From an uncultured Cohaesibacter sp. (GTDB taxonomy: Bacteria > Pseudomonadota > Alphaproteobacteria > Rhizobiales > Cohaesibacteraceae): a DNA stretch of 64,000 nucleotides. Under the pieces are notes generated by a model that was not told where the DNA came from, made no database searches, and saw only the letters and a list, made by a program, of their open reading frames with translations. A program made the translations under genes and the position numbers. Position 1 is the stretch's first letter. Each line of letters begins with the position of its first letter. The stretch spans positions 4,647,001 through 4,711,000 of the forward strand of contig NZ_OY761553.1 of assembly GCF_963664735.1 (NCBI RefSeq). Direction: 5' to 3'. Below are positions 1 to 64,000 of the stretch, piece after piece.

Positions 1-335
1 AAGCCGCCATGAAACGACATGCCTCCGGTCCAAACCGCAAATATTTGCGCCGGATGCTGCAGGTAGACGTCGAGATTGTAAAAGACGACATAGCCAAGAC
101 GCCCGCCCAAAATGATGCCGATGGTTGCCCACAGGACAAAGTCATCAAGCTCAAGGGTTGAAAGTGGTCCTTCATTTCCTGCCCATAGTTGCGGCTTGGT
201 AACAAGGCGCTTGGTGTAGAGCCATGCCAGTATGATGCCGACGATATAGGCGATGGCATACCAATGGATCTGAAGAGGCCCGAGGGTGATGAGTACCGGG
301 TCGATCATAGGGAAGGGAATGGCCAGAAGTGTCAC
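1..335 (-). CDS. lgt: Prolipoprotein diacylglyceryl transferase, N-terminal part (cut by window edge)
   Basis: Lgt transfers the diacylglyceryl group of phosphatidylglycerol to the lipobox cysteine of prolipoproteins in the inner membrane. Only about the first 111 residues are in the window; the rest lies left of position 1. The translation shows the family's N-terminal pattern (IDPV..TLGPLQIHWY) followed by a membrane segment, then GGRLGYVVFYN and WTGGMSFHGG, both conserved in Lgt. I chose the GTG at 335 because an AAAGG sits eight bases upstream and because the residues LLAIPFPMIDPV match the family N-terminus; an ATG at 308 would cut these off. It is divergent from ubiK. Confidence 0.9.
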   Translation of the reverse strand, partial: MTLLAIPFPMIDPVLITLGPLQIHWYAIAYIVGIILAWLYTKRLVTKPQLWAGNEGPLSTLELDDFVLWATIGIILGGRLGYVVFYNLDVYLQHPAQIFAVWTGGMSFHGG

Positions 336-527
336 TGTTCTGCCTTTTGCAAATGCTTCGGTTGGTTTGGATTTGTTTGTTTCTTGACCGCAAGTCAAGG
401 GAAACTGCAAATATACATTGTGAAATATGTTCAGGTGACTATATCTGGAGATAAAGACAGATCTAAGGCAGGAGGGTTGCAAGCTTGTAAATCATGGGCT
501 TGCCGCACCAAGCGAGGGAAAAGTGTT

Positions 528-833
528 ATGACACAGACGAACAATCGGCTTTTTGATGAATTCGCCAAATTGATGAATGACGCCGCCGGTGTTGCCCAAG
601 GGGTGCGCGATGAGGCTGAAACCGCGATTCGGGCTCAGCTTGAACGCTTCATGGGGGACATGGATCTGGTAACCCGCGATGAGTTCGAAGCTGTTAAGGC
701 CATGGCTGTTGCCGCTCGTGATGAAAATGACAAGCTCTCAGCACGGATTTCTGCTTTGGAAGAAAAGCTCGGTACGCTGGATGATTTGTCTGCCATCGAC
801 GGGGCTGATCTTGACGGTGCAGAAAAAGAGTAG
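528..833 (+). CDS. ubiK: UbiK/BMFP-family ubiquinone accessory factor
   Basis: This 101-residue protein matches the UbiK (YqiC, BMFP) family: small, highly helical, with an N-terminal NNRLFDEFAKLMNDAAG segment and a C-terminal coiled coil (about residues 55-85, AVAARDENDKLSARISALEEKL). Family members trimerise, bind membranes and assist ubiquinone biosynthesis. An in-frame extension upstream to 189 lacks family similarity and reads across the lgt promoter region, so I start at the ATG at 528, which gives the family-typical N-terminus. The tail is acidic. It lies between divergent lgt and proC, a common alphaproteobacterial arrangement. Confidence 0.85.
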   Translation: MTQTNNRLFDEFAKLMNDAAGVAQGVRDEAETAIRAQLERFMGDMDLVTRDEFEAVKAMAVAARDENDKLSARISALEEKLGTLDDLSAIDGADLDGAEKE

Positions 834-882
834 TGTGCGGCTTTTCTGATTGCCAAAGCCACGCTGCATGGTGAACCATTCG

Positions 883-906
883 AGCCTGCCGGATTATCGG
901 CGGGCT
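883..906 (+). terminator. Hairpin after ubiK, probable terminator
   Basis: A 9-bp stem (AGCCTGCCG with CGGCGGGCT, one G-U pair) with a 6-base loop lies 50 bases after the ubiK stop. The T tract behind it is interrupted (ttcgagtttgtttc), so termination may be partial and proC may be reached by read-through. Confidence 0.5.
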
Positions 907-1015
907 TTCGAGTTTGTTTCTGCGAAGGTTTTAAATCAGCTGAGAGCGGGGGCACTTGGAAAAGAGCGAGATCCGCATTTTCGGATCGAATGAAGATTTT
1001 GATGGAACGAATGCA

Positions 1016-1837
1016 ATGAAAATAAATGCGTTGTCGCTGGTTTTGGTTGGTGCTGGCAAAATGGGTGGGGCGATGCTCACCGGTTGGCTGGGTATGGATC
1101 TGGATGCCAAGAATGTAACCGTGATTGATCCGGGCCAGCCTGAAGACATGAAGGCCTTGTCTGAAAAGACCGGGTTCAAGCTTGTCACCTCGCCCGAAGG
1201 TGTGGATCAGCCTGATATTCTCGTGATTGCGATCAAGCCCCAGATGATGGGCAAGGTTCTGCCGGGGCTGGTTGGCCTGGTTGGGCCTAAGACCGTCATT
1301 GTCTCCATCGCAGCCGGTACGCCGATTGCGACCTTCCAATCCTATTTGGGTGCCAATGTCGGCGTGGTTAGGGTTATGCCAAACACTCCGGCTCAGGTTG
1401 GGCGGGGCATGTTTGCAGCCTTTGCTTCTGAAGGCGTGGATGCTGAAATATGCGGCATCATCGCCGAGTTGCTTTCCTCTACGGGCCAATTCACCTGGGT
1501 TGGCGAGGAAGCTCTGATCGATGCTGTTACGGCTGTTTCTGGCTCAGGCCCTGCTTACGTCTTCTATATGGTTGAAGCTTTGGCAAAGGCTGGGGAAGCT
1601 TTGGGGCTGGCGCCCGAGGCTGCCAGTTTGATGGCACGCCAAACGATCGTTGGCGCGGGGGAATTGCTTAATCAATCCCCATTGTCAGCTGCCACTCTGC
1701 GCGAAAATGTTACCTCTCCGGGAGGAACAACCGCTGCAGCGCTTGCGGTTCTGATGGCTGACGAAGGCGGATTGGATGACCTCATGGCCAAGGCAACTGT
1801 TGCCGCAAGAGATCGTTCAGTCGAACTGGCCAAATAG
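1016..1837 (+). CDS. proC: Pyrroline-5-carboxylate reductase
   Basis: ProC reduces 1-pyrroline-5-carboxylate to proline with NAD(P)H, the last step of proline synthesis, in the cytosol. The 273-residue product has the Rossmann motif near its N-terminus (LVGAGKMGGAM), RVMPNTP near the middle, and the C-terminal ProC signature AVSGSGPAYVF with TSPGGTTAAAL. The ATG at 1016 is preceded by GGAACG at normal spacing; the reading frame is open back to 956, but that extension has no family counterpart. Length is normal for the family. Confidence 0.95.
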   Translation: MKINALSLVLVGAGKMGGAMLTGWLGMDLDAKNVTVIDPGQPEDMKALSEKTGFKLVTSPEGVDQPDILVIAIKPQMMGKVLPGLVGLVGPKTVIVSIAAGTPIATFQSYLGANVGVVRVMPNTPAQVGRGMFAAFASEGVDAEICGIIAELLSSTGQFTWVGEEALIDAVTAVSGSGPAYVFYMVEALAKAGEALGLAPEAASLMARQTIVGAGELLNQSPLSAATLRENVTSPGGTTAAALAVLMADEGGLDDLMAKATVAARDRSVELAK

Positions 1838-1849
1838 GTATAGTCAAAG

Positions 1850-1889
1850 AGCCGCTCGGGGGGGCAATCTCTTTGAGCGGCTTTTGTCT
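1850..1889 (+). terminator. Probable Rho-independent terminator after proC
   Basis: AGCCGCTC (1850-1857) pairs with GAGCGGCT (1875-1882) around a 17-base loop and is followed by TTTGTCTTTTTG, 13 bases after the proC stop. Confidence 0.6.
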
Positions 1890-2062
1890 TTTTGTGTCAT
1901 TGCCAAACTTGACATGTCCCTCTTGGCGCCACATTTACAAAGTAGAGTATTCAAGGCTGTTCATATGATCGATGGTTCGTTCTGTTTTGCGGTCCATTTG
2001 ATCCTGAAAGCGTTGGAAACCGTATAGAGCTTTGGTAGTCAGGCTTCTTGGAGGGAAAAACC

Positions 2063-2788
2063 ATGGATCACAATCCAGAAATCAGGCAGCACCTGTTTGA
2101 GCAATTTTCTCAGGTGGTTATGACGCAAGGCTGGCGCACTGTGTCTTGCGCGGATATTGCGGCCAGAGCTGAGGTCGATATCAAGCTTGCCTTTCTGGAA
2201 TATCATGATCGCTATGCCTATGTGACGGATCTTGTTCGGCGCATTGATCGCGCCATGCTGGAAGCGTACGACCCGTCTATGGGGGAAGAGCCGGCCAGAG
2301 AGCGTCTTTTCGATGTGATCATGGCGCGTTTTGATGCGATGCAGGGGCATCGAGATCTTATTCTGGAACTCAACAAGGCTGCACGTCGGGATCCTATGCT
2401 GGCGGTGCATCTTCTTGCCTTGTCTCGGCTGACCGGCGAGTGGTTCCTTGATATTTCCCATATCTCGCCAGCAGGGTTTTCGGGAATGGCGAGGAGCAAA
2501 GGGGCGCTCATTGCCTATGCGAGAGCCTTTGCAAGCTGGATGAATGACGATAGCGCCGATCTTTCAAAAACGATGGCAACGCTGGATAAATTTCTCAAAA
2601 CCGGAGAGAAAACGCTGCATCGGGCGGAGAAGATTGCCAGTATGCTGCCGCGCATGAGTAAACGATGCAGAACATCCCGCCGTGGCACTGGCGCCAAAAA
2701 GCATCACGCTGAATCTGTGAACGAAGAGACCGTTTTCAGTGATGGACCATCTGTGGATGATGGTTCGACGGCACCGATGCCGTCTTGA
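2063..2788 (+). CDS. TetR-like transcriptional regulator
   Basis: The 241-residue protein has a TetR-type N-terminal helix-turn-helix (about residues 5-55; IRQHLFEQFSQVVMTQGWRT then CADIAARAEVDIKLAFLEY) followed by an all-helical ligand or dimerisation domain. The last 50 residues are basic, then acidic, and look disordered. The helix-turn-helix tyrosine (usually FYxHF) is replaced by FLEYHDRY, so DNA recognition may be atypical; some COQ9/TetR-fold proteins look like this. Start: ATG at 2063 with a strong GGAGGG eight bases upstream. No target operator is obvious. Ligand and targets are unknown. Confidence 0.7.
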   Translation: MDHNPEIRQHLFEQFSQVVMTQGWRTVSCADIAARAEVDIKLAFLEYHDRYAYVTDLVRRIDRAMLEAYDPSMGEEPARERLFDVIMARFDAMQGHRDLILELNKAARRDPMLAVHLLALSRLTGEWFLDISHISPAGFSGMARSKGALIAYARAFASWMNDDSADLSKTMATLDKFLKTGEKTLHRAEKIASMLPRMSKRCRTSRRGTGAKKHHAESVNEETVFSDGPSVDDGSTAPMPS

Positions 2789-2839
2789 TCTGCAACGGTT
2801 GGTCCTTGATCATTCCCTTTTTAGCAAAAGGGAATGATG

Positions 2840-3190
2840 ATGAGCAAAACAGCTGACGAGATTACATTTGACGATTTTCTGAAAGTTGATATCCGTGTCG
2901 GGACAATTTTGGAGGCTGAGGTCTTTGCTCAAGCACGCAAGCCTGCCTACAAGATGAAGATCGATTTTGGTGATGAGATCGGTATCAAGAAAAGCTCAGC
3001 CCAGATAACCGTGCATTACACGCCCGAAGAATTGGTTGGCCGCAAGGTTATGGGGGTAGTAAATTTCCCGCCAAGGCAAATTGGGCCATTTATGTCGGAG
3101 GTTCTGACACTTGGCTATGAAGATGAAGACGGGGCGATTGTGCTGGCCGGGGTCGATAAGCCAGTACCGAACGGATCACGCCTCTGTTAG
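2840..3190 (+). CDS. CsaA-type tRNA-binding protein
   Basis: The 116-residue protein is a stand-alone tRNA-binding (OB-fold) domain of the CsaA/YgjH type. It shows the family core: [49 protein letters not shown]. CsaA proteins bind tRNA and have been proposed to act as export chaperones in some bacteria; its role here is unproven. Three ATGs occur in tandem (2834, 2837, 2840). The ribosome site AAAAGGGA ends at 2833, so the third ATG has the best spacing. Confidence 0.85.
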
Positions 3191-3241
3191 TTGACGAGAG
3201 CTATTGGAAACTTGGCAAGAGATACAAGAGATAGCTGCCGA

Positions 3242-4678
3242 TCAGGAGGGAAGTCGCAACGATGCTCTCAGTCCACCAAGTGGGCTGCGGCTTAATCTGA
3301 GGTCTCCACCATGGGCGCGCGCGATGTCACGTGCAATCGCCAACCCAAGGCCTGTGTTCGGTGTATTCTGGTTGCGGGCCGTATCGAGCCTGTAGAAGGG
3401 GCGGAATACGGTTTCCAGTTCTTCGTCAGGTATTCCCGGCCCGTCATCATCGATCAGGATCAGCCACCAATTTCCAAGACGCTCCGATGTCAGGCTAACA
3501 TGTTCGGCATAGCGGGTGGCATTGCTCAACAAGTTAAGCAGGCAGCGCTTGAGGGTTTGCGGGCGCACTTCAATGCTTTTTCCGCCATTATGTTCGACCA
3601 AAAGGTCGTGTCCGGAGCGCTGCATATCGAACTTTAGCTCATCGAGGAACTGCTGGATTTGGATAACGTCGGCTTTCTCTGAGGCTGCGCCTCTGGCAAA
3701 AGCGAGATAGTCTTCCAGCATCATCTGCATTTCATCGACATCACGCTCCATTTCTGCGGTTTCGGGGCTTTCGTCCAGAATGGCAAGCTGAAGCTTGAAG
3801 CGGGTCAGAATGGTGCGTAAATCGTGGCTGACGCCAGCCAGCATTACCGTTCGTTGTTCTATCTGGCGTTCGATACGGCGCTTCATTTCAAGAAAGGCAT
3901 GGGCCGCCTGGCGTACTTCGCGTGCACCGGAGGGGCGGAAGTCGAGTGCGTCCTGTCCTTTGCCGAACCGCTCGGCCGCTTTTGCCAGACGCTGGATGGG
4001 GCGGATCTGGTTTCGCAGAAACAGAATGGAGACGACCAGAAGAACCAGAGAGGTGCCCCCCATCCAGACCAGAAAGATATGGGAGTTGGACGCATAGGCC
4101 TGTGAACGACGCGCAAAGACACGAAGGACTTTCTGGTCGAGCTTGATGCGAATCTCGACGATATTGGAGCGGCCTACTGTATCCACCCAGAATGGCCTTC
4201 CAATCTGCGCGGTGATGTGGCGGGAAAGGGCGTGGTCAAGCAAATTGAAAAACGGCTTGGGGCCGGGAGGCGGCAGTGGTCCGTCAGGAAGGATTGATAT
4301 ATTAAGGTTGAGCTTGTCCTGTGCCAGTGTGATGATCTGGCTATAGTCCTTGTCTTGCGGGTAGGTTTCCAGAACAGCAATGATTGCTGCGATATCCTGA
4401 GTTACCGCTGTTGAAAGCCGATCCGTGACTGTCTGCCAGTGGCGCTCCATGAAGACGAAAGCAAGCACAGACTGCAAGATGACCATCGGCGCTACGATGA
4501 TGATCAACGACCGGGCAAACAAGCCTTTCGGCATGGTCTTGGCGATGACCCTAGCGCCCTTGCGGTAGCCTTGATAGAGCAGTTTAAGGGGCAGAATAAT
4601 GCGGAAAAGGACTGTCGCCAAAAGATGCTTTTCAGCTTCCTTCGCGCCCTTGTCGTTGTTGTCTTGCCCGTTTCCCAT
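3242..4678 (-). CDS. Membrane sensor histidine kinase (EnvZ-like)
   Basis: The 478-residue kinase has two membrane segments (about residues 55-77 and 200-222) flanking a periplasmic sensor region of about 120 residues, then a HAMP linker and a HisKA/HATPase catalytic core. Visible motifs: H-box AGVSHDLRTILTR with His285, N-box LLNLLSNATRYA, DDDGPGIP, FRPFYRLD, and GLGLAIARDIARAHGG. The first 50 residues are cytosolic and charged. It is the last gene of an operon with the response regulator (55-base gap) and the MarR gene, so it should phosphorylate that regulator. The sensed signal cannot be read from sequence. Confidence 0.9.
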   Translation of the reverse strand: MGNGQDNNDKGAKEAEKHLLATVLFRIILPLKLLYQGYRKGARVIAKTMPKGLFARSLIIIVAPMVILQSVLAFVFMERHWQTVTDRLSTAVTQDIAAIIAVLETYPQDKDYSQIITLAQDKLNLNISILPDGPLPPPGPKPFFNLLDHALSRHITAQIGRPFWVDTVGRSNIVEIRIKLDQKVLRVFARRSQAYASNSHIFLVWMGGTSLVLLVVSILFLRNQIRPIQRLAKAAERFGKGQDALDFRPSGAREVRQAAHAFLEMKRRIERQIEQRTVMLAGVSHDLRTILTRFKLQLAILDESPETAEMERDVDEMQMMLEDYLAFARGAASEKADVIQIQQFLDELKFDMQRSGHDLLVEHNGGKSIEVRPQTLKRCLLNLLSNATRYAEHVSLTSERLGNWWLILIDDDGPGIPDEELETVFRPFYRLDTARNQNTPNTGLGLAIARDIARAHGGDLRLSRSPLGGLRASLRLPS

Positions 4679-4733
4679 GGATGCTTGATCCTTGCCCGTT
4701 TGCTCCAGGTCCCTTTTAATGTGAGATATGTTG

Positions 4734-5435
4734 CTAGTCCGTCAACAATCGGTAACCGATGCCTCGGATGGTCTGCAAATAAATCGGATTGGATGGATCC
4801 GGTTCAATCTTGCGCCTGAGCCGGTTGATCTGCACATCAACGGTTCTCTCTCCCGTGCCATCTTCTCCTGCAAGCGCACTTCTGGTAACCGTCGCTCCCG
4901 GTTGGGACGCGAACAAATAGAGCAACTCTCTTTCTCTATCTGTCAGGCGAATGACATCATCACCGCAGATAAGTTCCTGCCGTTCAAGCTTGAAAAGGAA
5001 CGGGCCGAAGGTTACTTCATCAATGGGGTTTTGGGACTGATAGTCGTTGCGCTTGAGGATGTTTTGAATGCGCAATAGCAATTCGCGAGGCTCAAACGGT
5101 TTGGAAACATAGTCCGCGACGCCGATTTCCAGCCCCTGGATGCGGCTTTCCACTTCGGCGCGTGCTGTCAGCATCAGAATCGGGACCGGATTTGATTTGC
5201 AAAGATCCGCAGCCAGTTCCATGCCGCTTTCTCCGGGCATCATGACATCGAGAATGAGAAGATCGAAGGTCAGGCCCGCGATTGTCTTGCGTGCTTCCTG
5301 TGCATTTTGTGCTGTCGTTACCCGAAATCCGTTTTTCGTCAAATAGCGATGCAGCAATGTGCGAATACGGCTGTCATCGTCAATGACCAGCAAATGCTGC
5401 GCGTTATCGGGTAGAGCTTGTGCGTCAGTTGGCAT
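4734..5435 (-). CDS. OmpR/PetR-type response regulator
   Basis: The 233-residue regulator has a receiver domain with acidic pocket DDD (residues 19-21), phospho-acceptor Asp63 (LLILDVMMPGESG) and Lys112 (YVSKPFEPRELLLRI), followed by an OmpR winged-helix DNA-binding domain (about 140-230) ending in IYLQTIRGIGYRLL. It resembles PetR of Rhodobacter, whose gene is also paired with a MarR-family gene (petP); that assignment rests on context and remembered similarity. The ATG at 5435 lies 13 bases after the MarR stop, so translation is probably coupled. The kinase follows. Confidence 0.9.
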   Translation of the reverse strand: MPTDAQALPDNAQHLLVIDDDSRIRTLLHRYLTKNGFRVTTAQNAQEARKTIAGLTFDLLILDVMMPGESGMELAADLCKSNPVPILMLTARAEVESRIQGLEIGVADYVSKPFEPRELLLRIQNILKRNDYQSQNPIDEVTFGPFLFKLERQELICGDDVIRLTDRERELLYLFASQPGATVTRSALAGEDGTGERTVDVQINRLRRKIEPDPSNPIYLQTIRGIGYRLLTD

Positions 5436-5448
5436 CAGATCTTGTCTT

Positions 5449-6003
5449 TCATTTTCGGCGGCTGGAAGCGTCCGGCTCGAACACGGTAAATGCCTCAAGA
5501 CCATGGTTGAGGCTTCGTATTATCGGGCGGCCTTCCGGTTCCATCATCGCATAGAGGAATGCTTTACTTGCCTTTTTGACTTCTGGCGGTAGAGTTTGCA
5601 ATGCTTCCTCAATGCGTCGTGCCTGACTTTTGGAGATCTCCAGTGCCAATTCTCTGCCTTTCTCTGTTGGGTAAAGGCGGCGTTGACGCCGGTCGGTCTC
5701 TCCTGGTTGCTGCGTTATAAAGCGATCTTCAATGAGCTGTTTTAGCACACGCGCGAGGCTTTGCTTGGTAATTTTCAAGATGTCCAGAAGGTTTGCCACG
5801 GTGATGCCCGGTATGCGGTTGACAAAATGCAAAACCCTGTGGTGGGCGCGGCCATAAGAGAGAGCTGCAAGCTTGGTGTCGGGGTCGGCCACGAAATCCC
5901 GGTAGGCAAAGAAGAGCAATTCGATCAACTCGAAGGATATGCCATCCTCTTCGGACATGGGAAATGTGATAATTTCTTCACTGTCCACCTTTTTCTCGGT
6001 CAT
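5449..6003 (-). CDS. MarR-family transcriptional regulator (PetP-like)
   Basis: The 184-residue protein has a MarR winged helix-turn-helix: ITVANLLDILKITKQSLARVLKQL as the DNA-recognition part and DRRQRRLYPTEKGREL as the wing. It is first in the MarR / response regulator / kinase operon and divergent from ilvE, an arrangement known from many alphaproteobacteria. In Rhodobacter the equivalent PetP/PetR pair lies upstream of the cytochrome bc1 genes; no bc1 genes are in this window. The 350-base gap to ilvE probably holds its operator. Confidence 0.85.
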   Translation of the reverse strand: MTEKKVDSEEIITFPMSEEDGISFELIELLFFAYRDFVADPDTKLAALSYGRAHHRVLHFVNRIPGITVANLLDILKITKQSLARVLKQLIEDRFITQQPGETDRRQRRLYPTEKGRELALEISKSQARRIEEALQTLPPEVKKASKAFLYAMMEPEGRPIIRSLNHGLEAFTVFEPDASSRRK

Positions 6004-6201
6004 TTTGTTTTTTCTCTTGTTGCGAATGGAGGGCGATCAACGGTTCGTCTCTTTGGCCTCAGTTGGGAAAAATCTTCTAACTTTACTCAATATCCGGTTG
6101 AAACCGTTTTGTCACTACTGCGTTGCAAAGGGTAAGATACGTCAGCATTGTTGACTTAATTTATTTCATTTGTTACACGTATCTCACAATCCGGGTAATG
6201 A

Positions 6202-6230
6202 TTGAATAAATATCGACGAAAAAACATATC
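6202..6230 (+). promoter_or_regulatory. Candidate sigma-70 promoter of ilvE
   Basis: TTGAAT (6202-6207) and CATATC (6225-6230) are separated by exactly 17 bases in the MarR-ilvE divergent region. This would give a leader of about 115 bases before the ilvE start. No other clear signal was seen in this 352-base gap. Confidence 0.45.
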
Positions 6231-6355
6231 ATTTCAATCTTGCTGCGGAACGAATGGAATTAGGTCGGTTTGGGTTAAAAACATCAATAAAGCTCATTTT
6301 CCGATTTTTAAATATCCATCGGCGAAGAACCGACGGACTTGTCAGGAGTGAAACG

Positions 6356-7246
6356 ATGGCCGAATTAGCATTTGATCAACGCGAAGGAAGAATCTGGTAT
6401 AACGGTGAATATGTAGACTGGAAAGACGCGAAAGTACATGTTCTTACCCATGGTCTGCATTATGGTTCAACCGTGTTCGAGGGCGTGCGCGCTTATGACG
6501 GCGAGATTTTCAAGCTCAAAGAACATACCGAACGTTTGATTGCTTCGGCCAAGGCTCTTGGTTTTGATTTGCCTTATAGTCTGGAAGAGCTGATGCAAGT
6601 CCAGAAAGATGTTCTGATCAAGAACAATCTGCCTAACGGTTACCTGCGCCCGGTTGCTTGGCGCGGAGCTGAGTCCATGGGTATCGGTGCGCATGACTGC
6701 AAGATCCATGTAGCAGTTGCGGCTTGGGAATGGCCTTCTTACTTCACGTTGGAAGAACGCATGAAGGGCCTGCATCTGATGATCGCCGATTGGCGCCGTC
6801 CGGATCCTCGCACCATTCCATGCAAGGCAAAGGCTGCAGGGCTTTACATGATCTGCACGCTTTCCAAGCATGCCGCCAACGACAAGGGCTTCACCGATGC
6901 CATCATGCTTGACCATGAAGGTTATGTTGCGGAAGCAACCGGTGCCAACGTCTTCTTTATCAAGGACGGTGTTGTCCATACTCCGCGTGCGGATAGCTTC
7001 CTGAATGGTATTACCCGACAGACGGTTATAGAGCTGGCAAAAAGACGCGGTATGGAAGTGCTGGAACGCAAGATTCTTCCTGAGGAAATGGCCGATATGG
7101 ATGAATGCTTCCTGACCGGTACGGCAGCTGAACTGACCCCGGTTGCCTCTATTGGTGAGTTTACTTTCAAGCCAGGTGCTTTGACCGAACGTCTGATCCA
7201 TGACTATACAGACGAAGTAACGCCAAAAGCCGTCGCTGCAGAATAA
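6356..7246 (+). CDS. ilvE: Branched-chain amino-acid aminotransferase
   Basis: IlvE interconverts leucine, isoleucine and valine with their 2-keto acids using pyridoxal phosphate and glutamate. The 296-residue protein is a class IV aminotransferase: HGLHYGSTVFEGVRAY near the N-terminus, IPCKAKAAGLYM with the likely Schiff-base lysine, EATGANVFFIKDG, and the C-terminal ECFLTGTAAELTPV signature. The ATG at 6356 follows CAGGAGTGAAACG. It is divergent from the MarR/two-component operon and ends at a strong terminator. Confidence 0.93.
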   Translation: MAELAFDQREGRIWYNGEYVDWKDAKVHVLTHGLHYGSTVFEGVRAYDGEIFKLKEHTERLIASAKALGFDLPYSLEELMQVQKDVLIKNNLPNGYLRPVAWRGAESMGIGAHDCKIHVAVAAWEWPSYFTLEERMKGLHLMIADWRRPDPRTIPCKAKAAGLYMICTLSKHAANDKGFTDAIMLDHEGYVAEATGANVFFIKDGVVHTPRADSFLNGITRQTVIELAKRRGMEVLERKILPEEMADMDECFLTGTAAELTPVASIGEFTFKPGALTERLIHDYTDEVTPKAVAAE

Positions 7247-7283
7247 GTTTTACAAAATTAGCAGTTCCTTCCTGAAGTAGAAG

Positions 7284-7315
7284 ACGCCTCCCAATTCATT
7301 TGGGGGGCGTTTTTG
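7284..7315 (+). terminator. Rho-independent terminator of ilvE
   Basis: An 11-bp stem (ACGCCTCCCAA with TTGGGGGGCGT, one G-U pair), 5-base loop, then TTTTTG. It lies 37 bases after the ilvE stop. Confidence 0.85.
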
Positions 7316-7480
7316 TTGGAAGGGCTGATTTGGTATCGGGTAAATCAGCATGACGCTGTTTTGCTCATTTCGCTGGCGTTCAGCCGCGATTGGGCATGGG
7401 GCTTTGCATTGGCAGTGTTGTTAGCGCCCGTTTTGCAAAGCGAACCGGAATGCCCAATCTTCGTTTGTGCCAAAGCTGCC

Positions 7481-8146
7481 CTACTGGTTGCAGTTTACAA
7501 CGCCCATGCTGCATTTTCCCTTGATGACAGGTTTTACCTTCTGTACAGGGCGGTTGTTCTTTCCGGCAGCCGGACGGTTTTTGTTCGGAATAGGGCGTTT
7601 GTTACCTGCGTTCGGCTGAACTTTTCCTGCATTTGGCCGTTTTTTGCCGATTACGGGCTGATTTTTGCTCGGGCGCGGATTAAATGCATGGGCTGGCTTA
7701 TTGTTTTGACGAATAACAGGCTTTTGTTGAGCATGAACCCGCGGTCTTTTGCTCCACTTATCGCGCGTATGATAGAAATCTCGGTTGCGATAGTTGTTGT
7801 TCCAGTAGCTTCCTAAGCTAAATACTACGGATGGAATGCCCAGCGGGCGATAGTGGTCGGGTCTGACTTGCACACGCCTGTTTTGATAAATGACCTGCAC
7901 ATATTGGCCTGAAACCCAGCCACGGCTGCCCGCGAAGCTTACATCACACCATGGAGAATCGCTCAGACAGCCATGAATCTCCACGGCGCGACCGTTGGGA
8001 ATGACTGTTACTGCTGGAAAATCCGTGCTGGGGCCTGCGCGCATGTTGACATTTGCCGTGGCGTAGCCTTCTGCTGCCTGTGCGAGAGCAGGCAATAAAA
8101 TTGCCGCCACAATCGCTAATGCGGATTTAAAGAACTGGCTTTTCAA
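7481..8146 (-). CDS. Secreted SH3b-domain protein with Pro/Asn/Lys-rich tail
   Basis: The 221-residue protein starts with a signal peptide (MKSQFFKSALAIVAAILLPALAQA), then one bacterial SH3 domain (about residues 25-90: TANVNMRAGPSTDFPAVTVI, GWVSGQYVQVIY). The second half is low complexity and strongly basic, with repeated P-N-A-G-K/N-K-R-P units and two final Cys-containing segments. SH3b domains commonly bind cell-wall peptides, so a periplasmic wall-binding role is likely but unproven. I start at the TTG at 8146 because GGAGTGAAGT lies just upstream and the signal peptide then begins correctly; an ATG at 8173 would place the ribosome site inside the gene. Confidence 0.75.
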   Translation of the reverse strand: MKSQFFKSALAIVAAILLPALAQAAEGYATANVNMRAGPSTDFPAVTVIPNGRAVEIHGCLSDSPWCDVSFAGSRGWVSGQYVQVIYQNRRVQVRPDHYRPLGIPSVVFSLGSYWNNNYRNRDFYHTRDKWSKRPRVHAQQKPVIRQNNKPAHAFNPRPSKNQPVIGKKRPNAGKVQPNAGNKRPIPNKNRPAAGKNNRPVQKVKPVIKGKCSMGVVNCNQ

Positions 8147-8382
8147 AACTTCACTCCTTAATTCAAAAATCATTGTTTTGGTCGTTGTTATACAAACTCT
8201 TTCGGAGCCCTGATTGTTCCGTAATCTTAGTATGATTGTTTCAGGTCGCCCCTGAGGGAGGCGAAAGATATCTGGACAGAAACGTCCAATTGCCGATGAC
8301 CTTGTATAGAAATATGGGGCAAACTATGGCGGTGGAGGAATAATCTCAGATGTCCGCAAAGGAGCCGTTCTTGGCGTCAACG

Positions 8383-8838
8383 CTATTGCCAGCGTTTGAG
8401 GGCTTCATCATCTTCGTCTTTTGCTTTCACCCAATCGCTCTGTCCGCCTTCGAGGGTTTCCTTTTTCCAGAAGGGGGCTCGGGTCTTGAGAAAATCCATG
8501 ATGAATTCTGCTGCTTGAAATGCGGTTTGTCTGTGTGCAGAGAGCGTTATGATCAGAACGATCCTCTCGCCCGGCTTGAGGGTGCCGTAGCGATGGATGA
8601 TGCGGCTGTCGGTGAGGGTTGGCCAACGCGTGAGGGCCTCTTGTTCAATGCGTTCCAGTTCGGCCTGTGCCATGGCCGGATAATGTTCCAGCGTCATGGC
8701 TTCAATTCTTTGATCCTTGACCATGTCTCTGACTAGCCCCGTAAAGGTGACTGCCGCTCCTACAGAGGTGCGGTTGCCTATCAGAGCGTCAACTTCCTTG
8801 GCAATATCAAAGTCATCTAGCTGCAGGGTTACGCTCAT
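8383..8838 (-). CDS. moaE: Molybdopterin synthase catalytic subunit
   Basis: MoaE with MoaD inserts the dithiolene sulfurs into precursor Z to make molybdopterin. The 151-residue protein shows GAAVTFTGLVRD, MTLEHYPAMAQAEL, IIHRYGTLKPGE and the active-site lysine segment RAPFWKKETLEGG. It is last in the uvrC-pgsA-moaD-moaE gene order, 64 bases after moaD. Consumers of the cofactor include MsrP, encoded at 40875. Confidence 0.95.
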   Translation of the reverse strand: MSVTLQLDDFDIAKEVDALIGNRTSVGAAVTFTGLVRDMVKDQRIEAMTLEHYPAMAQAELERIEQEALTRWPTLTDSRIIHRYGTLKPGERIVLIITLSAHRQTAFQAAEFIMDFLKTRAPFWKKETLEGGQSDWVKAKDEDDEALKRWQ

Positions 8839-8902
8839 GAGAAAAAGCCTGTCATTGTGTGAGGCGTCAAGATGCTGGCCAAGGAAACAGAAAATAAAGG
8901 TT

Positions 8903-9154
8903 TCAGCCTCCGGTCATTGGAGGAAAAAACGCGATTTCCACGGCGTCACCGATAGGGTCGATGTCTTCTGCGTGAAACTGATCCAGAGCGACCCTTATCG
9001 TTTCTGTCTCGGCGAAAGCGAGCGCGTATCCATCGCCTCGGCTTTTTTGCCAAGCCAACAGGTCCGCAACCGTATTGATGGTTTCCGGCAAATCAACCTG
9101 TTCTTCATCAATGCCGATATGCTCTCTCAACCAAGCGAAATAGATAAGTCTCAT
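8903..9154 (-). CDS. moaD: Molybdopterin synthase sulfur-carrier subunit
   Basis: The 83-residue ubiquitin-fold protein ends in the required Gly-Gly (FFPPMTGG), which is adenylated and thiocarboxylated to carry sulfur into MoaE. Its N-terminus MRLIYFAWLREHIG is typical of MoaD. I start at the ATG at 9154; an upstream in-frame extension to 9214 has no family match. It lies between pgsA and moaE. Confidence 0.93.
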   Translation of the reverse strand: MRLIYFAWLREHIGIDEEQVDLPETINTVADLLAWQKSRGDGYALAFAETETIRVALDQFHAEDIDPIGDAVEIAFFPPMTGG

Positions 9155-9243
9155 GGCGAGGCTTCCTGTTTTGTTGAGGTCTATTGACCTTGTGAGGCGT
9201 GAACGCCAGCCCAAAACGAAAATCGCTTTGGTTGGGAGCTTTA

Positions 9244-9819
9244 TCAGTCTTCAAGCAAATATTTCAGGCCCGCGCGGAAATAGTCGTAACCGGTGTAAAG
9301 GGTTAGCAGGGCGGAAACCCAGAGCAAGGCAAGTCCCAGATCTGACACATAAATCCAAATCTTGTCGCCAGCAGGGCCGGCGAGCAAAAAGCCTATGGCG
9401 ACGAGCTGTGCGGTGGTCTTCCATTTTGCCAGTCTGGTTACAGGCACACTGACTTGTAGGCTCGCCAAAAATTCGCGAAGGCCGGAAACGAGTATTTCGC
9501 GGCACAAGATGATGACGCCAGCCCAGATTTGCCAGCCCGCTAGAGTATGGTCATTTGTGAGCATCAAAATGCTGACAGATACCAACAGCTTGTCTGCAAT
9601 CGGGTCGAGCATGCGACCAAGAGCAGACTGCAGATTCCAGCGGCGGGCGAGATATCCATCCAGAAAATCAGTGATTGCCGCTGCGCTGAAAAGCCCCAAA
9701 GCAGTCCATCTGGCCCAATCATGGGTTGGCCAAAGCATGCATACAACAATTGCCGGAACAGCTACAATCCGGGCGATTGTCAAGATGTTCGGTATATTGA
9801 AGGTTTTTGAGCCGGACAT
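9244..9819 (-). CDS. pgsA: CDP-diacylglycerol--glycerol-3-phosphate 3-phosphatidyltransferase
   Basis: PgsA makes phosphatidylglycerol phosphate, the committed step of anionic phospholipid synthesis, in the inner membrane. The 191-residue protein carries the CDP-alcohol phosphotransferase motif DFLDGYLARR followed by G-x3-D-x3-D (GRMLDPIADK), the N-terminal NIPNILTIARI, and several membrane segments. Its product phosphatidylglycerol is also the substrate of Lgt, encoded at the left edge. It lies 104 bases after uvrC. Confidence 0.95.
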   Translation of the reverse strand: MSGSKTFNIPNILTIARIVAVPAIVVCMLWPTHDWARWTALGLFSAAAITDFLDGYLARRWNLQSALGRMLDPIADKLLVSVSILMLTNDHTLAGWQIWAGVIILCREILVSGLREFLASLQVSVPVTRLAKWKTTAQLVAIGFLLAGPAGDKIWIYVSDLGLALLWVSALLTLYTGYDYFRAGLKYLLED

Positions 9820-9923
9820 AACAAGCGCCTTCCTTCTTGGACTGTTCCTAAGGGGATTATCTCGTTTCTTTCAAAGCACGTCCAATGCATTCTCGTCAAT
9901 GCGGCTAACCGCTTGATCCGCAG

Positions 9924-11906
9924 TCAGTTGCTATCTTCATGAAAATAGGCGTGAATATTTTGTGCCATTTGTTCAGAAATGCCTTCTACTGCCCGTAGAT
10001 CTGACAAAGCAGCGCTGCGAACTGCTTTTGCTGTTCCAAAATGGTGGAGCAGGGCGCGCTTGCGTGCTGGGCCAATGCCCGGAATGTCTTCAAGCCCTGT
10101 TTGGGAGATCGCTTTTGAGCGACGCGCGCGGTGGGTTCCTATGGCAAAGCGGTGGGCTTCGTCTCTAAGGCGCTGAATGAAATAGAGCACAGGGTCGCGC
10201 AAGGGGAGCATGAAGCTTTCCTTGCCGGGAATAAAGAAATGCTCTCGGCCAGCATCGCGATCGGGCCCTTTTGCAACGCCTACAATGGGCAGGTCGTGTA
10301 CGCCGAGATCGGCCAGAATTTCCCGAACGGCATTCATTTGCCCAAGGCCACCGTCGATGAGCAGTAAATCCGGCCAGGAGGGATCGGGCACATGACCGTT
10401 CTTTTCCTCGTTGCGCGCTTCGGCCGCTTCGCTGGTGGAGGGACGAGGGCCATTCTCCTTGAGGAGACGGGAAAACCGTCGCTGAAGCACTTCTCGCATC
10501 ATGCCAAAGTCATCGCCCGGAGTGATGTCCTGAGACTTGATGTTGAATTTGCGATACTGGTTCTTCATGAAGCCTTCAGGCCCGGCGACGATCATGCCGC
10601 CGACGGCATTCGTGCCCTGAATATGGCTGTTATCATAGACTTCGATGCGATTTGGTCGGCCTGCCAATCCAAAGACTTCGGCCACGCCATCCAGCAAACG
10701 GGCTTGACTGGAGGTCTCGGCAAGCCGCCGTCCAAGCGCGTCCTTCGCATTTGTCAGAGCGTGGTCGACCAGCTCCTTTTTTTCGCCGCGCTGAGGCACG
10801 ATGACGGCAACCTTGTTGTCTGATTTGCTGCTTAGGGCTTGGGCGATCAGATCTTGATCTTCGACGGTATGAGAAAGCAGGACAAGCCGCGGGCAGGGCT
10901 TGTTGTCGTAGAACTGAGCGAGGAAAGAGCCGAGGACTTCTGCTTCATCCTGTGTCTTGTCAGCCTTGGGGAAGTAGGCCCGGTTGCCCCAGTTCTGGCC
11001 CGTGCGGAAGAAGAAGACCTGTATACAGGTTTGGCCCCCTTCTTGATGGCAGGCAAACACATCTGCTTCTTCCGTATTTTGCGGATTGATGCCTTGATGA
11101 GACTGAATGTGGCTAAGGGCAGCCAGACGATCCCTGTAGACTGCGGCGCGTTCAAAGTCCAGTTGCTCGGATGCCTGTTGCATACGGTCGGACATTTCCT
11201 TGCGCACGGTCTGGCTTTTGCCCGTCAAAAACAGGTGCGCTTCCTTGACGAGTGCGGCATAGTCCTGAATGGAAATCTCTCCGGTGCAGGGAGCGGCGCA
11301 ACGCTTTATTTGATGTAGCAGGCAGGGGCGGGTGCGGCTTTCATAGACGGAATCCGTGCAGGTGCGCAGAAGGAAAGCCTTTTGCAACGCATTGATGGTG
11401 TTGTTTACAGCTCCTGCTGAGGCAAAGGGGCCGTAATATTTAGCCTTGCGCTTCCTTGCGCCGCGATGTTTGGCGATCTGAGGCGCTTTGTGGTCTTCTC
11501 CTATGAGGATATAGGGGAAACTCTTGTCATCGCGCAGCAGCACGTTGAAGCGGGGCCGAAGGCGCTTGATAAGGTTTGCTTCAAGCAGCAGCGCTTCGGT
11601 TTCGGTGGCGGTCGTGACAAATTCCATGCTGCGGGTCAGCTGGATCATGCGCAAAATGCGGTTTGTCTGGTTGCCATGGCGGGAGTAATTGGTAACGCGC
11701 TTCTTGAGATTCTTTGCCTTGCCGACATAGAGAACGTCGCCGTTGCCGTTCAACATGCGATAGACGCCGGGACTGTTCGGCAGGCGACGGACAAAATCTC
11801 CAATGACCTCGAAACCGTTTTGGGGCACAGAATCTTCGTCCGCTTCTGTCAAAGCTGACGGTGCTTCCGCATCATCGGTCGGATCTGTCGTTGTCTCTTC
11901 ACTCAT
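9924..11906 (-). CDS. uvrC: Excinuclease ABC subunit C
   Basis: UvrC makes both incisions in nucleotide excision repair after UvrAB loads on damage. The 660-residue protein has the GIY-YIG nuclease near residue 45 ([24 protein letters not shown]), a UVR motif ([14 protein letters not shown]), the RNase H-like second nuclease ([29 protein letters not shown]) and a C-terminal helix-hairpin-helix region ([16 protein letters not shown]). I start at the ATG at 11906; the frame continues to 11984 without similarity. The acidic N-terminal 30 residues are an extension over the usual family start. UvrB is encoded at 20147. Confidence 0.95.
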
Positions 11907-12019
11907 GGTCTTCGTTGGCCTGATGGAATTGCCGTTTCGTTTATTGTGGCATCTTACAGGCCATGACTCGGTTGGAAAAGTCAATTCAGTGACGGTTGAA
12001 GCCCTAGCGAGGAAAGCGG

Positions 12020-12970
12020 TCAGCTGATGATAAATGCGAGGCCGATATAAACCAAATAGAGAATTACCATCAATGCCCCTCCCAGTCTGGTGAGCGGCAT
12101 CTTGAAGATTGTGAAGAGCAGCATCAGCATTGCTGTCGCCATCATGAACAACAGGTCTTGTCCGATAACTCTTTCAGGCACTTCAATCGGAATGATGGTT
12201 GCTGTTAACCCCATGATGGCCAGAATGTTGAAAATGTTGGAGCCAATAACATTGCCGAAGGCCATGGCACCCTGATTGCGAATTGCTGCAACAAGTGTTG
12301 TGGCAAGCTCGGGTAAAGACGTGCCCAGAGCGACGACTGTCAAGCCGATTACGGCTTCTGAAACGCCCCAGGTTCTGGCTATCGAGGTTGCGCCTTCGAT
12401 GGTCATATGCCCGCCAAGAGGCAAACCGATCAAGCCAATGATGACAAAAGCGATAGCAACACCAAGATTGGAGGGGGCTTCCTCCAGAAGGTCGTCGTCC
12501 ATCAAGGTGCTGGGTTCACCGCGTTGTTTGCGAGACGTCCAGACTGTCCAGGTGAGGAAGAAAACGAGCAAGGCAAGGAGAATGATGCCAGACGTGATAT
12601 CAAGCACGCCCTGCAGACAAAGTGCTGAAAACACGATGGAAATGGCGATCATGAACACGGTGCTGGAGCGTGTGCCGCTCTCTGAGCATTGTGTCGGTCG
12701 GATGAGTGCAGGCAGGCCGAGAACCAACAGAATATTGGTGATGTTGGAGCCCACAACGTTACCGATTGCGATGCCTCCGAGCCCTTTGAAGGCAGCATCC
12801 ATGGAGATGATCAGCTCAGGTGCCGAGGTGCCGAAAGAGACAATGGTCAAGCCGATGATCAGCGGAGGAATGCTAAGCCGTGTTGCCAGGGTTATGGCGC
12901 CACGGACAAGTAGGTCACCTGCAACAAGGAGCAGGATCAGACCTCCAACTAGGTACAGGTACATCATCAT
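12020..12970 (-). CDS. Calcium/sodium antiporter, CaCA family
   Basis: The 316-residue inner-membrane protein has the two inverted alpha repeats of the Ca2+:cation antiporter family: [15 protein letters not shown] with [11 protein letters not shown] in the first half and [15 protein letters not shown] with [11 protein letters not shown] in the second. About ten membrane segments are predicted by eye. It is of the YrbG type. Three ATGs are in tandem at the start (12970, 12967, 12964) and no clear ribosome site decides between them. Confidence 0.88.
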
Positions 12971-13370
12971 GAGTTGGGCTAAATCCGTTTATTATTGTCT
13001 ATTTGGCCGAAGGATTTTCTTAGGTGTAGTGACTTGTCTGAACTATATAAGAAGGGAAACTGCCTATTTAAAGATTTGAAGTTTATTTATTTTCGCAAAT
13101 TTTTTGTACTGTTTCGAAAATTAGCTGCGTTTTTTGGTTGCTTCTATCCAGTTCTGTTTCCTTGTCCTTGTGTTCCGAGAAATGTTGGGGCGGGTCGTCT
13201 GGCTGCTGGTGCGCCAATTTACCTTGCTCTGCCCATGTCTCCCTCATAGAATAGAGAAACAAAGCCGTTTCTGCTTTTCTAAAAAAGGTCTTTACCGAAG
13301 TTCTTCGGATTTTTGATGCGCTTCTCGGCCGACACTCTATTTTCTCTCATTTTCAAAGGATGTGTGCCTC
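12971..13370. other. 400-base gap with no recognised gene
   Basis: The gap lies between the divergent CaCA antiporter and glutathione transferase genes. It is T-rich in places and holds a small CCGAAG/CTTCGG hairpin (13295-13308) followed by ATTTTTG. I see no convincing coding sequence; it probably holds the two promoters. Confidence 0.5.
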
Positions 13371-13982
13371 ATGATGATCTTGCGTTCATCTTCAACATCA
13401 CCTTTCGTTCGAAAGGTGATGATCGCTGCGAAGCTGCTCGGACTTTTCGAGGCCATTCATCTGCAAGACGTCAATTTGCAGAATCCATCGGAAGATTTGC
13501 CCCTTCAGAATCCCTTGGGGAAAATACCGGCTCTGATCTTGGAAACCGGGGAGGTGATTTTTGACTCTGCTGTCATCGTTGACGCGCTTGATCTAATGGC
13601 AGGGGGGAACCGCCTTATCCCAACCGATCCCGAGCCGCGCAGACGAGCGCTCACACTGCAAGCTCTTTGTGACGGAGTGCTTGAGGCGAGCGTTTTGCTG
13701 GTTGCCGAACAGAGGTTTCGATCAGAAGATATGCGCAGTGAGCAATGGATGACCTTGCAAGCGGGAAAGGTCGCGCGCGCTCTGGCTCATCTGGAGGCAA
13801 TGGTTCCCGGTTTCGATCAATCGCTTGATGTCGGCAAAATTACTCTCGCCTGCGCTTTGGCTTATCGCGATCTGCGTTTCCCAAGTGAAGACTGGCGTTC
13901 GGCGCATCCCAATCTGGCTCAATGGCTTGTCGAGTTTGACAAGACCGTACCAGCTTTTGCCGAAACCGCTTTCAAGGCTTGA
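13371..13982 (+). CDS. Glutathione S-transferase family protein
   Basis: The 203-residue protein has an N-terminal thioredoxin-like domain with the active-site Ser segment SSTSPFVRKVMI, the cis-Pro GKIPALIL, and the glutathione-binding ES-like FDSAVIVDAL, then an all-helical C-terminal domain ending YRDLRFPSEDWRSAHPNL. I start at the ATG pair at 13371 because AAAGGA lies nine bases upstream; an ATG at 13362 would sit on top of it. Substrate unknown. Confidence 0.85.
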   Translation: MMILRSSSTSPFVRKVMIAAKLLGLFEAIHLQDVNLQNPSEDLPLQNPLGKIPALILETGEVIFDSAVIVDALDLMAGGNRLIPTDPEPRRRALTLQALCDGVLEASVLLVAEQRFRSEDMRSEQWMTLQAGKVARALAHLEAMVPGFDQSLDVGKITLACALAYRDLRFPSEDWRSAHPNLAQWLVEFDKTVPAFAETAFKA

Positions 13983-14054
13983 GGCCGAATGGACAAGAAA
14001 ATGGCCCGCACCTGCCGATGCGAGCCATCAAAATCTGAGAATTTCAACAAAGGC

Positions 14055-14453
14055 TTAGCGCAGTGACCGGCAATATGCGCCGTAAATGCGCCATGGATCT
14101 CGGCCCAGAATGCATGCTTCTACATTATAGCCGTATCCAACAAAGCCAGCTTTGGCTTCAATCAGATAGTAGATTGTTTTCTTATCGCCTTGCGAGGTGT
14201 AACCTGTTGCGTGACAGTAGCGGCGAGGAAAATAGGGTTCGTTGATTTCCAGGGTTTTCGAGTGGCGGATATGGTCAATCGAAATCACCGGGTCGCCTGA
14301 ACGGATCACCTTCATCTCGGCGATAGAGAGCTTGTTGTTCACGCGAGAGAGAACGCCTGCGCCGTCGCATTCTGGCAATGTCGTTGCAGAGGCTGTTCCT
14401 GCAAGCGCCGAAAGCAAAAAGGCGCCCGCCATTTTGGCAAATAGATTTTTCAT
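14055..14453 (-). CDS. Small secreted protein of unknown function
   Basis: I do not recognise this 132-residue protein. It has a clear signal peptide (MKNLFAKMAGAFLLSALAGTASA) and a mature part of about 109 residues with four cysteines (CDGAG, RYCHATGY, EACILG, AYCRSLR), which could form two disulfides in the periplasm. The start follows a GGAGCC upstream. It ends 72 bases from the convergent glutathione transferase gene. Confidence 0.6.
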   Translation of the reverse strand: MKNLFAKMAGAFLLSALAGTASATTLPECDGAGVLSRVNNKLSIAEMKVIRSGDPVISIDHIRHSKTLEINEPYFPRRYCHATGYTSQGDKKTIYYLIEAKAGFVGYGYNVEACILGRDPWRIYGAYCRSLR

Positions 14454-14739
14454 TTAATCGGCTCCTTAAGTCCGGATATCCCGCAGATACGGGCAGGGAC
14501 CGGGTGAAAAGTTAATTGGCGATTTTAAAACATCGACCAAGTGAGCGCTGGTGCGTCGGGTCTATGCATAAAATCAGAATCTGACAATGAGGTAACAGTC
14601 ACAATGTTCCCGTTTCCCGCGAATCCGTCAAGGCGCAAAATGGCTAGAATGGACTTTCGGTGTCTGGCTTCTCGTGTTTTCGCCGACGAAATAGCAATTG
14701 CGGCATAAGAAGCCCGTTTGTCTGACTGTGGCGGAAAAA

Positions 14740-15414
14740 TTAGCGTGTTGCCAGAATGCGCAATCTGTCTTTCGAGTTACATCTTCCCTTCAACGCAGAT
14801 TGGCTACAGCGACGCGGAGCGCCTGCTTTGTTCAGGCATAGGCGCACTTCATGCAGTTTCTGCCGTTTGCAGGTTACGAAGAGGCTGTCTTTGGGTAAAG
14901 CCGGGTTGACATCGTAAAATGCGCGTTCGATCTGCTTTGCCGTCATGAGCAGCGGACGGTCAAGTTGCTCGATGGTTTCGGGTTTTTGGAGCTTCTTGAA
15001 GCTTTTTACTGCGAGGCGGAAATAGTCCAGTGGTTTGAGGCCACTGCAGGTTCCATGCTTGTCCCATTCATGATGGATAAGGCTTTTGCTGGGGGAAAAT
15101 TTCAGCATCTGGTCAACCAGCTTGGGTGATGGGTCGCGGAAACTGGTTGGGCACCGATCAGGGTAGCCCTTCTCATATTGTGGCCAAAGACCATGAATGA
15201 CAAAGCCATAGGAGCGTTCTGAGAAACACTGCAACTGATCCCTGCTCCGCTGCGCCTCATCAGCACAATAGGTGGGTGACCATGACAGGGTCAGGACGTA
15301 ATAATCAAAGTCTCCGGCCCTGTCAGCCAGAGCGCGTTGTCCTGTAATGGTGAGAGCGGTTAGCAGCACAGCTAGTGCAAAAACAGTCTTCTGAATTTCG
15401 CCTATGAGTGGCAT
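14740..15414 (-). CDS. Ribonuclease T2 family protein
   Basis: The 224-residue protein is an RNase T2: it has both catalytic blocks, GFVIHGLWPQYEKG (CAS I) and IHHEWDKHGTCSG (CAS II), with the three active-site histidines, plus the conserved LTLSWSPTYC. A signal peptide (about residues 1-30, ending in GQRALA) directs it to the periplasm, where T2 enzymes degrade RNA without base specificity. I start at the ATG at 15414, which has GGAG at correct spacing; the frame stays open upstream into rlmJ. The gene follows rlmJ by 34 bases. Confidence 0.9.
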   Translation of the reverse strand: MPLIGEIQKTVFALAVLLTALTITGQRALADRAGDFDYYVLTLSWSPTYCADEAQRSRDQLQCFSERSYGFVIHGLWPQYEKGYPDRCPTSFRDPSPKLVDQMLKFSPSKSLIHHEWDKHGTCSGLKPLDYFRLAVKSFKKLQKPETIEQLDRPLLMTAKQIERAFYDVNPALPKDSLFVTCKRQKLHEVRLCLNKAGAPRRCSQSALKGRCNSKDRLRILATR

Positions 15415-15448
15415 TTCTTGCTCCATTTCAGTCGCGTCAGCGAGGACT

Positions 15449-16318
15449 TTATTGTGCTGGGCTAATCCACTCCAGACTTGATCTTCGCGCATCCTGCCCG
15501 AAGACATTTGCGAGGAATGGCAAAAGCTGCTTCAGCTCGTCGTGCAATGTGTAGGGCGGGTTGATGATGAACAGGCCGGTTCCGTTCAGTCTTTTGGCTG
15601 TGTCCAGCTTGTGAATGATCAATTCGGCCCTGAGTACATTTTCGATGCCGGAATTGGCCAAAATCTCGGCGGCATCATCCACATCTCTGCGGGCCTTGAT
15701 GGGATACCAAAGGCAATAGATGCCGGTTGCCCACCGTCGGTAGCCTTGCAGAAATGCGTCGACCATGCGGACATATTCGTCTGGTTCTTCGAATGGCGGA
15801 TCAACCAACACCATGCCGCGGCGTTCCTTGGGAGGCAAGTCTGCACGCAGGGCCTGCCAGCCGTCATCCTGCCGCACGTGCAATTGCCGGTTTCTGCCCA
15901 TAGTGTACATCAGGGTTTCCGCATCTGCAGGGTGCTTCTCAATGAACAAGGCCCGGTCAATTGGGCGCGCCATCTGTTCCACGAGTTTGGGTGAGCCGGG
16001 ATAGAGCCTCAAGCTGTTTTCTGTGTTTTCAGTAGGATTTAGGCGCTCAATGATGCTTAGATAATCGCTCAGGCTTGCATGAATGGCAGGGGGAATTGCT
16101 GCTTTGTCCATCGCCAGCAAGCGGCCTATGCCATTTTGCCATTCGCCGGTCTTCTGGGCTTCCTCGCTCGATAGGTCATATTGCCCGATGCCCGCATGGG
16201 TATCGAGGACGAAGTAGGCTTTGTCTTTCTTTTGCAGATACGACAGAATGCGCGTGAGGATGATGTGTTTGAGGCAATCTGCAAAATTGCCTGCGTGATA
16301 GATGTGACGGTAGTTCAT
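15449..16318 (-). CDS. rlmJ: 23S rRNA (adenine(2030)-N6)-methyltransferase
   Basis: RlmJ methylates A2030 of 23S rRNA using S-adenosylmethionine. The 289-residue protein begins MNYRHIYHAGNFADCLKH, the family N-terminus, and has the SAM and catalytic motifs DTHAGIGQYDL, VLVDPPFEE and FIINPPYTLHDEL. The ATG at 16318 is chosen because the family starts there; the frame is open to 16387. Confidence 0.92.
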   Translation of the reverse strand: MNYRHIYHAGNFADCLKHIILTRILSYLQKKDKAYFVLDTHAGIGQYDLSSEEAQKTGEWQNGIGRLLAMDKAAIPPAIHASLSDYLSIIERLNPTENTENSLRLYPGSPKLVEQMARPIDRALFIEKHPADAETLMYTMGRNRQLHVRQDDGWQALRADLPPKERRGMVLVDPPFEEPDEYVRMVDAFLQGYRRWATGIYCLWYPIKARRDVDDAAEILANSGIENVLRAELIIHKLDTAKRLNGTGLFIINPPYTLHDELKQLLPFLANVFGQDARRSSLEWISPAQ

Positions 16319-16448
16319 CGCGTGAGTGCCGATCAAATGGAAAAAGTTGACGCTGCTATGGATCACAACGGCGTTTCTGTCAAACACTGCTTTTTACAGG
16401 AGATGTTATTGCCTGCATGGGCATGTTAGCCAGCGTGCCTGAATTTCG

Positions 16449-17123
16449 CTATTTCTTGTCCGACTTGTCCTTTGAATCGTCTGGTTTTTGCTCCGCAATG
16501 CCAGAGGCTTTGCCCTTTTCCACCTCGTCAACAAAGGGATAGATGATCAAGTCCTTGTCACTTTCCTTTTCTTCGCAATCTCCAGAGAGGCCGATTTGGG
16601 CAATGTAGAAGCGACCATTCTGCCACGAATATATGCTATATTGTCGGCAAGAACTGGTGCTGCCTTGTTTGGGAAATTCGGAGCGCAGGAGTTTTTTACC
16701 TTCATCCCAAGTTGGCTTTTGCAGTTCTGTCGTTGCGTACCAGCCCAGTTTTGTATCCAGCTGCGGGAAGCTGATCAGATTGGCCCATTCGGCGCGACCA
16801 TCTTCTACCTGATAAATGCGATAGCTATCGCCATAAAGATTGCTGGCGCAAACCAGACCGTAGAAGGTCTGAACGCCCAGATGAATGATCAGGGCGCTTT
16901 CTGCCAGATCGCTGTCATCATATTCTGCCAGCCAACAGCCCATGGTGGCGCGATGATTATCAAGGATGTTCTGGGGAATTTCTTGCGCCTTGCCCTGAAT
17001 TGAAGCGCCTGTGATGAAAAGGCTTGCGAGTAAAATCATACGCCCGGATGCGCCAAACCTCCGCTTGGAAAGGCGGAGATTGTTGTCAATCGCTTGAACA
17101 AAACTCTTCAGTCCGGTTTGCAT
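16449..17123 (-). CDS. DUF1176-like envelope protein
   Basis: The 224-residue protein has an N-terminal membrane or signal segment (about residues 28-46, MILLASLFITGASIQGKA) after a basic stretch. The body resembles the DUF1176 pattern, a late SCRQYSIYSWQNGRFYIAQ block with a following cysteine, but I am not certain of the family. The last 30 residues are charged and Lys/Asp-rich. The start follows CAGGAGAAACAGAG. Function unknown. Confidence 0.6.
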   Translation of the reverse strand: MQTGLKSFVQAIDNNLRLSKRRFGASGRMILLASLFITGASIQGKAQEIPQNILDNHRATMGCWLAEYDDSDLAESALIIHLGVQTFYGLVCASNLYGDSYRIYQVEDGRAEWANLISFPQLDTKLGWYATTELQKPTWDEGKKLLRSEFPKQGSTSSCRQYSIYSWQNGRFYIAQIGLSGDCEEKESDKDLIIYPFVDEVEKGKASGIAEQKPDDSKDKSDKK

Positions 17124-17363
17124 CTCTGTTTCTCCTGACGCAGAAGGTCAATGTCAAACAAAATAGCTGACTCGCAGCCTATGGCCAAACGCCTTGTCTG
17201 ATTTCCTTTTTTCTCACTCCAATATTATTGGTCATAGTTGTTTTTAAGAAGCAAGTTTATCGTTCATGCTTGCTTTTACTGACAGGTGGTTTATGCAAGA
17301 AGCATTCGCGGCAGTCTTTTCTGTTGCTTTCCAGTTTTCCAAAAAACAAATAGGACCGGTTAT

Positions 17364-17999
17364 ATGAAAGTCGCCATTGTTCCCGTGACACCATTTCAGC
17401 AGAACTGCACCCTTATTTGGGATGAAGAAACGGGCAAAGGGGTTGTGATCGATCCGGGTGGCGATGTCGAAAAGATCATGCAGGTGCTTGAACATGAACA
17501 GATAACGGTTGAACGAATTCTGATCACCCATGGTCACTTTGACCATATCGGGGGAGCCGCCGAATTGCGTGACGCTCTGGACGTGGATGTTGAAGGCCCT
17601 CACGAAGCCGACCGAATGCTGATTGAGCGTGTTGCCGATCAGGCCTTGCAGTTTGGCGTTCCTGCGGCCAAGCCTTGCGAGCCGGATCGTTGGCTCAATG
17701 AGGGAGACGAGGTTGACATTGCCGGTATGAAATTCTCCGTTTTGCATTGTCCGGGGCATGCGCCAGGGCATGTGGTCTATTTCAGTGAAGAAGCTCGCTT
17801 TGCCATCGTTGGTGATGTGATTTTCAATGGTTCCATCGGCAGAACCGATTTGCCGGGCGGAGACTATGACACATTGATCGCCTCAATTCGTGACAAGCTT
17901 TTCCCGCTTGGTGACGATGTCGCCTTCATTTGCGGTCATGGAGATCACTCAACATTCGGTCAGGAAAGACAAAACAATCCGTTTTTACAAGGATTGTGA
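17364..17999 (+). CDS. MBL-fold metallo-hydrolase (glyoxalase II-like)
   Basis: The 211-residue protein is a metallo-beta-lactamase-fold hydrolase. It has the metal motif THGHFDHIGG, followed by HCPGHAPGHVVYF, GDVIFNGSIGRTDLPGG and a C-terminal CGHGDHSTFG, as in YcbL/glyoxalase II-like proteins. The usual substrates are thioesters, but the exact one cannot be read here. I start at the ATG at 17364 (MKVAIVPVTPFQQNCTLI); the frame is open to 17286 without similarity. Confidence 0.88.
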   Translation: MKVAIVPVTPFQQNCTLIWDEETGKGVVIDPGGDVEKIMQVLEHEQITVERILITHGHFDHIGGAAELRDALDVDVEGPHEADRMLIERVADQALQFGVPAAKPCEPDRWLNEGDEVDIAGMKFSVLHCPGHAPGHVVYFSEEARFAIVGDVIFNGSIGRTDLPGGDYDTLIASIRDKLFPLGDDVAFICGHGDHSTFGQERQNNPFLQGL

Positions 18000-18047
18000 T
18001 GTCAAAATCTGCAATGATAGAGGCCGTGTTGTTGCTGAATAGGGGGC

Positions 18048-18290
18048 ATGATGAGTGATATTTCCTTTTCTATCGAAGAAAAGTTTGAGCTGGTTAAAAT
18101 TCTTCAAGACTATTTCAGTGATGAACTCGGGCAGGAACTTGGGCGCTTTGATGCCGAGTTTTTGCTCGATCACATCGTCAAGCATTTCGGGCCTGTTTTT
18201 TATAACAAGGGTTTGCTGGATGCGCGTGCTTTGCTGGAGAGGCACATAGAAAGCTATAATGACGACTTGTACGGACTGGAGAAAGTTTGA
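18048..18290 (+). CDS. DUF2164 family protein
   Basis: This 80-residue protein matches the small DUF2164 family (helical, with YFSDELGQELGRFDAEFLLDHI and YNKGLLDAR). Function unknown. AGGGGG lies just upstream; a second ATG at 18051 is equally possible. It lies 48 bases after the MBL-fold gene and may be co-transcribed with it. Confidence 0.75.
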   Translation: MMSDISFSIEEKFELVKILQDYFSDELGQELGRFDAEFLLDHIVKHFGPVFYNKGLLDARALLERHIESYNDDLYGLEKV

Positions 18291-18418
18291 AAACGGTGAT
18301 TCCAACTTCAGTTCTTGTGGTGCTGTTGCATAAATACACTACGAAATTTTGCGAGTTGCTGTTACTTTGTCGCCTATCACGACGATTTCGATTCTTTTAA
18401 TCTTTTTGGGACAATGAA

Positions 18419-19435
18419 ATGAAACTCATATGGGTAATGTGTTTCGCATTTCTTGCTGGCTTGCTTTCACTTTCTGATCAATCCGCTTTTGCAAAGTCAA
18501 TTCAAGTGGTGCCTTCAGGGAATCGTCAGAAGGTTCAGCCCGAGATTCCAAATGGTTCGCAACTGCGCACCTCTGCACAAAAGACGTCGTTCGACAAGAA
18601 ATACGAAAAAGTTCGGGATCTGTTGCAGAAAGACAAGACGCTTCTTGCAAAAATCGAGAAAACGGCGCGGGTTTATTCGATTGATCCCATCCACATGATT
18701 GGTGCGATTGTCGGTGAGCACACTTACAACATCAACGTATTTGACTATTTGCAGACATATTATACCAAGGCGGCCATCTATTCGGGGATGGATTTGAAAT
18801 TTGCCTATGACGGGGAAGATATCGATACGTTCCTCAAGCGGCCGCAGTTTGAAGTTTGCGAAGACGAGACGGATTCCTACGAACTCTGGTCCTGTCGCCA
18901 AACTGTGTGGAAGAGCGACTTCATGGGCAAGACGGTCGATGGCAAGGCCTTCCCGAAAGATCGTTTCAGCAAGGTATTCTTTCAGCCCATCTATGCTGGG
19001 CAGACCTTTGGACTTGGACAAATCAGCCCTCTGACTGCACTCAAGCTTACCGATCTGGTGCATGAAAAATCCGGCATTTCAAAACTGAGCGAAACCGATG
19101 CGGCTCATGTTTACAATGCGATCATGAAACCCGATATTTCTCTTGCCTTCATGGCGGCAGTTATTCGCAAGTCGATTGATGACTATCGCACCATTGCTGG
19201 CGTTGATATTTCTGAAAATCCGGGCATTACCGCGACGCTCTACAATATCGGTAATTCCGACGAACATGCCAGAGAGCTGCGCGACAAAGCCAAAAAGACG
19301 GGGCGCGTTGTCTGGCCGAAAGAAAATTATTACGGCTGGCTCGTCAATGATAAAGCCGAGGAATTGGCTGAAATTCTCGATGATTCTCTGGACAAGGCAA
19401 AGAAACGCATTCGTCAGGCGAACGCGAGCCAGTGA
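18419..19435 (+). CDS. DUF1402 family secreted protein
   Basis: The 338-residue protein has a signal peptide (about residues 1-25, ending SAFA) and a body typical of the rhizobial DUF1402 family. The segment IDPIHMIGAIVGEHTYN with FGLGQISPLTALKL recalls lytic transglycosylase-like folds (GLGQI is a lysozyme-superfamily type motif), so a peptidoglycan-related role is plausible but only inferred. Two Cys pairs could form disulfides. It is convergent with the RlpA-like gene. Confidence 0.7.
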   Translation: MKLIWVMCFAFLAGLLSLSDQSAFAKSIQVVPSGNRQKVQPEIPNGSQLRTSAQKTSFDKKYEKVRDLLQKDKTLLAKIEKTARVYSIDPIHMIGAIVGEHTYNINVFDYLQTYYTKAAIYSGMDLKFAYDGEDIDTFLKRPQFEVCEDETDSYELWSCRQTVWKSDFMGKTVDGKAFPKDRFSKVFFQPIYAGQTFGLGQISPLTALKLTDLVHEKSGISKLSETDAAHVYNAIMKPDISLAFMAAVIRKSIDDYRTIAGVDISENPGITATLYNIGNSDEHARELRDKAKKTGRVVWPKENYYGWLVNDKAEELAEILDDSLDKAKKRIRQANASQ

Positions 19436-19508
19436 ACAAATCTCTTCTGTAGTGTGGAGCGTGAAAAATCTATCGTGGAGGGCAGCCCGTGAGCCGCCTT
19501 TCGGGCCT

Positions 19509-19934
19509 TCATTTGACTTTGATGCAGACTTTGGTCACTCCGGCCTTTATGAAGCCTAACCGTTTGGCAGCTTCTTTACTGACATCCACGATACGCCCCT
19601 TGATGAACGGACCCCTATCGTTCACGCGCACGATGACTTTTTTACCGTTGCGCATGTTGGTCACTTCGATTTCTTGTCCAAACTTGATCGAGCGGTGCGC
19701 AGCCGTCATCTCCGATGGATCTGCTTTTTCTCCAGAAGCCGTTTTTGATGTTAGCTTATACCAAGAAGCTTCGCCACACTGGTTGATCTCTGCTGCGTGA
19801 CTGACTTCTTGCAGGACCATCAAGAATAATACGCCCGCTACCAAGCCGACGCCGGTTGCTACTATCTTGTTCAAGTTCGATGCCTCACGCTTTGTCACAT
19901 TCAATTTCTTTTCTGAGCTGTTTTTGACCGCCAA
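19509..19934 (-). CDS. RlpA-like septal/periplasmic protein (double-psi beta-barrel)
   Basis: The 141-residue protein has an N-terminal membrane anchor (about residues 24-47) followed by a double-psi beta-barrel as in RlpA: GEASWY, TAAHRSIKFGQEIEVTN, VRVNDRGPFIKGRIVDVSKEAAKRLGF. RlpA proteins bind or cleave denuded peptidoglycan glycans at the septum. This one lacks a lipobox and the SPOR domain, so it is a short, membrane-tethered version. Cys pairs around the barrel may form a disulfide. Confidence 0.85.
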   Translation of the reverse strand: MAVKNSSEKKLNVTKREASNLNKIVATGVGLVAGVLFLMVLQEVSHAAEINQCGEASWYKLTSKTASGEKADPSEMTAAHRSIKFGQEIEVTNMRNGKKVIVRVNDRGPFIKGRIVDVSKEAAKRLGFIKAGVTKVCIKVK

Positions 19935-20082
19935 ATGGGCGGGAGTGTGATGGGATCATGGCGAAGTTGCGTCTGGCGCTGTTTCTTCAAGTTTACAAGG
20001 CGGAAAATAGGACCTTGTTGCAAAATTGTCGCTCATGTGGCCGGGGCGATAAGTGTTTCGGTGCCGGTTTCGGCGCGAATCT

Positions 20083-20119
20083 AAAAAGGCCCTGCTTCTG
20101 ATTGGAAGCAGAGCCTTTT
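20083..20119 (-). terminator. Terminator of uvrB
   Basis: A near-perfect 15-bp stem (AAAAGGCcCTGCTTC with GAAGCAGaGCCTTTT) and 6-base loop. It lies 28 bases beyond the uvrB stop. The A and T runs at the stem base make it potentially bidirectional. Confidence 0.8.
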
Positions 20120-20146
20120 CGCGTTGGTGATCGAATTGAACTTGCC

Positions 20147-22834
<2,688 letters not shown>

Positions 22835-23071
22835 GTGCCTGCCTCTTAGCGCTGTGTGTGCTCAATGTAAGGGAACAAAGCAGGAATATGAAGAGGGGCT
22901 CGCAAAAATTCACGGTCAACCATCTCCCTATTGATGAATTATCTCAGTCGAATTGACTATTTCCCGTTTTATTAAATGGTCCTAATATTCGAATTTACTA
23001 AAATAAGAGGCGCAACAGATTGCCAGTAGCACCAAGTGTCTGGGGAGAGATGGTGCTGAAGAGGAGATAAA

Positions 23072-24343
23072 ATGACTCACGTAGTGGTTTTGGGCGGAGG
23101 CTTGGGTGGCCTTTCTGCTGCTTATGAAATTCGTCAAAAATTGACTAAGGCGGATAAGGTTACCGTTGTTTCGAACAAACCCTTTTTCCAGTTTACACCG
23201 TCCAATCCCTGGGTTGCTGTGGGATGGCGCAAGAAAAAGGATATCACCCTTGATTTGGCGACCGTGCTGCCCAAAAACAAGGTCGATTTTATCTGTTCGG
23301 CCGTAACCAGTCTTGATCCTGACAACAATTTTGTTGGTCTGGAAAATGGATCGACTGTCTCCTATGACTATCTCGTCATCGCGACGGGGCCTGAGTTGGC
23401 ATTTGACGAGATTGAAGGCCTCGGCCCGGAAGGCAACACGATCTCTGTTTGCGATGTTGATCATGCAACAGCCGGTTTTGAGAAATGGGAAGCCTTCTGC
23501 GCTGATCCGGGGCCAATTGTCGTAGGTGCTGTGCAGGGTGCGTCCTGCTATGGTCCGGCCTATGAAACTGCGATGATTTTCGATACGGATCTGCGCAAAC
23601 GCAAGATCCGCGACAAGGTGCCGATGACCTTCGTGACCTCCGAGCCCTATGTCGGGCATCTGGGTTTGGGTGGTGTTGGCGATACCAAAGGCATGCTGGA
23701 ATCGGCGATGCGTGATCGCACGGTGAAATGGATCACCAACGCCAAGGTCGACAAGGTTGAAGCCGGTGTGATGCATGTCACCGAGTGCAACGAGGATGGA
23801 TCGGAAAAGCAGAAGCACGAGCTGCCGTTCAAGCATTCCATGATGCTGCCAGCTTTCCGTGGTATTCCGGCGCTTCGGGGCATAGAAGGTTTGGTCAATC
23901 CGCGTGGCTTCGTTATCGTAGACAAGCACCAGCGCAACCCGAAATATCCGAATATCTTCGGCATCGGCGTTTGTATAGCCATTCCACCATATGAAAAGAC
24001 CCCGGTTCCAGTGGGCGTTCCCAAGACCGGTTACATGATCGAGTCCATGGTGACTGCGTCTGCCAAGAACCTGAAAGAAATTCTGGGTGGTCAGGAGCCG
24101 ACGCACGAAGCGACGTGGAATGCGATCTGCCTTGCAGACTTCGGTGACTCAGGGCTTGCTTTTGTGGCTATGCCTCAGATCCCGCCACGCAACACCAACT
24201 ATTCGGGGCAGGGCAAGTGGGTTCATTTGGCTAAGATCGCGTTTGAGAAATATTTCCTGCGCAAGATCCGTATCGGTGAAACAGAGCCATATTATGAAAA
24301 GGCCGTGTTGAGCCTGCTCGATATCGCCAAAATCAAGAAGTGA
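23072..24343 (+). CDS. sqr: Sulfide:quinone oxidoreductase
   Basis: SQR oxidises sulfide to sulfane sulfur and passes electrons to the quinone pool at the membrane. The 423-residue flavoprotein begins with the FAD Rossmann motif VVVLGGGLGGLSAAYE and contains VIATGPELAF and KTGYMIESMV. Three cysteines, Cys127 (ISVCDVDHA), Cys159 (GASCYGPAYE) and Cys353 (NAICLADFGDSG), fall where Acidithiobacillus SQR has its three functional cysteines (128, 160, 356), which separates it from NADH dehydrogenase-like relatives. GAGGAG lies upstream of the ATG. It forms a single-gene unit ending at a terminator, with no sox genes nearby. Confidence 0.9.
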   Translation: MTHVVVLGGGLGGLSAAYEIRQKLTKADKVTVVSNKPFFQFTPSNPWVAVGWRKKKDITLDLATVLPKNKVDFICSAVTSLDPDNNFVGLENGSTVSYDYLVIATGPELAFDEIEGLGPEGNTISVCDVDHATAGFEKWEAFCADPGPIVVGAVQGASCYGPAYETAMIFDTDLRKRKIRDKVPMTFVTSEPYVGHLGLGGVGDTKGMLESAMRDRTVKWITNAKVDKVEAGVMHVTECNEDGSEKQKHELPFKHSMMLPAFRGIPALRGIEGLVNPRGFVIVDKHQRNPKYPNIFGIGVCIAIPPYEKTPVPVGVPKTGYMIESMVTASAKNLKEILGGQEPTHEATWNAICLADFGDSGLAFVAMPQIPPRNTNYSGQGKWVHLAKIAFEKYFLRKIRIGETEPYYEKAVLSLLDIAKIKK

Positions 24344-24380
24344 TCTGAGGGAGTTCGGGTTCCCTTTTGAAGGCTGACTT

Positions 24381-24411
24381 GCCGCTGTTCTTTTGGGCAG
24401 CGGCATTTTTT
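24381..24411 (+). terminator. Rho-independent terminator of sqr
   Basis: GCCGCTG (24381-24387) pairs with CAGCGGC (24398-24404) and is followed by ATTTTTT, 38 bases after the sqr stop. Confidence 0.8.
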
Positions 24412-24422
24412 ATTTGGTGCAG

Positions 24423-25343
24423 CTAGGCGGGAATATCGGCCGAAGCTTCTTCTGCTTTTTTCGAACGGCGCAGGCGTTTCTGGACCTGGGGGAGAAGCTC
24501 AACCAGCAGAATGCATGAGAAGATCAGGAAACAGCCAAGATACTGGGTTGGGGTCAGACGTTCAGCAAGAATGATTGCTCCGAAGATGGCTGCAAAGAGG
24601 CTTTCGCCCGAGAGAATAATTGCTGCGTCTGCCGGTGGGGTGTAGCGTTGTCCGATGGCCTGCAAGCCAAAGGCAAAAGCTCCGGAGAAAACGCCTGTAT
24701 AGATGATTTCGAACCACGCGCCTTCAAGGCTTGCAAGATCAAGGGTTTCAAAGGGAAGACCACAAAGGAAACCAAGTACGCAAGCCGTTGCAAATTGCAG
24801 AAAAGCAAAAGCAAGGGGATTACCGTATTTGCTGACCATACGGCCCACAAAGATGATCTGCAGTGCCCATGAAAGAGCGCTGAACAACATCAGGATATCA
24901 CCCTGTTTCATCGTTTCCAGACTGCCCGCCAGCAGGTAGGCGCCGAGCACAGATATTGCGACGATTGGCCAGATAATCGGGTTTGGCCAGCTGCGGAATA
25001 TCAGGACACCAATGACCGGGGTCAATGGAACGTAAAGTGCGGTTAGAAAGCCTGCGTTGGTAACGGATGTTGTTGCGAAACCGGATTGTTGGAATGCCAT
25101 GCCAGCAAAGAAGATGACGCCAACCAGAATACCCTTGCCGATGACCGGCAGCGGGATAGGGTTGCTCACCCGGCGTCTTTCAAAATAGGCAAAGGGTGCG
25201 ACGGCAAGTGTCGCCAGAATGAAACGGACACCGGTAAAATTCATTGGGCCGATGGAGTCCATTGCTGTTGATTGGGCGACGAAGGCCGCTCCCCACACAA
25301 TGGCGGCAGTCAGCAACAACAGGTTGGCGGTCATTCTTGGCAT
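24423..25343 (-). CDS. EamA/DMT-family membrane exporter
   Basis: The 306-residue protein has about ten membrane segments in two EamA repeats (first ILLLTAAIVWGAAFVAQST, second starting near residue 150 with ALSWALQIIFVGRMV and GESLFAAIFGAIIL). Members of this drug/metabolite transporter family export amino acids or other small metabolites; the substrate here is unknown. The C-terminal 25 residues are basic. It is convergent with sqr. Confidence 0.85.
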   Translation of the reverse strand: MPRMTANLLLLTAAIVWGAAFVAQSTAMDSIGPMNFTGVRFILATLAVAPFAYFERRRVSNPIPLPVIGKGILVGVIFFAGMAFQQSGFATTSVTNAGFLTALYVPLTPVIGVLIFRSWPNPIIWPIVAISVLGAYLLAGSLETMKQGDILMLFSALSWALQIIFVGRMVSKYGNPLAFAFLQFATACVLGFLCGLPFETLDLASLEGAWFEIIYTGVFSGAFAFGLQAIGQRYTPPADAAIILSGESLFAAIFGAIILAERLTPTQYLGCFLIFSCILLVELLPQVQKRLRRSKKAEEASADIPA

Positions 25344-25507
25344 CGATTGCGGCTTTCCAGATTTCGATGGGAGACAGTCGGGGAGTGTCCGATATGAATG
25401 ATCGACTTCTAAGGCAAAAAGCCCCGTTTCTGCAACTGATTTATTGACCCATCAAACAAGATGTCTGGTCCGCATGGCAAGTTGCTCAGGTGTTGTGTCT
25501 GGACAAG

Positions 25508-26122
25508 CTACTGGATCAGTTTGGCGGTTGCTCTGCTCGGACTTGCTTCGGCAATGAAGCGCATCGGACCGCTTGTCATGGCATCAAATGGCCAGCAGGA
25601 AGCAAGGACGAGTGAGGAGGCCAATGTGTTCTTGACCAGGCCGGATTGGTCCCATCGGGCAATGCGGTTCTTGTCCACCATATAGGTGAGGGCAGGGCCG
25701 TCCATCGGTTCGAGCACAAGTTGCATGCCCATGCGCAGATTGGCCAGTGCCTTGAAATGGGTGTCTCTGTGGGCCGCAATAACGGTTGTTCCCCGCGTGC
25801 CCAAGGGGGCGGATTGGTCGAGGAGAACCGGGCCAAAGGCAAGGCCTTCGCCTCCGGCTTCCTTCAGGATAATCGCTTCGAAACTCAGCGCCGGAATTTT
25901 CAACTTGGCGACGGGCCAGCTGTCTGCCCAAGGCCATGCACGATGTGGCAAACCATCAAGTCGGCTCTGCTGCCAGGCGCGTTCCAACAGAACCTGGGCG
26001 AGCTGTGCCTTGAGAGGAATCCAGCTGCCCCAGACAAGAAACCCCAGCCCCAGCAGTCCAAGAGCCGTGGCAACGAATGTGCCTAATGTAAACTGCGTGG
26101 GGCTGAGGTCAGGGTGTCTCAT
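25508..26122 (-). CDS. Class GN sortase
   Basis: The 204-residue protein is a Gram-negative sortase. It has an N-terminal membrane anchor (about residues 12-33) and the catalytic residues in the expected order: His118 in TTVIAAHRDTHF, Cys176 in LVLASCWPFDA and Arg188 in GPMRF. LASCWPFDA is characteristic of class GN. It follows its apparent substrate gene by 78 bases in the same direction, as is usual for this pair. The ATG at 26122 is chosen; a GTG at 26179 is also in frame, and neither has a strong ribosome site. Confidence 0.88.
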   Translation of the reverse strand: MRHPDLSPTQFTLGTFVATALGLLGLGFLVWGSWIPLKAQLAQVLLERAWQQSRLDGLPHRAWPWADSWPVAKLKIPALSFEAIILKEAGGEGLAFGPVLLDQSAPLGTRGTTVIAAHRDTHFKALANLRMGMQLVLEPMDGPALTYMVDKNRIARWDQSGLVKNTLASSLVLASCWPFDAMTSGPMRFIAEASPSRATAKLIQ

Positions 26123-26200
26123 TGTGCTTCTGTGTAGTTTTCGTTTCTGGATCCTATGTGTGAGAGGGGCGTCCCGCACATAGGAATGATTGGCTGGCGG

Positions 26201-28729
26201 CTATCTCTGGTCTTGCCGTATCTTTCGCCATTGCAGCCAAGCCATCAAGGCTCCTGCCAGCGTCAATAGGGCAATACCGATCAGCATGATGATATCCGCG
26301 CGTGTCGCCGTTTTCGGCAGCAGGATCTGATTGCCTCCGGTCGGAGCTACAGCAACGGACGATGGGTTACTTCTAGGTGCCGCACTTGTCGCCATGGCTT
26401 CTTGCATGGCTTGCGGAGGCGTGGCCATGAGGCGCGCCACTCTGGATTTGTGAGGTCTCAGGCTTGGGGCAAGGCCGCTCGTTGTCGGTGCAACAGCCGC
26501 ATCTATTCTCCCGTCGACGTCGAAGACGCTGTCCATTTTCCAGCCATCAGGAAGATTGAGGGGGACTTTCTTGCTGTCGAGCTGCTCTCCTTCAGGGCGG
26601 GATGGAGTGACGTCCACGGCAACGAGGCTGGTCAGGCGTGTAACCAGATGATGGCGAAGGCCAAGCTGCTCGATGGATTTATCGAAGCTTGCCGGCTCCA
26701 TGCTGAGCAGTCTTTCATTTTCAAGCTGGCGGATTTTGCCCCGCGCCCAAAGCTTGTCTATGGCGCTAGATGACGCTGCCTTGCTGATGTCAACGGTCAT
26801 GGACCATGGCTGGTTGTCAAAGCGGCCCGTCAGGGTCAGTTCTTTGCCAAGCTTCTTGCCCTTGAAAGCAACGACGACAGGTTCCCCCTTGTAAAGATCT
26901 GGTAGTTCGCTCGGAGAGGCTTCGATGTCTTCGCCATCAGAGAACGTAATCTTGAGATCTGTCGCAACCGGGGTTGTCAGCTGGGTGAAAAGCTTTGCCA
27001 TCTTGCCTTTCACTTCAGTGATATCTCCAATTTGCGTAAATGTGCCACGGCCCACTTCTGCTGCGCGGGACATGAAGAAGCTGTTTGGAGCCGAGCCAAT
27101 GCCGACAGTGAAAATGCGTGACCGGCCCTTGTTTTGCTTGACGGCTTCAAACAATTCCCGCTCATTGCCGATGGCTCCATCGGTGAGAAAGATGACCTGC
27201 CTTAGTGTTGGCGCGTTGGGATTGGTGTCGGTGAGAGAGGCCTGCATGGCTGGCAGCATTTCCGTTCCGCCATTTGCCTCTATGGCTGCGACCCAATAGC
27301 GAGCGGTTGAGAGATGCTCCTTGTCCGCTGGCTGTGGGGTCGGGAATAGTTGCGCCATTTCATTGTTAAAGCGGATAATCTGGAATTTGTCTTCTGGCTT
27401 GAGTTGTCCCAGAGCCTCGATCAGGCTTTCTCTGGCTTGCCGAATGGACGGACCATTCATGGAACCGGACTGGTCGATGACAAAAATGACTTCACGTGGT
27501 GGAACCTTGAGATCGGAAGCGAGCTTGTAAGGGGGAGTGATGTAAGCGAGCAGATAGTTGTCCGCACTATTTTCTAGCGCGCTTTCATCGTCCTTGTCTT
27601 CGCCCGTGCTGTCTTTGCTCTGACCGTCTCCGGTTTGACGGTTATTCGGATCGTCATTGATCGTTTGAGTGAACAGTCCAAGGTTTGGTGTTTGCGTCGG
27701 CTTGCCAGTCCAGGTCAGAAGGAAGTCTTTGTCTGCGGGAACTGCTTCTTCTTTAAGAGAAAGGGTCATGGTGTCGCCGCTTTCGGGATTGACCACGACG
27801 TCGTGATAATGGCTAACCACATCATCAAGCGGGAATCCCGCCTTGAGTTTGACACTGAGTGTGACCGGATTGCTTTTGCCGTCTTTTTCCGGGGCCAGCA
27901 CCGGGGCTGTAATGTGCTCACGATCTGGCACAGGGTCAGTCGTTGCCCAGCCGCTGCCTTCTGAAGATTGGTTTGCTTTGAGGTCGATAACGGGTCTTAA
28001 CGGCTTTGCCATAGGGTTGTATCGGGGCGCGACAACGAGCGGGACACGCAGTGAGAATTCATCATCCTTGCGGGGAACTGTTTGCTGATATTCTATCTGA
28101 ATGGTGATGGAGTCGTTCGGGCCTATGTTGGCGACCGAGTTGGTAAAGAGGTTCGGGCGATGCTGTTCCAAAAGACTGGCTTTCTTGCCTTCTTGCTTGG
28201 CGGTCTCATAGATTTGCCGCGCCTCTTCCTTTGGCTTGATTTTGCCCTCGATGATCCGGTCTCCGATTTTCATTCTGAGCTGGTCGACCGCTGCGGTGTC
28301 TGGCAGCGGAAAGACATAAATGCCTTCAACCCATGCGTCGCTCGGATTGAGAAATTTTTGCGTTACAATGGCACGCGCAACAGGGCCTGTTACGTCTATC
28401 TTGATGTCTGTCGCAACCTTCGGGGCTTCGATATATTTGCCTGCTTCCTTGGCTTTGAACAGAAGCCCTCCGGACTGCATGTCGTCGGGGGTTACCAAAA
28501 GAAGCTGCTGGGTTTGGGAGGGATCAATCGTTGGCGTGGGGGCCGGAGCCGAGTGGGCTGGTGTGCCAAGCGCTACGCTCAGGGCAACGCCAACGACGAG
28601 TGCATAGGCTCCAATCCATAGCTTGAAGACTTTTGAAAAAGTTTTTTCCCGATCCGCTGGCGCATCATGCAGCTTTATCGAATGACGTTTTCTTTTCCGG
28701 TTCTGTAAATGAGTGTCAGGCAATGTCAT
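26201..28729 (-). CDS. Marine proteobacterial sortase target protein (VIT + VWA domains, LPxTA anchor)
   Basis: The 842-residue protein has a membrane or signal segment (about residues 33-60), an N-terminal VIT domain (residues about 100-220, FPLPDTAAVDQLRMKIGDR), a VWA domain with a complete metal site (VIDQSGSMNG, residues 417-426; LTDGAIGN) and a C-terminal sorting signal LPKTAT at residue 804, followed by a membrane helix and a basic tail. A class GN sortase should cut after the Thr. An acidic, Asp/Ser-rich linker (about residues 358-388) separates VIT and VWA. The start is uncertain: ATG at 28774 is also in frame; 28729 has a GGAA upstream. Confidence 0.88.
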   Translation of the reverse strand: MTLPDTHLQNRKRKRHSIKLHDAPADREKTFSKVFKLWIGAYALVVGVALSVALGTPAHSAPAPTPTIDPSQTQQLLLVTPDDMQSGGLLFKAKEAGKYIEAPKVATDIKIDVTGPVARAIVTQKFLNPSDAWVEGIYVFPLPDTAAVDQLRMKIGDRIIEGKIKPKEEARQIYETAKQEGKKASLLEQHRPNLFTNSVANIGPNDSITIQIEYQQTVPRKDDEFSLRVPLVVAPRYNPMAKPLRPVIDLKANQSSEGSGWATTDPVPDREHITAPVLAPEKDGKSNPVTLSVKLKAGFPLDDVVSHYHDVVVNPESGDTMTLSLKEEAVPADKDFLLTWTGKPTQTPNLGLFTQTINDDPNNRQTGDGQSKDSTGEDKDDESALENSADNYLLAYITPPYKLASDLKVPPREVIFVIDQSGSMNGPSIRQARESLIEALGQLKPEDKFQIIRFNNEMAQLFPTPQPADKEHLSTARYWVAAIEANGGTEMLPAMQASLTDTNPNAPTLRQVIFLTDGAIGNERELFEAVKQNKGRSRIFTVGIGSAPNSFFMSRAAEVGRGTFTQIGDITEVKGKMAKLFTQLTTPVATDLKITFSDGEDIEASPSELPDLYKGEPVVVAFKGKKLGKELTLTGRFDNQPWSMTVDISKAASSSAIDKLWARGKIRQLENERLLSMEPASFDKSIEQLGLRHHLVTRLTSLVAVDVTPSRPEGEQLDSKKVPLNLPDGWKMDSVFDVDGRIDAAVAPTTSGLAPSLRPHKSRVARLMATPPQAMQEAMATSAAPRSNPSSVAVAPTGGNQILLPKTATRADIIMLIGIALLTLAGALMAWLQWRKIRQDQR

Positions 28730-28985
28730 TGTTTCATATTCCGCAAGTGGGTTGGTCCAATGAAACTGTCTCATGAGATTAAGGCCCGGATTTGCGGGAA
28801 AATGGGCGTAACGAGAACAATATTGTGACCATTTCTGGGCGGCTGGTACAATCCTATGCTTTGGGCGTAAGGCAAGTTACGAGGCGCGACAGCTTGCCTC
28901 AGCAGCATTCCCTATCTTGGTACTTTACCTTATTGGAAGCATTTGTTATGTATATTCGCAAATTCTAATTTAACGAGGTTCTAAA

Positions 28986-29189
28986 ATGTCTCTGGATCGT
29001 TCCATTCTCGCTTTTGCAGGCTTCATGGTCCTGCTCTCCGTTGTTCTGACGGTTTATGTCCATCCGCTGTTCATCTGGCTGACAGTCTTTGTTGGCGCGA
29101 ACATGATGCAGTCTGCATTCACCGGTTTTTGCCCTGCTGCAATGATTTTGAAGAAAATCGGTGTAAAGCCGGGAACCGCTTTTGAATAA
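28986..29189 (+). CDS. DUF2892 / YgaP-like inner-membrane protein
   Basis: The 67-residue protein has two membrane segments (about residues 8-27 and 29-45) and the FTGFCPAAMILKKIGVK ending typical of DUF2892 proteins, which correspond to the membrane part of the E. coli rhodanese YgaP. The conserved Cys in GFCPA is present. The rhodanese domain itself is absent here. AACGAGG lies upstream of the ATG. Its neighbours (SQR, octaheme cytochromes) suggest sulfur metabolism, but this is inference. Confidence 0.75.
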   Translation: MSLDRSILAFAGFMVLLSVVLTVYVHPLFIWLTVFVGANMMQSAFTGFCPAAMILKKIGVKPGTAFE

Positions 29190-29253
29190 TGCCACTTCTT
29201 CATCTTTGATGAGGAATGAGCAGGCACTGTCTGATGGATGTGTGCCCTATGAA

Positions 29254-29283
29254 AAAAGCCGCAGCATGTGCCGCGGCTTTTCT
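29254..29283. terminator. Bidirectional terminator between DUF2892 gene and cytochrome b gene
   Basis: AAAAGCCGC (29254-29262) pairs with GCGGCTTTT (29273-29281). Both orientations end in T runs, so it can serve both convergent genes. Confidence 0.75.
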
Positions 29284-29303
29284 TCGTCCCCAATATAGTA
29301 TTC

Positions 29304-30023
29304 TTACTTCTTGCTGTCCTTCAACAGATTTGGTTGCTGCTCTTCAAGATAGGCTTCTTCTGCGGGTGTCAGCTCGATTTTTTCATAACCTGTGATCATC
29401 GTCTTGATGTAATGGAACACGGTTTTGCCCGTTGTTGTCATATAGACGTGAATGACGACAAAAGTGATCATCGCAAATGCTGCTGCCGTATGTACGAACG
29501 CCACCAGGGTGAAAATCTGCTGGCTGTTTTGGATCTGTTCCCAAAGCCCATAGAGCAGATAAGCAATGCCCGACAGCCAAAGAGCCGGGCCGATGATGAC
29601 CATGAAAGTCAGATAAGCGAGAGATTGCAGAGCGTTCTGCTTACGGTGCAATCCTTTTGAATAGGGGTGCGGGGAGCCAACGATTATGCCATAGGCATAG
29701 AATTTGATGACTGCAAAAAGCCCCTTGTTCTTTGGCAAATAGTGGCGCCACTGTCCTGTGGTGAAATTCCAGAAGGTCGTGAACAGCCACAACACCAAGA
29801 GCAGAATGGCTGCGTAGGTGTGGACCATGACCGCCAACGGGAAGGGGACCAGCGAAAGCGTGCCATGCAGGTTAAATCCCGAGAAAGCCAGAATGAAGAT
29901 CAGTAACGCCTGAGACCAATGCCAGAAGCGTTCATAGCGCGTATAGATTTTTACGGCCCGCTTTTTGGCATCCGGCTTGATGGTCAATTCTTCGCTGTGG
30001 GCAGAAGAGGTAATGTCCGTCAT
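29304..30023 (-). CDS. Membrane cytochrome b, partner of octaheme cytochrome (copy 1)
   Basis: The 239-residue protein is a four-helix cytochrome b561/formate dehydrogenase-gamma type. It shows YTRYERFWHWSQALLIFILAFSG with a helix-1 His, VHTYAAILLL, and FVHTAAAFAMITFVVIHVYM with the late His pair, suited to bind two b hemes and to exchange electrons with quinones. It starts 12 bases after the octaheme gene and should anchor or feed that cytochrome. A paralogue at 32071 shares long identical stretches (ERFWHWSQA, FTTGQWRH, RKQN.LQS.AY). Confidence 0.88.
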   Translation of the reverse strand: MTDITSSAHSEELTIKPDAKKRAVKIYTRYERFWHWSQALLIFILAFSGFNLHGTLSLVPFPLAVMVHTYAAILLLVLWLFTTFWNFTTGQWRHYLPKNKGLFAVIKFYAYGIIVGSPHPYSKGLHRKQNALQSLAYLTFMVIIGPALWLSGIAYLLYGLWEQIQNSQQIFTLVAFVHTAAAFAMITFVVIHVYMTTTGKTVFHYIKTMITGYEKIELTPAEEAYLEEQQPNLLKDSKK

Positions 30024-30035
30024 GATAATGTCTCC

Positions 30036-31787
30036 TCAAGCCTTCATCTTGCGATTGCGGAAAATGATACGCAGCAAGGCGTGGAAAAGAACGCCAAGGA
30101 CCGTCAGGCCGAAGGCGGCATAACCGATCCAGTCAAGCCATTTGAAATTGTCACGGCCGGGCATGTAGATGCCGGTGATGCCATCAAGGCGTCCTTGTTT
30201 GGTGTGGCATTCGGTGCAGCGGACAGCCTCTTCCTTAGGGGCGACCATGTGAGTGATTGGCCAATACATGTAAGTATCGACAAACCCCAACTCACCGGAG
30301 AAGTCCTTGCCGATGAATTCCATGGCGGCCGGGACCGACTTGTCCCAATCGAAATTGGTCCAGAGGGCCGTGTCATCCTTGCCGAAGACATGGTTATAGA
30401 CAAGCTGGTTTTTCGCCTTGTCATATGGCTGACGCGAATGCATCCGCTTGAACGGCCAGATGCGTGACTTGCCATCGGTGGCCGAACCGCTCAGAGCGTT
30501 GATTTCGACCACTTTGCTCGGATCGATCTTGTCGTCCAGAAGCGTCCAGGTGGTCTCGCCATTAAACCATGAATAGTAAGGCTGTACATTCTCCTTATAT
30601 TCAAAGTCGCCCTTTTGAGACATGTAGCTCGGGTGGCCGTGCTCATCCATCACCGTGTAGGGTTTGCCGTCTTTCAGCTTGCCAGCTGTTGACCAGTCCC
30701 AAAGGGTTTTGGTGGCGACACCGCCACGGGCAAATTCTGGAACGTGGCAGGTTTGGCAGGCGACCGTATCCGTATGATCATTGAGCTTGATGCCCATGAT
30801 GTTGTCACCGTCGTGGGGGCGATTGGAATGGCAGCTCTCGCAGGAGGCTGATGGTTCCATCAGGCCAGCATGTTGATCCAATTTGCGGATCTTGGCTGTC
30901 TTGGTTTCCTCGCCATCCTTGGCGATGATTGTTGGTTTTGCCTCGGTGCTATAGCGTGAGCCGGGCCATTGATGGCCGGAACCGGAATGGCAGGCGGTGC
31001 AGGCCATGTTGAGGCCGTCTTCATTCATATGCACATCAAGTGCAACGTCAGGATGGTTCAACGAGCTGTCCAGATCACCGTGTTTCACGCCATCACCACC
31101 GCCGCCGTAATAATGGCAGGAACCGCAATTCTCGCGCTGCGGATTGGTGACGGATTGGGCAGCCTTAGCCAAATCCGGAGGCATGATGGTTTTGCCATCA
31201 ACCGTGATGGGCTCATAGAGCGGGTGGCCTGCCTTGGTGGGGTATTTGCTATAAAGCTCTGTATCGGCATGGCAAACAAGACAGTCCACGGCTTCTGGCT
31301 CGGAAGGGGGAGCCTTGCGCATGTCTTCCCAGCCATAACCGGCATGGCACGAAGTGCAGCGTGGTTCGTTGGAGGCGACGTTGCCGCAGAAGGAGTTTAT
31401 AACGGTTCGCTTGCCAAGGGTCTGTCCTGTCGCCTCGTTCTTGTAGTCCCATTTCCAATGCAGGGTGTGCTGCACCTGATCTGCTGCTTCGGTGTGACAG
31501 GTCAGGCAGGCTTTGGTTACCTCTGGGCCTGACTTGAAATCCTGTTGCAGAATTTCAAACTTGGAATGATCGGCGGTGCCACCAGCTGGTTTGCCAGAAA
31601 GTTGCAAGCCTGCCGCCTTGGCGTCTGTTTTAACGGGCGAATGCGGGAGCGTGTTGTTCGACTCTGCATATGCAAAATGGTCTGGTAGCACCAGACTGGA
31701 AATGAACAATAGGGCAGCCAACATCTGTAGAGTGCCGTTGGCCGGACTCTTCAGCTGGTATCTGCCCCAATTTGCAAAGTTCGCCAT
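30036..31787 (-). CDS. Octaheme c-type cytochrome, tetrathionate reductase family (copy 1, intact)
   Basis: The 583-residue periplasmic protein has exactly eight CXXCH heme sites, starting at residues 94, 144, 169, 221, 263, 316, 344 and 524, plus a C-terminal membrane helix (about 552-573). This is the pattern of the octaheme tetrathionate reductase (OTR) family, whose Shewanella member reduces tetrathionate, nitrite and hydroxylamine in vitro. Unlike a soluble OTR, it has a tail anchor and is paired with a cytochrome b, implying quinone coupling. The physiological direction and substrate are unknown. The N-terminal hydrophobic segment (about 20-40) is a signal peptide. The start follows GGAGGACCAC. 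Confidence 0.9.
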   Translation of the reverse strand: MANFANWGRYQLKSPANGTLQMLAALLFISSLVLPDHFAYAESNNTLPHSPVKTDAKAAGLQLSGKPAGGTADHSKFEILQQDFKSGPEVTKACLTCHTEAADQVQHTLHWKWDYKNEATGQTLGKRTVINSFCGNVASNEPRCTSCHAGYGWEDMRKAPPSEPEAVDCLVCHADTELYSKYPTKAGHPLYEPITVDGKTIMPPDLAKAAQSVTNPQRENCGSCHYYGGGGDGVKHGDLDSSLNHPDVALDVHMNEDGLNMACTACHSGSGHQWPGSRYSTEAKPTIIAKDGEETKTAKIRKLDQHAGLMEPSASCESCHSNRPHDGDNIMGIKLNDHTDTVACQTCHVPEFARGGVATKTLWDWSTAGKLKDGKPYTVMDEHGHPSYMSQKGDFEYKENVQPYYSWFNGETTWTLLDDKIDPSKVVEINALSGSATDGKSRIWPFKRMHSRQPYDKAKNQLVYNHVFGKDDTALWTNFDWDKSVPAAMEFIGKDFSGELGFVDTYMYWPITHMVAPKEEAVRCTECHTKQGRLDGITGIYMPGRDNFKWLDWIGYAAFGLTVLGVLFHALLRIIFRNRKMKA

Positions 31788-31892
31788 GTGGTCCTCCGAA
31801 CAAATGCAACTGGCAATGGGAAGAGAATTTTCAATGAAAACTCTCTCTCGTTCTTGTTAAAGCGAGAGTCGGCTCCGGACCGATTCAAGCAG

Positions 31893-31906
31893 CCTGTTTA
31901 AACAGG
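31893..31906. promoter_or_regulatory. Perfect palindrome upstream of octaheme gene copy 1
   Basis: CCTGTTTAAACAGG is a perfect 14-base palindrome centred 112 bases upstream of the octaheme start. It could be an operator; no promoter elements can be placed firmly, and I did not find the same site in front of copy 2. Confidence 0.35.
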
Positions 31907-32015
31907 AGTATATTATGCTTATTTTAAATGTCCGAATTGCATCCATGGGGCATGTTGTCACACGACTTGCAGATTAGGTAGATATGCGTATGTTTTGAAA
32001 TGGCCAGTTTTCAGC

Positions 32016-32043
32016 AAAAAGGGCCGCAGATTTCACTGCGACC
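32016..32043 (-). terminator. Terminator after cytochrome b copy 2
   Basis: On the minus strand GGTCGCAG pairs with CTGCGGCC around a 6-base loop and is followed by CTTTTTG. It separates the two octaheme/cytochrome b modules into independent transcription units. Confidence 0.65.
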
Positions 32044-32070
32044 CCGGTATCTTGCACTTTGGTCCGGCGA

Positions 32071-32787
32071 CTATTTGATACGGTCGGGTTCATGCTTTTC
32101 CAGATAGGTCACTTCGGCTTCTGTGAGCTCCATATCTTCAAAGCCGGTAATCATGGCCTTGGTATAGTGCGTTAGCGTCTTGCCCGTCGTGACCATATAG
32201 ATATGTCCGATCACGAATGCGACCATGAGGAACGCTCCAATCAGGTGGAGCAGCACAATGGTGCTGAAGATGTCATTGTTGCCCGAGTTGCCTTCCCAGA
32301 AACTGTAGAACATGTAGGCAAGGCCAGACAGCCAGAGCAACGGTCCGACCACAGTCATGATCGAGAAGTAAGCAAATGACTGCAGCGGATTCTGTTTGCG
32401 GCTCAGGGTTCTTTTGTAGGGGTGTGGTTGTCCTCGCATCATCCCGACGAGATAATGCATGATCACCTCCCAAAGGCCCGCGTTTGTAGGAATGAAATGG
32501 CGCCACTGGCCGGTGGTGAATGTCCAGAAGGCTGTAAACAGCCATAGGAATATCAGGGCAAAGGCAGCAATGTCGTGCATCATGACCGCGGCCTTGAAAG
32601 GGATGAAACGGATTGTCCCATGCACAGTGAAGCCGGAGAAGGCGAGCACAAAAATGAGGACTGCTTGTGACCAGTGCCAGAAGCGCTCATATCGGCTGTA
32701 GTTTTTCACCTTGCGGGCAAAGGTCTTGCTGTTTTCTTTCGTGGTTCCGTTCGGTGTCGCCCCGGAGGCAGAGGAGATGTCTGTCAT
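32071..32787 (-). CDS. Membrane cytochrome b, partner of octaheme cytochrome (copy 2)
   Basis: The 238-residue protein is a close paralogue of the cytochrome b at 29304, with the same four-helix layout and heme-ligand histidines (ERFWHWSQAVLIFVLAFSG, MMHDIAAFALIFLW, VLLHLIGAFLMVAFVIGHIYM). It starts 12 bases after the octaheme copy 2 stop, the same spacing as in module 1. The reading frame is intact although its partner gene is frameshifted. Confidence 0.88.
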   Translation of the reverse strand: MTDISSASGATPNGTTKENSKTFARKVKNYSRYERFWHWSQAVLIFVLAFSGFTVHGTIRFIPFKAAVMMHDIAAFALIFLWLFTAFWTFTTGQWRHFIPTNAGLWEVIMHYLVGMMRGQPHPYKRTLSRKQNPLQSFAYFSIMTVVGPLLWLSGLAYMFYSFWEGNSGNNDIFSTIVLLHLIGAFLMVAFVIGHIYMVTTGKTLTHYTKAMITGFEDMELTEAEVTYLEKHEPDRIK

Positions 32788-32799
32788 GATTCTGTCCTC

Positions 32800-34505
32800 C
32801 TAATGTTGACGTTGCTTGCGGGTGGCGAAGCGGAAGATCGAATGGATCGCGACGCCGATAATGGTCAGGATGATGAGGCCATAGCCGAACCAGTTGATCA
32901 TCGGCATGTCATCCCGGCCCGGAATATAGACACCTTCGATATCTTCCAGACGGCCGCCCTTGACGTGACATTCATCGCATTGAACGGCTTTCTCTGCCGG
33001 AGCGACCATGTGAGTGATCGGCCACCACATGCGGGTTTCGACAAATTCGAACTTGCCCGAATAGTCCTTGCCCATATAGTCCATGCCGCCTTGAATGGCA
33101 TTGGCCCAGTCGAAATTCTTCCAGAAGGCATTGGCGTCCTTGCCAAACAGATGCATATAGACGAGTTTTCTGCTCTCGGCGTCTATGGGCTGCTTGGTAT
33201 GCATCAGCTTGAAAGGCCAGATGCGGGCGTCTTCATCGTCGGCATTGCCGCCGAGGGCGTTCAGCACCACCGGTTTTGAGGTATCCAACCTATCCTCATC
33301 GGTGACATAGGTGACCTTGCCGTTGAACCAGCTGTAAGTCGGCTGGACGTTTTCTTCATAAATGAAATCGCCTTTCTTGGAATCATAGCTGGGATGGCCC
33401 TTGTCATCCTTGACGGAGTAGGGTTTGCCGTCTTTGAGTTTGCCTGCTGTCGACCAATCCCAGAGCATCTTGGTGGCAACGCCTCCGCGGGCGAATTCGG
33501 GAATATGGCAGGTCTGACAGGCAACCGTGTCGGTATGGTTGTTGAGCTTGATAGCTTCAAGCGTTTTGCCTTGATGGGGTGCGTCGGTGTGGCAGCTCTC
33601 GCAGGAGGCGGTTTCATTCATCCGTCGCATGGCAAAGGAGGGCCGTTTCTTGCCTTCTTCGTCTCGCGCTTGTGGTTTGGCTTCCATGTCATAGCGAGAG
33701 CCTGGCCAGACATGGCCAGAGCCGGAATGGCAGGCCGAGCAGGCCATGTTGCCACCATCGCAGCCATGTGCACGTCCAGATCAATGGAGGGATTGTCCAG
33801 AGAGCTATCGATGTCGCCATGTTTGACGCCATCGCCACCGCCGCCATAATAATGGCAGGCACCGCAATTGTCGCGCTGGGGGAGCCCGACTGACTGGGCG
33901 GCTTCAATCAGGTTCGAGACCTTGAAGGGTTTGCCGTTGAACATGGTCGGTTCGGTAACGGGCAGGCCGGCTTTGGCCGGGAATTTCTTGTAATAATGCG
34001 TATTTGCGTGGCAGACGAGGCAATCAACCGCTTCGGGGGCCGAAGGCGGGGCTTCGCGCATATCGGTCCAGCCATAACCGGCGTGACACGAGGTGCAACG
34101 GGCTTCGTTGGAGGCCACATTGCCGCAAAAAGCGTTTATGACATAGCGCTTGCCGAGTTTCTGGCCGGTTTTCTCATTGTCATATTCCCATTTCCAGTGA
34201 ATGGAGTCGTGAACCTGAGTGGCCGCTTCTGTGTGGCAGGAGAGACAGGCTCTGGTTACTTCCGGTCCGCTCTTGAAATCCTGTTGCAGGATTTCAAACT
34301 TGCTGTGATCGGCGGTCTCACCCGGCTTTTTACCTGTGATCTGCTTTGCGGTAGATGCATTCTGATTTTGGGTGGTGGGGGAAGCGTAGGCTTTGCTCCA
34401 TCCAATCACCGGTCCTGATATGGATGTTATTGCAGTGAGTAGGAACGCCACAGACAAGGGTCTGATGGCATATCCCAAGCCCCTAAAGGCTGCATGGTCC
34501 GTCAT
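32800..34505 (-). pseudogene. Octaheme c-type cytochrome, tetrathionate reductase family (copy 2), single-base frameshift
   Basis: Two overlapping frames together encode a complete paralogue of the octaheme gene at 30036. The first (from the ATG at 34505, after GGAGGACCAA) carries a signal segment and heme sites CLSCH, CTSCH, CLVCH and CGACH; the second carries CSACH, CESCH, CQTCH and CDECH and the C-terminal membrane helix. The break is at about 33760: copy 1 reads HMNEDGLNMAC, and here one missing base after HMAA restores HMAADGGNMAC exactly. The span is 1706 bases; 1707 would give 568 residues. Conservation on both sides of the break is high, so this is either a sequencing error or a very recent mutation. 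The product as written would stop after four hemes. Confidence 0.88.
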
Positions 34506-36222
<1,717 letters not shown>

Positions 36223-36269
36223 GGGCGCGCGACATTCTTGGCTCTTGTCGGGTCAGGTTTGGAAAATTG

Positions 36270-36301
36270 AAAAGGGACGCCTCGGCGTCCCTTTTCTTTT
36301 T
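36270..36301 (+). terminator. Rho-independent terminator after aspartate aminotransferase
   Basis: AAAAGGGACGCC and GGCGTCCCTTTT form a perfect 12-bp stem with a TC loop, followed by CTTTTTG. Confidence 0.88.
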
Positions 36302-36347
36302 GTCTGGGAGTTGTAGACTGTCATTGATGCAGGTTAGGGGGCTGGCT

Positions 36348-36872
36348 ATGTATCTCTGGGGGATTGTTTTCACTTTTCTGTTGGGGCTGTTGTTCTGGGC
36401 CTATCGCGACAAGGCCACGCGCTATCGCTTTTATGCGCATCCCGATGCGGTGATCCGCGCGCGGCAGGCTTATGAACGGGCCAGCTTTGAGAGTGGCGAT
36501 TTGCCCGATCCTCTGACGGGCGTGGATGATCCGTCATTGGCGGCGGCCATTCTCATGGTCGGTTTCGTGCGGCTGGGAGGTGGCATGACCGAGGCCGACA
36601 GTGAAGAGATGACCCGTCTGCTGACATCGGTGGCGCAGCTCGACTCCGCCGATGATCATCTGGCCTATGCCTGTTTCGTCAATGATGCCGAGCGAGATGT
36701 CTGTATTCTGATTGATGGCATGGCGGAGATGTTGCGCGATACATTGACCTATCGCGAGCGGCATGAGCTGATGGAAATGGTCAAGCGCATTTGCAGTCAT
36801 CGCAGCATGACGACATCAGCTCAGACAGACGCTCTGCAGACCCTGCGTCACGGGCTTGGCCTTCTGGACTGA
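36348..36872 (+). CDS. Membrane-anchored TerB-like hypothetical protein
   Basis: The 174-residue protein has one N-terminal membrane helix (MYLWGIVFTFLLGLLFWAY) and a helical cytosolic domain with the spacing of TerB/DjlA-like domains (SLAAAILMVGFVRLGGGMTEADSEEMTRLL and YRERHELMEMVKRI). That family link is tentative. AGGGGG precedes the ATG at 36348. No partner is evident. Confidence 0.6.
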   Translation: MYLWGIVFTFLLGLLFWAYRDKATRYRFYAHPDAVIRARQAYERASFESGDLPDPLTGVDDPSLAAAILMVGFVRLGGGMTEADSEEMTRLLTSVAQLDSADDHLAYACFVNDAERDVCILIDGMAEMLRDTLTYRERHELMEMVKRICSHRSMTTSAQTDALQTLRHGLGLLD

Positions 36873-36923
36873 AGGCTGTCCGCTTCATGCATTTTCAATT
36901 TCCCTTTTTATTCAATTAGATAA

Positions 36924-36958
36924 TTCGTCTTATAGACGAAAGGCGGTCGTTAGACGAA
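36924..36958. promoter_or_regulatory. AGACGAA operator-like repeats upstream of the EF-G-like gene
   Basis: A 17-base inverted repeat TTCGTCT-TAT-AGACGAA (36924-36940) is followed by a third AGACGAA half-site at 36952-36958, about 18 bases further on. The 347-base gap it lies in holds no gene. Confidence 0.4.
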
Positions 36959-37219
36959 GGGCTGTCACCAATCTGTCAAATTGCAGTGAGTCCCTTCTGC
37001 AATCTCCGGATTCTTTGCGTTTGATCAAACGGAGTGATCAAATCTCCGCTAAGCTGAAGGGGTATTGTCCGCGCTCGCTACAGTTTGGCGCGTGTATTCA
37101 AACAGGAGGGGTGCAGTCAAACTTGCAATCTACACCAGGGGAGGATGTGCTGATCGGGAGTGAGCAGCAGATCGGTCTGGTGCCGGACATCATGCAGAAA
37201 CAGAAAAGGAGGATTTGCC

Positions 37220-39277
37220 ATGGGACAAGCAGGCAGAAGAGTCGAGGGTCCACGTTGCGTAGCCATCGTCGGACCCTTTGGTAGCGGTAAGACAACTCTC
37301 CTTGAAGCCTTATTGGCGCGAACCGGTGCAATCAACAAATTCGGATCAGTCGACAGCGGAGGATCTGTCGGCGACGCATCTGAAGAAGCCCGCGCCCACC
37401 ACATGTCTGTGGAAGCCAATATCGCCGAGGCGGAGTTCCTAGAAGATCGATATACTTTTATAGATTGTCCCGGCTCGGTTGAATTTCAGTTTGAAAGTCT
37501 TCCTGCGCTTTCTGCCGTTGATCTTGCGATCGTTGTTTGCGAACCGGATGAAAAGAAGATTCCAGCTTTGCAGGTCATTCTCAAGCAGCTTGAAGAGCGC
37601 AATATTCCCAGAATTCTCTTTCTTAATAAAATGGATAAATGCACGACCCGTGTGCGCGAGGTCGTAGAAGCATTGCAACATGCTTCCAATACACCACTGT
37701 TGCTGCGCCAGATTCCAATCTGGAAAGGCGAGCAGGCCATCGGTTATATCGATTTGGCTTTGGAACGGGCGTTTCTTTACAATGAGCATGCTCCCAGCGA
37801 ATTCATTTACATGAGTGCCGAGGATCAGGAACGGGAGTGGGAAGCCCGCTATTCCATGCTGGAAACATTGTCTGACAACGATGAAAAGCTGATGGAAATG
37901 CTGCTTGAAGACATGGAGCCTTCAAAGGAGCAGGTTTTCACTGACCTTGTTCAGGAAATGCGCGGCGGTCAGGTCATGCCGGTTCTGATCGGCGCTGCCG
38001 AACAGGAAAACGGTGTGACGCGTTTGCTCAAGGTGCTGCGCCATGAAGGCCTTGGTGTTTCCTATACTGCCGAGCGGCTCGGGTGCCCCGAGATGCCAAA
38101 TGGTGAGCCTGTATTGCAGGTGATGAAGAGCATTCACACCTCACATGGTGGCAAATTGTCGATTTCGCGGGTGTTGAAAGGCTCCGTCAAGGATGGCGAC
38201 GTTTTCTATGCTGCCGGTGGAGAGGAAATCGGACGCGTTTCCGGCTTGTTCCATGTGCAGGGGCAAAAGACAGTCAAGGACAATGCGGCCGATGCTGGTG
38301 ATGTTATTGCGCTGGGCAAGCTGGATGCCGCGCACACGGGCATGACCTTGACCACGGCCAAAGAGGGTGTAGACCAACTTGATATGTTCGATGCGCCTTC
38401 TCCTGTCTTTGCCATGGCGGTCAAGCCAAAGGAACATCGTGATGAAGTGAAGCTCTATGCCACGTTGCAAAAGCTGGTTGAAGAGGATCCGTCTCTCATT
38501 GTCGAGCAGAATCAGGATAGCAGCGAAACCATTTTGCGTGGGCAGGGCGAGATGCATCTTCGCGTCGCTCTGGAAAGGCTGCAGGGGAAATATTCGATCA
38601 ATATTGATAGCCATGTGCCAGCGGTTCCCTACAAGGAAACCATACGCAAGGGCGTATCAGTTCGTGGGCGCCACAAGAAACAGTCTGGCGGGCATGGACA
38701 GTTTGGCGATGTTGTCATTGAAATCAAGCCTTTGTCGAGTGGTGAAGGCTTCCAGTTTACCGAAACGATTACCGGTGGGGTTGTGCCCAAACAGTATTTC
38801 GGCTCGGTAGAAAATGGCGTTAAAGACGCGCTCGCCAAAGGCCCGCTCGGGTTTGAGGTCGTCGATCTGGCGGTCAATCTCAGCGATGGCTCGTATCACA
38901 CGGTTGATAGCTCCGATCAGGCTTTCCGGTCTGCCGGTACTTTGGCCATGCGTGAAGGTCTGCCTCAATGCGGTCCGGTCTTGCTGGAACCGATCATGAA
39001 GGTCAAGATTGCAGTGCCTAATGACGTAACAGCAAAGGTGAACACCATTGTGGCTGGTCGCCGTGGGCAATTGATGGGCTATGATGCTCGCCCCGGTTGG
39101 GAAGGCTGGGACGTGGTTGAAAGTCTCATGCCACAGTCCGAAATCAGCGACTTGATCATTGAACTGAGGTCGATTTCTGCCGGTGTTGCCTCTTTCGAGG
39201 CGTCGTTTGATCATATGCAGGAGTTGACTGGTCGTCAGGCTGATCTCGTCGTTGAAGCTGCCAAAGAAGACAAATAG
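37220..39277 (+). CDS. EF-G-like translational GTPase with altered G motifs
   Basis: The 685-residue protein has the five-domain layout of elongation factor G (GTPase domain about 1-260; domain IV with GHGQFGDVVIEIKPL and VENGVKDALAKGPLGFEVVDL; the C-terminal RRGQLMGYDAR). It is the alphaproteobacterial EF-G-like paralogue rather than fusA: G1 is GPFGSGKTTL instead of AHVDHGKTT, the switch I RGITI is absent (AHHMSVEANIAEAEF) and G3 is DCPGS where EF-G has DTPGH. G4 (NKMD) is kept. Loss of the G3 histidine suggests weak or altered GTP hydrolysis. The start follows AAAGGAGG. Its role is unknown. Confidence 0.85.
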   Translation: MGQAGRRVEGPRCVAIVGPFGSGKTTLLEALLARTGAINKFGSVDSGGSVGDASEEARAHHMSVEANIAEAEFLEDRYTFIDCPGSVEFQFESLPALSAVDLAIVVCEPDEKKIPALQVILKQLEERNIPRILFLNKMDKCTTRVREVVEALQHASNTPLLLRQIPIWKGEQAIGYIDLALERAFLYNEHAPSEFIYMSAEDQEREWEARYSMLETLSDNDEKLMEMLLEDMEPSKEQVFTDLVQEMRGGQVMPVLIGAAEQENGVTRLLKVLRHEGLGVSYTAERLGCPEMPNGEPVLQVMKSIHTSHGGKLSISRVLKGSVKDGDVFYAAGGEEIGRVSGLFHVQGQKTVKDNAADAGDVIALGKLDAAHTGMTLTTAKEGVDQLDMFDAPSPVFAMAVKPKEHRDEVKLYATLQKLVEEDPSLIVEQNQDSSETILRGQGEMHLRVALERLQGKYSINIDSHVPAVPYKETIRKGVSVRGRHKKQSGGHGQFGDVVIEIKPLSSGEGFQFTETITGGVVPKQYFGSVENGVKDALAKGPLGFEVVDLAVNLSDGSYHTVDSSDQAFRSAGTLAMREGLPQCGPVLLEPIMKVKIAVPNDVTAKVNTIVAGRRGQLMGYDARPGWEGWDVVESLMPQSEISDLIIELRSISAGVASFEASFDHMQELTGRQADLVVEAAKEDK

Positions 39278-39300
39278 CCTTTGATCGAGGCTTGATGTGA

Positions 39301-39326
39301 AACGGGGCTTTCGGGTCCCGTTTTTT
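39301..39326 (+). terminator. Terminator after the EF-G-like gene
   Basis: AACGGG (39301-39306) pairs with CCCGTT (39317-39322) and is followed by TTTT. It lies 24 bases after the stop. Confidence 0.7.
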
Positions 39327-39538
39327 AATCCTAATGTAGTTTACAAGGTTAATAGTCTGACTTTTGTCTGATTGTTGGTTGCCTTTTGAGCGTTTCGGAC
39401 CGATAGTGGTCGTATTCCAACTACTAGCTCTTTGCAAAGGCACCGATCCATCTGGTTTCGGGTGACATCTCTTGAAGGTGTTTGGCAGTTGGGAGCCCTT
39501 ACAGACATTGTAAACTTATAACGGAAGTCAGGAATCTC

Positions 39539-39859
39539 ATGACTAAAGGATTTCTAATTACCTTCTTTACGCAGCGTAGTCGCGAGTTTGGTGATCGACA
39601 GCTTGCGCGGTGGATCATTGACCAAGCCATGCAATTGGGTATTAGTGGTGCGACGCTTTCGACTAATCAGGAAGGATTTGGCCATGATGGTCGCTATCAT
39701 TCCAATGGATATTTCGATATGCAGGATCCTCCGCAACGCTTGACCATGGCGGTGACGGCGGAAGAATGGGATAAAATGTCGGCAGTTCTGAAGTCAAATA
39801 AGCTCAAGGTGTTTTACACCAAAGCAGATATTGAGTTTGGTTTCACTTCAGAAGACTGA
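39539..39859 (+). CDS. DUF190 family PII-like protein
   Basis: The 106-residue protein matches the DUF190 (UPF0166) family, which has a PII-like ferredoxin fold (ITFFTQRSREFGDRQLARWIIDQAMQLGISGATL, EEWDKMSAVLKSNKLKVFYTKADIEFGF). Family members are small trimers thought to bind nucleotides and act near membrane transporters. CAGGA precedes the ATG at 39539. The next gene encodes a DUF554 membrane protein, a plausible partner, though the gap is 174 bases. Confidence 0.78.
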   Translation: MTKGFLITFFTQRSREFGDRQLARWIIDQAMQLGISGATLSTNQEGFGHDGRYHSNGYFDMQDPPQRLTMAVTAEEWDKMSAVLKSNKLKVFYTKADIEFGFTSED

Positions 39860-40033
39860 CATTACTCTGGAACGGAGCCTCTTGCTTTGCTCCTTTTAAA
39901 GATAGAAAACTAAAGCGACGAAAACCAAGGGGAGGACGAAGTTTTCGCTGCGGTATCTGTTATTCAAATCAGCAAATTATTGGCGTTTTCAAGCCATAAG
40001 CAGTGGCAGCTATAAGCCACAAAAGGAAAAACT

Positions 40034-40747
40034 ATGATTGGTCCTCTCATCAATGGTTCAGCCATTGTGGTCGGTTCTTTAGCCGGCGCTTTTATCGGCT
40101 CCAAAATCAAAGAGAATGTAAAACAAAATATGCCCATGGTGTTCGGCATCGCGTCCATGGGTCTTGGTGTTGCCATGGCTGGCAAGGTGGTGGCTTTGGC
40201 TCCTGTCGTGCTGGCTCTGATCATCGGTTCGTTGTTCGGTGAGATTTTCGATCTCGAAAAATCCATTCACAAGATGTCTTCCAAAACCAAGACTGTTCTT
40301 TCCAAGCTGACGCCTTCTGATGGCGCTTTGCCTGCGGATGAGTTCTTAAGCCGTTTTGTGGCGCTGCTGGTTTTATTTTCCATGAGTGCGACCGGCATTT
40401 ACGGTGCAATGGTCGAGGGCATGACGGGAGACACAACGCTGTTGGTCGTCAAAGCCATTCTCGACTTGTTTACCGCCATGATCTTTGCTGCGACAATGGG
40501 GTATATAATTGCTCTTCTTGCTATCCCGCAGTTGATCGTTCAGGCATTGTTTTTCTTTGCTTCTGTATTGATCATTCCCCTGACAACGCCTGATATGCTG
40601 GCTGACTTTTCTGCTTGTGGTGGCTTTCTCATGCTTGCTGTTGGCATGCGCATTTGTGGAATAAAACAGTTCCCTGTCGCCAATATGATACCGGCTCTGT
40701 GGGTCGTTATGCCGTTTTCCTGGGGGTGGTCAACAATATTTGGCTAA
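40034..40747 (+). CDS. DUF554 family membrane protein
   Basis: The 237-residue protein has about seven hydrophobic segments and matches the DUF554 (YdfK/YqgA) family: MIGPLINGSAIVVGSLAGAFIG at the N-terminus and GIKQFPVANMIPALWVVMPFSW at the C-terminus. Family members are presumed transporters with no proven substrate. AAGGA precedes the ATG. Confidence 0.8.
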   Translation: MIGPLINGSAIVVGSLAGAFIGSKIKENVKQNMPMVFGIASMGLGVAMAGKVVALAPVVLALIIGSLFGEIFDLEKSIHKMSSKTKTVLSKLTPSDGALPADEFLSRFVALLVLFSMSATGIYGAMVEGMTGDTTLLVVKAILDLFTAMIFAATMGYIIALLAIPQLIVQALFFFASVLIIPLTTPDMLADFSACGGFLMLAVGMRICGIKQFPVANMIPALWVVMPFSWGWSTIFG

Positions 40748-40874
40748 CATTCTGCGTGGAACGTCCCCCAAAATGGTCCCTTCATAACACAGGATGGTGA
40801 ATTGCATGTGTTCATCCCTCCCGCTAGGATTCTCCGTAAATAGCGGAGAGATCCATAGCAAGGGGGGGGAGAGC

Positions 40875-41903
40875 GTGTTTATCAAGCGCATCAGGTCTTG
40901 GGCGATCCGGGAAAATCTTGTTACTGACGAGCAGCATTATCTCAATCGCAGGAGCTTTCTTAAAGGCTCTTCGCTTTTGATTGGTGGCGCGGCCTTTGGT
41001 CTTGCTGGCTGCGACGATGGCCTCAAGAGTGAAGCGCTCGAACGTGGCGAAGATGGCTCACTTAGCCAGATAACGGGTACGTCTGATTTCAAGGATCCGA
41101 CGTCGGATCTCTACCCCGCCTTGCGCAACGACGCTTACAAGGTACAGCGAGCCCTGTCTTTAGAGGACTATACGGCACGCTACAATAATTTCTACGAATT
41201 CGGCTCTCACAAGCAAATTGCAAATGCTGCCCAGCGGATGCAGATCCGCCCCTGGACCGTGACCATCGACGGCATGGTTGAAAAGGAAATGCTGCTGGAT
41301 ATCGACAAGCTCATCCGATCTATGGAGCTTGAAGAGCGCATCTATCGCCACAGATGCGTCGAGGCTTGGGCGATGACCATTCCATGGACAGGTTTTCCTC
41401 TTGCGGATTTGGTGCGCTTGGCCAAGCCCTTGTCTGGTGCCAAGTATATTCGCATGGAGACGTTTCAAAATTCCGATTGGGCCAGCGGGCAAAAGCAGGT
41501 TTGGTACCCATGGCCTTATAGTGAAGGTGTGACGATGGAAGAGGCAATGAATGAACTTGCCTTCCTTGTGACCGGCGTTTATGGCAAGCCCGCCGCCAAT
41601 CAGTTTGGGGCGCCGCTACGCCTCGCCTTGCCGTGGAAATATGGCTTCAAGTCGATCAAGTCGATTGTGCGCTTCACCTTTACCGATAAACGCCCCAGCA
41701 GCTTTTGGGAACAGTTGGCCTCTAAGGAATATGGCTTTTGGGCGAATGTGAATCCCGAGGTTCCCCATCCTCGCTGGAGCCAGGCCAAGGAACGGTTGTT
41801 GGGAACCAATGAGACGGTGCCCACGCGGCTCTTCAACGGCTATGGTGAGCAGGTTGCGCATTTATACAAAGATCTTGGCAAGACCGAGATGCTTTATCGC
41901 TAA
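40875..41903 (+). CDS. msrP: Protein-methionine-sulfoxide reductase catalytic subunit MsrP
   Basis: MsrP is a periplasmic molybdopterin enzyme that repairs oxidised methionines in envelope proteins. The 342-residue precursor has a twin-arginine signal (NRRSFLKGSSLLIGGAAFG), the molybdenum-ligand cysteine region YRHRCVEAWAMTIPWTGFPL and the C-terminal RWSQAKERLLG. I start at the GTG at 40875 (fMet-FIKRIRSW), typical of the family, with a G-run upstream; the frame is open to an ATG at 40794. Its usual partner, the heme membrane protein MsrQ, is not next to it. Confidence 0.9.
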   Translation: MFIKRIRSWAIRENLVTDEQHYLNRRSFLKGSSLLIGGAAFGLAGCDDGLKSEALERGEDGSLSQITGTSDFKDPTSDLYPALRNDAYKVQRALSLEDYTARYNNFYEFGSHKQIANAAQRMQIRPWTVTIDGMVEKEMLLDIDKLIRSMELEERIYRHRCVEAWAMTIPWTGFPLADLVRLAKPLSGAKYIRMETFQNSDWASGQKQVWYPWPYSEGVTMEEAMNELAFLVTGVYGKPAANQFGAPLRLALPWKYGFKSIKSIVRFTFTDKRPSSFWEQLASKEYGFWANVNPEVPHPRWSQAKERLLGTNETVPTRLFNGYGEQVAHLYKDLGKTEMLYR

Positions 41904-42150
41904 TCGAGTTTCGGGACGCATTTCTTCTCAAGCAGGATCGTTTGCGGCTGTCTGGTTCGACAGAGGCCAACTGGTCCTATGGACGTAAACTTGCGTTCTT
42001 GCGTAAGTGTTTTTTCAAATGAAACCACTTGGTGTGGAGCTGGGAAGATTTTATTCAGATTTGACAAAACTGCATGACAACAAATGTTGAATAAATGGTC
42101 ATGCCTAATATTTAATCAATTTTTCTGATTGTTGCTGGCTGAGCTGCGGA
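41904..42150. other. Intergenic stretch, nothing recognised
   Basis: The first 247 bases of the 538-base gap between msrP and the LysR gene hold no visible gene or clear site; the rest of the gap is described in the ncRNA, promoter and hairpin entries. Confidence 0.5.
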
Positions 42151-42288
42151 AAGAAAAAAAGCCGGACCGAAGTCCGGCTTATAAAGTTTTTCCGCACAAA
42201 AGTGCGGAGCAATCACCTTCCAGAGGGGAACAGCTGGCTACAAACATCGTCACAGGGAGGAGGTTAGTAACGATTATTGCCTTCAGCT
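42151..42288 (-). ncRNA. Candidate small regulatory RNA with anti-Shine-Dalgarno loop (AbcR/cuckoo-like)
   Basis: Three features line up on the minus strand. A promoter (42295-42323) predicts a start near 42288. A stem-loop at 42246-42274 (ATCGTTAC with GTGACGAT) displays CCTCCTCCC in its loop, the complement of a strong ribosome-binding site. The RNA would then continue through a second C-rich motif (TTCCCCTC), a CCGCAC/GTGCGG hairpin (42192-42207), and end at a 9-bp GC-rich terminator with seven Ts (42154-42180). Length is about 130 nt. It lies just downstream of an LsrB/VtlR-type gene; in Brucella, VtlR activates the sRNA abcR2, and AbcR RNAs use such anti-Shine-Dalgarno loops. The homology is inferred from structure and context, not alignment. 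Confidence 0.65.
42154..42180 (-). terminator. Rho-independent terminator of the sRNA candidate
   Basis: On the minus strand AAGCCGGAC-TTCG-GTCCGGCTT is a perfect 9-bp stem with a UUCG loop, followed by TTTTTCTTTCC. Confidence 0.85.
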
Positions 42289-42294
42289 GAGGCA

Positions 42295-42323
42295 TATATG
42301 CCTATTAAATAGTCGTTTTTCAA
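42295..42323 (-). promoter_or_regulatory. Sigma-70 promoter of the sRNA candidate
   Basis: On the minus strand TTGAAA (42318-42323) and CATATA (42295-42300) are exactly 17 bases apart. The predicted start is about 42288. Confidence 0.6.
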
Positions 42324-42382
42324 GAACCTCAGGTGCAGTCCTGTTATGCGGAATGTGCATGCCTATAGGGAATGTACTAATA

Positions 42383-42408
42383 CACCCATGAGCTTTCACT
42401 CATGGGTG
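42383..42408 (-). terminator. Hairpin after the LysR gene
   Basis: CACCCATGAG and CTCATGGGTG form a perfect 10-bp stem with a 6-base loop 34 bases after the LysR stop. There is no T tract, so it may stabilise the 3' end or stop transcription with help. Confidence 0.4.
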
Positions 42409-42441
42409 CAATATAAATTTCCGAAATGGTGATAAATAGGG

Positions 42442-43332
42442 TCAATAATGCCAGCTGGCGGCTTTTGACAGCAGAAAATCCCGCACTGCATTAATGCGCA
42501 TCGAGTTTCTCAATTCTGCGGCATACACAAAATATGTCTCGAAGCTTGGCATTTCCACACTAGGCAAAAGCTGAATCAGCTCATCGCGCGGGTGAACCAC
42601 ATAATCGGGAAGAATCGCTATGCCCGCGCCGCGCATCACCGCATTGCGGATGCCCAACAGGTTGTTCACCTTGAGAGCCATCTCGCGCTTCTTGCCAGGA
42701 GGCATTTGCGCGGTCTCGAGCCAGTTGACATCTTTGAGGTAGTTTGGATGGTTTTCACCAAAGCAGATAAGGCGATGCTGTTCCAGCTCATCCATAGAGC
42801 GCGGCTGGCTGAATTTTTTCAGATAGCTTGCTGATGCATATAAATGGAAGTGCACCGTGAACAGCTTTCTCTGAATGAGATCCGGCTGCGTCGGCTGGTG
42901 CAGGCGAATGGCGACGTCTGCCTGTCGCATGCCAAGATCAAGGTCGTCATTCTCAAGCAACAGGTTGAGCGAAATGCCCGGATAGAGCTCAAGAAATTCG
43001 GCCAGATGCTGGGTGAGCCAGGCCGATCCGAGGCCAACCGTCGTGGTAACGCGCAATTCGCCGGTTGGCTTTTCCTTGGAGTCTGTCAGGTGCGTGCGCA
43101 CCGTCTCCAGCTTCATGAGAACATCGTGTGCCGTGCGATAGAGCAGCTCGCCCTGCTCGGTCAGAATAAGCCCGCGCGCATGTCGGTGAAAAAGGGTTAC
43201 GCCAAGATCGGATTCAAGTGCGCTCACCTGTCTGGAAATAGCGGATTGGCTCATATGTAATTTGTCACCGGCGTGCGTGAAGCTGCCAGCGTCGGCGGCC
43301 GCATGAAATATGCGTAGTTTGTCCCAATCCAT
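42442..43332 (-). CDS. lsrB: LysR-family regulator, LsrB/VtlR type
   Basis: The 296-residue protein begins MDWDKLRIFHAAADAGSFTHAG with the helix-turn-helix LHMSQSAISRQVSALESDLG and the HARGLILTEQGELLYR wing typical of the alphaproteobacterial LsrB/VtlR group, followed by a periplasmic-binding-like effector domain. In Sinorhizobium, LsrB controls oxidative-stress and surface-polysaccharide genes; in Brucella, VtlR is needed for virulence and activates an sRNA. Only one cysteine is visible (HRLICFGENH). It lies downstream of trxB in the same direction, 213 bases away, which fits a redox role. The symbol is assigned by similarity from memory. Confidence 0.8.
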   Translation of the reverse strand: MDWDKLRIFHAAADAGSFTHAGDKLHMSQSAISRQVSALESDLGVTLFHRHARGLILTEQGELLYRTAHDVLMKLETVRTHLTDSKEKPTGELRVTTTVGLGSAWLTQHLAEFLELYPGISLNLLLENDDLDLGMRQADVAIRLHQPTQPDLIQRKLFTVHFHLYASASYLKKFSQPRSMDELEQHRLICFGENHPNYLKDVNWLETAQMPPGKKREMALKVNNLLGIRNAVMRGAGIAILPDYVVHPRDELIQLLPSVEMPSFETYFVYAAELRNSMRINAVRDFLLSKAASWHY

Positions 43333-43545
43333 TCTTTCCTCCGGCTGAATTGCCTTCGGGGCAATTCATGTTGATGTCTGATTCTTCGAGAGCCTTTATG
43401 AGCCGTAGTCGGCATAGCTCAAATGGTATGCGTTTGGGCTACGCCAGATATGCGGATTCAAGCGTAGCCCTTAGTCTAAGAAGTTTCAAACGCAAAACAA
43501 GATAGTCGGAGGTCTTAAACAGTTATTTTTAGACAAAACCCGTTA

Positions 43546-44490
43546 TTATTCAGCGTCTTCTTGTTCGGCCAGATAGCGTTCGGCCTCAAGAGCTGCCATG
43601 CAGCCCATGCCAGCAGCTGTTACAGCCTGTCGATATTTGTCATCTGTGACATCTCCGGCGGCAAAAACGCCCGGAATCGATGTCATTGTCGAATCAGGAG
43701 CGGTCCAGATATAGCCGTTTTCCTTCATCTTCAGCGTGTCTTTGAACAGCTCAACTGCGGGTGCGTGGCCAATGGCGACAAAGATGCCATCTGCCGTGAT
43801 TTCCGAAATCTCACCGGTCTTGACGTTGCGCAGCTTGGCGCCGCTTACGCTGGGAGGAAAGCCTTCCTTGCCGACAAATTCCTCAACCACCGTGTCCCAG
43901 ATAACCTCAATCTTGGGGTTCTTCTCAAGGCGGTGTTGTAGAATTCTCTCCGCTCGGAATTCATCTCGGCGATGAATGACGGTTACCTTGCTGGCGTGGT
44001 GGGTCAAATAAAGAGCTTCTTCCACGGCAGTGTTGCCGCCGCCAATGACCAGCACTTCCTTGCCGCGATAGAAAAAGCCATCACAGGTCGCGCAGGCAGA
44101 AATGCCGAAGCCTTTGAACTTCTCTTCTGTTTCCATGCCCAGCCAGCGAGCCTGGGCTCCTGTGGCGATGATGATGCTGTCTGCGGTATATTCCGTGCCG
44201 GAATCGCCGACGGCTTTATACGGGCGTGAGGACAGGTCTACGCTTGTAATGATATCGGATACCAGATTGGTTCCGACATTCTTGGCCTGCGCTTTCATTT
44301 GTTCCATCAGCCACGGCCCCTGAATCTCTTCAGCAAACCCCGGATAGTTTTCCAGCTCAGTGGTAATGGTCAGCTGACCACCTTCCTGCATGCCAGCGAC
44401 AAGCGTTGGTTCAAGCATGGCGCGGGCAGCATAAATGGCGGCTGTGTAACCTGCCGGTCCAGAGCCAATGATCAAGACTTTGCTATGCAT
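43546..44490 (-). CDS. trxB: Thioredoxin-disulfide reductase
   Basis: TrxB reduces thioredoxin with NADPH. The 314-residue flavoprotein has the FAD motif VLIIGSGPAGYTAAIYAAR, the redox-active pair Cys133-Cys136 (SACATCDGFFYRG), the NADPH site VLVIGGGNTAVEEALYL and the C-terminal GVFAAGDVTDDKYRQAV. It follows an ELM1-like gene by 60 bases and precedes the LysR gene. Confidence 0.95.
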   Translation of the reverse strand: MHSKVLIIGSGPAGYTAAIYAARAMLEPTLVAGMQEGGQLTITTELENYPGFAEEIQGPWLMEQMKAQAKNVGTNLVSDIITSVDLSSRPYKAVGDSGTEYTADSIIIATGAQARWLGMETEEKFKGFGISACATCDGFFYRGKEVLVIGGGNTAVEEALYLTHHASKVTVIHRRDEFRAERILQHRLEKNPKIEVIWDTVVEEFVGKEGFPPSVSGAKLRNVKTGEISEITADGIFVAIGHAPAVELFKDTLKMKENGYIWTAPDSTMTSIPGVFAAGDVTDDKYRQAVTAAGMGCMAALEAERYLAEQEDAE

Positions 44491-44550
44491 CGGAGTATCT
44501 TTCTTTGGTGGCGGCGCGCGATGCGGAGTTCACTCCGGCACGCCAATCCT

Positions 44551-45510
44551 TCAGGTAGGGTTTAGCAAATGGCGGATTTCATCTGCTATTACTTCTGTTG
44601 AATCTATGGTGGGGCGGGTGCCTGTTTCAAGAGGGCAGGGCAGAAGTTTGACGAATGGTTGTTGAATGAGCTGATTGATTGTCTGTTTTAGCTTCTTTGG
44701 ATAGGAATCCGGTTCAAAAATATACACCGGAGCCTCCGTCGCCAGCACATCAGAGAGCATGGAGTGAGAATCAGCGGAGACAATGATGGCATCAGCCAGC
44801 GCCAGCATTGAGAAATACGGATTGTCACCCTTTTCATTCCAGATCCAGTGTGGGCGAGGCTGCAGAGCTTTCTTGACTGCCATTTTCAAATGGGCCGGTG
44901 TCCGACGTGAGGGGGTCACCATGACAGACATGTTTGCGGGCAAGTCATGCTGAAGAAAAGACGCCAGTCTCCGAGAGGCTTTTTCTCCAAACTTTTCCTT
45001 TTTCGTGTCTCCTCCGAGAATAAGGGCAAGGCGCGGTGCAGGGAGGTGGAGCAGCTCCTGCTGAGCATATATGCGCGCCTCCTTCAATCTTGCGCTCGTG
45101 AGGCGATTTGGGCCGGTCAGAGTGACGATGGTTTTGCTGCCGCGACGCTTGTCGTGAAAGGGAACCCAGACAAGATCTGCATTGAGGCGGGGGGTTCTCG
45201 GGTCCTTCAGAAAAGCTGTAATTGTTCTTGGGCTGATCTGCTTGAGCTTATGCAGATAGGCTACGGCTCTTCGCCCTGATGCAATGGCGACGTCCGGGTA
45301 GGGGCCATGGAGCGGGGAAGAGGAATTAAGGGGATTGTCTTTCAAGGGGATCGGACCATAGGGCATAAACCATACCCAAGGCGCACTCGGGGAGACATGT
45401 CGCGTTTCAATTTGTCCATTCAGGCGCTCAGCAACGCTCAGGCACTGATTCTCATCGCCCGCTTTGCCGTCGCTTAAAACCCAGATTTTTAAGCCTTCTT
45501 GGCTTGTCAC
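44551..45510 (-). CDS. ELM1-like (DUF1022) protein
   Basis: The 319-residue protein matches the family named after plant mitochondrial-fission protein ELM1: IWVLSDGKAGDENQCLSVAERL at the N-terminus, a GPNRLT block, GGDTKKEKFG and a late SADSHSMLSDVLATEAPVYIFEPD. The fold resembles glycosyltransferase family B enzymes, so the bacterial members may be sugar transferases, but function is unknown. It is divergent from the Lrp gene. Confidence 0.8.
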   Translation of the reverse strand: MTSQEGLKIWVLSDGKAGDENQCLSVAERLNGQIETRHVSPSAPWVWFMPYGPIPLKDNPLNSSSPLHGPYPDVAIASGRRAVAYLHKLKQISPRTITAFLKDPRTPRLNADLVWVPFHDKRRGSKTIVTLTGPNRLTSARLKEARIYAQQELLHLPAPRLALILGGDTKKEKFGEKASRRLASFLQHDLPANMSVMVTPSRRTPAHLKMAVKKALQPRPHWIWNEKGDNPYFSMLALADAIIVSADSHSMLSDVLATEAPVYIFEPDSYPKKLKQTINQLIQQPFVKLLPCPLETGTRPTIDSTEVIADEIRHLLNPT

Positions 45511-45660
45511 TTCTGTTCTCCCAAATTGTGTGATCTTTTCAAATAATTCACAGAAATGTTAATCTGTGTCCTAAATAGACAAAGAAATATGTCTAAACTT
45601 TCCAGAAACTGCCAATTAGCGCTATGATCCTTTGCATATGAGCGCTATACCTTAGTACAG

Positions 45661-46188
45661 ATGGTAGGCTCACTTTCTCATGAGCTTCTCGAAAATAAGA
45701 GACCTTTTGCCTTGAAAGCAAGACTTGATCCAATTGACTGGAAGATCCTGAAAGAGCTTCAGGATGACGGACGTATCACAAACGTAGAGTTGGCGCGACG
45801 TGTGGGGATTTCTGCTCCGCCTTGCTTGCGTCGCGTGCGTGCTCTTGAAGAAGCCGGAATCATCAAGGGCTATCGCGCCATTGTTGATGAAAAGCAGATC
45901 GGTTTTGATGTTACCGCCATTGCTATGGTCGGGCTGCATAGTCAGGCCGAGGCGGATCTTGTTGCGTTTGAAGAGCGTGTCAGGGCTTGGCCACAAGTTC
46001 GTGAATGCTACATGCTTTCAGGGGATATCGACTTTGTCTTGCGTTGTGTCTCGCCAGACCTGCAGGCTTTTCAGTCCTTTGTCATCAATGAGCTGACATC
46101 TGCTCCCAATGTGGATAGCGTACGCACGTCGCTGACCATTCGTTTGAGCAAGAATGCTCCCAATGTTCCGATCAATCTTGGCGATTAG
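45661..46188 (+). CDS. Lrp/AsnC-family transcriptional regulator
   Basis: The 175-residue protein has an N-terminal helix-turn-helix (LDPIDWKILKELQDDGRITNVELARRVGISAPPCLRRVRALEEAGIIKGYRA) and a C-terminal RAM ligand domain (ECYMLSGDIDFVLRCVSPDLQAFQSFV). The first 17 residues before KARLDPID are unusual for the family, and a TTG at 45712 would give the normal N-terminus; neither start has a strong ribosome site. It ends at a strong terminator. Confidence 0.85.
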   Translation: MVGSLSHELLENKRPFALKARLDPIDWKILKELQDDGRITNVELARRVGISAPPCLRRVRALEEAGIIKGYRAIVDEKQIGFDVTAIAMVGLHSQAEADLVAFEERVRAWPQVRECYMLSGDIDFVLRCVSPDLQAFQSFVINELTSAPNVDSVRTSLTIRLSKNAPNVPINLGD

Positions 46189-46215
46189 GGTTGTTTCGGA
46201 TAAATGCAAGGTTTT

Positions 46216-46250
46216 AAAAGCGCATTGCTTTTTGCTCAATGCGCTTTTTG
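46216..46250 (+). terminator. Terminator after the Lrp gene
   Basis: AAAAGCGCATTG and CAATGCGCTTTT form a perfect 12-bp stem with a 9-base loop, ending in TG. Adjacent A and T runs allow function for the convergent greA as well. Confidence 0.85.
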
Positions 46251-46289
46251 TTTGTCCCGCTTTTGGGGCAGGCAGGCCGATTAGGCTTG

Positions 46290-46763
46290 CTAGATGTATT
46301 TGACTGCCAAAATCTCGTAGGATTTGGAACCGCCCGGAGCCGTTACTTCAACGGAATCTTCGACCTGTTTGCCAATCAAGGCACGGGCTATCGGAGAAGA
46401 CAGGGAAATCTTGCCTTTTTTTAGATCGGCTTCCACATCACCTACGATCTGATAGGTTTTCTCTTCGTCAGTGTCTTCGTCAACCAGAGTAACGGTTGCA
46501 CCAAATTTGATGGTGTCGCCGCTCATTTTGGAGACGTCGATCACTTCCGCACGAGAAAGCTTGTCTTCCAGCTCGGAAATGCGGCCTTCGTTGTGGCTCT
46601 GCTGCTCCTTGGCTGCATGATACTCGGCATTCTCTGAAAGGTCACCATGGGCGCGTGCCTCGGAAATCGCCGCAATGATGCGTGGGCGTTCTTCGCTGCT
46701 GCGTTGTTTCAATTCTTCGCTCAGAGCCTGATATCCGGCTGGCGTCATTGGGATTTTTTCCAT
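46290..46763 (-). CDS. greA: Transcription elongation factor GreA
   Basis: GreA rescues backtracked RNA polymerase by stimulating transcript cleavage. The 157-residue protein has the N-terminal coiled coil with the acidic tip [20 protein letters not shown] and the C-terminal FKBP-like domain ([23 protein letters not shown]). Length is standard. It follows carB by 120 bases, with a hairpin between. Confidence 0.95.
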
Positions 46764-46819
46764 AGCCTTCGGAAAGCCTCCTGCTTCAAACGGGGCCCCA
46801 GCCCCACAAAAAAGTTAAG

Positions 46820-46850
46820 CGTCCCGAAGGCTTCGTGCCTTCGAGACGCA
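46820..46850 (-). terminator. Hairpin between carB and greA
   Basis: A 13-bp stem with one mismatch (GCGTCcCGAAGGC with GCCTTCGaGACGC) and a 5-base loop. On the minus strand it is followed by TTAACTTTTTTG, so it is probably a terminator for carB. Confidence 0.65.
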
Positions 46851-46883
46851 CATGAATAACTGGCGAGAGAACCCTCTCGCTAA

Positions 46884-49800
46884 TCAGGAGAAATAGTCCT
46901 GTAGAGGCCGGACTTCAATATCTCCCTTCTTATAAGCCTCGATCCCTTGCGCGGCTGCCAGAGCCCCTGCAACGGTCGTATAATAGGGTACTTTATGCAA
47001 AAGTGCCGCGCGGCGCAAATCCCGGCTGTCGGAAATTGCTTTTGCGCCCTTGGTTGTGTTGAAGACAAGGTGCACCTGGCCATTCTTAAGAGCATCGACG
47101 ATATGAGGCCGACCCTCAAGCATTTTATTTATTTTTTCGCACTCAATTCCGTTTTCCGCAAGAAAACGCTGGGTTCCGCCCGTTGCGATGATGCGGAAAC
47201 CAACATTTTTGAGGCGACGGACTGCCGGCAGGATCGCTGGCTTGTCATCATCCTTGACGGAAATGAAGGCTGTACCGCTTGACGGAACCTGAGTGCCTCC
47301 GCCCAGCTGTGACTTGGCAAAGGCGACCGGGAATTCTTTATCCAGCCCCATGACCTCACCGGTCGAGCGCATTTCCGGGCCGAGAATGGTATCAACACCC
47401 GGGAAGCGGGCAAACGGGAAGACGGCTTCCTTGACAGCGATGTGGTTGAGCTTGTCCATTTCAACTTTGAAGTCGCCCAGCTTCTCTTTCGTCATTACGC
47501 GGGATGCGATCGACGCGATCGGCTTGCCGACTGCTTTGGCAACAAACGGAACCGTTCTGGATGCGCGCGGGTTGACTTCAATAACGTAAATGTCGCCCTC
47601 TTTGACGGCGAACTGAACGTTCATCAAACCAACGACATTCAGAGCCAGAGCCATGGCTTCGGTCTGGCGTCTCAACTCGTCCTGAATGTCCTGCGACAAA
47701 GAATAAGGTGGCAGGGAGCAAGCTGAGTCGCCGGAGTGAATGCCAGCTTCCTCAATATGCTCCATGATACCGCAAACGACGACTTTTTCGCCATCGCAAA
47801 GAGCATCGACGTCCACTTCAATGGCATTTTCAAGATAGCGGTCAAACAACAGCGCGTTGCTTGCCAAAACAGCATTGATCTGACCGGTTTTGTCGTTCGG
47901 ATATTTCAGGCGAATATCCGGTGGTACAAGCTCTGCCAAAGTCAGCTGGATATATTTCTCAAATGCCTCAGGGGTGCGCACGATTTCCATCGCCCGGCCA
48001 CCAAGCACATAGGATGGACGCACAACAAGCGGCAGGCCGATCTGGTCGGCAACGATGCGTGCCTGTTCGATGGAATAGGCGATGCCGTTTTCTGGTTGTT
48101 TCAGATCCAGCTGATGCAGAAGCTTCTGGAAACGGTCACGGTCTTCTGCCAGATCAATGGCGTCCGGTGACGTGCCCAGAATTGGAATGTCGGCATCCTG
48201 CAAGGCCTGAGCGAGTTTCAGTGGCGTTTGGCCACCAAACTGCACGATAACGCCGACCAGTTCGCCATTTTCCTGCTCCTTGCGCAGGATCTCGATGACA
48301 TCTTCTGCTGTCAGAGGTTCGAAATAGAGGCGATCAGAGGTGTCATAGTCGGTTGAAACCGTTTCCGGGTTACAGTTGATCATGATGGTCTCATAACCTG
48401 CATCGGACATGGCGAAGCAGGCATGGCAACAGCAATAGTCAAACTCGATACCCTGACCGATACGGTTCGGACCTCCGCCCAGAATGGCAACTTTCTTGCG
48501 ATCAGACGGCATGGCCTCAGAAGCAGGAGCGCCGTTGAAGGGCAGCTCGTAGCTTGAATACATATAGGCGGTAGGCGAGGCAAATTCCGCAGCGCAAGTG
48601 TCAATGCGCTTGAAGACCGGACGGACATCAAGCTCATAGCGCAGATCGGATACTTCCTTGGCGCTTATATCAGCAAGCTCGGCCAGACGGTTATCCGAGA
48701 AGCCCATGCTTTTCAGTTTGCGCAGATTGTGGGCGTCTTTTGGAAGACCATGGGCGCGTACCCGTTCTTCCATGTCGATAATGCCTTGAAGCTGTTCAAG
48801 GAACCAAGGATCATATTTGCAGGTTTCGAAAATCTGCTCATGGCTGACACCGAGGCGGATCGCCTGAGCGATCTTGAGAAGACGGTCAGGTGTTGCCTTT
48901 GCCAGCGCAGCGCGGATGGCGTTTTTGTCGTCACCCTGGCCCAGTCCTTCAATCTCGACTTCGTTAAGACCTGTGAGCCCAGTTTCAAGGCCGCGCAAGG
49001 CTTTCTGCAGAGATTCCTGGAATGTGCGGCCAATAGCCATCACCTCGCCTACAGACTTCATGGCTGTGGTCAGGTTTGGCTCGGCGCCGGGGAACTTCTC
49101 GAATGCAAAGCGCGGAATCTTGGTTACGACATAATCGATAGAAGGCTCAAAGGATGCCGGTGTTGCTCCGCCGGTGATGTCGTTCTCCAGCTCGTCCAGA
49201 GTATAACCAACGGCGAGCTTGGCGGCGACCTTGGCGATCGGGAAGCCGGTTGCCTTGGATGCCAAAGCCGAGGAGCGCGATACGCGCGGGTTCATTTCAA
49301 TGACGATCAAGCGGCCGTTTTCAGGATTGATGGAAAACTGGACGTTGGAGCCGCCGGTTTCAACCCCGATTTCGCGCAGAACTGCCAATGAGGCGTCGCG
49401 CATGATCTGGTATTCTTTATCCGTCAGCGTCAGGGCCGGTGCGATGGTAATCGAATCGCCCGTGTGGACGCCCATCGGATCAAGGTTTTCAATGGAGCAG
49501 ATGATGATGCAGTTGTCATTCTTGTCGCGAACAACCTCCATCTCATATTCTTTCCAGCCGATGATGCTCTCTTCAACCAGCACTTCGGTGGTTGGAGAAG
49601 CATCAAGGCCACGCTCGATGATTTCGAGATATTCTTCGCGGTTATAGGCCACACCGCCGCCGGTGCCGCCCATGGTGAAGGACGGGCGCATGATCGCTGG
49701 CAGACCAACAACTTCGAGAGCTTCGAGAGCTTCGGGAATGTTGTGCGCCAATCGGGAGACTGGAGTGTCAAGGCCGATCTTGTTCATCGCTTCACGGAAC

Positions 49801-50192
49801 AGCTCGCGGTCTTCAGCCTTGTCGATTGCTTCGGCGGTAGCACCGATCATTTCGACATTGTATTTCTCCAGAACCCCCATCTTGCGCAAGGACAGTGCGC
49901 AGTTCAGGGCCGTCTGTCCGCCCATCGTGGGCAGGAGGGCGTCCGGGCGTTCTTTCTCAATGATCTTGGCAACGATCTCAGGCGTGATCGGTTCGATGTA
50001 AGTCGCATCCGCCATGTCAGGATCGGTCATGATCGTTGCCGGGTTCGAGTTGACCAGGATTATGCGGTAGCCTTCTTCTCGGAGCGCCTTGCAGGCTTGT
50101 GTTCCGGAATAGTCGAACTCGCAGGCCTGACCAATAATAATGGGTCCGGCACCGATGATGAGAATGGATTTAATGTCTGTCCGCTTTGGCAT
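46884..50192 (-). CDS. carB: Carbamoyl-phosphate synthase large subunit
   Basis: CarB makes carbamoyl phosphate from bicarbonate, ATP and the ammonia delivered by CarA, for pyrimidine and arginine synthesis. The 1102-residue protein has the duplicated ATP-grasp halves: [20 protein letters not shown] at the N-terminus and [20 protein letters not shown] in the middle, each followed by [11 protein letters not shown] or [10 protein letters not shown], plus a C-terminal MGS-like regulatory domain ([14 protein letters not shown]). Its partner carA lies upstream but is separated by a 1-kb regulatory cassette. Confidence 0.97.
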
Positions 50193-50477
50193 CGTTTTTC
50201 GCGCTCACGTCAAGGCACTGCTCACCCTTGGTAAAAGAGGAGCTTGGCCGTTGCTGGTCGGGGTGTGCAGATGAGATTTGGATCGCTATAGCGAAATATT
50301 GATCATTTTGCCATAGGCAAAGGGCGTTTTTTTGTCTCTATCTTGCACTTTTTCGGATGATTGTTTGGCTGAGCCCAACAAATATCCAATTAATTGTCGA
50401 GATCGAGGCTTTCTACGTGTTTTCTGGGGAAAATACGTAGTGGTGATTTGTCGTGAAGCAACCGAGTCTTGTGTGAC

Positions 50478-50786
50478 CTACTCAACGGCTTCTTCTCTGG
50501 GGATATCTGACTGGATATCTGACAGGGGCTCGATCAGGGTGTCTTCTCGGTTTTTATATTCCGAGGTGTCATATTTATTGACGATTACCCCGTCAAAATC
50601 GGAAATCCCGATTGTCAAAGCATAACAAGCAAGACGCACTGATTTAGGAATGGTCACAGCCTTCCCATCTCGATTGCCCTTCTCGTAATACTGAATCATT
50701 CGCTTTTTCAAGCCGAGCAATTCGGCTGCGTCTTTTTGTTTGAGTCCCATTTCTTTCCGCCAGGCGCGAAACTGCTCTGCGGACAT
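50478..50786 (-). CDS. XRE-type helix-turn-helix repressor
   Basis: The 102-residue protein has a helix-turn-helix of the XRE/Cro type (FRAWRKEMGLKQKDAAELLGLKKRMIQYYEKGNRDG), then RLACYALTIGISDFDG and an acidic tail. It lies between carB and carA in the same direction. The ATG at 50786 gives the usual family start, but the frame stays open to a GTG at 50822 and a TTG at 50843, and no start has a strong ribosome site. Three matched palindromes lie immediately upstream, so it is probably an autoregulated repressor. The region looks AT-richer than the car genes, which suggests an inserted cassette. Confidence 0.75.
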   Translation of the reverse strand: MSAEQFRAWRKEMGLKQKDAAELLGLKKRMIQYYEKGNRDGKAVTIPKSVRLACYALTIGISDFDGVIVNKYDTSEYKNREDTLIEPLSDIQSDIPREEAVE

Positions 50787-50837
50787 GGAGACATCTTTTT
50801 GTTTTTGTTCAGTTTTTGGCACGGCTAACTTCTTATT

Positions 50838-50913
50838 GCGCAAAATGTGCGCTTTGCTATTGACATTTGCGCACTATGTGCACATATTTAATGTGTAAGC
50901 GCACTGAGTGCAG
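50838..50913. promoter_or_regulatory. Three tandem operators (GCGCAM-N3-GTGCRV) upstream of the XRE gene
   Basis: Three similar palindromes lie in a row: GCGCAA-AAT-GTGCGC (50838-50852), GCGCAC-TAT-GTGCAC (50869-50883) and GCGCAC-TGA-GTGCAG (50899-50913). Their start spacing is 31 and 30 bases, about three helical turns, placing all three on one face of the DNA. This is typical of cooperative repressor binding. Confidence 0.75.
50860..50888 (+). promoter_or_regulatory. Rightward promoter overlapped by operator 2
   Basis: TTGACA (50860-50865) and CATATT (50883-50888) are exactly 17 bases apart, reading away from the XRE gene. The middle operator lies in the spacer, so a bound repressor would block it. 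Confidence 0.6.
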
Positions 50914-51024
50914 CCTATTTAGCTTATTTAAAGCTACCTTGGCAACAAGGTCAATGGATGATGCTGCATAAGGGTGTGATGAAAATCGGGTTTTCTTCAA
51001 GAGCCCAATGATGGAGTGTCCCCA

Positions 51025-51144
51025 ATGTTAGTCGACCTTATGGTAAGCCGTGAAACACTGGGCGTTCGTCGTTCTTGCGACGTGCACAAATTTGCTCAGT
51101 TACGCTGCTTTCTTGCACACGTGTTCAAAAGTCTTGGCGCGTGA
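51025..51144 (+). CDS. Possible 39-residue protein under the XRE-controlled promoter
   Basis: A short open frame beginning MLVDLMVSRETLGVRRSCDV has a GGAG eight bases upstream of its ATG. It lies between the rightward promoter (start near 50895) and a perfect terminator at 51200. The product is basic with two cysteines and resembles nothing I know. Chance ORFs of this size are common; the case rests on the promoter, ribosome site and terminator. The transcript (about 340 nt) might instead be a non-coding RNA. Confidence 0.3.
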   Translation: MLVDLMVSRETLGVRRSCDVHKFAQLRCFLAHVFKSLGA

Positions 51145-51199
51145 TATAGTGTCTTGCTGTTCCAAGGCTATCAAGCCTTGACAGAACTAAAGTCTCCCA

Positions 51200-51238
51200 A
51201 AGAAACGGCCCGATTTTTCAATCGGGCCGTTTCTTTTT
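51200..51238. terminator. Perfect 16-bp terminator between the XRE cassette and carA
   Basis: AAGAAACGGCCCGATT and AATCGGGCCGTTTCTT pair perfectly around TTTC; the plus strand then reads TTTATC. It suits rightward transcripts and also the convergent end of carA (stop at 51259). A second hairpin, CAAGGCT/AGCCTTG (51163-51180), precedes it. Confidence 0.85.
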
Positions 51239-51258
51239 ATCTGTCTGGAAAGTCTGGT

Positions 51259-52491
51259 CTAGAAATCGCGTTCTGCGATTTGCTCCATGCCTTTGCGGGC
51301 GCGCATCAGATTTGTGAAGCGCGTGAAGAGATAATGACTGTCTTTAGGCCCGGGGGAGGCTTCCGGATGGAACTGGACCGAGAAGATCGGTTTGCCGGAA
51401 ACGGCTAGGCCGCAGTTGGAACCATCAAACAGGGACACGTGGGTTTCTTCGATGCCTGCTGGCAGGCTGGAGCCATCAACGGCAAAACCGTGGTTCATGG
51501 ATGTGATTTCCACTTTGCCGGTGGTCTTGTCCTGAACCGGATGGTTCGCTCCATGGTGCCCCTGATGCATTTTTGTGGTTTTGCCGCCAAGAGCCAGTGC
51601 CAGCATTTGGTGACCAAGGCAGATGCCGAACAATGGGATATCGGCCTTGATTACTGCCTTGATTGCATCAACCGAATATTCTCCCGTAGCGGCAGGGTCG
51701 CCCGGGCCGTTGGAAAGAAAGACCCCGTCCGGGTTCAACGCCAGAATTTCTTCTCCCGTGGCCGAAGCCGGAAGGACGGTCAGCTTGCAGCCCTGATCGG
51801 CAAGCAGTCGCAGGATATTGCGCTTCATGCCGTAATCGATGGCGACAACGTGGAATGTCGGATCTTTAAGCTTGCCGTAGCCTTCGTTCCAGACCCAAGT
51901 GGTTTCGTCCCACTCAAAGGTTTTTCCTGCGGTGACATCTTTGGCAAGATCTGCGCCTACGAGGCCGTTCCAGCCAGCTGCTTGCTGCTTGAGAGCTTCG
52001 ACGTCAAACTTGCCATCCGGGGCGTGGGCAATCACCGCATTTGACAGACCCTTTTCACGGATCAAGGCAGTGAGCGCGCGCGTATCGACACCGGCGATGC
52101 CGACAATGCCTCTGGATTTGAGCCAGGCGTCAAAGTGGCGTGTGGCGCGATAGTTTGATGGTTCGGTGATGTCGGTTTTGATCACCGCTCCTCGGACACC
52201 TGCGTCATTGTCAAGGTCGATGGTTTCAACATCTTCCTCATTGGTGCCAACGTTTCCTATATGCGGGAAGGTGAAGGTCACGATCTGTCCTGCATAGGAT
52301 GGGTCTGTGAGAATTTCCTGATACCCGGTCATCGCGGTGTTGAAGCAGACCTCTGCAACTGCTGAACCTGCTGTGCCGATGCCCTGTCCTTCTATGACAG
52401 TGCCGTCAGCCAGAACCAATAGAGCGGTTGGTTTGAAGTCTTCCCAAGGGGCCGGTTTCGTCTGAGCCGGTGAAGAAGCGGGTTGAGCCAT
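51259..52491 (-). CDS. carA: Carbamoyl-phosphate synthase small subunit
   Basis: CarA is the glutaminase that supplies ammonia to CarB. The 410-residue protein has the N-terminal CarA domain (LLVLADGTVIEGQGIGTAG, FNTAMTGYQEILTDPSY) and a class I glutamine amidotransferase domain with the catalytic Cys in FGICLGHQMLALALGG and His/Glu in FHPEASPGP. I start at the ATG at 52491; the frame is open to 52560. The extra N-terminal segment before FKPTALLVL is about 20 residues. Confidence 0.96.
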   Translation of the reverse strand: MAQPASSPAQTKPAPWEDFKPTALLVLADGTVIEGQGIGTAGSAVAEVCFNTAMTGYQEILTDPSYAGQIVTFTFPHIGNVGTNEEDVETIDLDNDAGVRGAVIKTDITEPSNYRATRHFDAWLKSRGIVGIAGVDTRALTALIREKGLSNAVIAHAPDGKFDVEALKQQAAGWNGLVGADLAKDVTAGKTFEWDETTWVWNEGYGKLKDPTFHVVAIDYGMKRNILRLLADQGCKLTVLPASATGEEILALNPDGVFLSNGPGDPAATGEYSVDAIKAVIKADIPLFGICLGHQMLALALGGKTTKMHQGHHGANHPVQDKTTGKVEITSMNHGFAVDGSSLPAGIEETHVSLFDGSNCGLAVSGKPIFSVQFHPEASPGPKDSHYLFTRFTNLMRARKGMEQIAERDF

Positions 52492-53165
52492 GCCGTGGGT
52501 GTCCTGAAAATGCTGTTGTCTGATGTCTGTATCCGTTTTCGCTGTTGCGCAGAAGACCAAATGGCCCGACGGTTTTTGTGCGAAGATGGAGACAGGGAAA
52601 TGCTTGTTCTCAGAGGTGATGATCTATGACAAAAGAGCCCTAGCGTCAATGCGAAGAGTATAAATATTTCGGATAAAAATGTTTTGAAAGCTTGTTAATT
52701 TGAAATATTGTGCTGTTTTGCGTTTGCCTATTTCAAATATGCATATTTCTTCCTTTTGTGCTGCTAAATTTGCATGACTTGCTGGAAATTTTGTTGTCAG
52801 GGGTGATTTCAAGCTGGGAAAATGCGTGCAAGGCTTGTTTATCAAGGCCTTATGAGCTTGGCGTCAATGTCTTCAGGCGAACAGAAAGCTTCTATTTTTG
52901 CCCTTGATGAGGCTATTTGAGCCAGCGCGTGCTAAGACGTAAGTGCAATGCCGACTTGCCTAGCATTGAAAGTCGCTGTATCAGATAATAAGTTTTTTTG
53001 GTGGCAAAGCCATGCAAGTAAGGCTTGAGACCGCCAATTATGTGGCAATAATCCGCCACTTTACAGGAAGTATGCTCTTGGCCGTTTGATGGGAATCGCT
53101 TTCTTGCCGAGAGCGTTTTTGCGTTTCCTGACGATAAAGGCCAACAGAGATGAGAGGCCAGCAAT
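52492..53165. other. 674-base gap with no recognised gene
   Basis: This divergent gap between carA and yqeY has an AT-rich block (about 52640-52800). Two open frames of about 75-100 codons have no ribosome sites or recognisable sequence. It should hold the carA and yqeY promoters; I see no strong consensus, attenuator or leader peptide. Confidence 0.5.
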
Positions 53166-53615
53166 ATGCGTGAGCAGATTACCGAATGCCTGACACAAGC
53201 AATCAAGGCTCAGGACAAACGCCGTATGGCGACTTTGCGTCTTGTGACTGCCGCTTTAAAAGACCGTGATGTAGAAGCACGCGGTCAGGGCAAAGAAGGG
53301 GTCTCGGACGATGAAATTTTGCAGATACTTGCAAAGATGATCAAACAGCGAGAAGAGTCTATTCGTATTTATGAAGAGGCTGGTCGCAAAGAATTGGCGC
53401 AGCAAGAGCGCGAAGAAGCTGACATCATCAAGGAATTTCTTCCTCAGCAGATGGATGAAGAAGAAGTATCTGAAACATGCGCCAAGGCCGTGGCTGAGCT
53501 TGATGCTGAAGGGCTCAGAGACATGGGCAAGGTGATGAACCACCTGAAGGCCACTTATCCCGGTCAGATGGATTTCGGCAAGGCGAGCTGCATTGTCAAG
53601 GGCCTGTTGCTCTAG
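53166..53615 (+). CDS. GatB/YqeY domain protein
   Basis: The 149-residue helical protein matches the YqeY family, related to the tail of the GatB amidotransferase subunit: MREQITECLTQAIKAQDKRRMATLRLVTAALKDRDVEARGQG and a C-terminal AVAELDAEGLRDMGKVMNHLKATYPGQMDFGKAS. YqeY proteins may act on tRNA-linked reactions but have no proven role. It stands upstream of dnaG and rpoD, a conserved alphaproteobacterial order. GAGAGGCC precedes the ATG. Confidence 0.88.
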   Translation: MREQITECLTQAIKAQDKRRMATLRLVTAALKDRDVEARGQGKEGVSDDEILQILAKMIKQREESIRIYEEAGRKELAQQEREEADIIKEFLPQQMDEEEVSETCAKAVAELDAEGLRDMGKVMNHLKATYPGQMDFGKASCIVKGLLL

Positions 53616-53862
53616 TCTGGTTACCATTGCTGTCTTGACATTTTATCAGGGGTCTCTCAACGAGGGACCCCGAAATTGTCTATGGTGCCTTATTGGCTTT
53701 GATGGTGGACGCTGATTTTTTATGATATCTGATAATATCGTCTGATCTCGCAAGCCCTGATTGTTGTCAATGGGGCCGCTGGGATGGTCTTTAGAGTATG
53801 TGCTTGTATGGGTGCGTGCGAGATGTGGCATTTAAACAAGCGATGGGTTTCGAGTTTTGCCA

Positions 53863-55875
53863 ATGAAGTTTCCGCAAAGCCTGCTTGAAGAAATTCGTGA
53901 GCGTATTCCGGTGTCTGACGTTGTCGGGCGCAAGGTGAAGCTACGTCGGCAGGGCAGGGAATATGCAGGGCTTTCTCCCTTCAACAAGGAAAAGACCCCG
54001 AGCTTCTTTGTCAACGACCAAAAGCAATTCTATCATTGCTTCTCGTCAGGCAAACATGGCGATATCTTCAAATTTCTGATGGAAACCGAAGGTCTCAGCT
54101 TTCCTGAAGCTGTGGAGCTGCTGGCCAATCAGGCTGGAGTCCCTCTGCCTGATCCGGATCCGCAGGTGCAAAAGCGCGAGCGTGAGCGGGCCAGCCTCTA
54201 TGATGTCATGGAGATGGCGACCAAGTTTTTCCAGTTGCAATTTCATTCCGATCTGGGCCGTGAAGCCAGGGCCTATGCGCAGAGCCGTCGTCTTACCGAT
54301 GAGACCATGCGAACCTTCCGTATGGGTTATTCCCCGAACAGTCGGGATCATCTTAAGAGCTATTTGCTGGAGCATGGGGTCAGTGAGCAGGATATGCTCG
54401 ATACCGGTTTGATCATCAAGCCCGATGATGGACGGCCAACCTATGATCGTTTCAGAAATCGTCTGATGATTCCCATTGAGGATGAGCGAGGGCGGGTTGT
54501 GGCCTTTGGTGGCCGTATTCTGGATAAGGATGGCAAGCCGAAATATCTGAACTCTCCAGAGACGCGCCTTTTCTTTAAAGGGCATATGGTTTTCAACGCA
54601 CATCGGGCAAGGCAAGCCGCCTATGATGCTGGTTCTGCCATTGTTGTTGAAGGCTATATGGATGCTATCGCGCTCTATCAGGCGGGAATACGCCATGTGG
54701 TCGCCTCTTTGGGAACCGCATTCACAGAGCAGCAGATCGCTCGCATGTGGCGTTTTTCCAATGAACCGCACATCTGTTTTGACGGTGACCGGGCCGGACG
54801 GTTGGCGGCTCATCGATCCATCGAGCGTATCTTGCCAAATTTGAAAGCTGGTTTTTCTTTCCAGTTTGTCTTCTTGCCCAATGGTCAGGACCCTGATGAT
54901 CTGGTGCGGGAAGGCGGTCCGGATGCCTTCCTATCGGTTTTGGCGCAAGCGCGTAGCTTGTTTGATGTTATCTGGGAGCGGGAGCTGGAAGCGCAACCTG
55001 CCGATACTCCGGAAAGAAAAGCTGCTCTTGAAAAGCGGATTGAAGATCTTGTGCGGCTCATCAAGGACGAGCGTGTCCAACGCCAATATCAGATGAGCTT
55101 CAAATCGGCTCTTTCAAACTATTTCTGGCAGCAGGAGAGGGAGAAAAGAGACCAGAACCGGAATCGGTTTTTTACTGGTGGTGGAGCGAAAGCGGGCAAG
55201 GGGGCTGGGCCTTCAAGTGCCCTGCAGGCATCGGGAAATATCTCCAGAGCGCCAGAAATCGGGCAATCGACCGAATATGAATATTGTCTGATCGGTCTGT
55301 CGATCCATATGCCCTATCTGTTCGAGCAGTTCGCCGAGCAGCTTCTGGCTGTGCCCTTTCAGAAAGAGAGCCTTGAGGCCTTCAAGCATGTTCTTTCTCA
55401 TTTGATCTTTGATCAGAATGCCCGCACCTACAGGGATATCTATTCTCTTTGCCCGGAAAGCCTCAAGGAACTGCTGGATGACATGCATGGAATCGAGGTG
55501 CGCGACGCCGAGGGGAAGGTGATCCACCCCTGGGGCTGGCGACTTGCTGGTCGCCGCCGTGTGCATCAGCTGGTTTACAAACCCAGTCGTCTGTTTCTTG
55601 AGCGTCTTTTCCTTTCCTATCTCAACGTGCTTGAGGTGCGGGAGACTGAAAAGGATCTGGAAAGGGAAATGGCGGCTCTTTCAGTTGGGGTGGATGAGGG
55701 GGCGTTTCATCGTATCCAGTATCTAACCAATGAGCTGCATCGTCGAAGAGAAGAGAATTTGCGCGAAGAGCAGGAATTGAGCGAGCTTTATGATCAGATG
55801 AAAAGCGCTGGCAACAAAGTTTCTTTGGAAGATGTCTTGCTGCTGCTTGCAGAACCTGCTCCAGAATCGGCTTGA
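53863..55875 (+). CDS. dnaG: DNA primase
   Basis: DnaG makes RNA primers at the replication fork. The 670-residue protein has the N-terminal DNA-binding domain, the RNA polymerase core with FRNRLMIPIEDERGRVVAFGGR, Toprim motifs VVEGYMDAIAL and CFDGDRAGRLAA, and a C-terminal helicase-binding region. The N-terminal CHCC zinc finger is degenerate: YAGLSPFNKEKTPSF and YHCFSSGKHGD give Ser, Asn, Cys and Ser where E. coli has Cys, His, Cys and Cys. I recall similar LSPFN forms in other Hyphomicrobiales. I start at the ATG at 53863; a TTG two codons upstream is possible. Confidence 0.95.
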   Translation: MKFPQSLLEEIRERIPVSDVVGRKVKLRRQGREYAGLSPFNKEKTPSFFVNDQKQFYHCFSSGKHGDIFKFLMETEGLSFPEAVELLANQAGVPLPDPDPQVQKRERERASLYDVMEMATKFFQLQFHSDLGREARAYAQSRRLTDETMRTFRMGYSPNSRDHLKSYLLEHGVSEQDMLDTGLIIKPDDGRPTYDRFRNRLMIPIEDERGRVVAFGGRILDKDGKPKYLNSPETRLFFKGHMVFNAHRARQAAYDAGSAIVVEGYMDAIALYQAGIRHVVASLGTAFTEQQIARMWRFSNEPHICFDGDRAGRLAAHRSIERILPNLKAGFSFQFVFLPNGQDPDDLVREGGPDAFLSVLAQARSLFDVIWERELEAQPADTPERKAALEKRIEDLVRLIKDERVQRQYQMSFKSALSNYFWQQEREKRDQNRNRFFTGGGAKAGKGAGPSSALQASGNISRAPEIGQSTEYEYCLIGLSIHMPYLFEQFAEQLLAVPFQKESLEAFKHVLSHLIFDQNARTYRDIYSLCPESLKELLDDMHGIEVRDAEGKVIHPWGWRLAGRRRVHQLVYKPSRLFLERLFLSYLNVLEVRETEKDLEREMAALSVGVDEGAFHRIQYLTNELHRRREENLREEQELSELYDQMKSAGNKVSLEDVLLLLAEPAPESA

Positions 55876-56357
55876 GCTGGCTTTGGGAAATGGCGTTCGA
55901 ATCACATCGTGAAGCATTTAAGTTCACATTTGTGATGGTTTGCGGCCTCGAAATTAAAAAAATGATTCGAAAAAGCCGTAAAATTGATGTTTTTTCCGCT
56001 CTTGGGGGTTGCCGAATCGAATCGCTGCGCTAAATATCTAGTTCCGGCAGCCCCATGCGCCAAATGTCAAGTTGGCGACGAAATGATTTTTGCTGCGGAT
56101 ATTCGAACGTGATCTGAAGCCGGGGACTTTGCCGTCTAACCGGCCTGTTTTTGTGGAAAATTGTGCAGGAATTTGTGGTGACTGCACTTGGCAGGCTTGG
56201 GTTAAGAGGCGTTTAACGAACCCATCTATATGAATGTACGTGAGTCCTGAACATCATGCGATTAATGCGGGCACCGGCGTAATTGCATGACTCACTGTCC
56301 GTACGAGTGGATGCCGAAGCAGACGCCCATGCAAAGCGGGTGTCTTTGGAGACAGGA
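55876..56357. other. 482-base gap between dnaG and rpoD
   Basis: No gene is visible. The gap probably holds the rpoD promoter(s); TATATG at 56228-56233 could be a -10 element, but I cannot pair it with a convincing -35. A heat-shock-type promoter was looked for and not found. Confidence 0.4.
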
Positions 56358-58442
56358 ATGGCAACAAAGGCAATGCAAAACGACGATAAGACCAACAGCG
56401 AAAGCTCCAGCTCGGATGCTCCATTGTTGGATATGACAGCGTCTGCTGTCAAGCAGATGATTAAAACCGCAAAGAAGCGCGGTTATGTCACCTATGATGA
56501 ATTAAACGAAGTTTTGCCGTCGGAAGAAGTTTCCTCTGAACAAATTGAAGATACCATGTCCATGCTGTCAGACATGGGGATCAATGTGATCGAGTCGGAA
56601 GAAGCTGACGATAACGATGACTCTGGTGCTTCTTCAGATGATGATTCAGATAGTGACTCCAAGGAGCTTGTTGAATCAAAAGGGTCCACTGCGGTTGCCA
56701 AGACGACCACGAGCAAGGAACCAACGGATCGCACAGATGATCCGGTGCGCATGTATTTGCGTGAGATGGGCTCGGTGGAGCTGCTTTCCCGCGAAGGCGA
56801 GATTGCCATTGCCAAGCGTATCGAGGCTGGCCGTGAGGCCATGATCGCCGGTTTGTGCGAAAGCCCATTGACTTTCCAGGCTATTATTATTTGGCGCGAT
56901 GAATTGCTGGAAGGCAATATTCTTCTTCGTGACATCATTGACCTTGAGGCCACATATGCTGGCCCTGGCAATGAAGAAGATGAAGAGGAAGATAGTGACG
57001 AGGAAAGTGAAGGGGCAGAGGAAAATGCCTCTCCGGCTCCTGCCTCTGACGCTGCTGAAAAGCCTGTGGCAGCTGCCGCGCAAAAGCCTGCTTCTGAAGA
57101 TGGTGAAGAAAATCAGGAGGGGGAAGGCTCTGGTGAAGAAGAGGATGACGAGGACGATGATGATCTCGAAAACAACCTCTCGCTCGCTGCGATGGAAGCT
57201 GAGCTGAAGCCGAAAGTTCTGCTTATCTTTGATCAGATTGCTGAAGACTATAAGAAGCTGCGCCGTTTGCAGGATCAGCTCAATGAGCAACGCATGGCAA
57301 GCAAATCCCTGTCACCAAGTCAGGAACGCCGCTATGACAAGCTGAAAGAAGACATTATCGTCGAGGTCAAGAGCCTGTCGCTCAACCAGAACCGTATTGA
57401 TGCTCTGGTATCCCAGCTCTATGAAATCAACAAGCAGTTGGTTGGTCGCGAAGGGCGCCTTCTGCGTTTGGCAGAAGCTTATGGTGTCAACCGTTCGGAA
57501 TTTTTGAAAAACTATCAGGGCAACGAGCTGGATCCGAACTGGATCGAGCGCGTTTCTCAACTGACAAGCCGTGGCTGGAAAGAATTCGTCCATCATGAAG
57601 GGGATCGGATTCAGGACCTGCGCGAAGACATCCAGATGCTGTCTACCGAATCCGGTCTGGAGATTGCTGAATTCCGCCGCATCGTTTCTTCCGTGCAGAA
57701 GGGCGAGCGTGAAGCACGTCAGGCCAAGAAAGAAATGGTGGAAGCCAACCTGCGTCTGGTTATCTCGATTGCCAAGAAATATACCAACCGCGGTTTGCAG
57801 TTCCTCGATCTCATTCAGGAAGGCAACATCGGCTTGATGAAGGCCGTTGATAAGTTCGAATATCGCCGTGGTTACAAATTCTCGACCTATGCCACATGGT
57901 GGATCAGACAGGCGATCACCCGCTCTATTGCGGACCAGGCTCGCACGATCCGTATTCCTGTGCACATGATCGAGACGATCAACAAGATCGTTCGCACGTC
58001 ACGTCAAATGCTTCACGAGATCGGGCGCGAACCGACACCGGAAGAGCTCAGCGAAAAGCTGCAAATGCCGCTTGAGAAGGTGCGCAAGGTTCTCAAGATT
58101 GCCAAGGAACCAATCTCTCTTGAAACCCCGATCGGGGATGAGGAAGATTCCCATCTTGGCGATTTCATCGAGGACAAGAATGCGATCCTGCCAATCGATG
58201 CGGCCATTCAGGCAAACCTGCGCGAGACCACGACCCGCGTTCTGGCTTCGCTCACCCCGCGTGAAGAACGCGTGCTGCGCATGCGCTTCGGTATCGGCAT
58301 GAACACCGACCACACGCTAGAAGAGGTTGGTCAGCAATTCTCGGTGACCCGCGAACGTATTCGCCAGATCGAGGCAAAGGCCCTGCGTAAGCTGAAGCAT
58401 CCAAGCCGCTCGCGCAAACTGCGAAGCTTCCTTGACAGCTAA
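56358..58442 (+). CDS. rpoD: RNA polymerase primary sigma factor RpoD
   Basis: The 694-residue protein is the housekeeping sigma-70. It has region 1.1 ([24 protein letters not shown]), region 1.2 ([21 protein letters not shown]), region 2 ([57 protein letters not shown]), region 3 and region 4 with the final helix-turn-helix ([27 protein letters not shown]). The non-conserved region between 1.2 and 2 contains a strongly acidic Glu/Asp-rich stretch of about 85 residues (from about residue 210). GGAG lies six bases before the ATG at 56358. A terminator follows. Confidence 0.97.
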
Positions 58443-58468
58443 GCGATTTGCCCGATTGAACCTTTCAG

Positions 58469-58494
58469 AGCCCGGCGGAGAGGCCGGGCTTTTT
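58469..58494 (+). terminator. Rho-independent terminator of rpoD
   Basis: AGCCCGGC and GCCGGGCT form a perfect 8-bp GC-rich stem with a 6-base loop followed by TTTT, 26 bases after the stop. Confidence 0.88.
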
Positions 58495-58620
58495 GTTTCC
58501 ATCTTGCTGCTCTTGAGAATGAATGTGTGCGGGGCTGAATAATCGTGCGTAACTGCGCGGAAAAGTTGCGCAAAGTGTTTCTGCTTGCCATTGTTGGAGG
58601 GCACAAGGCGGAGCGGATTT

Positions 58621-60741
58621 ATGGCGCTGGAAATCGATTCTCGAGAAGAACTGAGAGCTTGGCTTGAGGGTAAGCCAAAGGACTGGGCGCAGGCGATTGC
58701 CGTTCGTGCTGCGCTCAGGGTGTTTCCTATGGTGTTCGAAGACACTTTTGTGTCGGCTGAAAGCTTGTCTCTGCAGCAAAAGCAGAGCTTGATCTTACAG
58801 GTCTATCGCGCGACTTTCATCTCATGGGCTGCGCGAAAATATCCGGCCCATGATATGAGCGTTGCCGCCTCCCGTGCTGCCAATGTAGCTACACGTGCCT
58901 CCATCCGTGCCACTGATGCAGCCAATGCAGCCATCCGTGCGGCCACTTTTTCCGCCCAAGCCATCGATATAGCCCGAGCTACTACCGATGCCGCCAATGC
59001 CGCGGCCATAGCTGCCGCCTTTGCCGATGCCGATGCTGCTCGGGTTTGGGTGGCCATCAGTGCGGATTGTGAATGGCTAGAGCAAAGGGGGAATAGTCTC
59101 ATTGACCAGCCGATCTGGCTTGACGATGTACGCGGCAATGAACGCACTTTGTCGAATTACCCCGTCTGGGTTCGCCGTCCGTTTGATCGCTTTGCCAAAA
59201 GCGACGAATGGGGGAGGCAGAAAGAATGGGGCCTCATTCTCTCATGGTATCGCTCGCTCCTGCCTGACAGTATGGAATACCAGCCTCGCAGCTATTTCGG
59301 CGAAAAGGCCGACATCAAGATCGCAACGCAGCCCGATGATTTCTGGACCATATCCGAAAACCGCAGCGCTGTGCAAATCCTCCGCGAGGTTGGGGCGGTC
59401 GCCGGGATTGATATGAACTCTCCTGAGGAGCTGCTGACGCCTCATGAGACGGATGATAGAGAACTCAACTGGTCTGAGCGGATTGTTAGCTATTTGTTGG
59501 AAAGGGGACAATCAACAACTCTTGGAGAAATCAGGGCGCACTTCAGAATGTTCGATCCAGCCCCAGCAGATACGACTCTTCGAGGTCGGTTAAGTGACCT
59601 CGCAAAACGTAGTTTGATCGTGCGGATAAAAAAGGGCGTCTATATTCATCCGAATTTCGCAAAAGCATCGTCATCAGGCGACGCCGAGCGCATACAAGAG
59701 CTCAAAGCCGATATCCAAACAGCTATAGAGAATGTGGAGCCTCAAGCCCCTGCCGCGTACCGGTTTGCTTGGCAAAATGGCAAGGTTGAGGCTGTGCCAA
59801 TTGATAATGTCTCGACTAATTCTCGTGGTGCTCAAGCCTTTCTCGATGAAGCTAGGCGGAAAGGACAAGCACTTGCTGAACGCTTAGAAAAGTCTAATGC
59901 TGCTCCAAGGGTGAGGCAGTCCATTTATGGCTTGATGGAAGTTTTGCCTCCCTCACTTGATGACCTCAATGAATATTTGTTGCGTTCCCGGGCCATGTCT
60001 GTTGAGGCGGACGCAATAGCCTATTCTAAACCGTCGGACGAGTTGGATCTTTTTCCTGATGCTGTGTCAGGGCTGTTGGATCTGTCAGGAACCTTGCGGA
60101 GCTTGCAAGGCTTCTATCCTCAGTTGCTTGAGCTAGATATTTCCGTCGCTGCTCTGGAGCTTGATCCGCGGAAAGCCGACAGTGCCAAAGAGACATTCGA
60201 CAAGATTGTCGATATCGCAGAAACTGCTCCGGAGGTCTCCGGCGCTTCTGCAACAGAGGCTCTTGAAACCGTCAAGAAAATCGCGGAAGAGGAAGCTGCT
60301 GAGCCTGTCAGGCACAGGCGTATCGCAGAATACGGCCTTGTTGTTCGAAACTATGTTGATCCCGTTGTTCGCGCCGCTCTGGACAATGCCTTTACGCGAG
60401 AGGCCAAGCGTCTAGGGACGGAAGTTTACAAGGAAGCACGTCCAAAGATTGTCAAAGGTGCAAGCGATGGTTTGGGAGACATGGCGCGTCCGATAACAAT
60501 TTTGGCGATTTCGGGAATGGTTGCTTTATTGTTCGGGCCAGCTGCAGGAGCGGCAGCTGCAGCTGGAGGGTTTGGCAAAATTGATAAGATGCTTGGTTAC
60601 GCCATGAAGTGGTTGAAAAAGGGAGCTGAAGAAGACCGCTCGGAAAAATTGGATGATACGACCGACTCTAGGTCTAGCCAAGATGATGAGCCGTCTGACG
60701 ACGGTGCCGATACTAGTTTAGACGCTGATGACGAGGTTTAA
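58621..60741 (+). CDS. Modular 706-residue protein of unknown function (Ala-rich repeat, winged-helix-like domain, C-terminal membrane segment)
   Basis: I recognise the layout but no function. Residues 1-80 are helical (IAVRAALRVFPMVFED). Residues 82-142 are an Ala-rich repeat with a short period (AASRAANVATRAS, DAANAAIRAA). Residues 143-225 (WVAISADCEWLEQRG, WGLILSWYRSLLP) resemble a module seen in other rhizobial hypothetical proteins. Residues 284-345 fit a winged helix (GEIRAHFRM, TTLRGRLSDLAKRSLIVRIKKGVYIH). Residues 624-650 are a Gly/Ala-rich hydrophobic segment, and the tail is acidic. The ATG at 58621 follows GGCGGAG. It stands alone between rpoD and its own terminator. A role in DNA binding at the membrane is only a guess. 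Confidence 0.6.
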   Translation: MALEIDSREELRAWLEGKPKDWAQAIAVRAALRVFPMVFEDTFVSAESLSLQQKQSLILQVYRATFISWAARKYPAHDMSVAASRAANVATRASIRATDAANAAIRAATFSAQAIDIARATTDAANAAAIAAAFADADAARVWVAISADCEWLEQRGNSLIDQPIWLDDVRGNERTLSNYPVWVRRPFDRFAKSDEWGRQKEWGLILSWYRSLLPDSMEYQPRSYFGEKADIKIATQPDDFWTISENRSAVQILREVGAVAGIDMNSPEELLTPHETDDRELNWSERIVSYLLERGQSTTLGEIRAHFRMFDPAPADTTLRGRLSDLAKRSLIVRIKKGVYIHPNFAKASSSGDAERIQELKADIQTAIENVEPQAPAAYRFAWQNGKVEAVPIDNVSTNSRGAQAFLDEARRKGQALAERLEKSNAAPRVRQSIYGLMEVLPPSLDDLNEYLLRSRAMSVEADAIAYSKPSDELDLFPDAVSGLLDLSGTLRSLQGFYPQLLELDISVAALELDPRKADSAKETFDKIVDIAETAPEVSGASATEALETVKKIAEEEAAEPVRHRRIAEYGLVVRNYVDPVVRAALDNAFTREAKRLGTEVYKEARPKIVKGASDGLGDMARPITILAISGMVALLFGPAAGAAAAAGGFGKIDKMLGYAMKWLKKGAEEDRSEKLDDTTDSRSSQDDEPSDDGADTSLDADDEV

Positions 60742-60762
60742 CCCTCTGCCAATCTGATTCAT

Positions 60763-60799
60763 AAAGGCCGGACAAGTTGTTGTCCGGCCTTTGTTTTTT
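60763..60799 (+). terminator. Rho-independent terminator after the 706-residue gene
   Basis: AAAGGCCGGACAA and TTGTCCGGCCTTT form a perfect 13-bp stem with a 4-base loop, followed by GTTTTTTG. Confidence 0.88.
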
Positions 60800-60938
60800 G
60801 TCTTCACTTAAAGTGTTTTATGGGGCTTTATGTCCGGCAGAAATCGGTTCAGCTCAACAAGAGAGTCAAGCTGAGCTGAGAGTTTGATTCAGGTGCCTCA
60901 TGCTTGGAGTCAAGGTCTTCAGATTTTGAATCAGTCTA

Positions 60939-61652
60939 TTATTCCGCGAGAAACCAGCTGGTATTGACCGTGATGGAGACTTCCATTTCCCCTTCTGCAA
61001 CGGGTACATCAGAGGACATCGCTTCCAGCTTTACCGCGCGCATCATCATCGGCTGAGGGGATCGGAAGTCGCCGGATTCAGATAGACTCTGCAGCTTGTC
61101 GATGCTGGTGCCAAGCTCGGACGCATAAAGTTCAGCCTTGTGACGCGCATCGGCGAGCGCCTCTTTGCGGGCCTCATCGAGCAGCTTTGCCTTGTCTGAG
61201 ATATCAAAGCTCAGTCCTGAAATATCGTTTGCTCCGGCGTTCACCAGAGCTGTGAGAACAGAGCCTACAGAGGCAAGATCGTGTATCCGGATTGTCGCGC
61301 GATTGTTGACGGCATAGCCTACGACCTCGGGTGCCTTATTCGTGGAGCGGTTGTCGGGGTAGACCATCTGGGGGGAGATGTTGAAATTGCTTGTCTGGAT
61401 GTCTTTCTTTTGCAGACCGGCCTTTTCCAGCTCAGCCATCAGGGCTGCCATTTTGCCGTTGTTATCAGCAAGGGCCTCTTTGGCCGTCTTGGCGATGGAT
61501 TCTACGCCAGCTGACAGGATTGCCATGTCCGGGGAGGCGTGCAGGCTGCCTTCGCCGGTGACCGAGATCGTTCCTACCTTGGCGTCCTGAGCTTGTGCAG
61601 GCAGGATGGTCAGGGAAAGAAGTGCTGTGACAATGATGAGGCTTTTCTTCAT
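60939..61652 (-). CDS. SIMPL domain (DUF541) periplasmic protein
   Basis: The 237-residue protein has a signal peptide (MKKSLIIVTALLSLTILPAQA) and a SIMPL domain: ISVTGEGSLHASPDMAILSAGVES, KKDIQTSNFNISPQMVY, VVGYAVNNRATIRIHDLASVGSVLTALVNAGAN. Family members are periplasmic and have been linked to oxidative-stress tolerance in some bacteria; the molecular role is unknown. It is convergent with the 706-residue gene. Confidence 0.85.
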   Translation of the reverse strand: MKKSLIIVTALLSLTILPAQAQDAKVGTISVTGEGSLHASPDMAILSAGVESIAKTAKEALADNNGKMAALMAELEKAGLQKKDIQTSNFNISPQMVYPDNRSTNKAPEVVGYAVNNRATIRIHDLASVGSVLTALVNAGANDISGLSFDISDKAKLLDEARKEALADARHKAELYASELGTSIDKLQSLSESGDFRSPQPMMMRAVKLEAMSSDVPVAEGEMEVSITVNTSWFLAE

Positions 61653-61888
61653 GATCTATTGCTCCCTACAGCAGATATGGCAACTCTGGCACTATCTGGG
61701 CGCTGGTTTCAAGTCTGGCATGTTTCATTCAGAAATGCAGTTTCGCTTTGCTTTGTGGCCGCAGTGAGGTGATGTCTCCGAAAGGTGTGAAACAAGGCTT
61801 GGAATAATGTGTCAAGCTATCCACTGATTAGGTTGTCGGGGCTTGCCTGATGTGTCAAATCAGTATAGTTCATTTGCACCTGAATTCA

Positions 61889-61965
61889 GGGCCTGTAGCT
61901 CAATTGGTTAGAGCCGACCGCTCATAACGGTCTGGTTGGGGGTTCGAGTCCCTCCGGGCCCACCA
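61889..61965 (+). tRNA. tRNA with CAU anticodon, most likely tRNA-Ile2
   Basis: A 77-nt cloverleaf including an encoded CCA: 7-bp acceptor stem (GGGCCTG with CGGGCCC, one U-G), anticodon stem GACCG/CGGTC with loop CTCATAA (anticodon CAT at 61923-61925), and T-loop GGTTCGAGTCC. The anticodon stem GACCG and the body match remembered alphaproteobacterial tRNA-Ile(CAU), whose C34 becomes lysidine, better than initiator or elongator tRNA-Met. The amino-acid identity is an inference. Confidence 0.85.
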
Positions 61966-62033
61966 TTCCCCTCAATAGTACCCCATTCCTTTCTCCGCAT
62001 GAGTCATTGCGGCTTTCCCATTGGCAGTAGGGC

Positions 62034-62069
62034 AAAAAACCCGCCATAGCTTTGTGCAATGGCGGGTTT
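62034..62069 (-). terminator. Terminator of the ArsB/NhaD transporter unit
   Basis: On the minus strand AAACCCGCCAT pairs with ATGGCGGGTTT and is followed by a T run. It lies about 37 bases after the transporter stop. Confidence 0.8.
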
Positions 62070-62105
62070 CATGGTTGTCGGATTTAGCCGAATTGGAAGG
62101 TAATC

Positions 62106-63449
62106 TCAGAAATAAACGATATAGGCGTAGATAGCCGAGATTACCGTTGTCAGCATCATCAGAGGGAATGACAGCTTCAGGAACTGCATGAATGAAATGC
62201 GCTGACCTGCGCGTTCAGAGAAGCTGGCGACCATGACGTTGGCGCTGGCGCCAATCAATGTGCCGTTACCGCCAAGGCAAGCACCCAATGACAAACACCA
62301 CCATAGCGGCTCGATGGCTTGTGGGCCACCCAGATCGGTCTGCATGGCCTTGAGCAGAGGGATCATTGTTGCAACAAACGGAATGTTGTCCACGATGCTC
62401 GACAAGATAGCCGATGCGAACAGAACGATCATGCCAGCAAGTTCGACATTCGTGCCTGTGATACCGAGCAACTTGCCTGCGATGATTTTCAGCAGGCCGG
62501 TATGTTCAACGCCGGAGACGAGCACAAACAGGCCAAGGAAGAAGAAAATGGTCTCCCATTCTACCTGATTGAAAGCACTATGGACGGCGTGGGACTGTTC
62601 TTCCGGTTTGCCACCAAATGTGTGCAGCAAAAGGAGGAAGGCAGCGCCGGTGAGGGCAATAGTGCCGGGCTCCCAGCCCTGGCCGTGGCCATAGATGAAG
62701 CCGAACAGAACAAGCGCCAGAGTGATCAGAGATTTGGTCAACAGGACCTTGTCTTCAATCGCTTCAAAGGCGTTGTATTGCATCATTGCCTGTTTGTCTT
62801 CTTCTGCAGCTTCCATCTTGCGGCCCCAGATGAAGTCGAAGATTACGAGGCAGACAATCAGCACAATGATGGCGATCGGGCTCACCCATTCGACAAAATC
62901 CATGAAGCTGAGGCCGACAGCGGAACCAATCAGGATGTTCGGCGGGTCACCGATGAGGGTTGCCGTACCACCGATGTTGGACGCAAAAATCTGCGAGAAC
63001 AGGAACGGATAGGCTTTGAGCTTGAGCTGGTCAGTAAGCAGCAGCGTAACCGGAACGACGAGGAGAACAGTGGTCACGTTGTCAAGCAATGCGGAGAAGA
63101 CTGCAGTCACAACGGCAAGGGCGATAAGCAGCAGTCGTGGATTGGCTTTGACCAGCTTGGCGGTATAAATCGCGACAAACTGAAACACACCGGATTCCTT
63201 GGTGATGGCGACGATGACCATCATGCCTGTAAGCAGGAATATAGTGTTGAAGTCAATCCCGTGAATAACGAGTTCAAAGTTAAGGACACCGAGTAGAACA
63301 AGCAGACCAGCACCCAATAGGGAGACGATCGCTCGGTTGATCTTTTCAGTGATGATGAAGAAGTATGCGGCTACAAGTATGACGGTTGCCACCACCATCG
63401 GCGGCCATCCAAAAATAACACTTGAGGCTATTTCACTGGCATTTTCCAT
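62106..63449 (-). CDS. ArsB/NhaD family ion transporter
   Basis: The 447-residue membrane protein has about 11-12 hydrophobic segments and the ion transporter superfamily motifs SALLDNVTTVLLVVPV, FASNIGGTATLIGDPPNILIGS, SSIVDNIPFVATMIPLL and GACLGGNGTLIGASANVM, arranged as two repeats. It belongs to the ArsB/NhaD branch (arsenite or Na+/H+ transport); the ion cannot be named from sequence, and no ars genes are near. It follows a CBS-domain gene by 89 bases, which may encode its regulator. Confidence 0.88.
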   Translation of the reverse strand: MENASEIASSVIFGWPPMVVATVILVAAYFFIITEKINRAIVSLLGAGLLVLLGVLNFELVIHGIDFNTIFLLTGMMVIVAITKESGVFQFVAIYTAKLVKANPRLLLIALAVVTAVFSALLDNVTTVLLVVPVTLLLTDQLKLKAYPFLFSQIFASNIGGTATLIGDPPNILIGSAVGLSFMDFVEWVSPIAIIVLIVCLVIFDFIWGRKMEAAEEDKQAMMQYNAFEAIEDKVLLTKSLITLALVLFGFIYGHGQGWEPGTIALTGAAFLLLLHTFGGKPEEQSHAVHSAFNQVEWETIFFFLGLFVLVSGVEHTGLLKIIAGKLLGITGTNVELAGMIVLFASAILSSIVDNIPFVATMIPLLKAMQTDLGGPQAIEPLWWCLSLGACLGGNGTLIGASANVMVASFSERAGQRISFMQFLKLSFPLMMLTTVISAIYAYIVYF

Positions 63450-63538
63450 TGATCAACTATCGCTTTTTCTTGAAGACGGATGAGCAATCAAGATCATGAC
63501 TCACCGCGTCGGAATTGTTGAATGTGCTAAGCTGTCGA

Positions 63539-64000
63539 TCAGGAAGAACTGGACGCAACGCGTTCCAGTTCGGTAATGGCGGATTGTTCCGTCAAAATGC
63601 CGAGGAACTTGTTAGTCCCGCTCTCGACGACCGGCAAGGGGCTGCCGTGTTTGGTCAGCTTGAGGATACCCTCCCACACAGCAAGGTCTGGGCTGAGAGT
63701 GACTGGCTTTTTGTCCATCGCACTTTCAACAGTCTTGGATTTGATCGCTTCAAGACGTTGGGCAATGCTGGGTTTGGCACCTCGTACAAAGTCAAGATGG
63801 TCAAGGCCGTCGGCCATCGTAACTGAAACGGGGAGCATTTCTCCTAAGACGGACATGAAGCCAAACATGCCTAAAAGCGTATTGTCTTCGGAGAGAACTG
63901 GAGCATATCTGATCCGTGCGGCTTCAAGGATGCGCATCGCGTCCCCTACCGTTTGATCTGGTTTCAAAGAAACCACGCTCTCGATGGTTGCATCTTTACA
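63539..64000 (-). CDS. CBS-domain protein, C-terminal part (cut by window edge)
   Basis: The last 153 residues of this protein are in the window; its start lies beyond position 64000. Two CBS motifs are visible: SLKPDQTVGDAMRILEAARIRYAPVLSEDNTLLGMF and PVTLSPDLAVWEGILKLTKHGSPLPVVESGTNKFLGILTE. CBS pairs bind adenine nucleotides and regulate linked transporters or enzymes. Upstream codons continue in frame to the window edge (KDATIESVV). The next gene is the ArsB/NhaD transporter. Confidence 0.85.
   Translation of the reverse strand, partial: CKDATIESVVSLKPDQTVGDAMRILEAARIRYAPVLSEDNTLLGMFGFMSVLGEMLPVSVTMADGLDHLDFVRGAKPSIAQRLEAIKSKTVESAMDKKPVTLSPDLAVWEGILKLTKHGSPLPVVESGTNKFLGILTEQSAITELERVASSSS

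Follow-up and report, generated by a model that had tools for sequence, protein, structure and literature searches.

A single-copy AbcR-type (ar15) small RNA gene downstream of lsrB in Cohaesibacter

The location of AbcR small RNA genes downstream of the regulator gene lsrB/vtlR has already been published for Agrobacterium and Sinorhizobium. The VtlR box was described as GCAT-N3-TG-N3-T between -61 and -49 of PabcR1 (PMC8844928, PMC7486931), and AbcR1 was reported to be lost in a vtlR mutant of A. tumefaciens (PMC7486931). For AbcR1 of S. meliloti the published results are in conflict: in one report lsrB was without effect (PMC7486931), whereas in another one promoter fusions and binding assays revealed a strong effect of LsrB (PMC8844928). 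The S. meliloti AbcR2 is reported to be under the control of RpoH1 (PMC8844928). In the same species, the anti-Shine-Dalgarno (anti-SD) motifs aSD1 and aSD2 were tested and turned out to be independent seeds for the repression of transport mRNAs (PMC8844928). Brucella has two AbcR copies on two chromosomes, with M2, either alone or together with M1, being responsible for the regulation of most transcripts (PMC5461406). On the side of the regulator, C144 and C273 are common to LsrB of A. tumefaciens, S. meliloti, and B. abortus; in A. tumefaciens a change of C273 led to more H2O2 sensitivity, whereas a change of C144 alone did not (PMC11975290).

We analyzed a stretch of 64,000 nucleotides (the window) from an uncultured Cohaesibacter sp.; a literature search for small RNAs in this genus gave no papers. 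As judged from its sequence, the region 42152-42290 on the minus strand can firmly be assigned to the AbcR (ar15) small RNAs and therefore encodes an RNA of a known kind. Very probably, it is an LsrB-activated, single-copy AbcR that would repress, together with Hfq, uptake mRNAs via two anti-SD motifs.

The elements of the locus follow each other on the minus strand from 42349 to 42152 in the order box, promoter, 5' hairpin, linker, second hairpin, and U-tailed terminator. The small RNA gene of about 138 nt (42152..42290, minus) is delimited by the matches to ar15 and to R1, a model introduced below, and its start is inferred. The 5' hairpin (42231..42289) is closed by CAGCTG arms at 42289-42284 and 42236-42231, its inner stem shows compensatory changes in the alignment, and its loop exposes CCUCCUCCC. 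Anti-SD motif 1 (aSD1/M1), CCTCCTCCC, resides in this loop at 42255..42263. The linker between the hairpins is UUCCCCUC, and anti-SD motif 2 (aSD2/M2), TTCCCCTC, follows the first hairpin at 42223..42230. The second hairpin, TCCGCAC-N4-GTGCGGA (42191..42208), was predicted by folding and exhibits both-side pair changes in the alignment A1. The intrinsic terminator (42152..42180) consists of a stem at 42180-42159 and a T tail to 42152, and the ar15 and R1 matches both stop there. A terminator scan of 41850-42500 yielded four sites, compared to 0.7 in shuffled sequences, and two of the four represent the terminator of the small RNA. The predicted fold of 42151-42290 has an energy of -54.5 kcal/mol, while the shuffle mean was -32.5 (z -5.6; 0 of 200 shuffles were as good). 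Thus, the loop-motif hairpin, the second C-rich motif, the second hairpin, and the U-tailed terminator that an earlier note had read on this strand are all present.

Conservation was analyzed with 61 genomes. BLAST found the small RNA in 26 of them, including 17 of the 18 same-genus genomes (own genome counted), and the order trxB-lsrB-sRNA was likewise present in 17 of 18, the exception being G005, which is 64% complete. A set of 23 loci was used for an alignment, from which L020 and L025 were left out since the 460 bases extracted did not contain the anchor TTCCCC. L023 is badly aligned in it, an upstream match having served as the anchor. Across congeners and other families, the conserved parts comprise the box, TTG in the -35 element, GCATATA, both anti-SD motifs, CAGCTGTTCCCCTCTGGAAGGTGATT, and the terminator, and the flanks diverge. 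All 17 congeneric loci keep the box (as GCAT-N3-[AT]G-N3-T), both anti-SD motifs, the aSD1 core CTCCTCCC, and the terminator, so that the conservation of loop and terminator among relatives, which the earlier note had made decisive for its proposal, was found in all 17 of them. In the alignment A1 (23 rows, 21 distinct) aSD2, TTCCCCTC, is invariant in 23 of 23 rows, and so is the CTGTTCCCCTCT block. Both-side changes were observed in 13 of 28 pairs, compared to 6.3 in shuffles, and 94.9% of the cells are paired, versus 29-54% when the structure was slid along the alignment. None of 500 shuffles reached any of the five structure measures, a comparison that is favoured by the derivation of the structure from the same alignment.

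At its own cut-offs, Rfam called only a tRNA in the whole window, and the small RNA was not called. The covariance search suggested in the earlier note was carried out permissively on 41900-42450 (551 bases), and ar15 (RF02345) was the top match by score and E-value; it covers 42153-42288 over the full model length with 32.0 bits and an E-value of 9.7e-5, though the gathering threshold of 40 bits was not reached. For five congeneric loci, window included, the ar15 scores were 28.2-33.4 bits and thus all below 40, which indicates that the Rfam ar15 model misses this branch. R1, the model built from A1, matched 42153-42291 with 148.2 bits, the sequence being among those from which R1 was built. 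Of 16 R1-positive loci submitted to Rfam at its full cut-off, 11 received an ar15 call, with 13 copies at the R1 positions, and the five uncalled loci (L032, L041, L042, L047, L049) had R1 scores of 73.6 to 137.3 bits. Because relatives at the same locus pass the cut-off and the R1 matches coincide with the calls, the small RNA of the window was filed as ar15 by homology and not by cut-off. It also has the ar15 build: fold and covariation agree with the three hairpins (5' hairpin, second hairpin, terminator), the first loop holds aSD1/M1, aSD2/M2 is situated between the hairpins, and the synteny with lsrB/vtlR is that of the AbcR1 type.

The earlier note had recognized the build of both the AbcR and the cuckoo/CcsR RNAs, and only the former part holds. 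ar14 (RF02344), which we take to be the family that holds the cuckoo/CcsR RNAs, also aligned over its full length with the CCTCCTCCC loop in register, as would be expected for an anti-SD RNA with the same loop motif that belongs to this other family and has another controller. However, the ar14 score of 24.9 bits is far from the cut-off of 58.8 and weaker than that of ar15, which argues for AbcR rather than cuckoo, and the invariant CTGTTCCCCTCT, the lsrB neighbourhood, and the ar15 calls that Rfam made at the corresponding site for 11 of the 16 relatives tested all fit AbcR. A cuckoo/CcsR-type RNA is thus largely refuted and very improbable. Matches of the terminator half to further Rfam families (ncS025, anti-hemB, SorY, SorX, TarB, MicC, and others) were far below the cut-offs, share hairpins and a U tail, and were rejected as chance, as was FourU at 42379-42417 (18.1 of 60 bits).

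R1 was also run on the best 80 of at least 585 confirmed lsrB loci; these 80 are 58-83% identical to the window lsrB. In 70 of these 80 loci, it yielded 76 matches of at least 25 bits downstream on the lsrB strand. No such match was obtained for L043, L044, L046, L053, L056, L060, L100, L106, L107, and L110. L044 contains 606 masked bases. In L100 an R1 match of 51.4 bits lies upstream on the opposite strand, weaker opposite-strand matches are present in L107 and L043 (27.3 and 24.3 bits), and in L110 a match at the expected place reaches 18.1 bits. The Cohaesibacter MAG L032 (lsrB 83% identical) is possibly identical to a genome that supplied sequence for R1. Among the 76 lsrB-linked AbcRs from these best 80 loci, TTCCCC (aSD2) is present in 71 and an aSD1-like motif in 75, R1 having been trained on sequences with aSD1. 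Two records stand out. L099, titled Bacillus subtilis and presumably misnamed or contaminated, contains an lsrB-type gene (60% identical), an AbcR, and a box. In L102 (5128-5798, a Rhizobium setariae record), lsrB is followed by three tandem AbcR matches, each with a GCAT box.

Upstream of the small RNA a putative LsrB/VtlR box, GCATAACAGGACTG (42336..42349, minus), starts 58 nt before the inferred RNA start; the range of the earlier note, 42151..42323, excludes it. The box has one mismatch to GCAT-N3-TG-N3-T, an A for a T that results in AG instead of TG. The congeners have AG in 15 and TG in 2 of 17 boxes, and 16 of the 76 other AbcR genes (best 80 of at least 585 lsrB loci) have the AG form at the same position. 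In this set, the strict TG box was found at 50 of 76 genes, compared to 0.015 expected per 120 nt. The widened pattern GCAT-N3-[AT]G-N3-T, which the window box requires and which was defined after the congener alignment had been viewed, is present upstream of 66 of 76 genes (expected 0.023 per 120 nt), in 64 of the 66 cases between -57 and -62. The remaining 10 of 76 genes, i.e., the second copy of the tandem in each of L086, L090, L095, and L101 as well as genes of L039, L047, L082, L104, L109, and L111, have no box; the boxless second tandem copies agree with the published control of AbcR2 by RpoH1. A palindromic box, GCAT-N7-TGC, was dropped because its spacing is off by one and it matched only 3 of 76 genes.

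The predicted promoter (42295..42324, minus) comprises a -35 element CTTGAA (42324-42319), a spacer of 17 nt, and a -10 element GCATAT (42301-42296). The alphaproteobacterial consensus is CTTGAC-N17-CTATAT (PMC8844928). TTGAAA-N17-CATATA, the sigma-70 promoter of the earlier note, is indeed there (42323-42318 and 42300-42295), consensus-like and conserved, but a generic sigma-70 scan found no promoter. Our call is therefore based on the likeness to the alphaproteobacterial consensus and on conservation. A perfect 12-base palindrome, GGCATATATGCC (42302-42291, minus), overlaps the -10 element; among the 17 congeners only L002-L010 keep it.

The missing scan hit, together with the location of the small RNA on the same strand as lsrB and about 151 nt after its stop (42442), could also be explained if the RNA were just the 3' end of the lsrB mRNA, i.e., a long 3'-UTR with its terminator. 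Against this, conservation covers the box, the -35, and the -10 but not the stretch that separates lsrB from the box, and the length of this gap ranges between 85 and 1456 nt at other loci; in S. meliloti, moreover, AbcR1 and AbcR2 are each transcribed as a unit of their own (PMC3712013). We regard the 3'-UTR explanation as very improbable and retain that of an RNA with its own promoter. An inverted repeat, CACCCATGAG/CTCATGGGTG (42408-42383, minus), is situated just past the lsrB stop, and its form is kept in the close congeners L003-L010; perhaps it marks the end of the lsrB mRNA. On the other side, the small RNA is followed by the convergent gene msrP (403 bits versus a cut-off of 207, NCBIfam).

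The earlier statement that the region contains no ORF is not literally true, as six frames of 21-53 aa overlap it. The sole minus-strand ATG frame among them (42295-42179) could encode a protein of 38 aa as the functional or as a second product, and it does overlap the small RNA. However, its ATG at 42295 lies inside the -10 element, ahead of the point where the RNA probably begins, and 8 of 17 congeners (L011-L018) do not have it. Conservation tracks the RNA pairing, with compensatory changes. The probability of a functional protein is thus close to nil, and the RNA remains the product to be considered.

The upstream neighbour on the same strand is lsrB/vtlR (42442..43332, minus; 296 aa, Pfam HTH_1 and LysR_substrate), preceded by trxB (43546..44490, minus; Pfam Pyr_redox_2, named by synteny), which is the neighbour of lsrB in 17 of 17 congeneric loci. 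With this gene order and 65% identity to a Brucella copy, the LsrB/VtlR type proposed for the regulator in the earlier note was borne out. The protein has a single Cys, at position 190. All 17 congener proteins have Val at positions 140 and 269, which were taken as the equivalents of C144 and C273 by a constant offset of four via the Brucella and Rhizobium copies; five of the 17 contain no cysteine at all. The copies from Brucella, Rhizobium, and Shinella (L046, L071, L086) have Cys at both positions. Among 103 aligned LsrB-type proteins, the first Cys is present in 54 and the second in 31. Judging from these residues, the window protein is LsrB-type by sequence and synteny and does not appear to be a thiol sensor of the C144/C273 design. 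Both cysteines are also missing in 12 of the 64 loci with AbcR and box (best 80 of at least 585 lsrB loci), including a Cohaesibacter record. As the link between lsrB, box, and AbcR is present at these loci and in all 17 congeners, it need not depend on the redox switch.

A second AbcR-like RNA was predicted in 8 of 18 same-genus genomes, that of the window not among them. These paralogues (L115-L122, from G004, G014, G007, G001, G013, G010, G003, and G002) have R1 scores of 99.1-106.4 bits, and the five run through Rfam have ar15 scores of 26.9-34.0 bits. Neither lsrB nor trxB nor msrP was found within the 1.6-3.1 kb examined around any of the eight, and the three for which ORFs were listed have three different neighbourhoods. 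All eight keep the aSD2 block and the terminator, and all eight have neither CTCC in the 5' hairpin, i.e., no aSD1, nor an LsrB box. Among the AbcR papers listed, no title or abstract opening reports an aSD1-less AbcR. A second AbcR in the genome of the window was rejected, as all other R1 or ar15 matches had at most 22.5 bits. In the 350 bases inspected for each of five weak R1 matches of this genome (L154-L158), TTCCCC was absent from both strands, and only L156 contains CTCCTCC; they were rejected, and R1 E-values near 1e-3 were therefore not trusted. With R1, 46 of 61 genomes pass an E-value of 0.01, and only 29 have a match of at least 41 bits, 23 of these having supplied R1 rows. Two R1 matches in the window (58387-58497 and 60678-60796) end in ordinary terminators and are not AbcR.

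The activity of the small RNA can be predicted by analogy with its relatives, which would apply to its transcription, LsrB dependence, Hfq binding, and repression. LsrB/VtlR, whose gene directly precedes the small RNA on this strand, would bind the box at about -58 and activate the sigma-70 promoter, and the single-copy RNA would end at the intrinsic terminator. Together with Hfq, for which the genome has one gene (E 1.5e-31), the two exposed anti-SD motifs would pair with ribosome-binding sites, chiefly of mRNAs for ABC-transporter binding proteins. The pairing would lower translation and stability of the targets, and one regulator would thereby set the nutrient-uptake profile.

Target preference was analyzed with the genes of three Pfam binding-protein families, of whose 53 matches 51 were used (two had no locus). 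The background was drawn from the window and from 400 kb in addition and comprised 335 ORFs (341 minus the 6 shared), of which some are surely not genes. Start sites were taken from a simple SD rule, and some are visibly wrong (e.g., L165, L178). The predicted aSD1 pairing was stronger at the starts of the 51 binding-protein genes than at the 335 background ORFs (p 7.7e-5). The bias was still seen when the pairing with a 16S tail had been regressed out (p 3.8e-4); the best of 50 shuffled fragments reached 0.0043, uncorrected. The effect is a shift of the mean only, as 6% of the binding-protein genes are within the strongest 5% of the background. For aSD2 no preference for binding-protein gene starts was observed (p 0.62; 51 versus 335). 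The results weakly suggest a preference for binding-protein mRNAs, through aSD1 only.

Taken together, the results extend the well-studied lsrB-AbcR module to a further lineage, Cohaesibacter, which the Rfam ar15 cut-off misses; the function of the window RNA as an uptake repressor would follow by analogy. Two features seem to go beyond the known scheme, an LsrB without both redox cysteines and a distant paralogue without aSD1 and LsrB box. The genus may have rewired AbcR at both ends, with LsrB still driving the two-motif AbcR but answering another signal, as it would no longer sense oxidants via the conserved cysteines, and the paralogue acting as an aSD2-only regulator, so that targets would be split by motif, a speculation that we place slightly on the doubtful side. 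The paralogues that keep aSD2 and lack aSD1 offer a natural way of telling the roles of the two motifs apart.

The locus can be compared with three described systems. With AbcR1 of Agrobacterium tumefaciens and Sinorhizobium meliloti it shares the site downstream of lsrB/vtlR, the three-hairpin build, the CUCCUCCC loop, the UUCCCCUC linker, a putative LsrB-type box near -60, and the U-tailed terminator. In contrast to the tandem pair of these species, a single genomic copy is present here, the RNA of about 138 nt exceeds the 112 positions of the ar15 model and scores under the Rfam cut-off, and LsrB is without the two conserved cysteines. With the VtlR-activated AbcR2 of Brucella abortus, one of two copies in that genus as opposed to one here, it has in common the VtlR-type regulator, a putative box like GCAT-N3-TG-N3-T, and M1 and M2. 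With ar14 it shares CCUCCUCCC in a hairpin loop and a terminator, at a score of 24.9 versus a cut-off of 58.8 bits, and the ar14 RNAs have another genomic setting and another controller.
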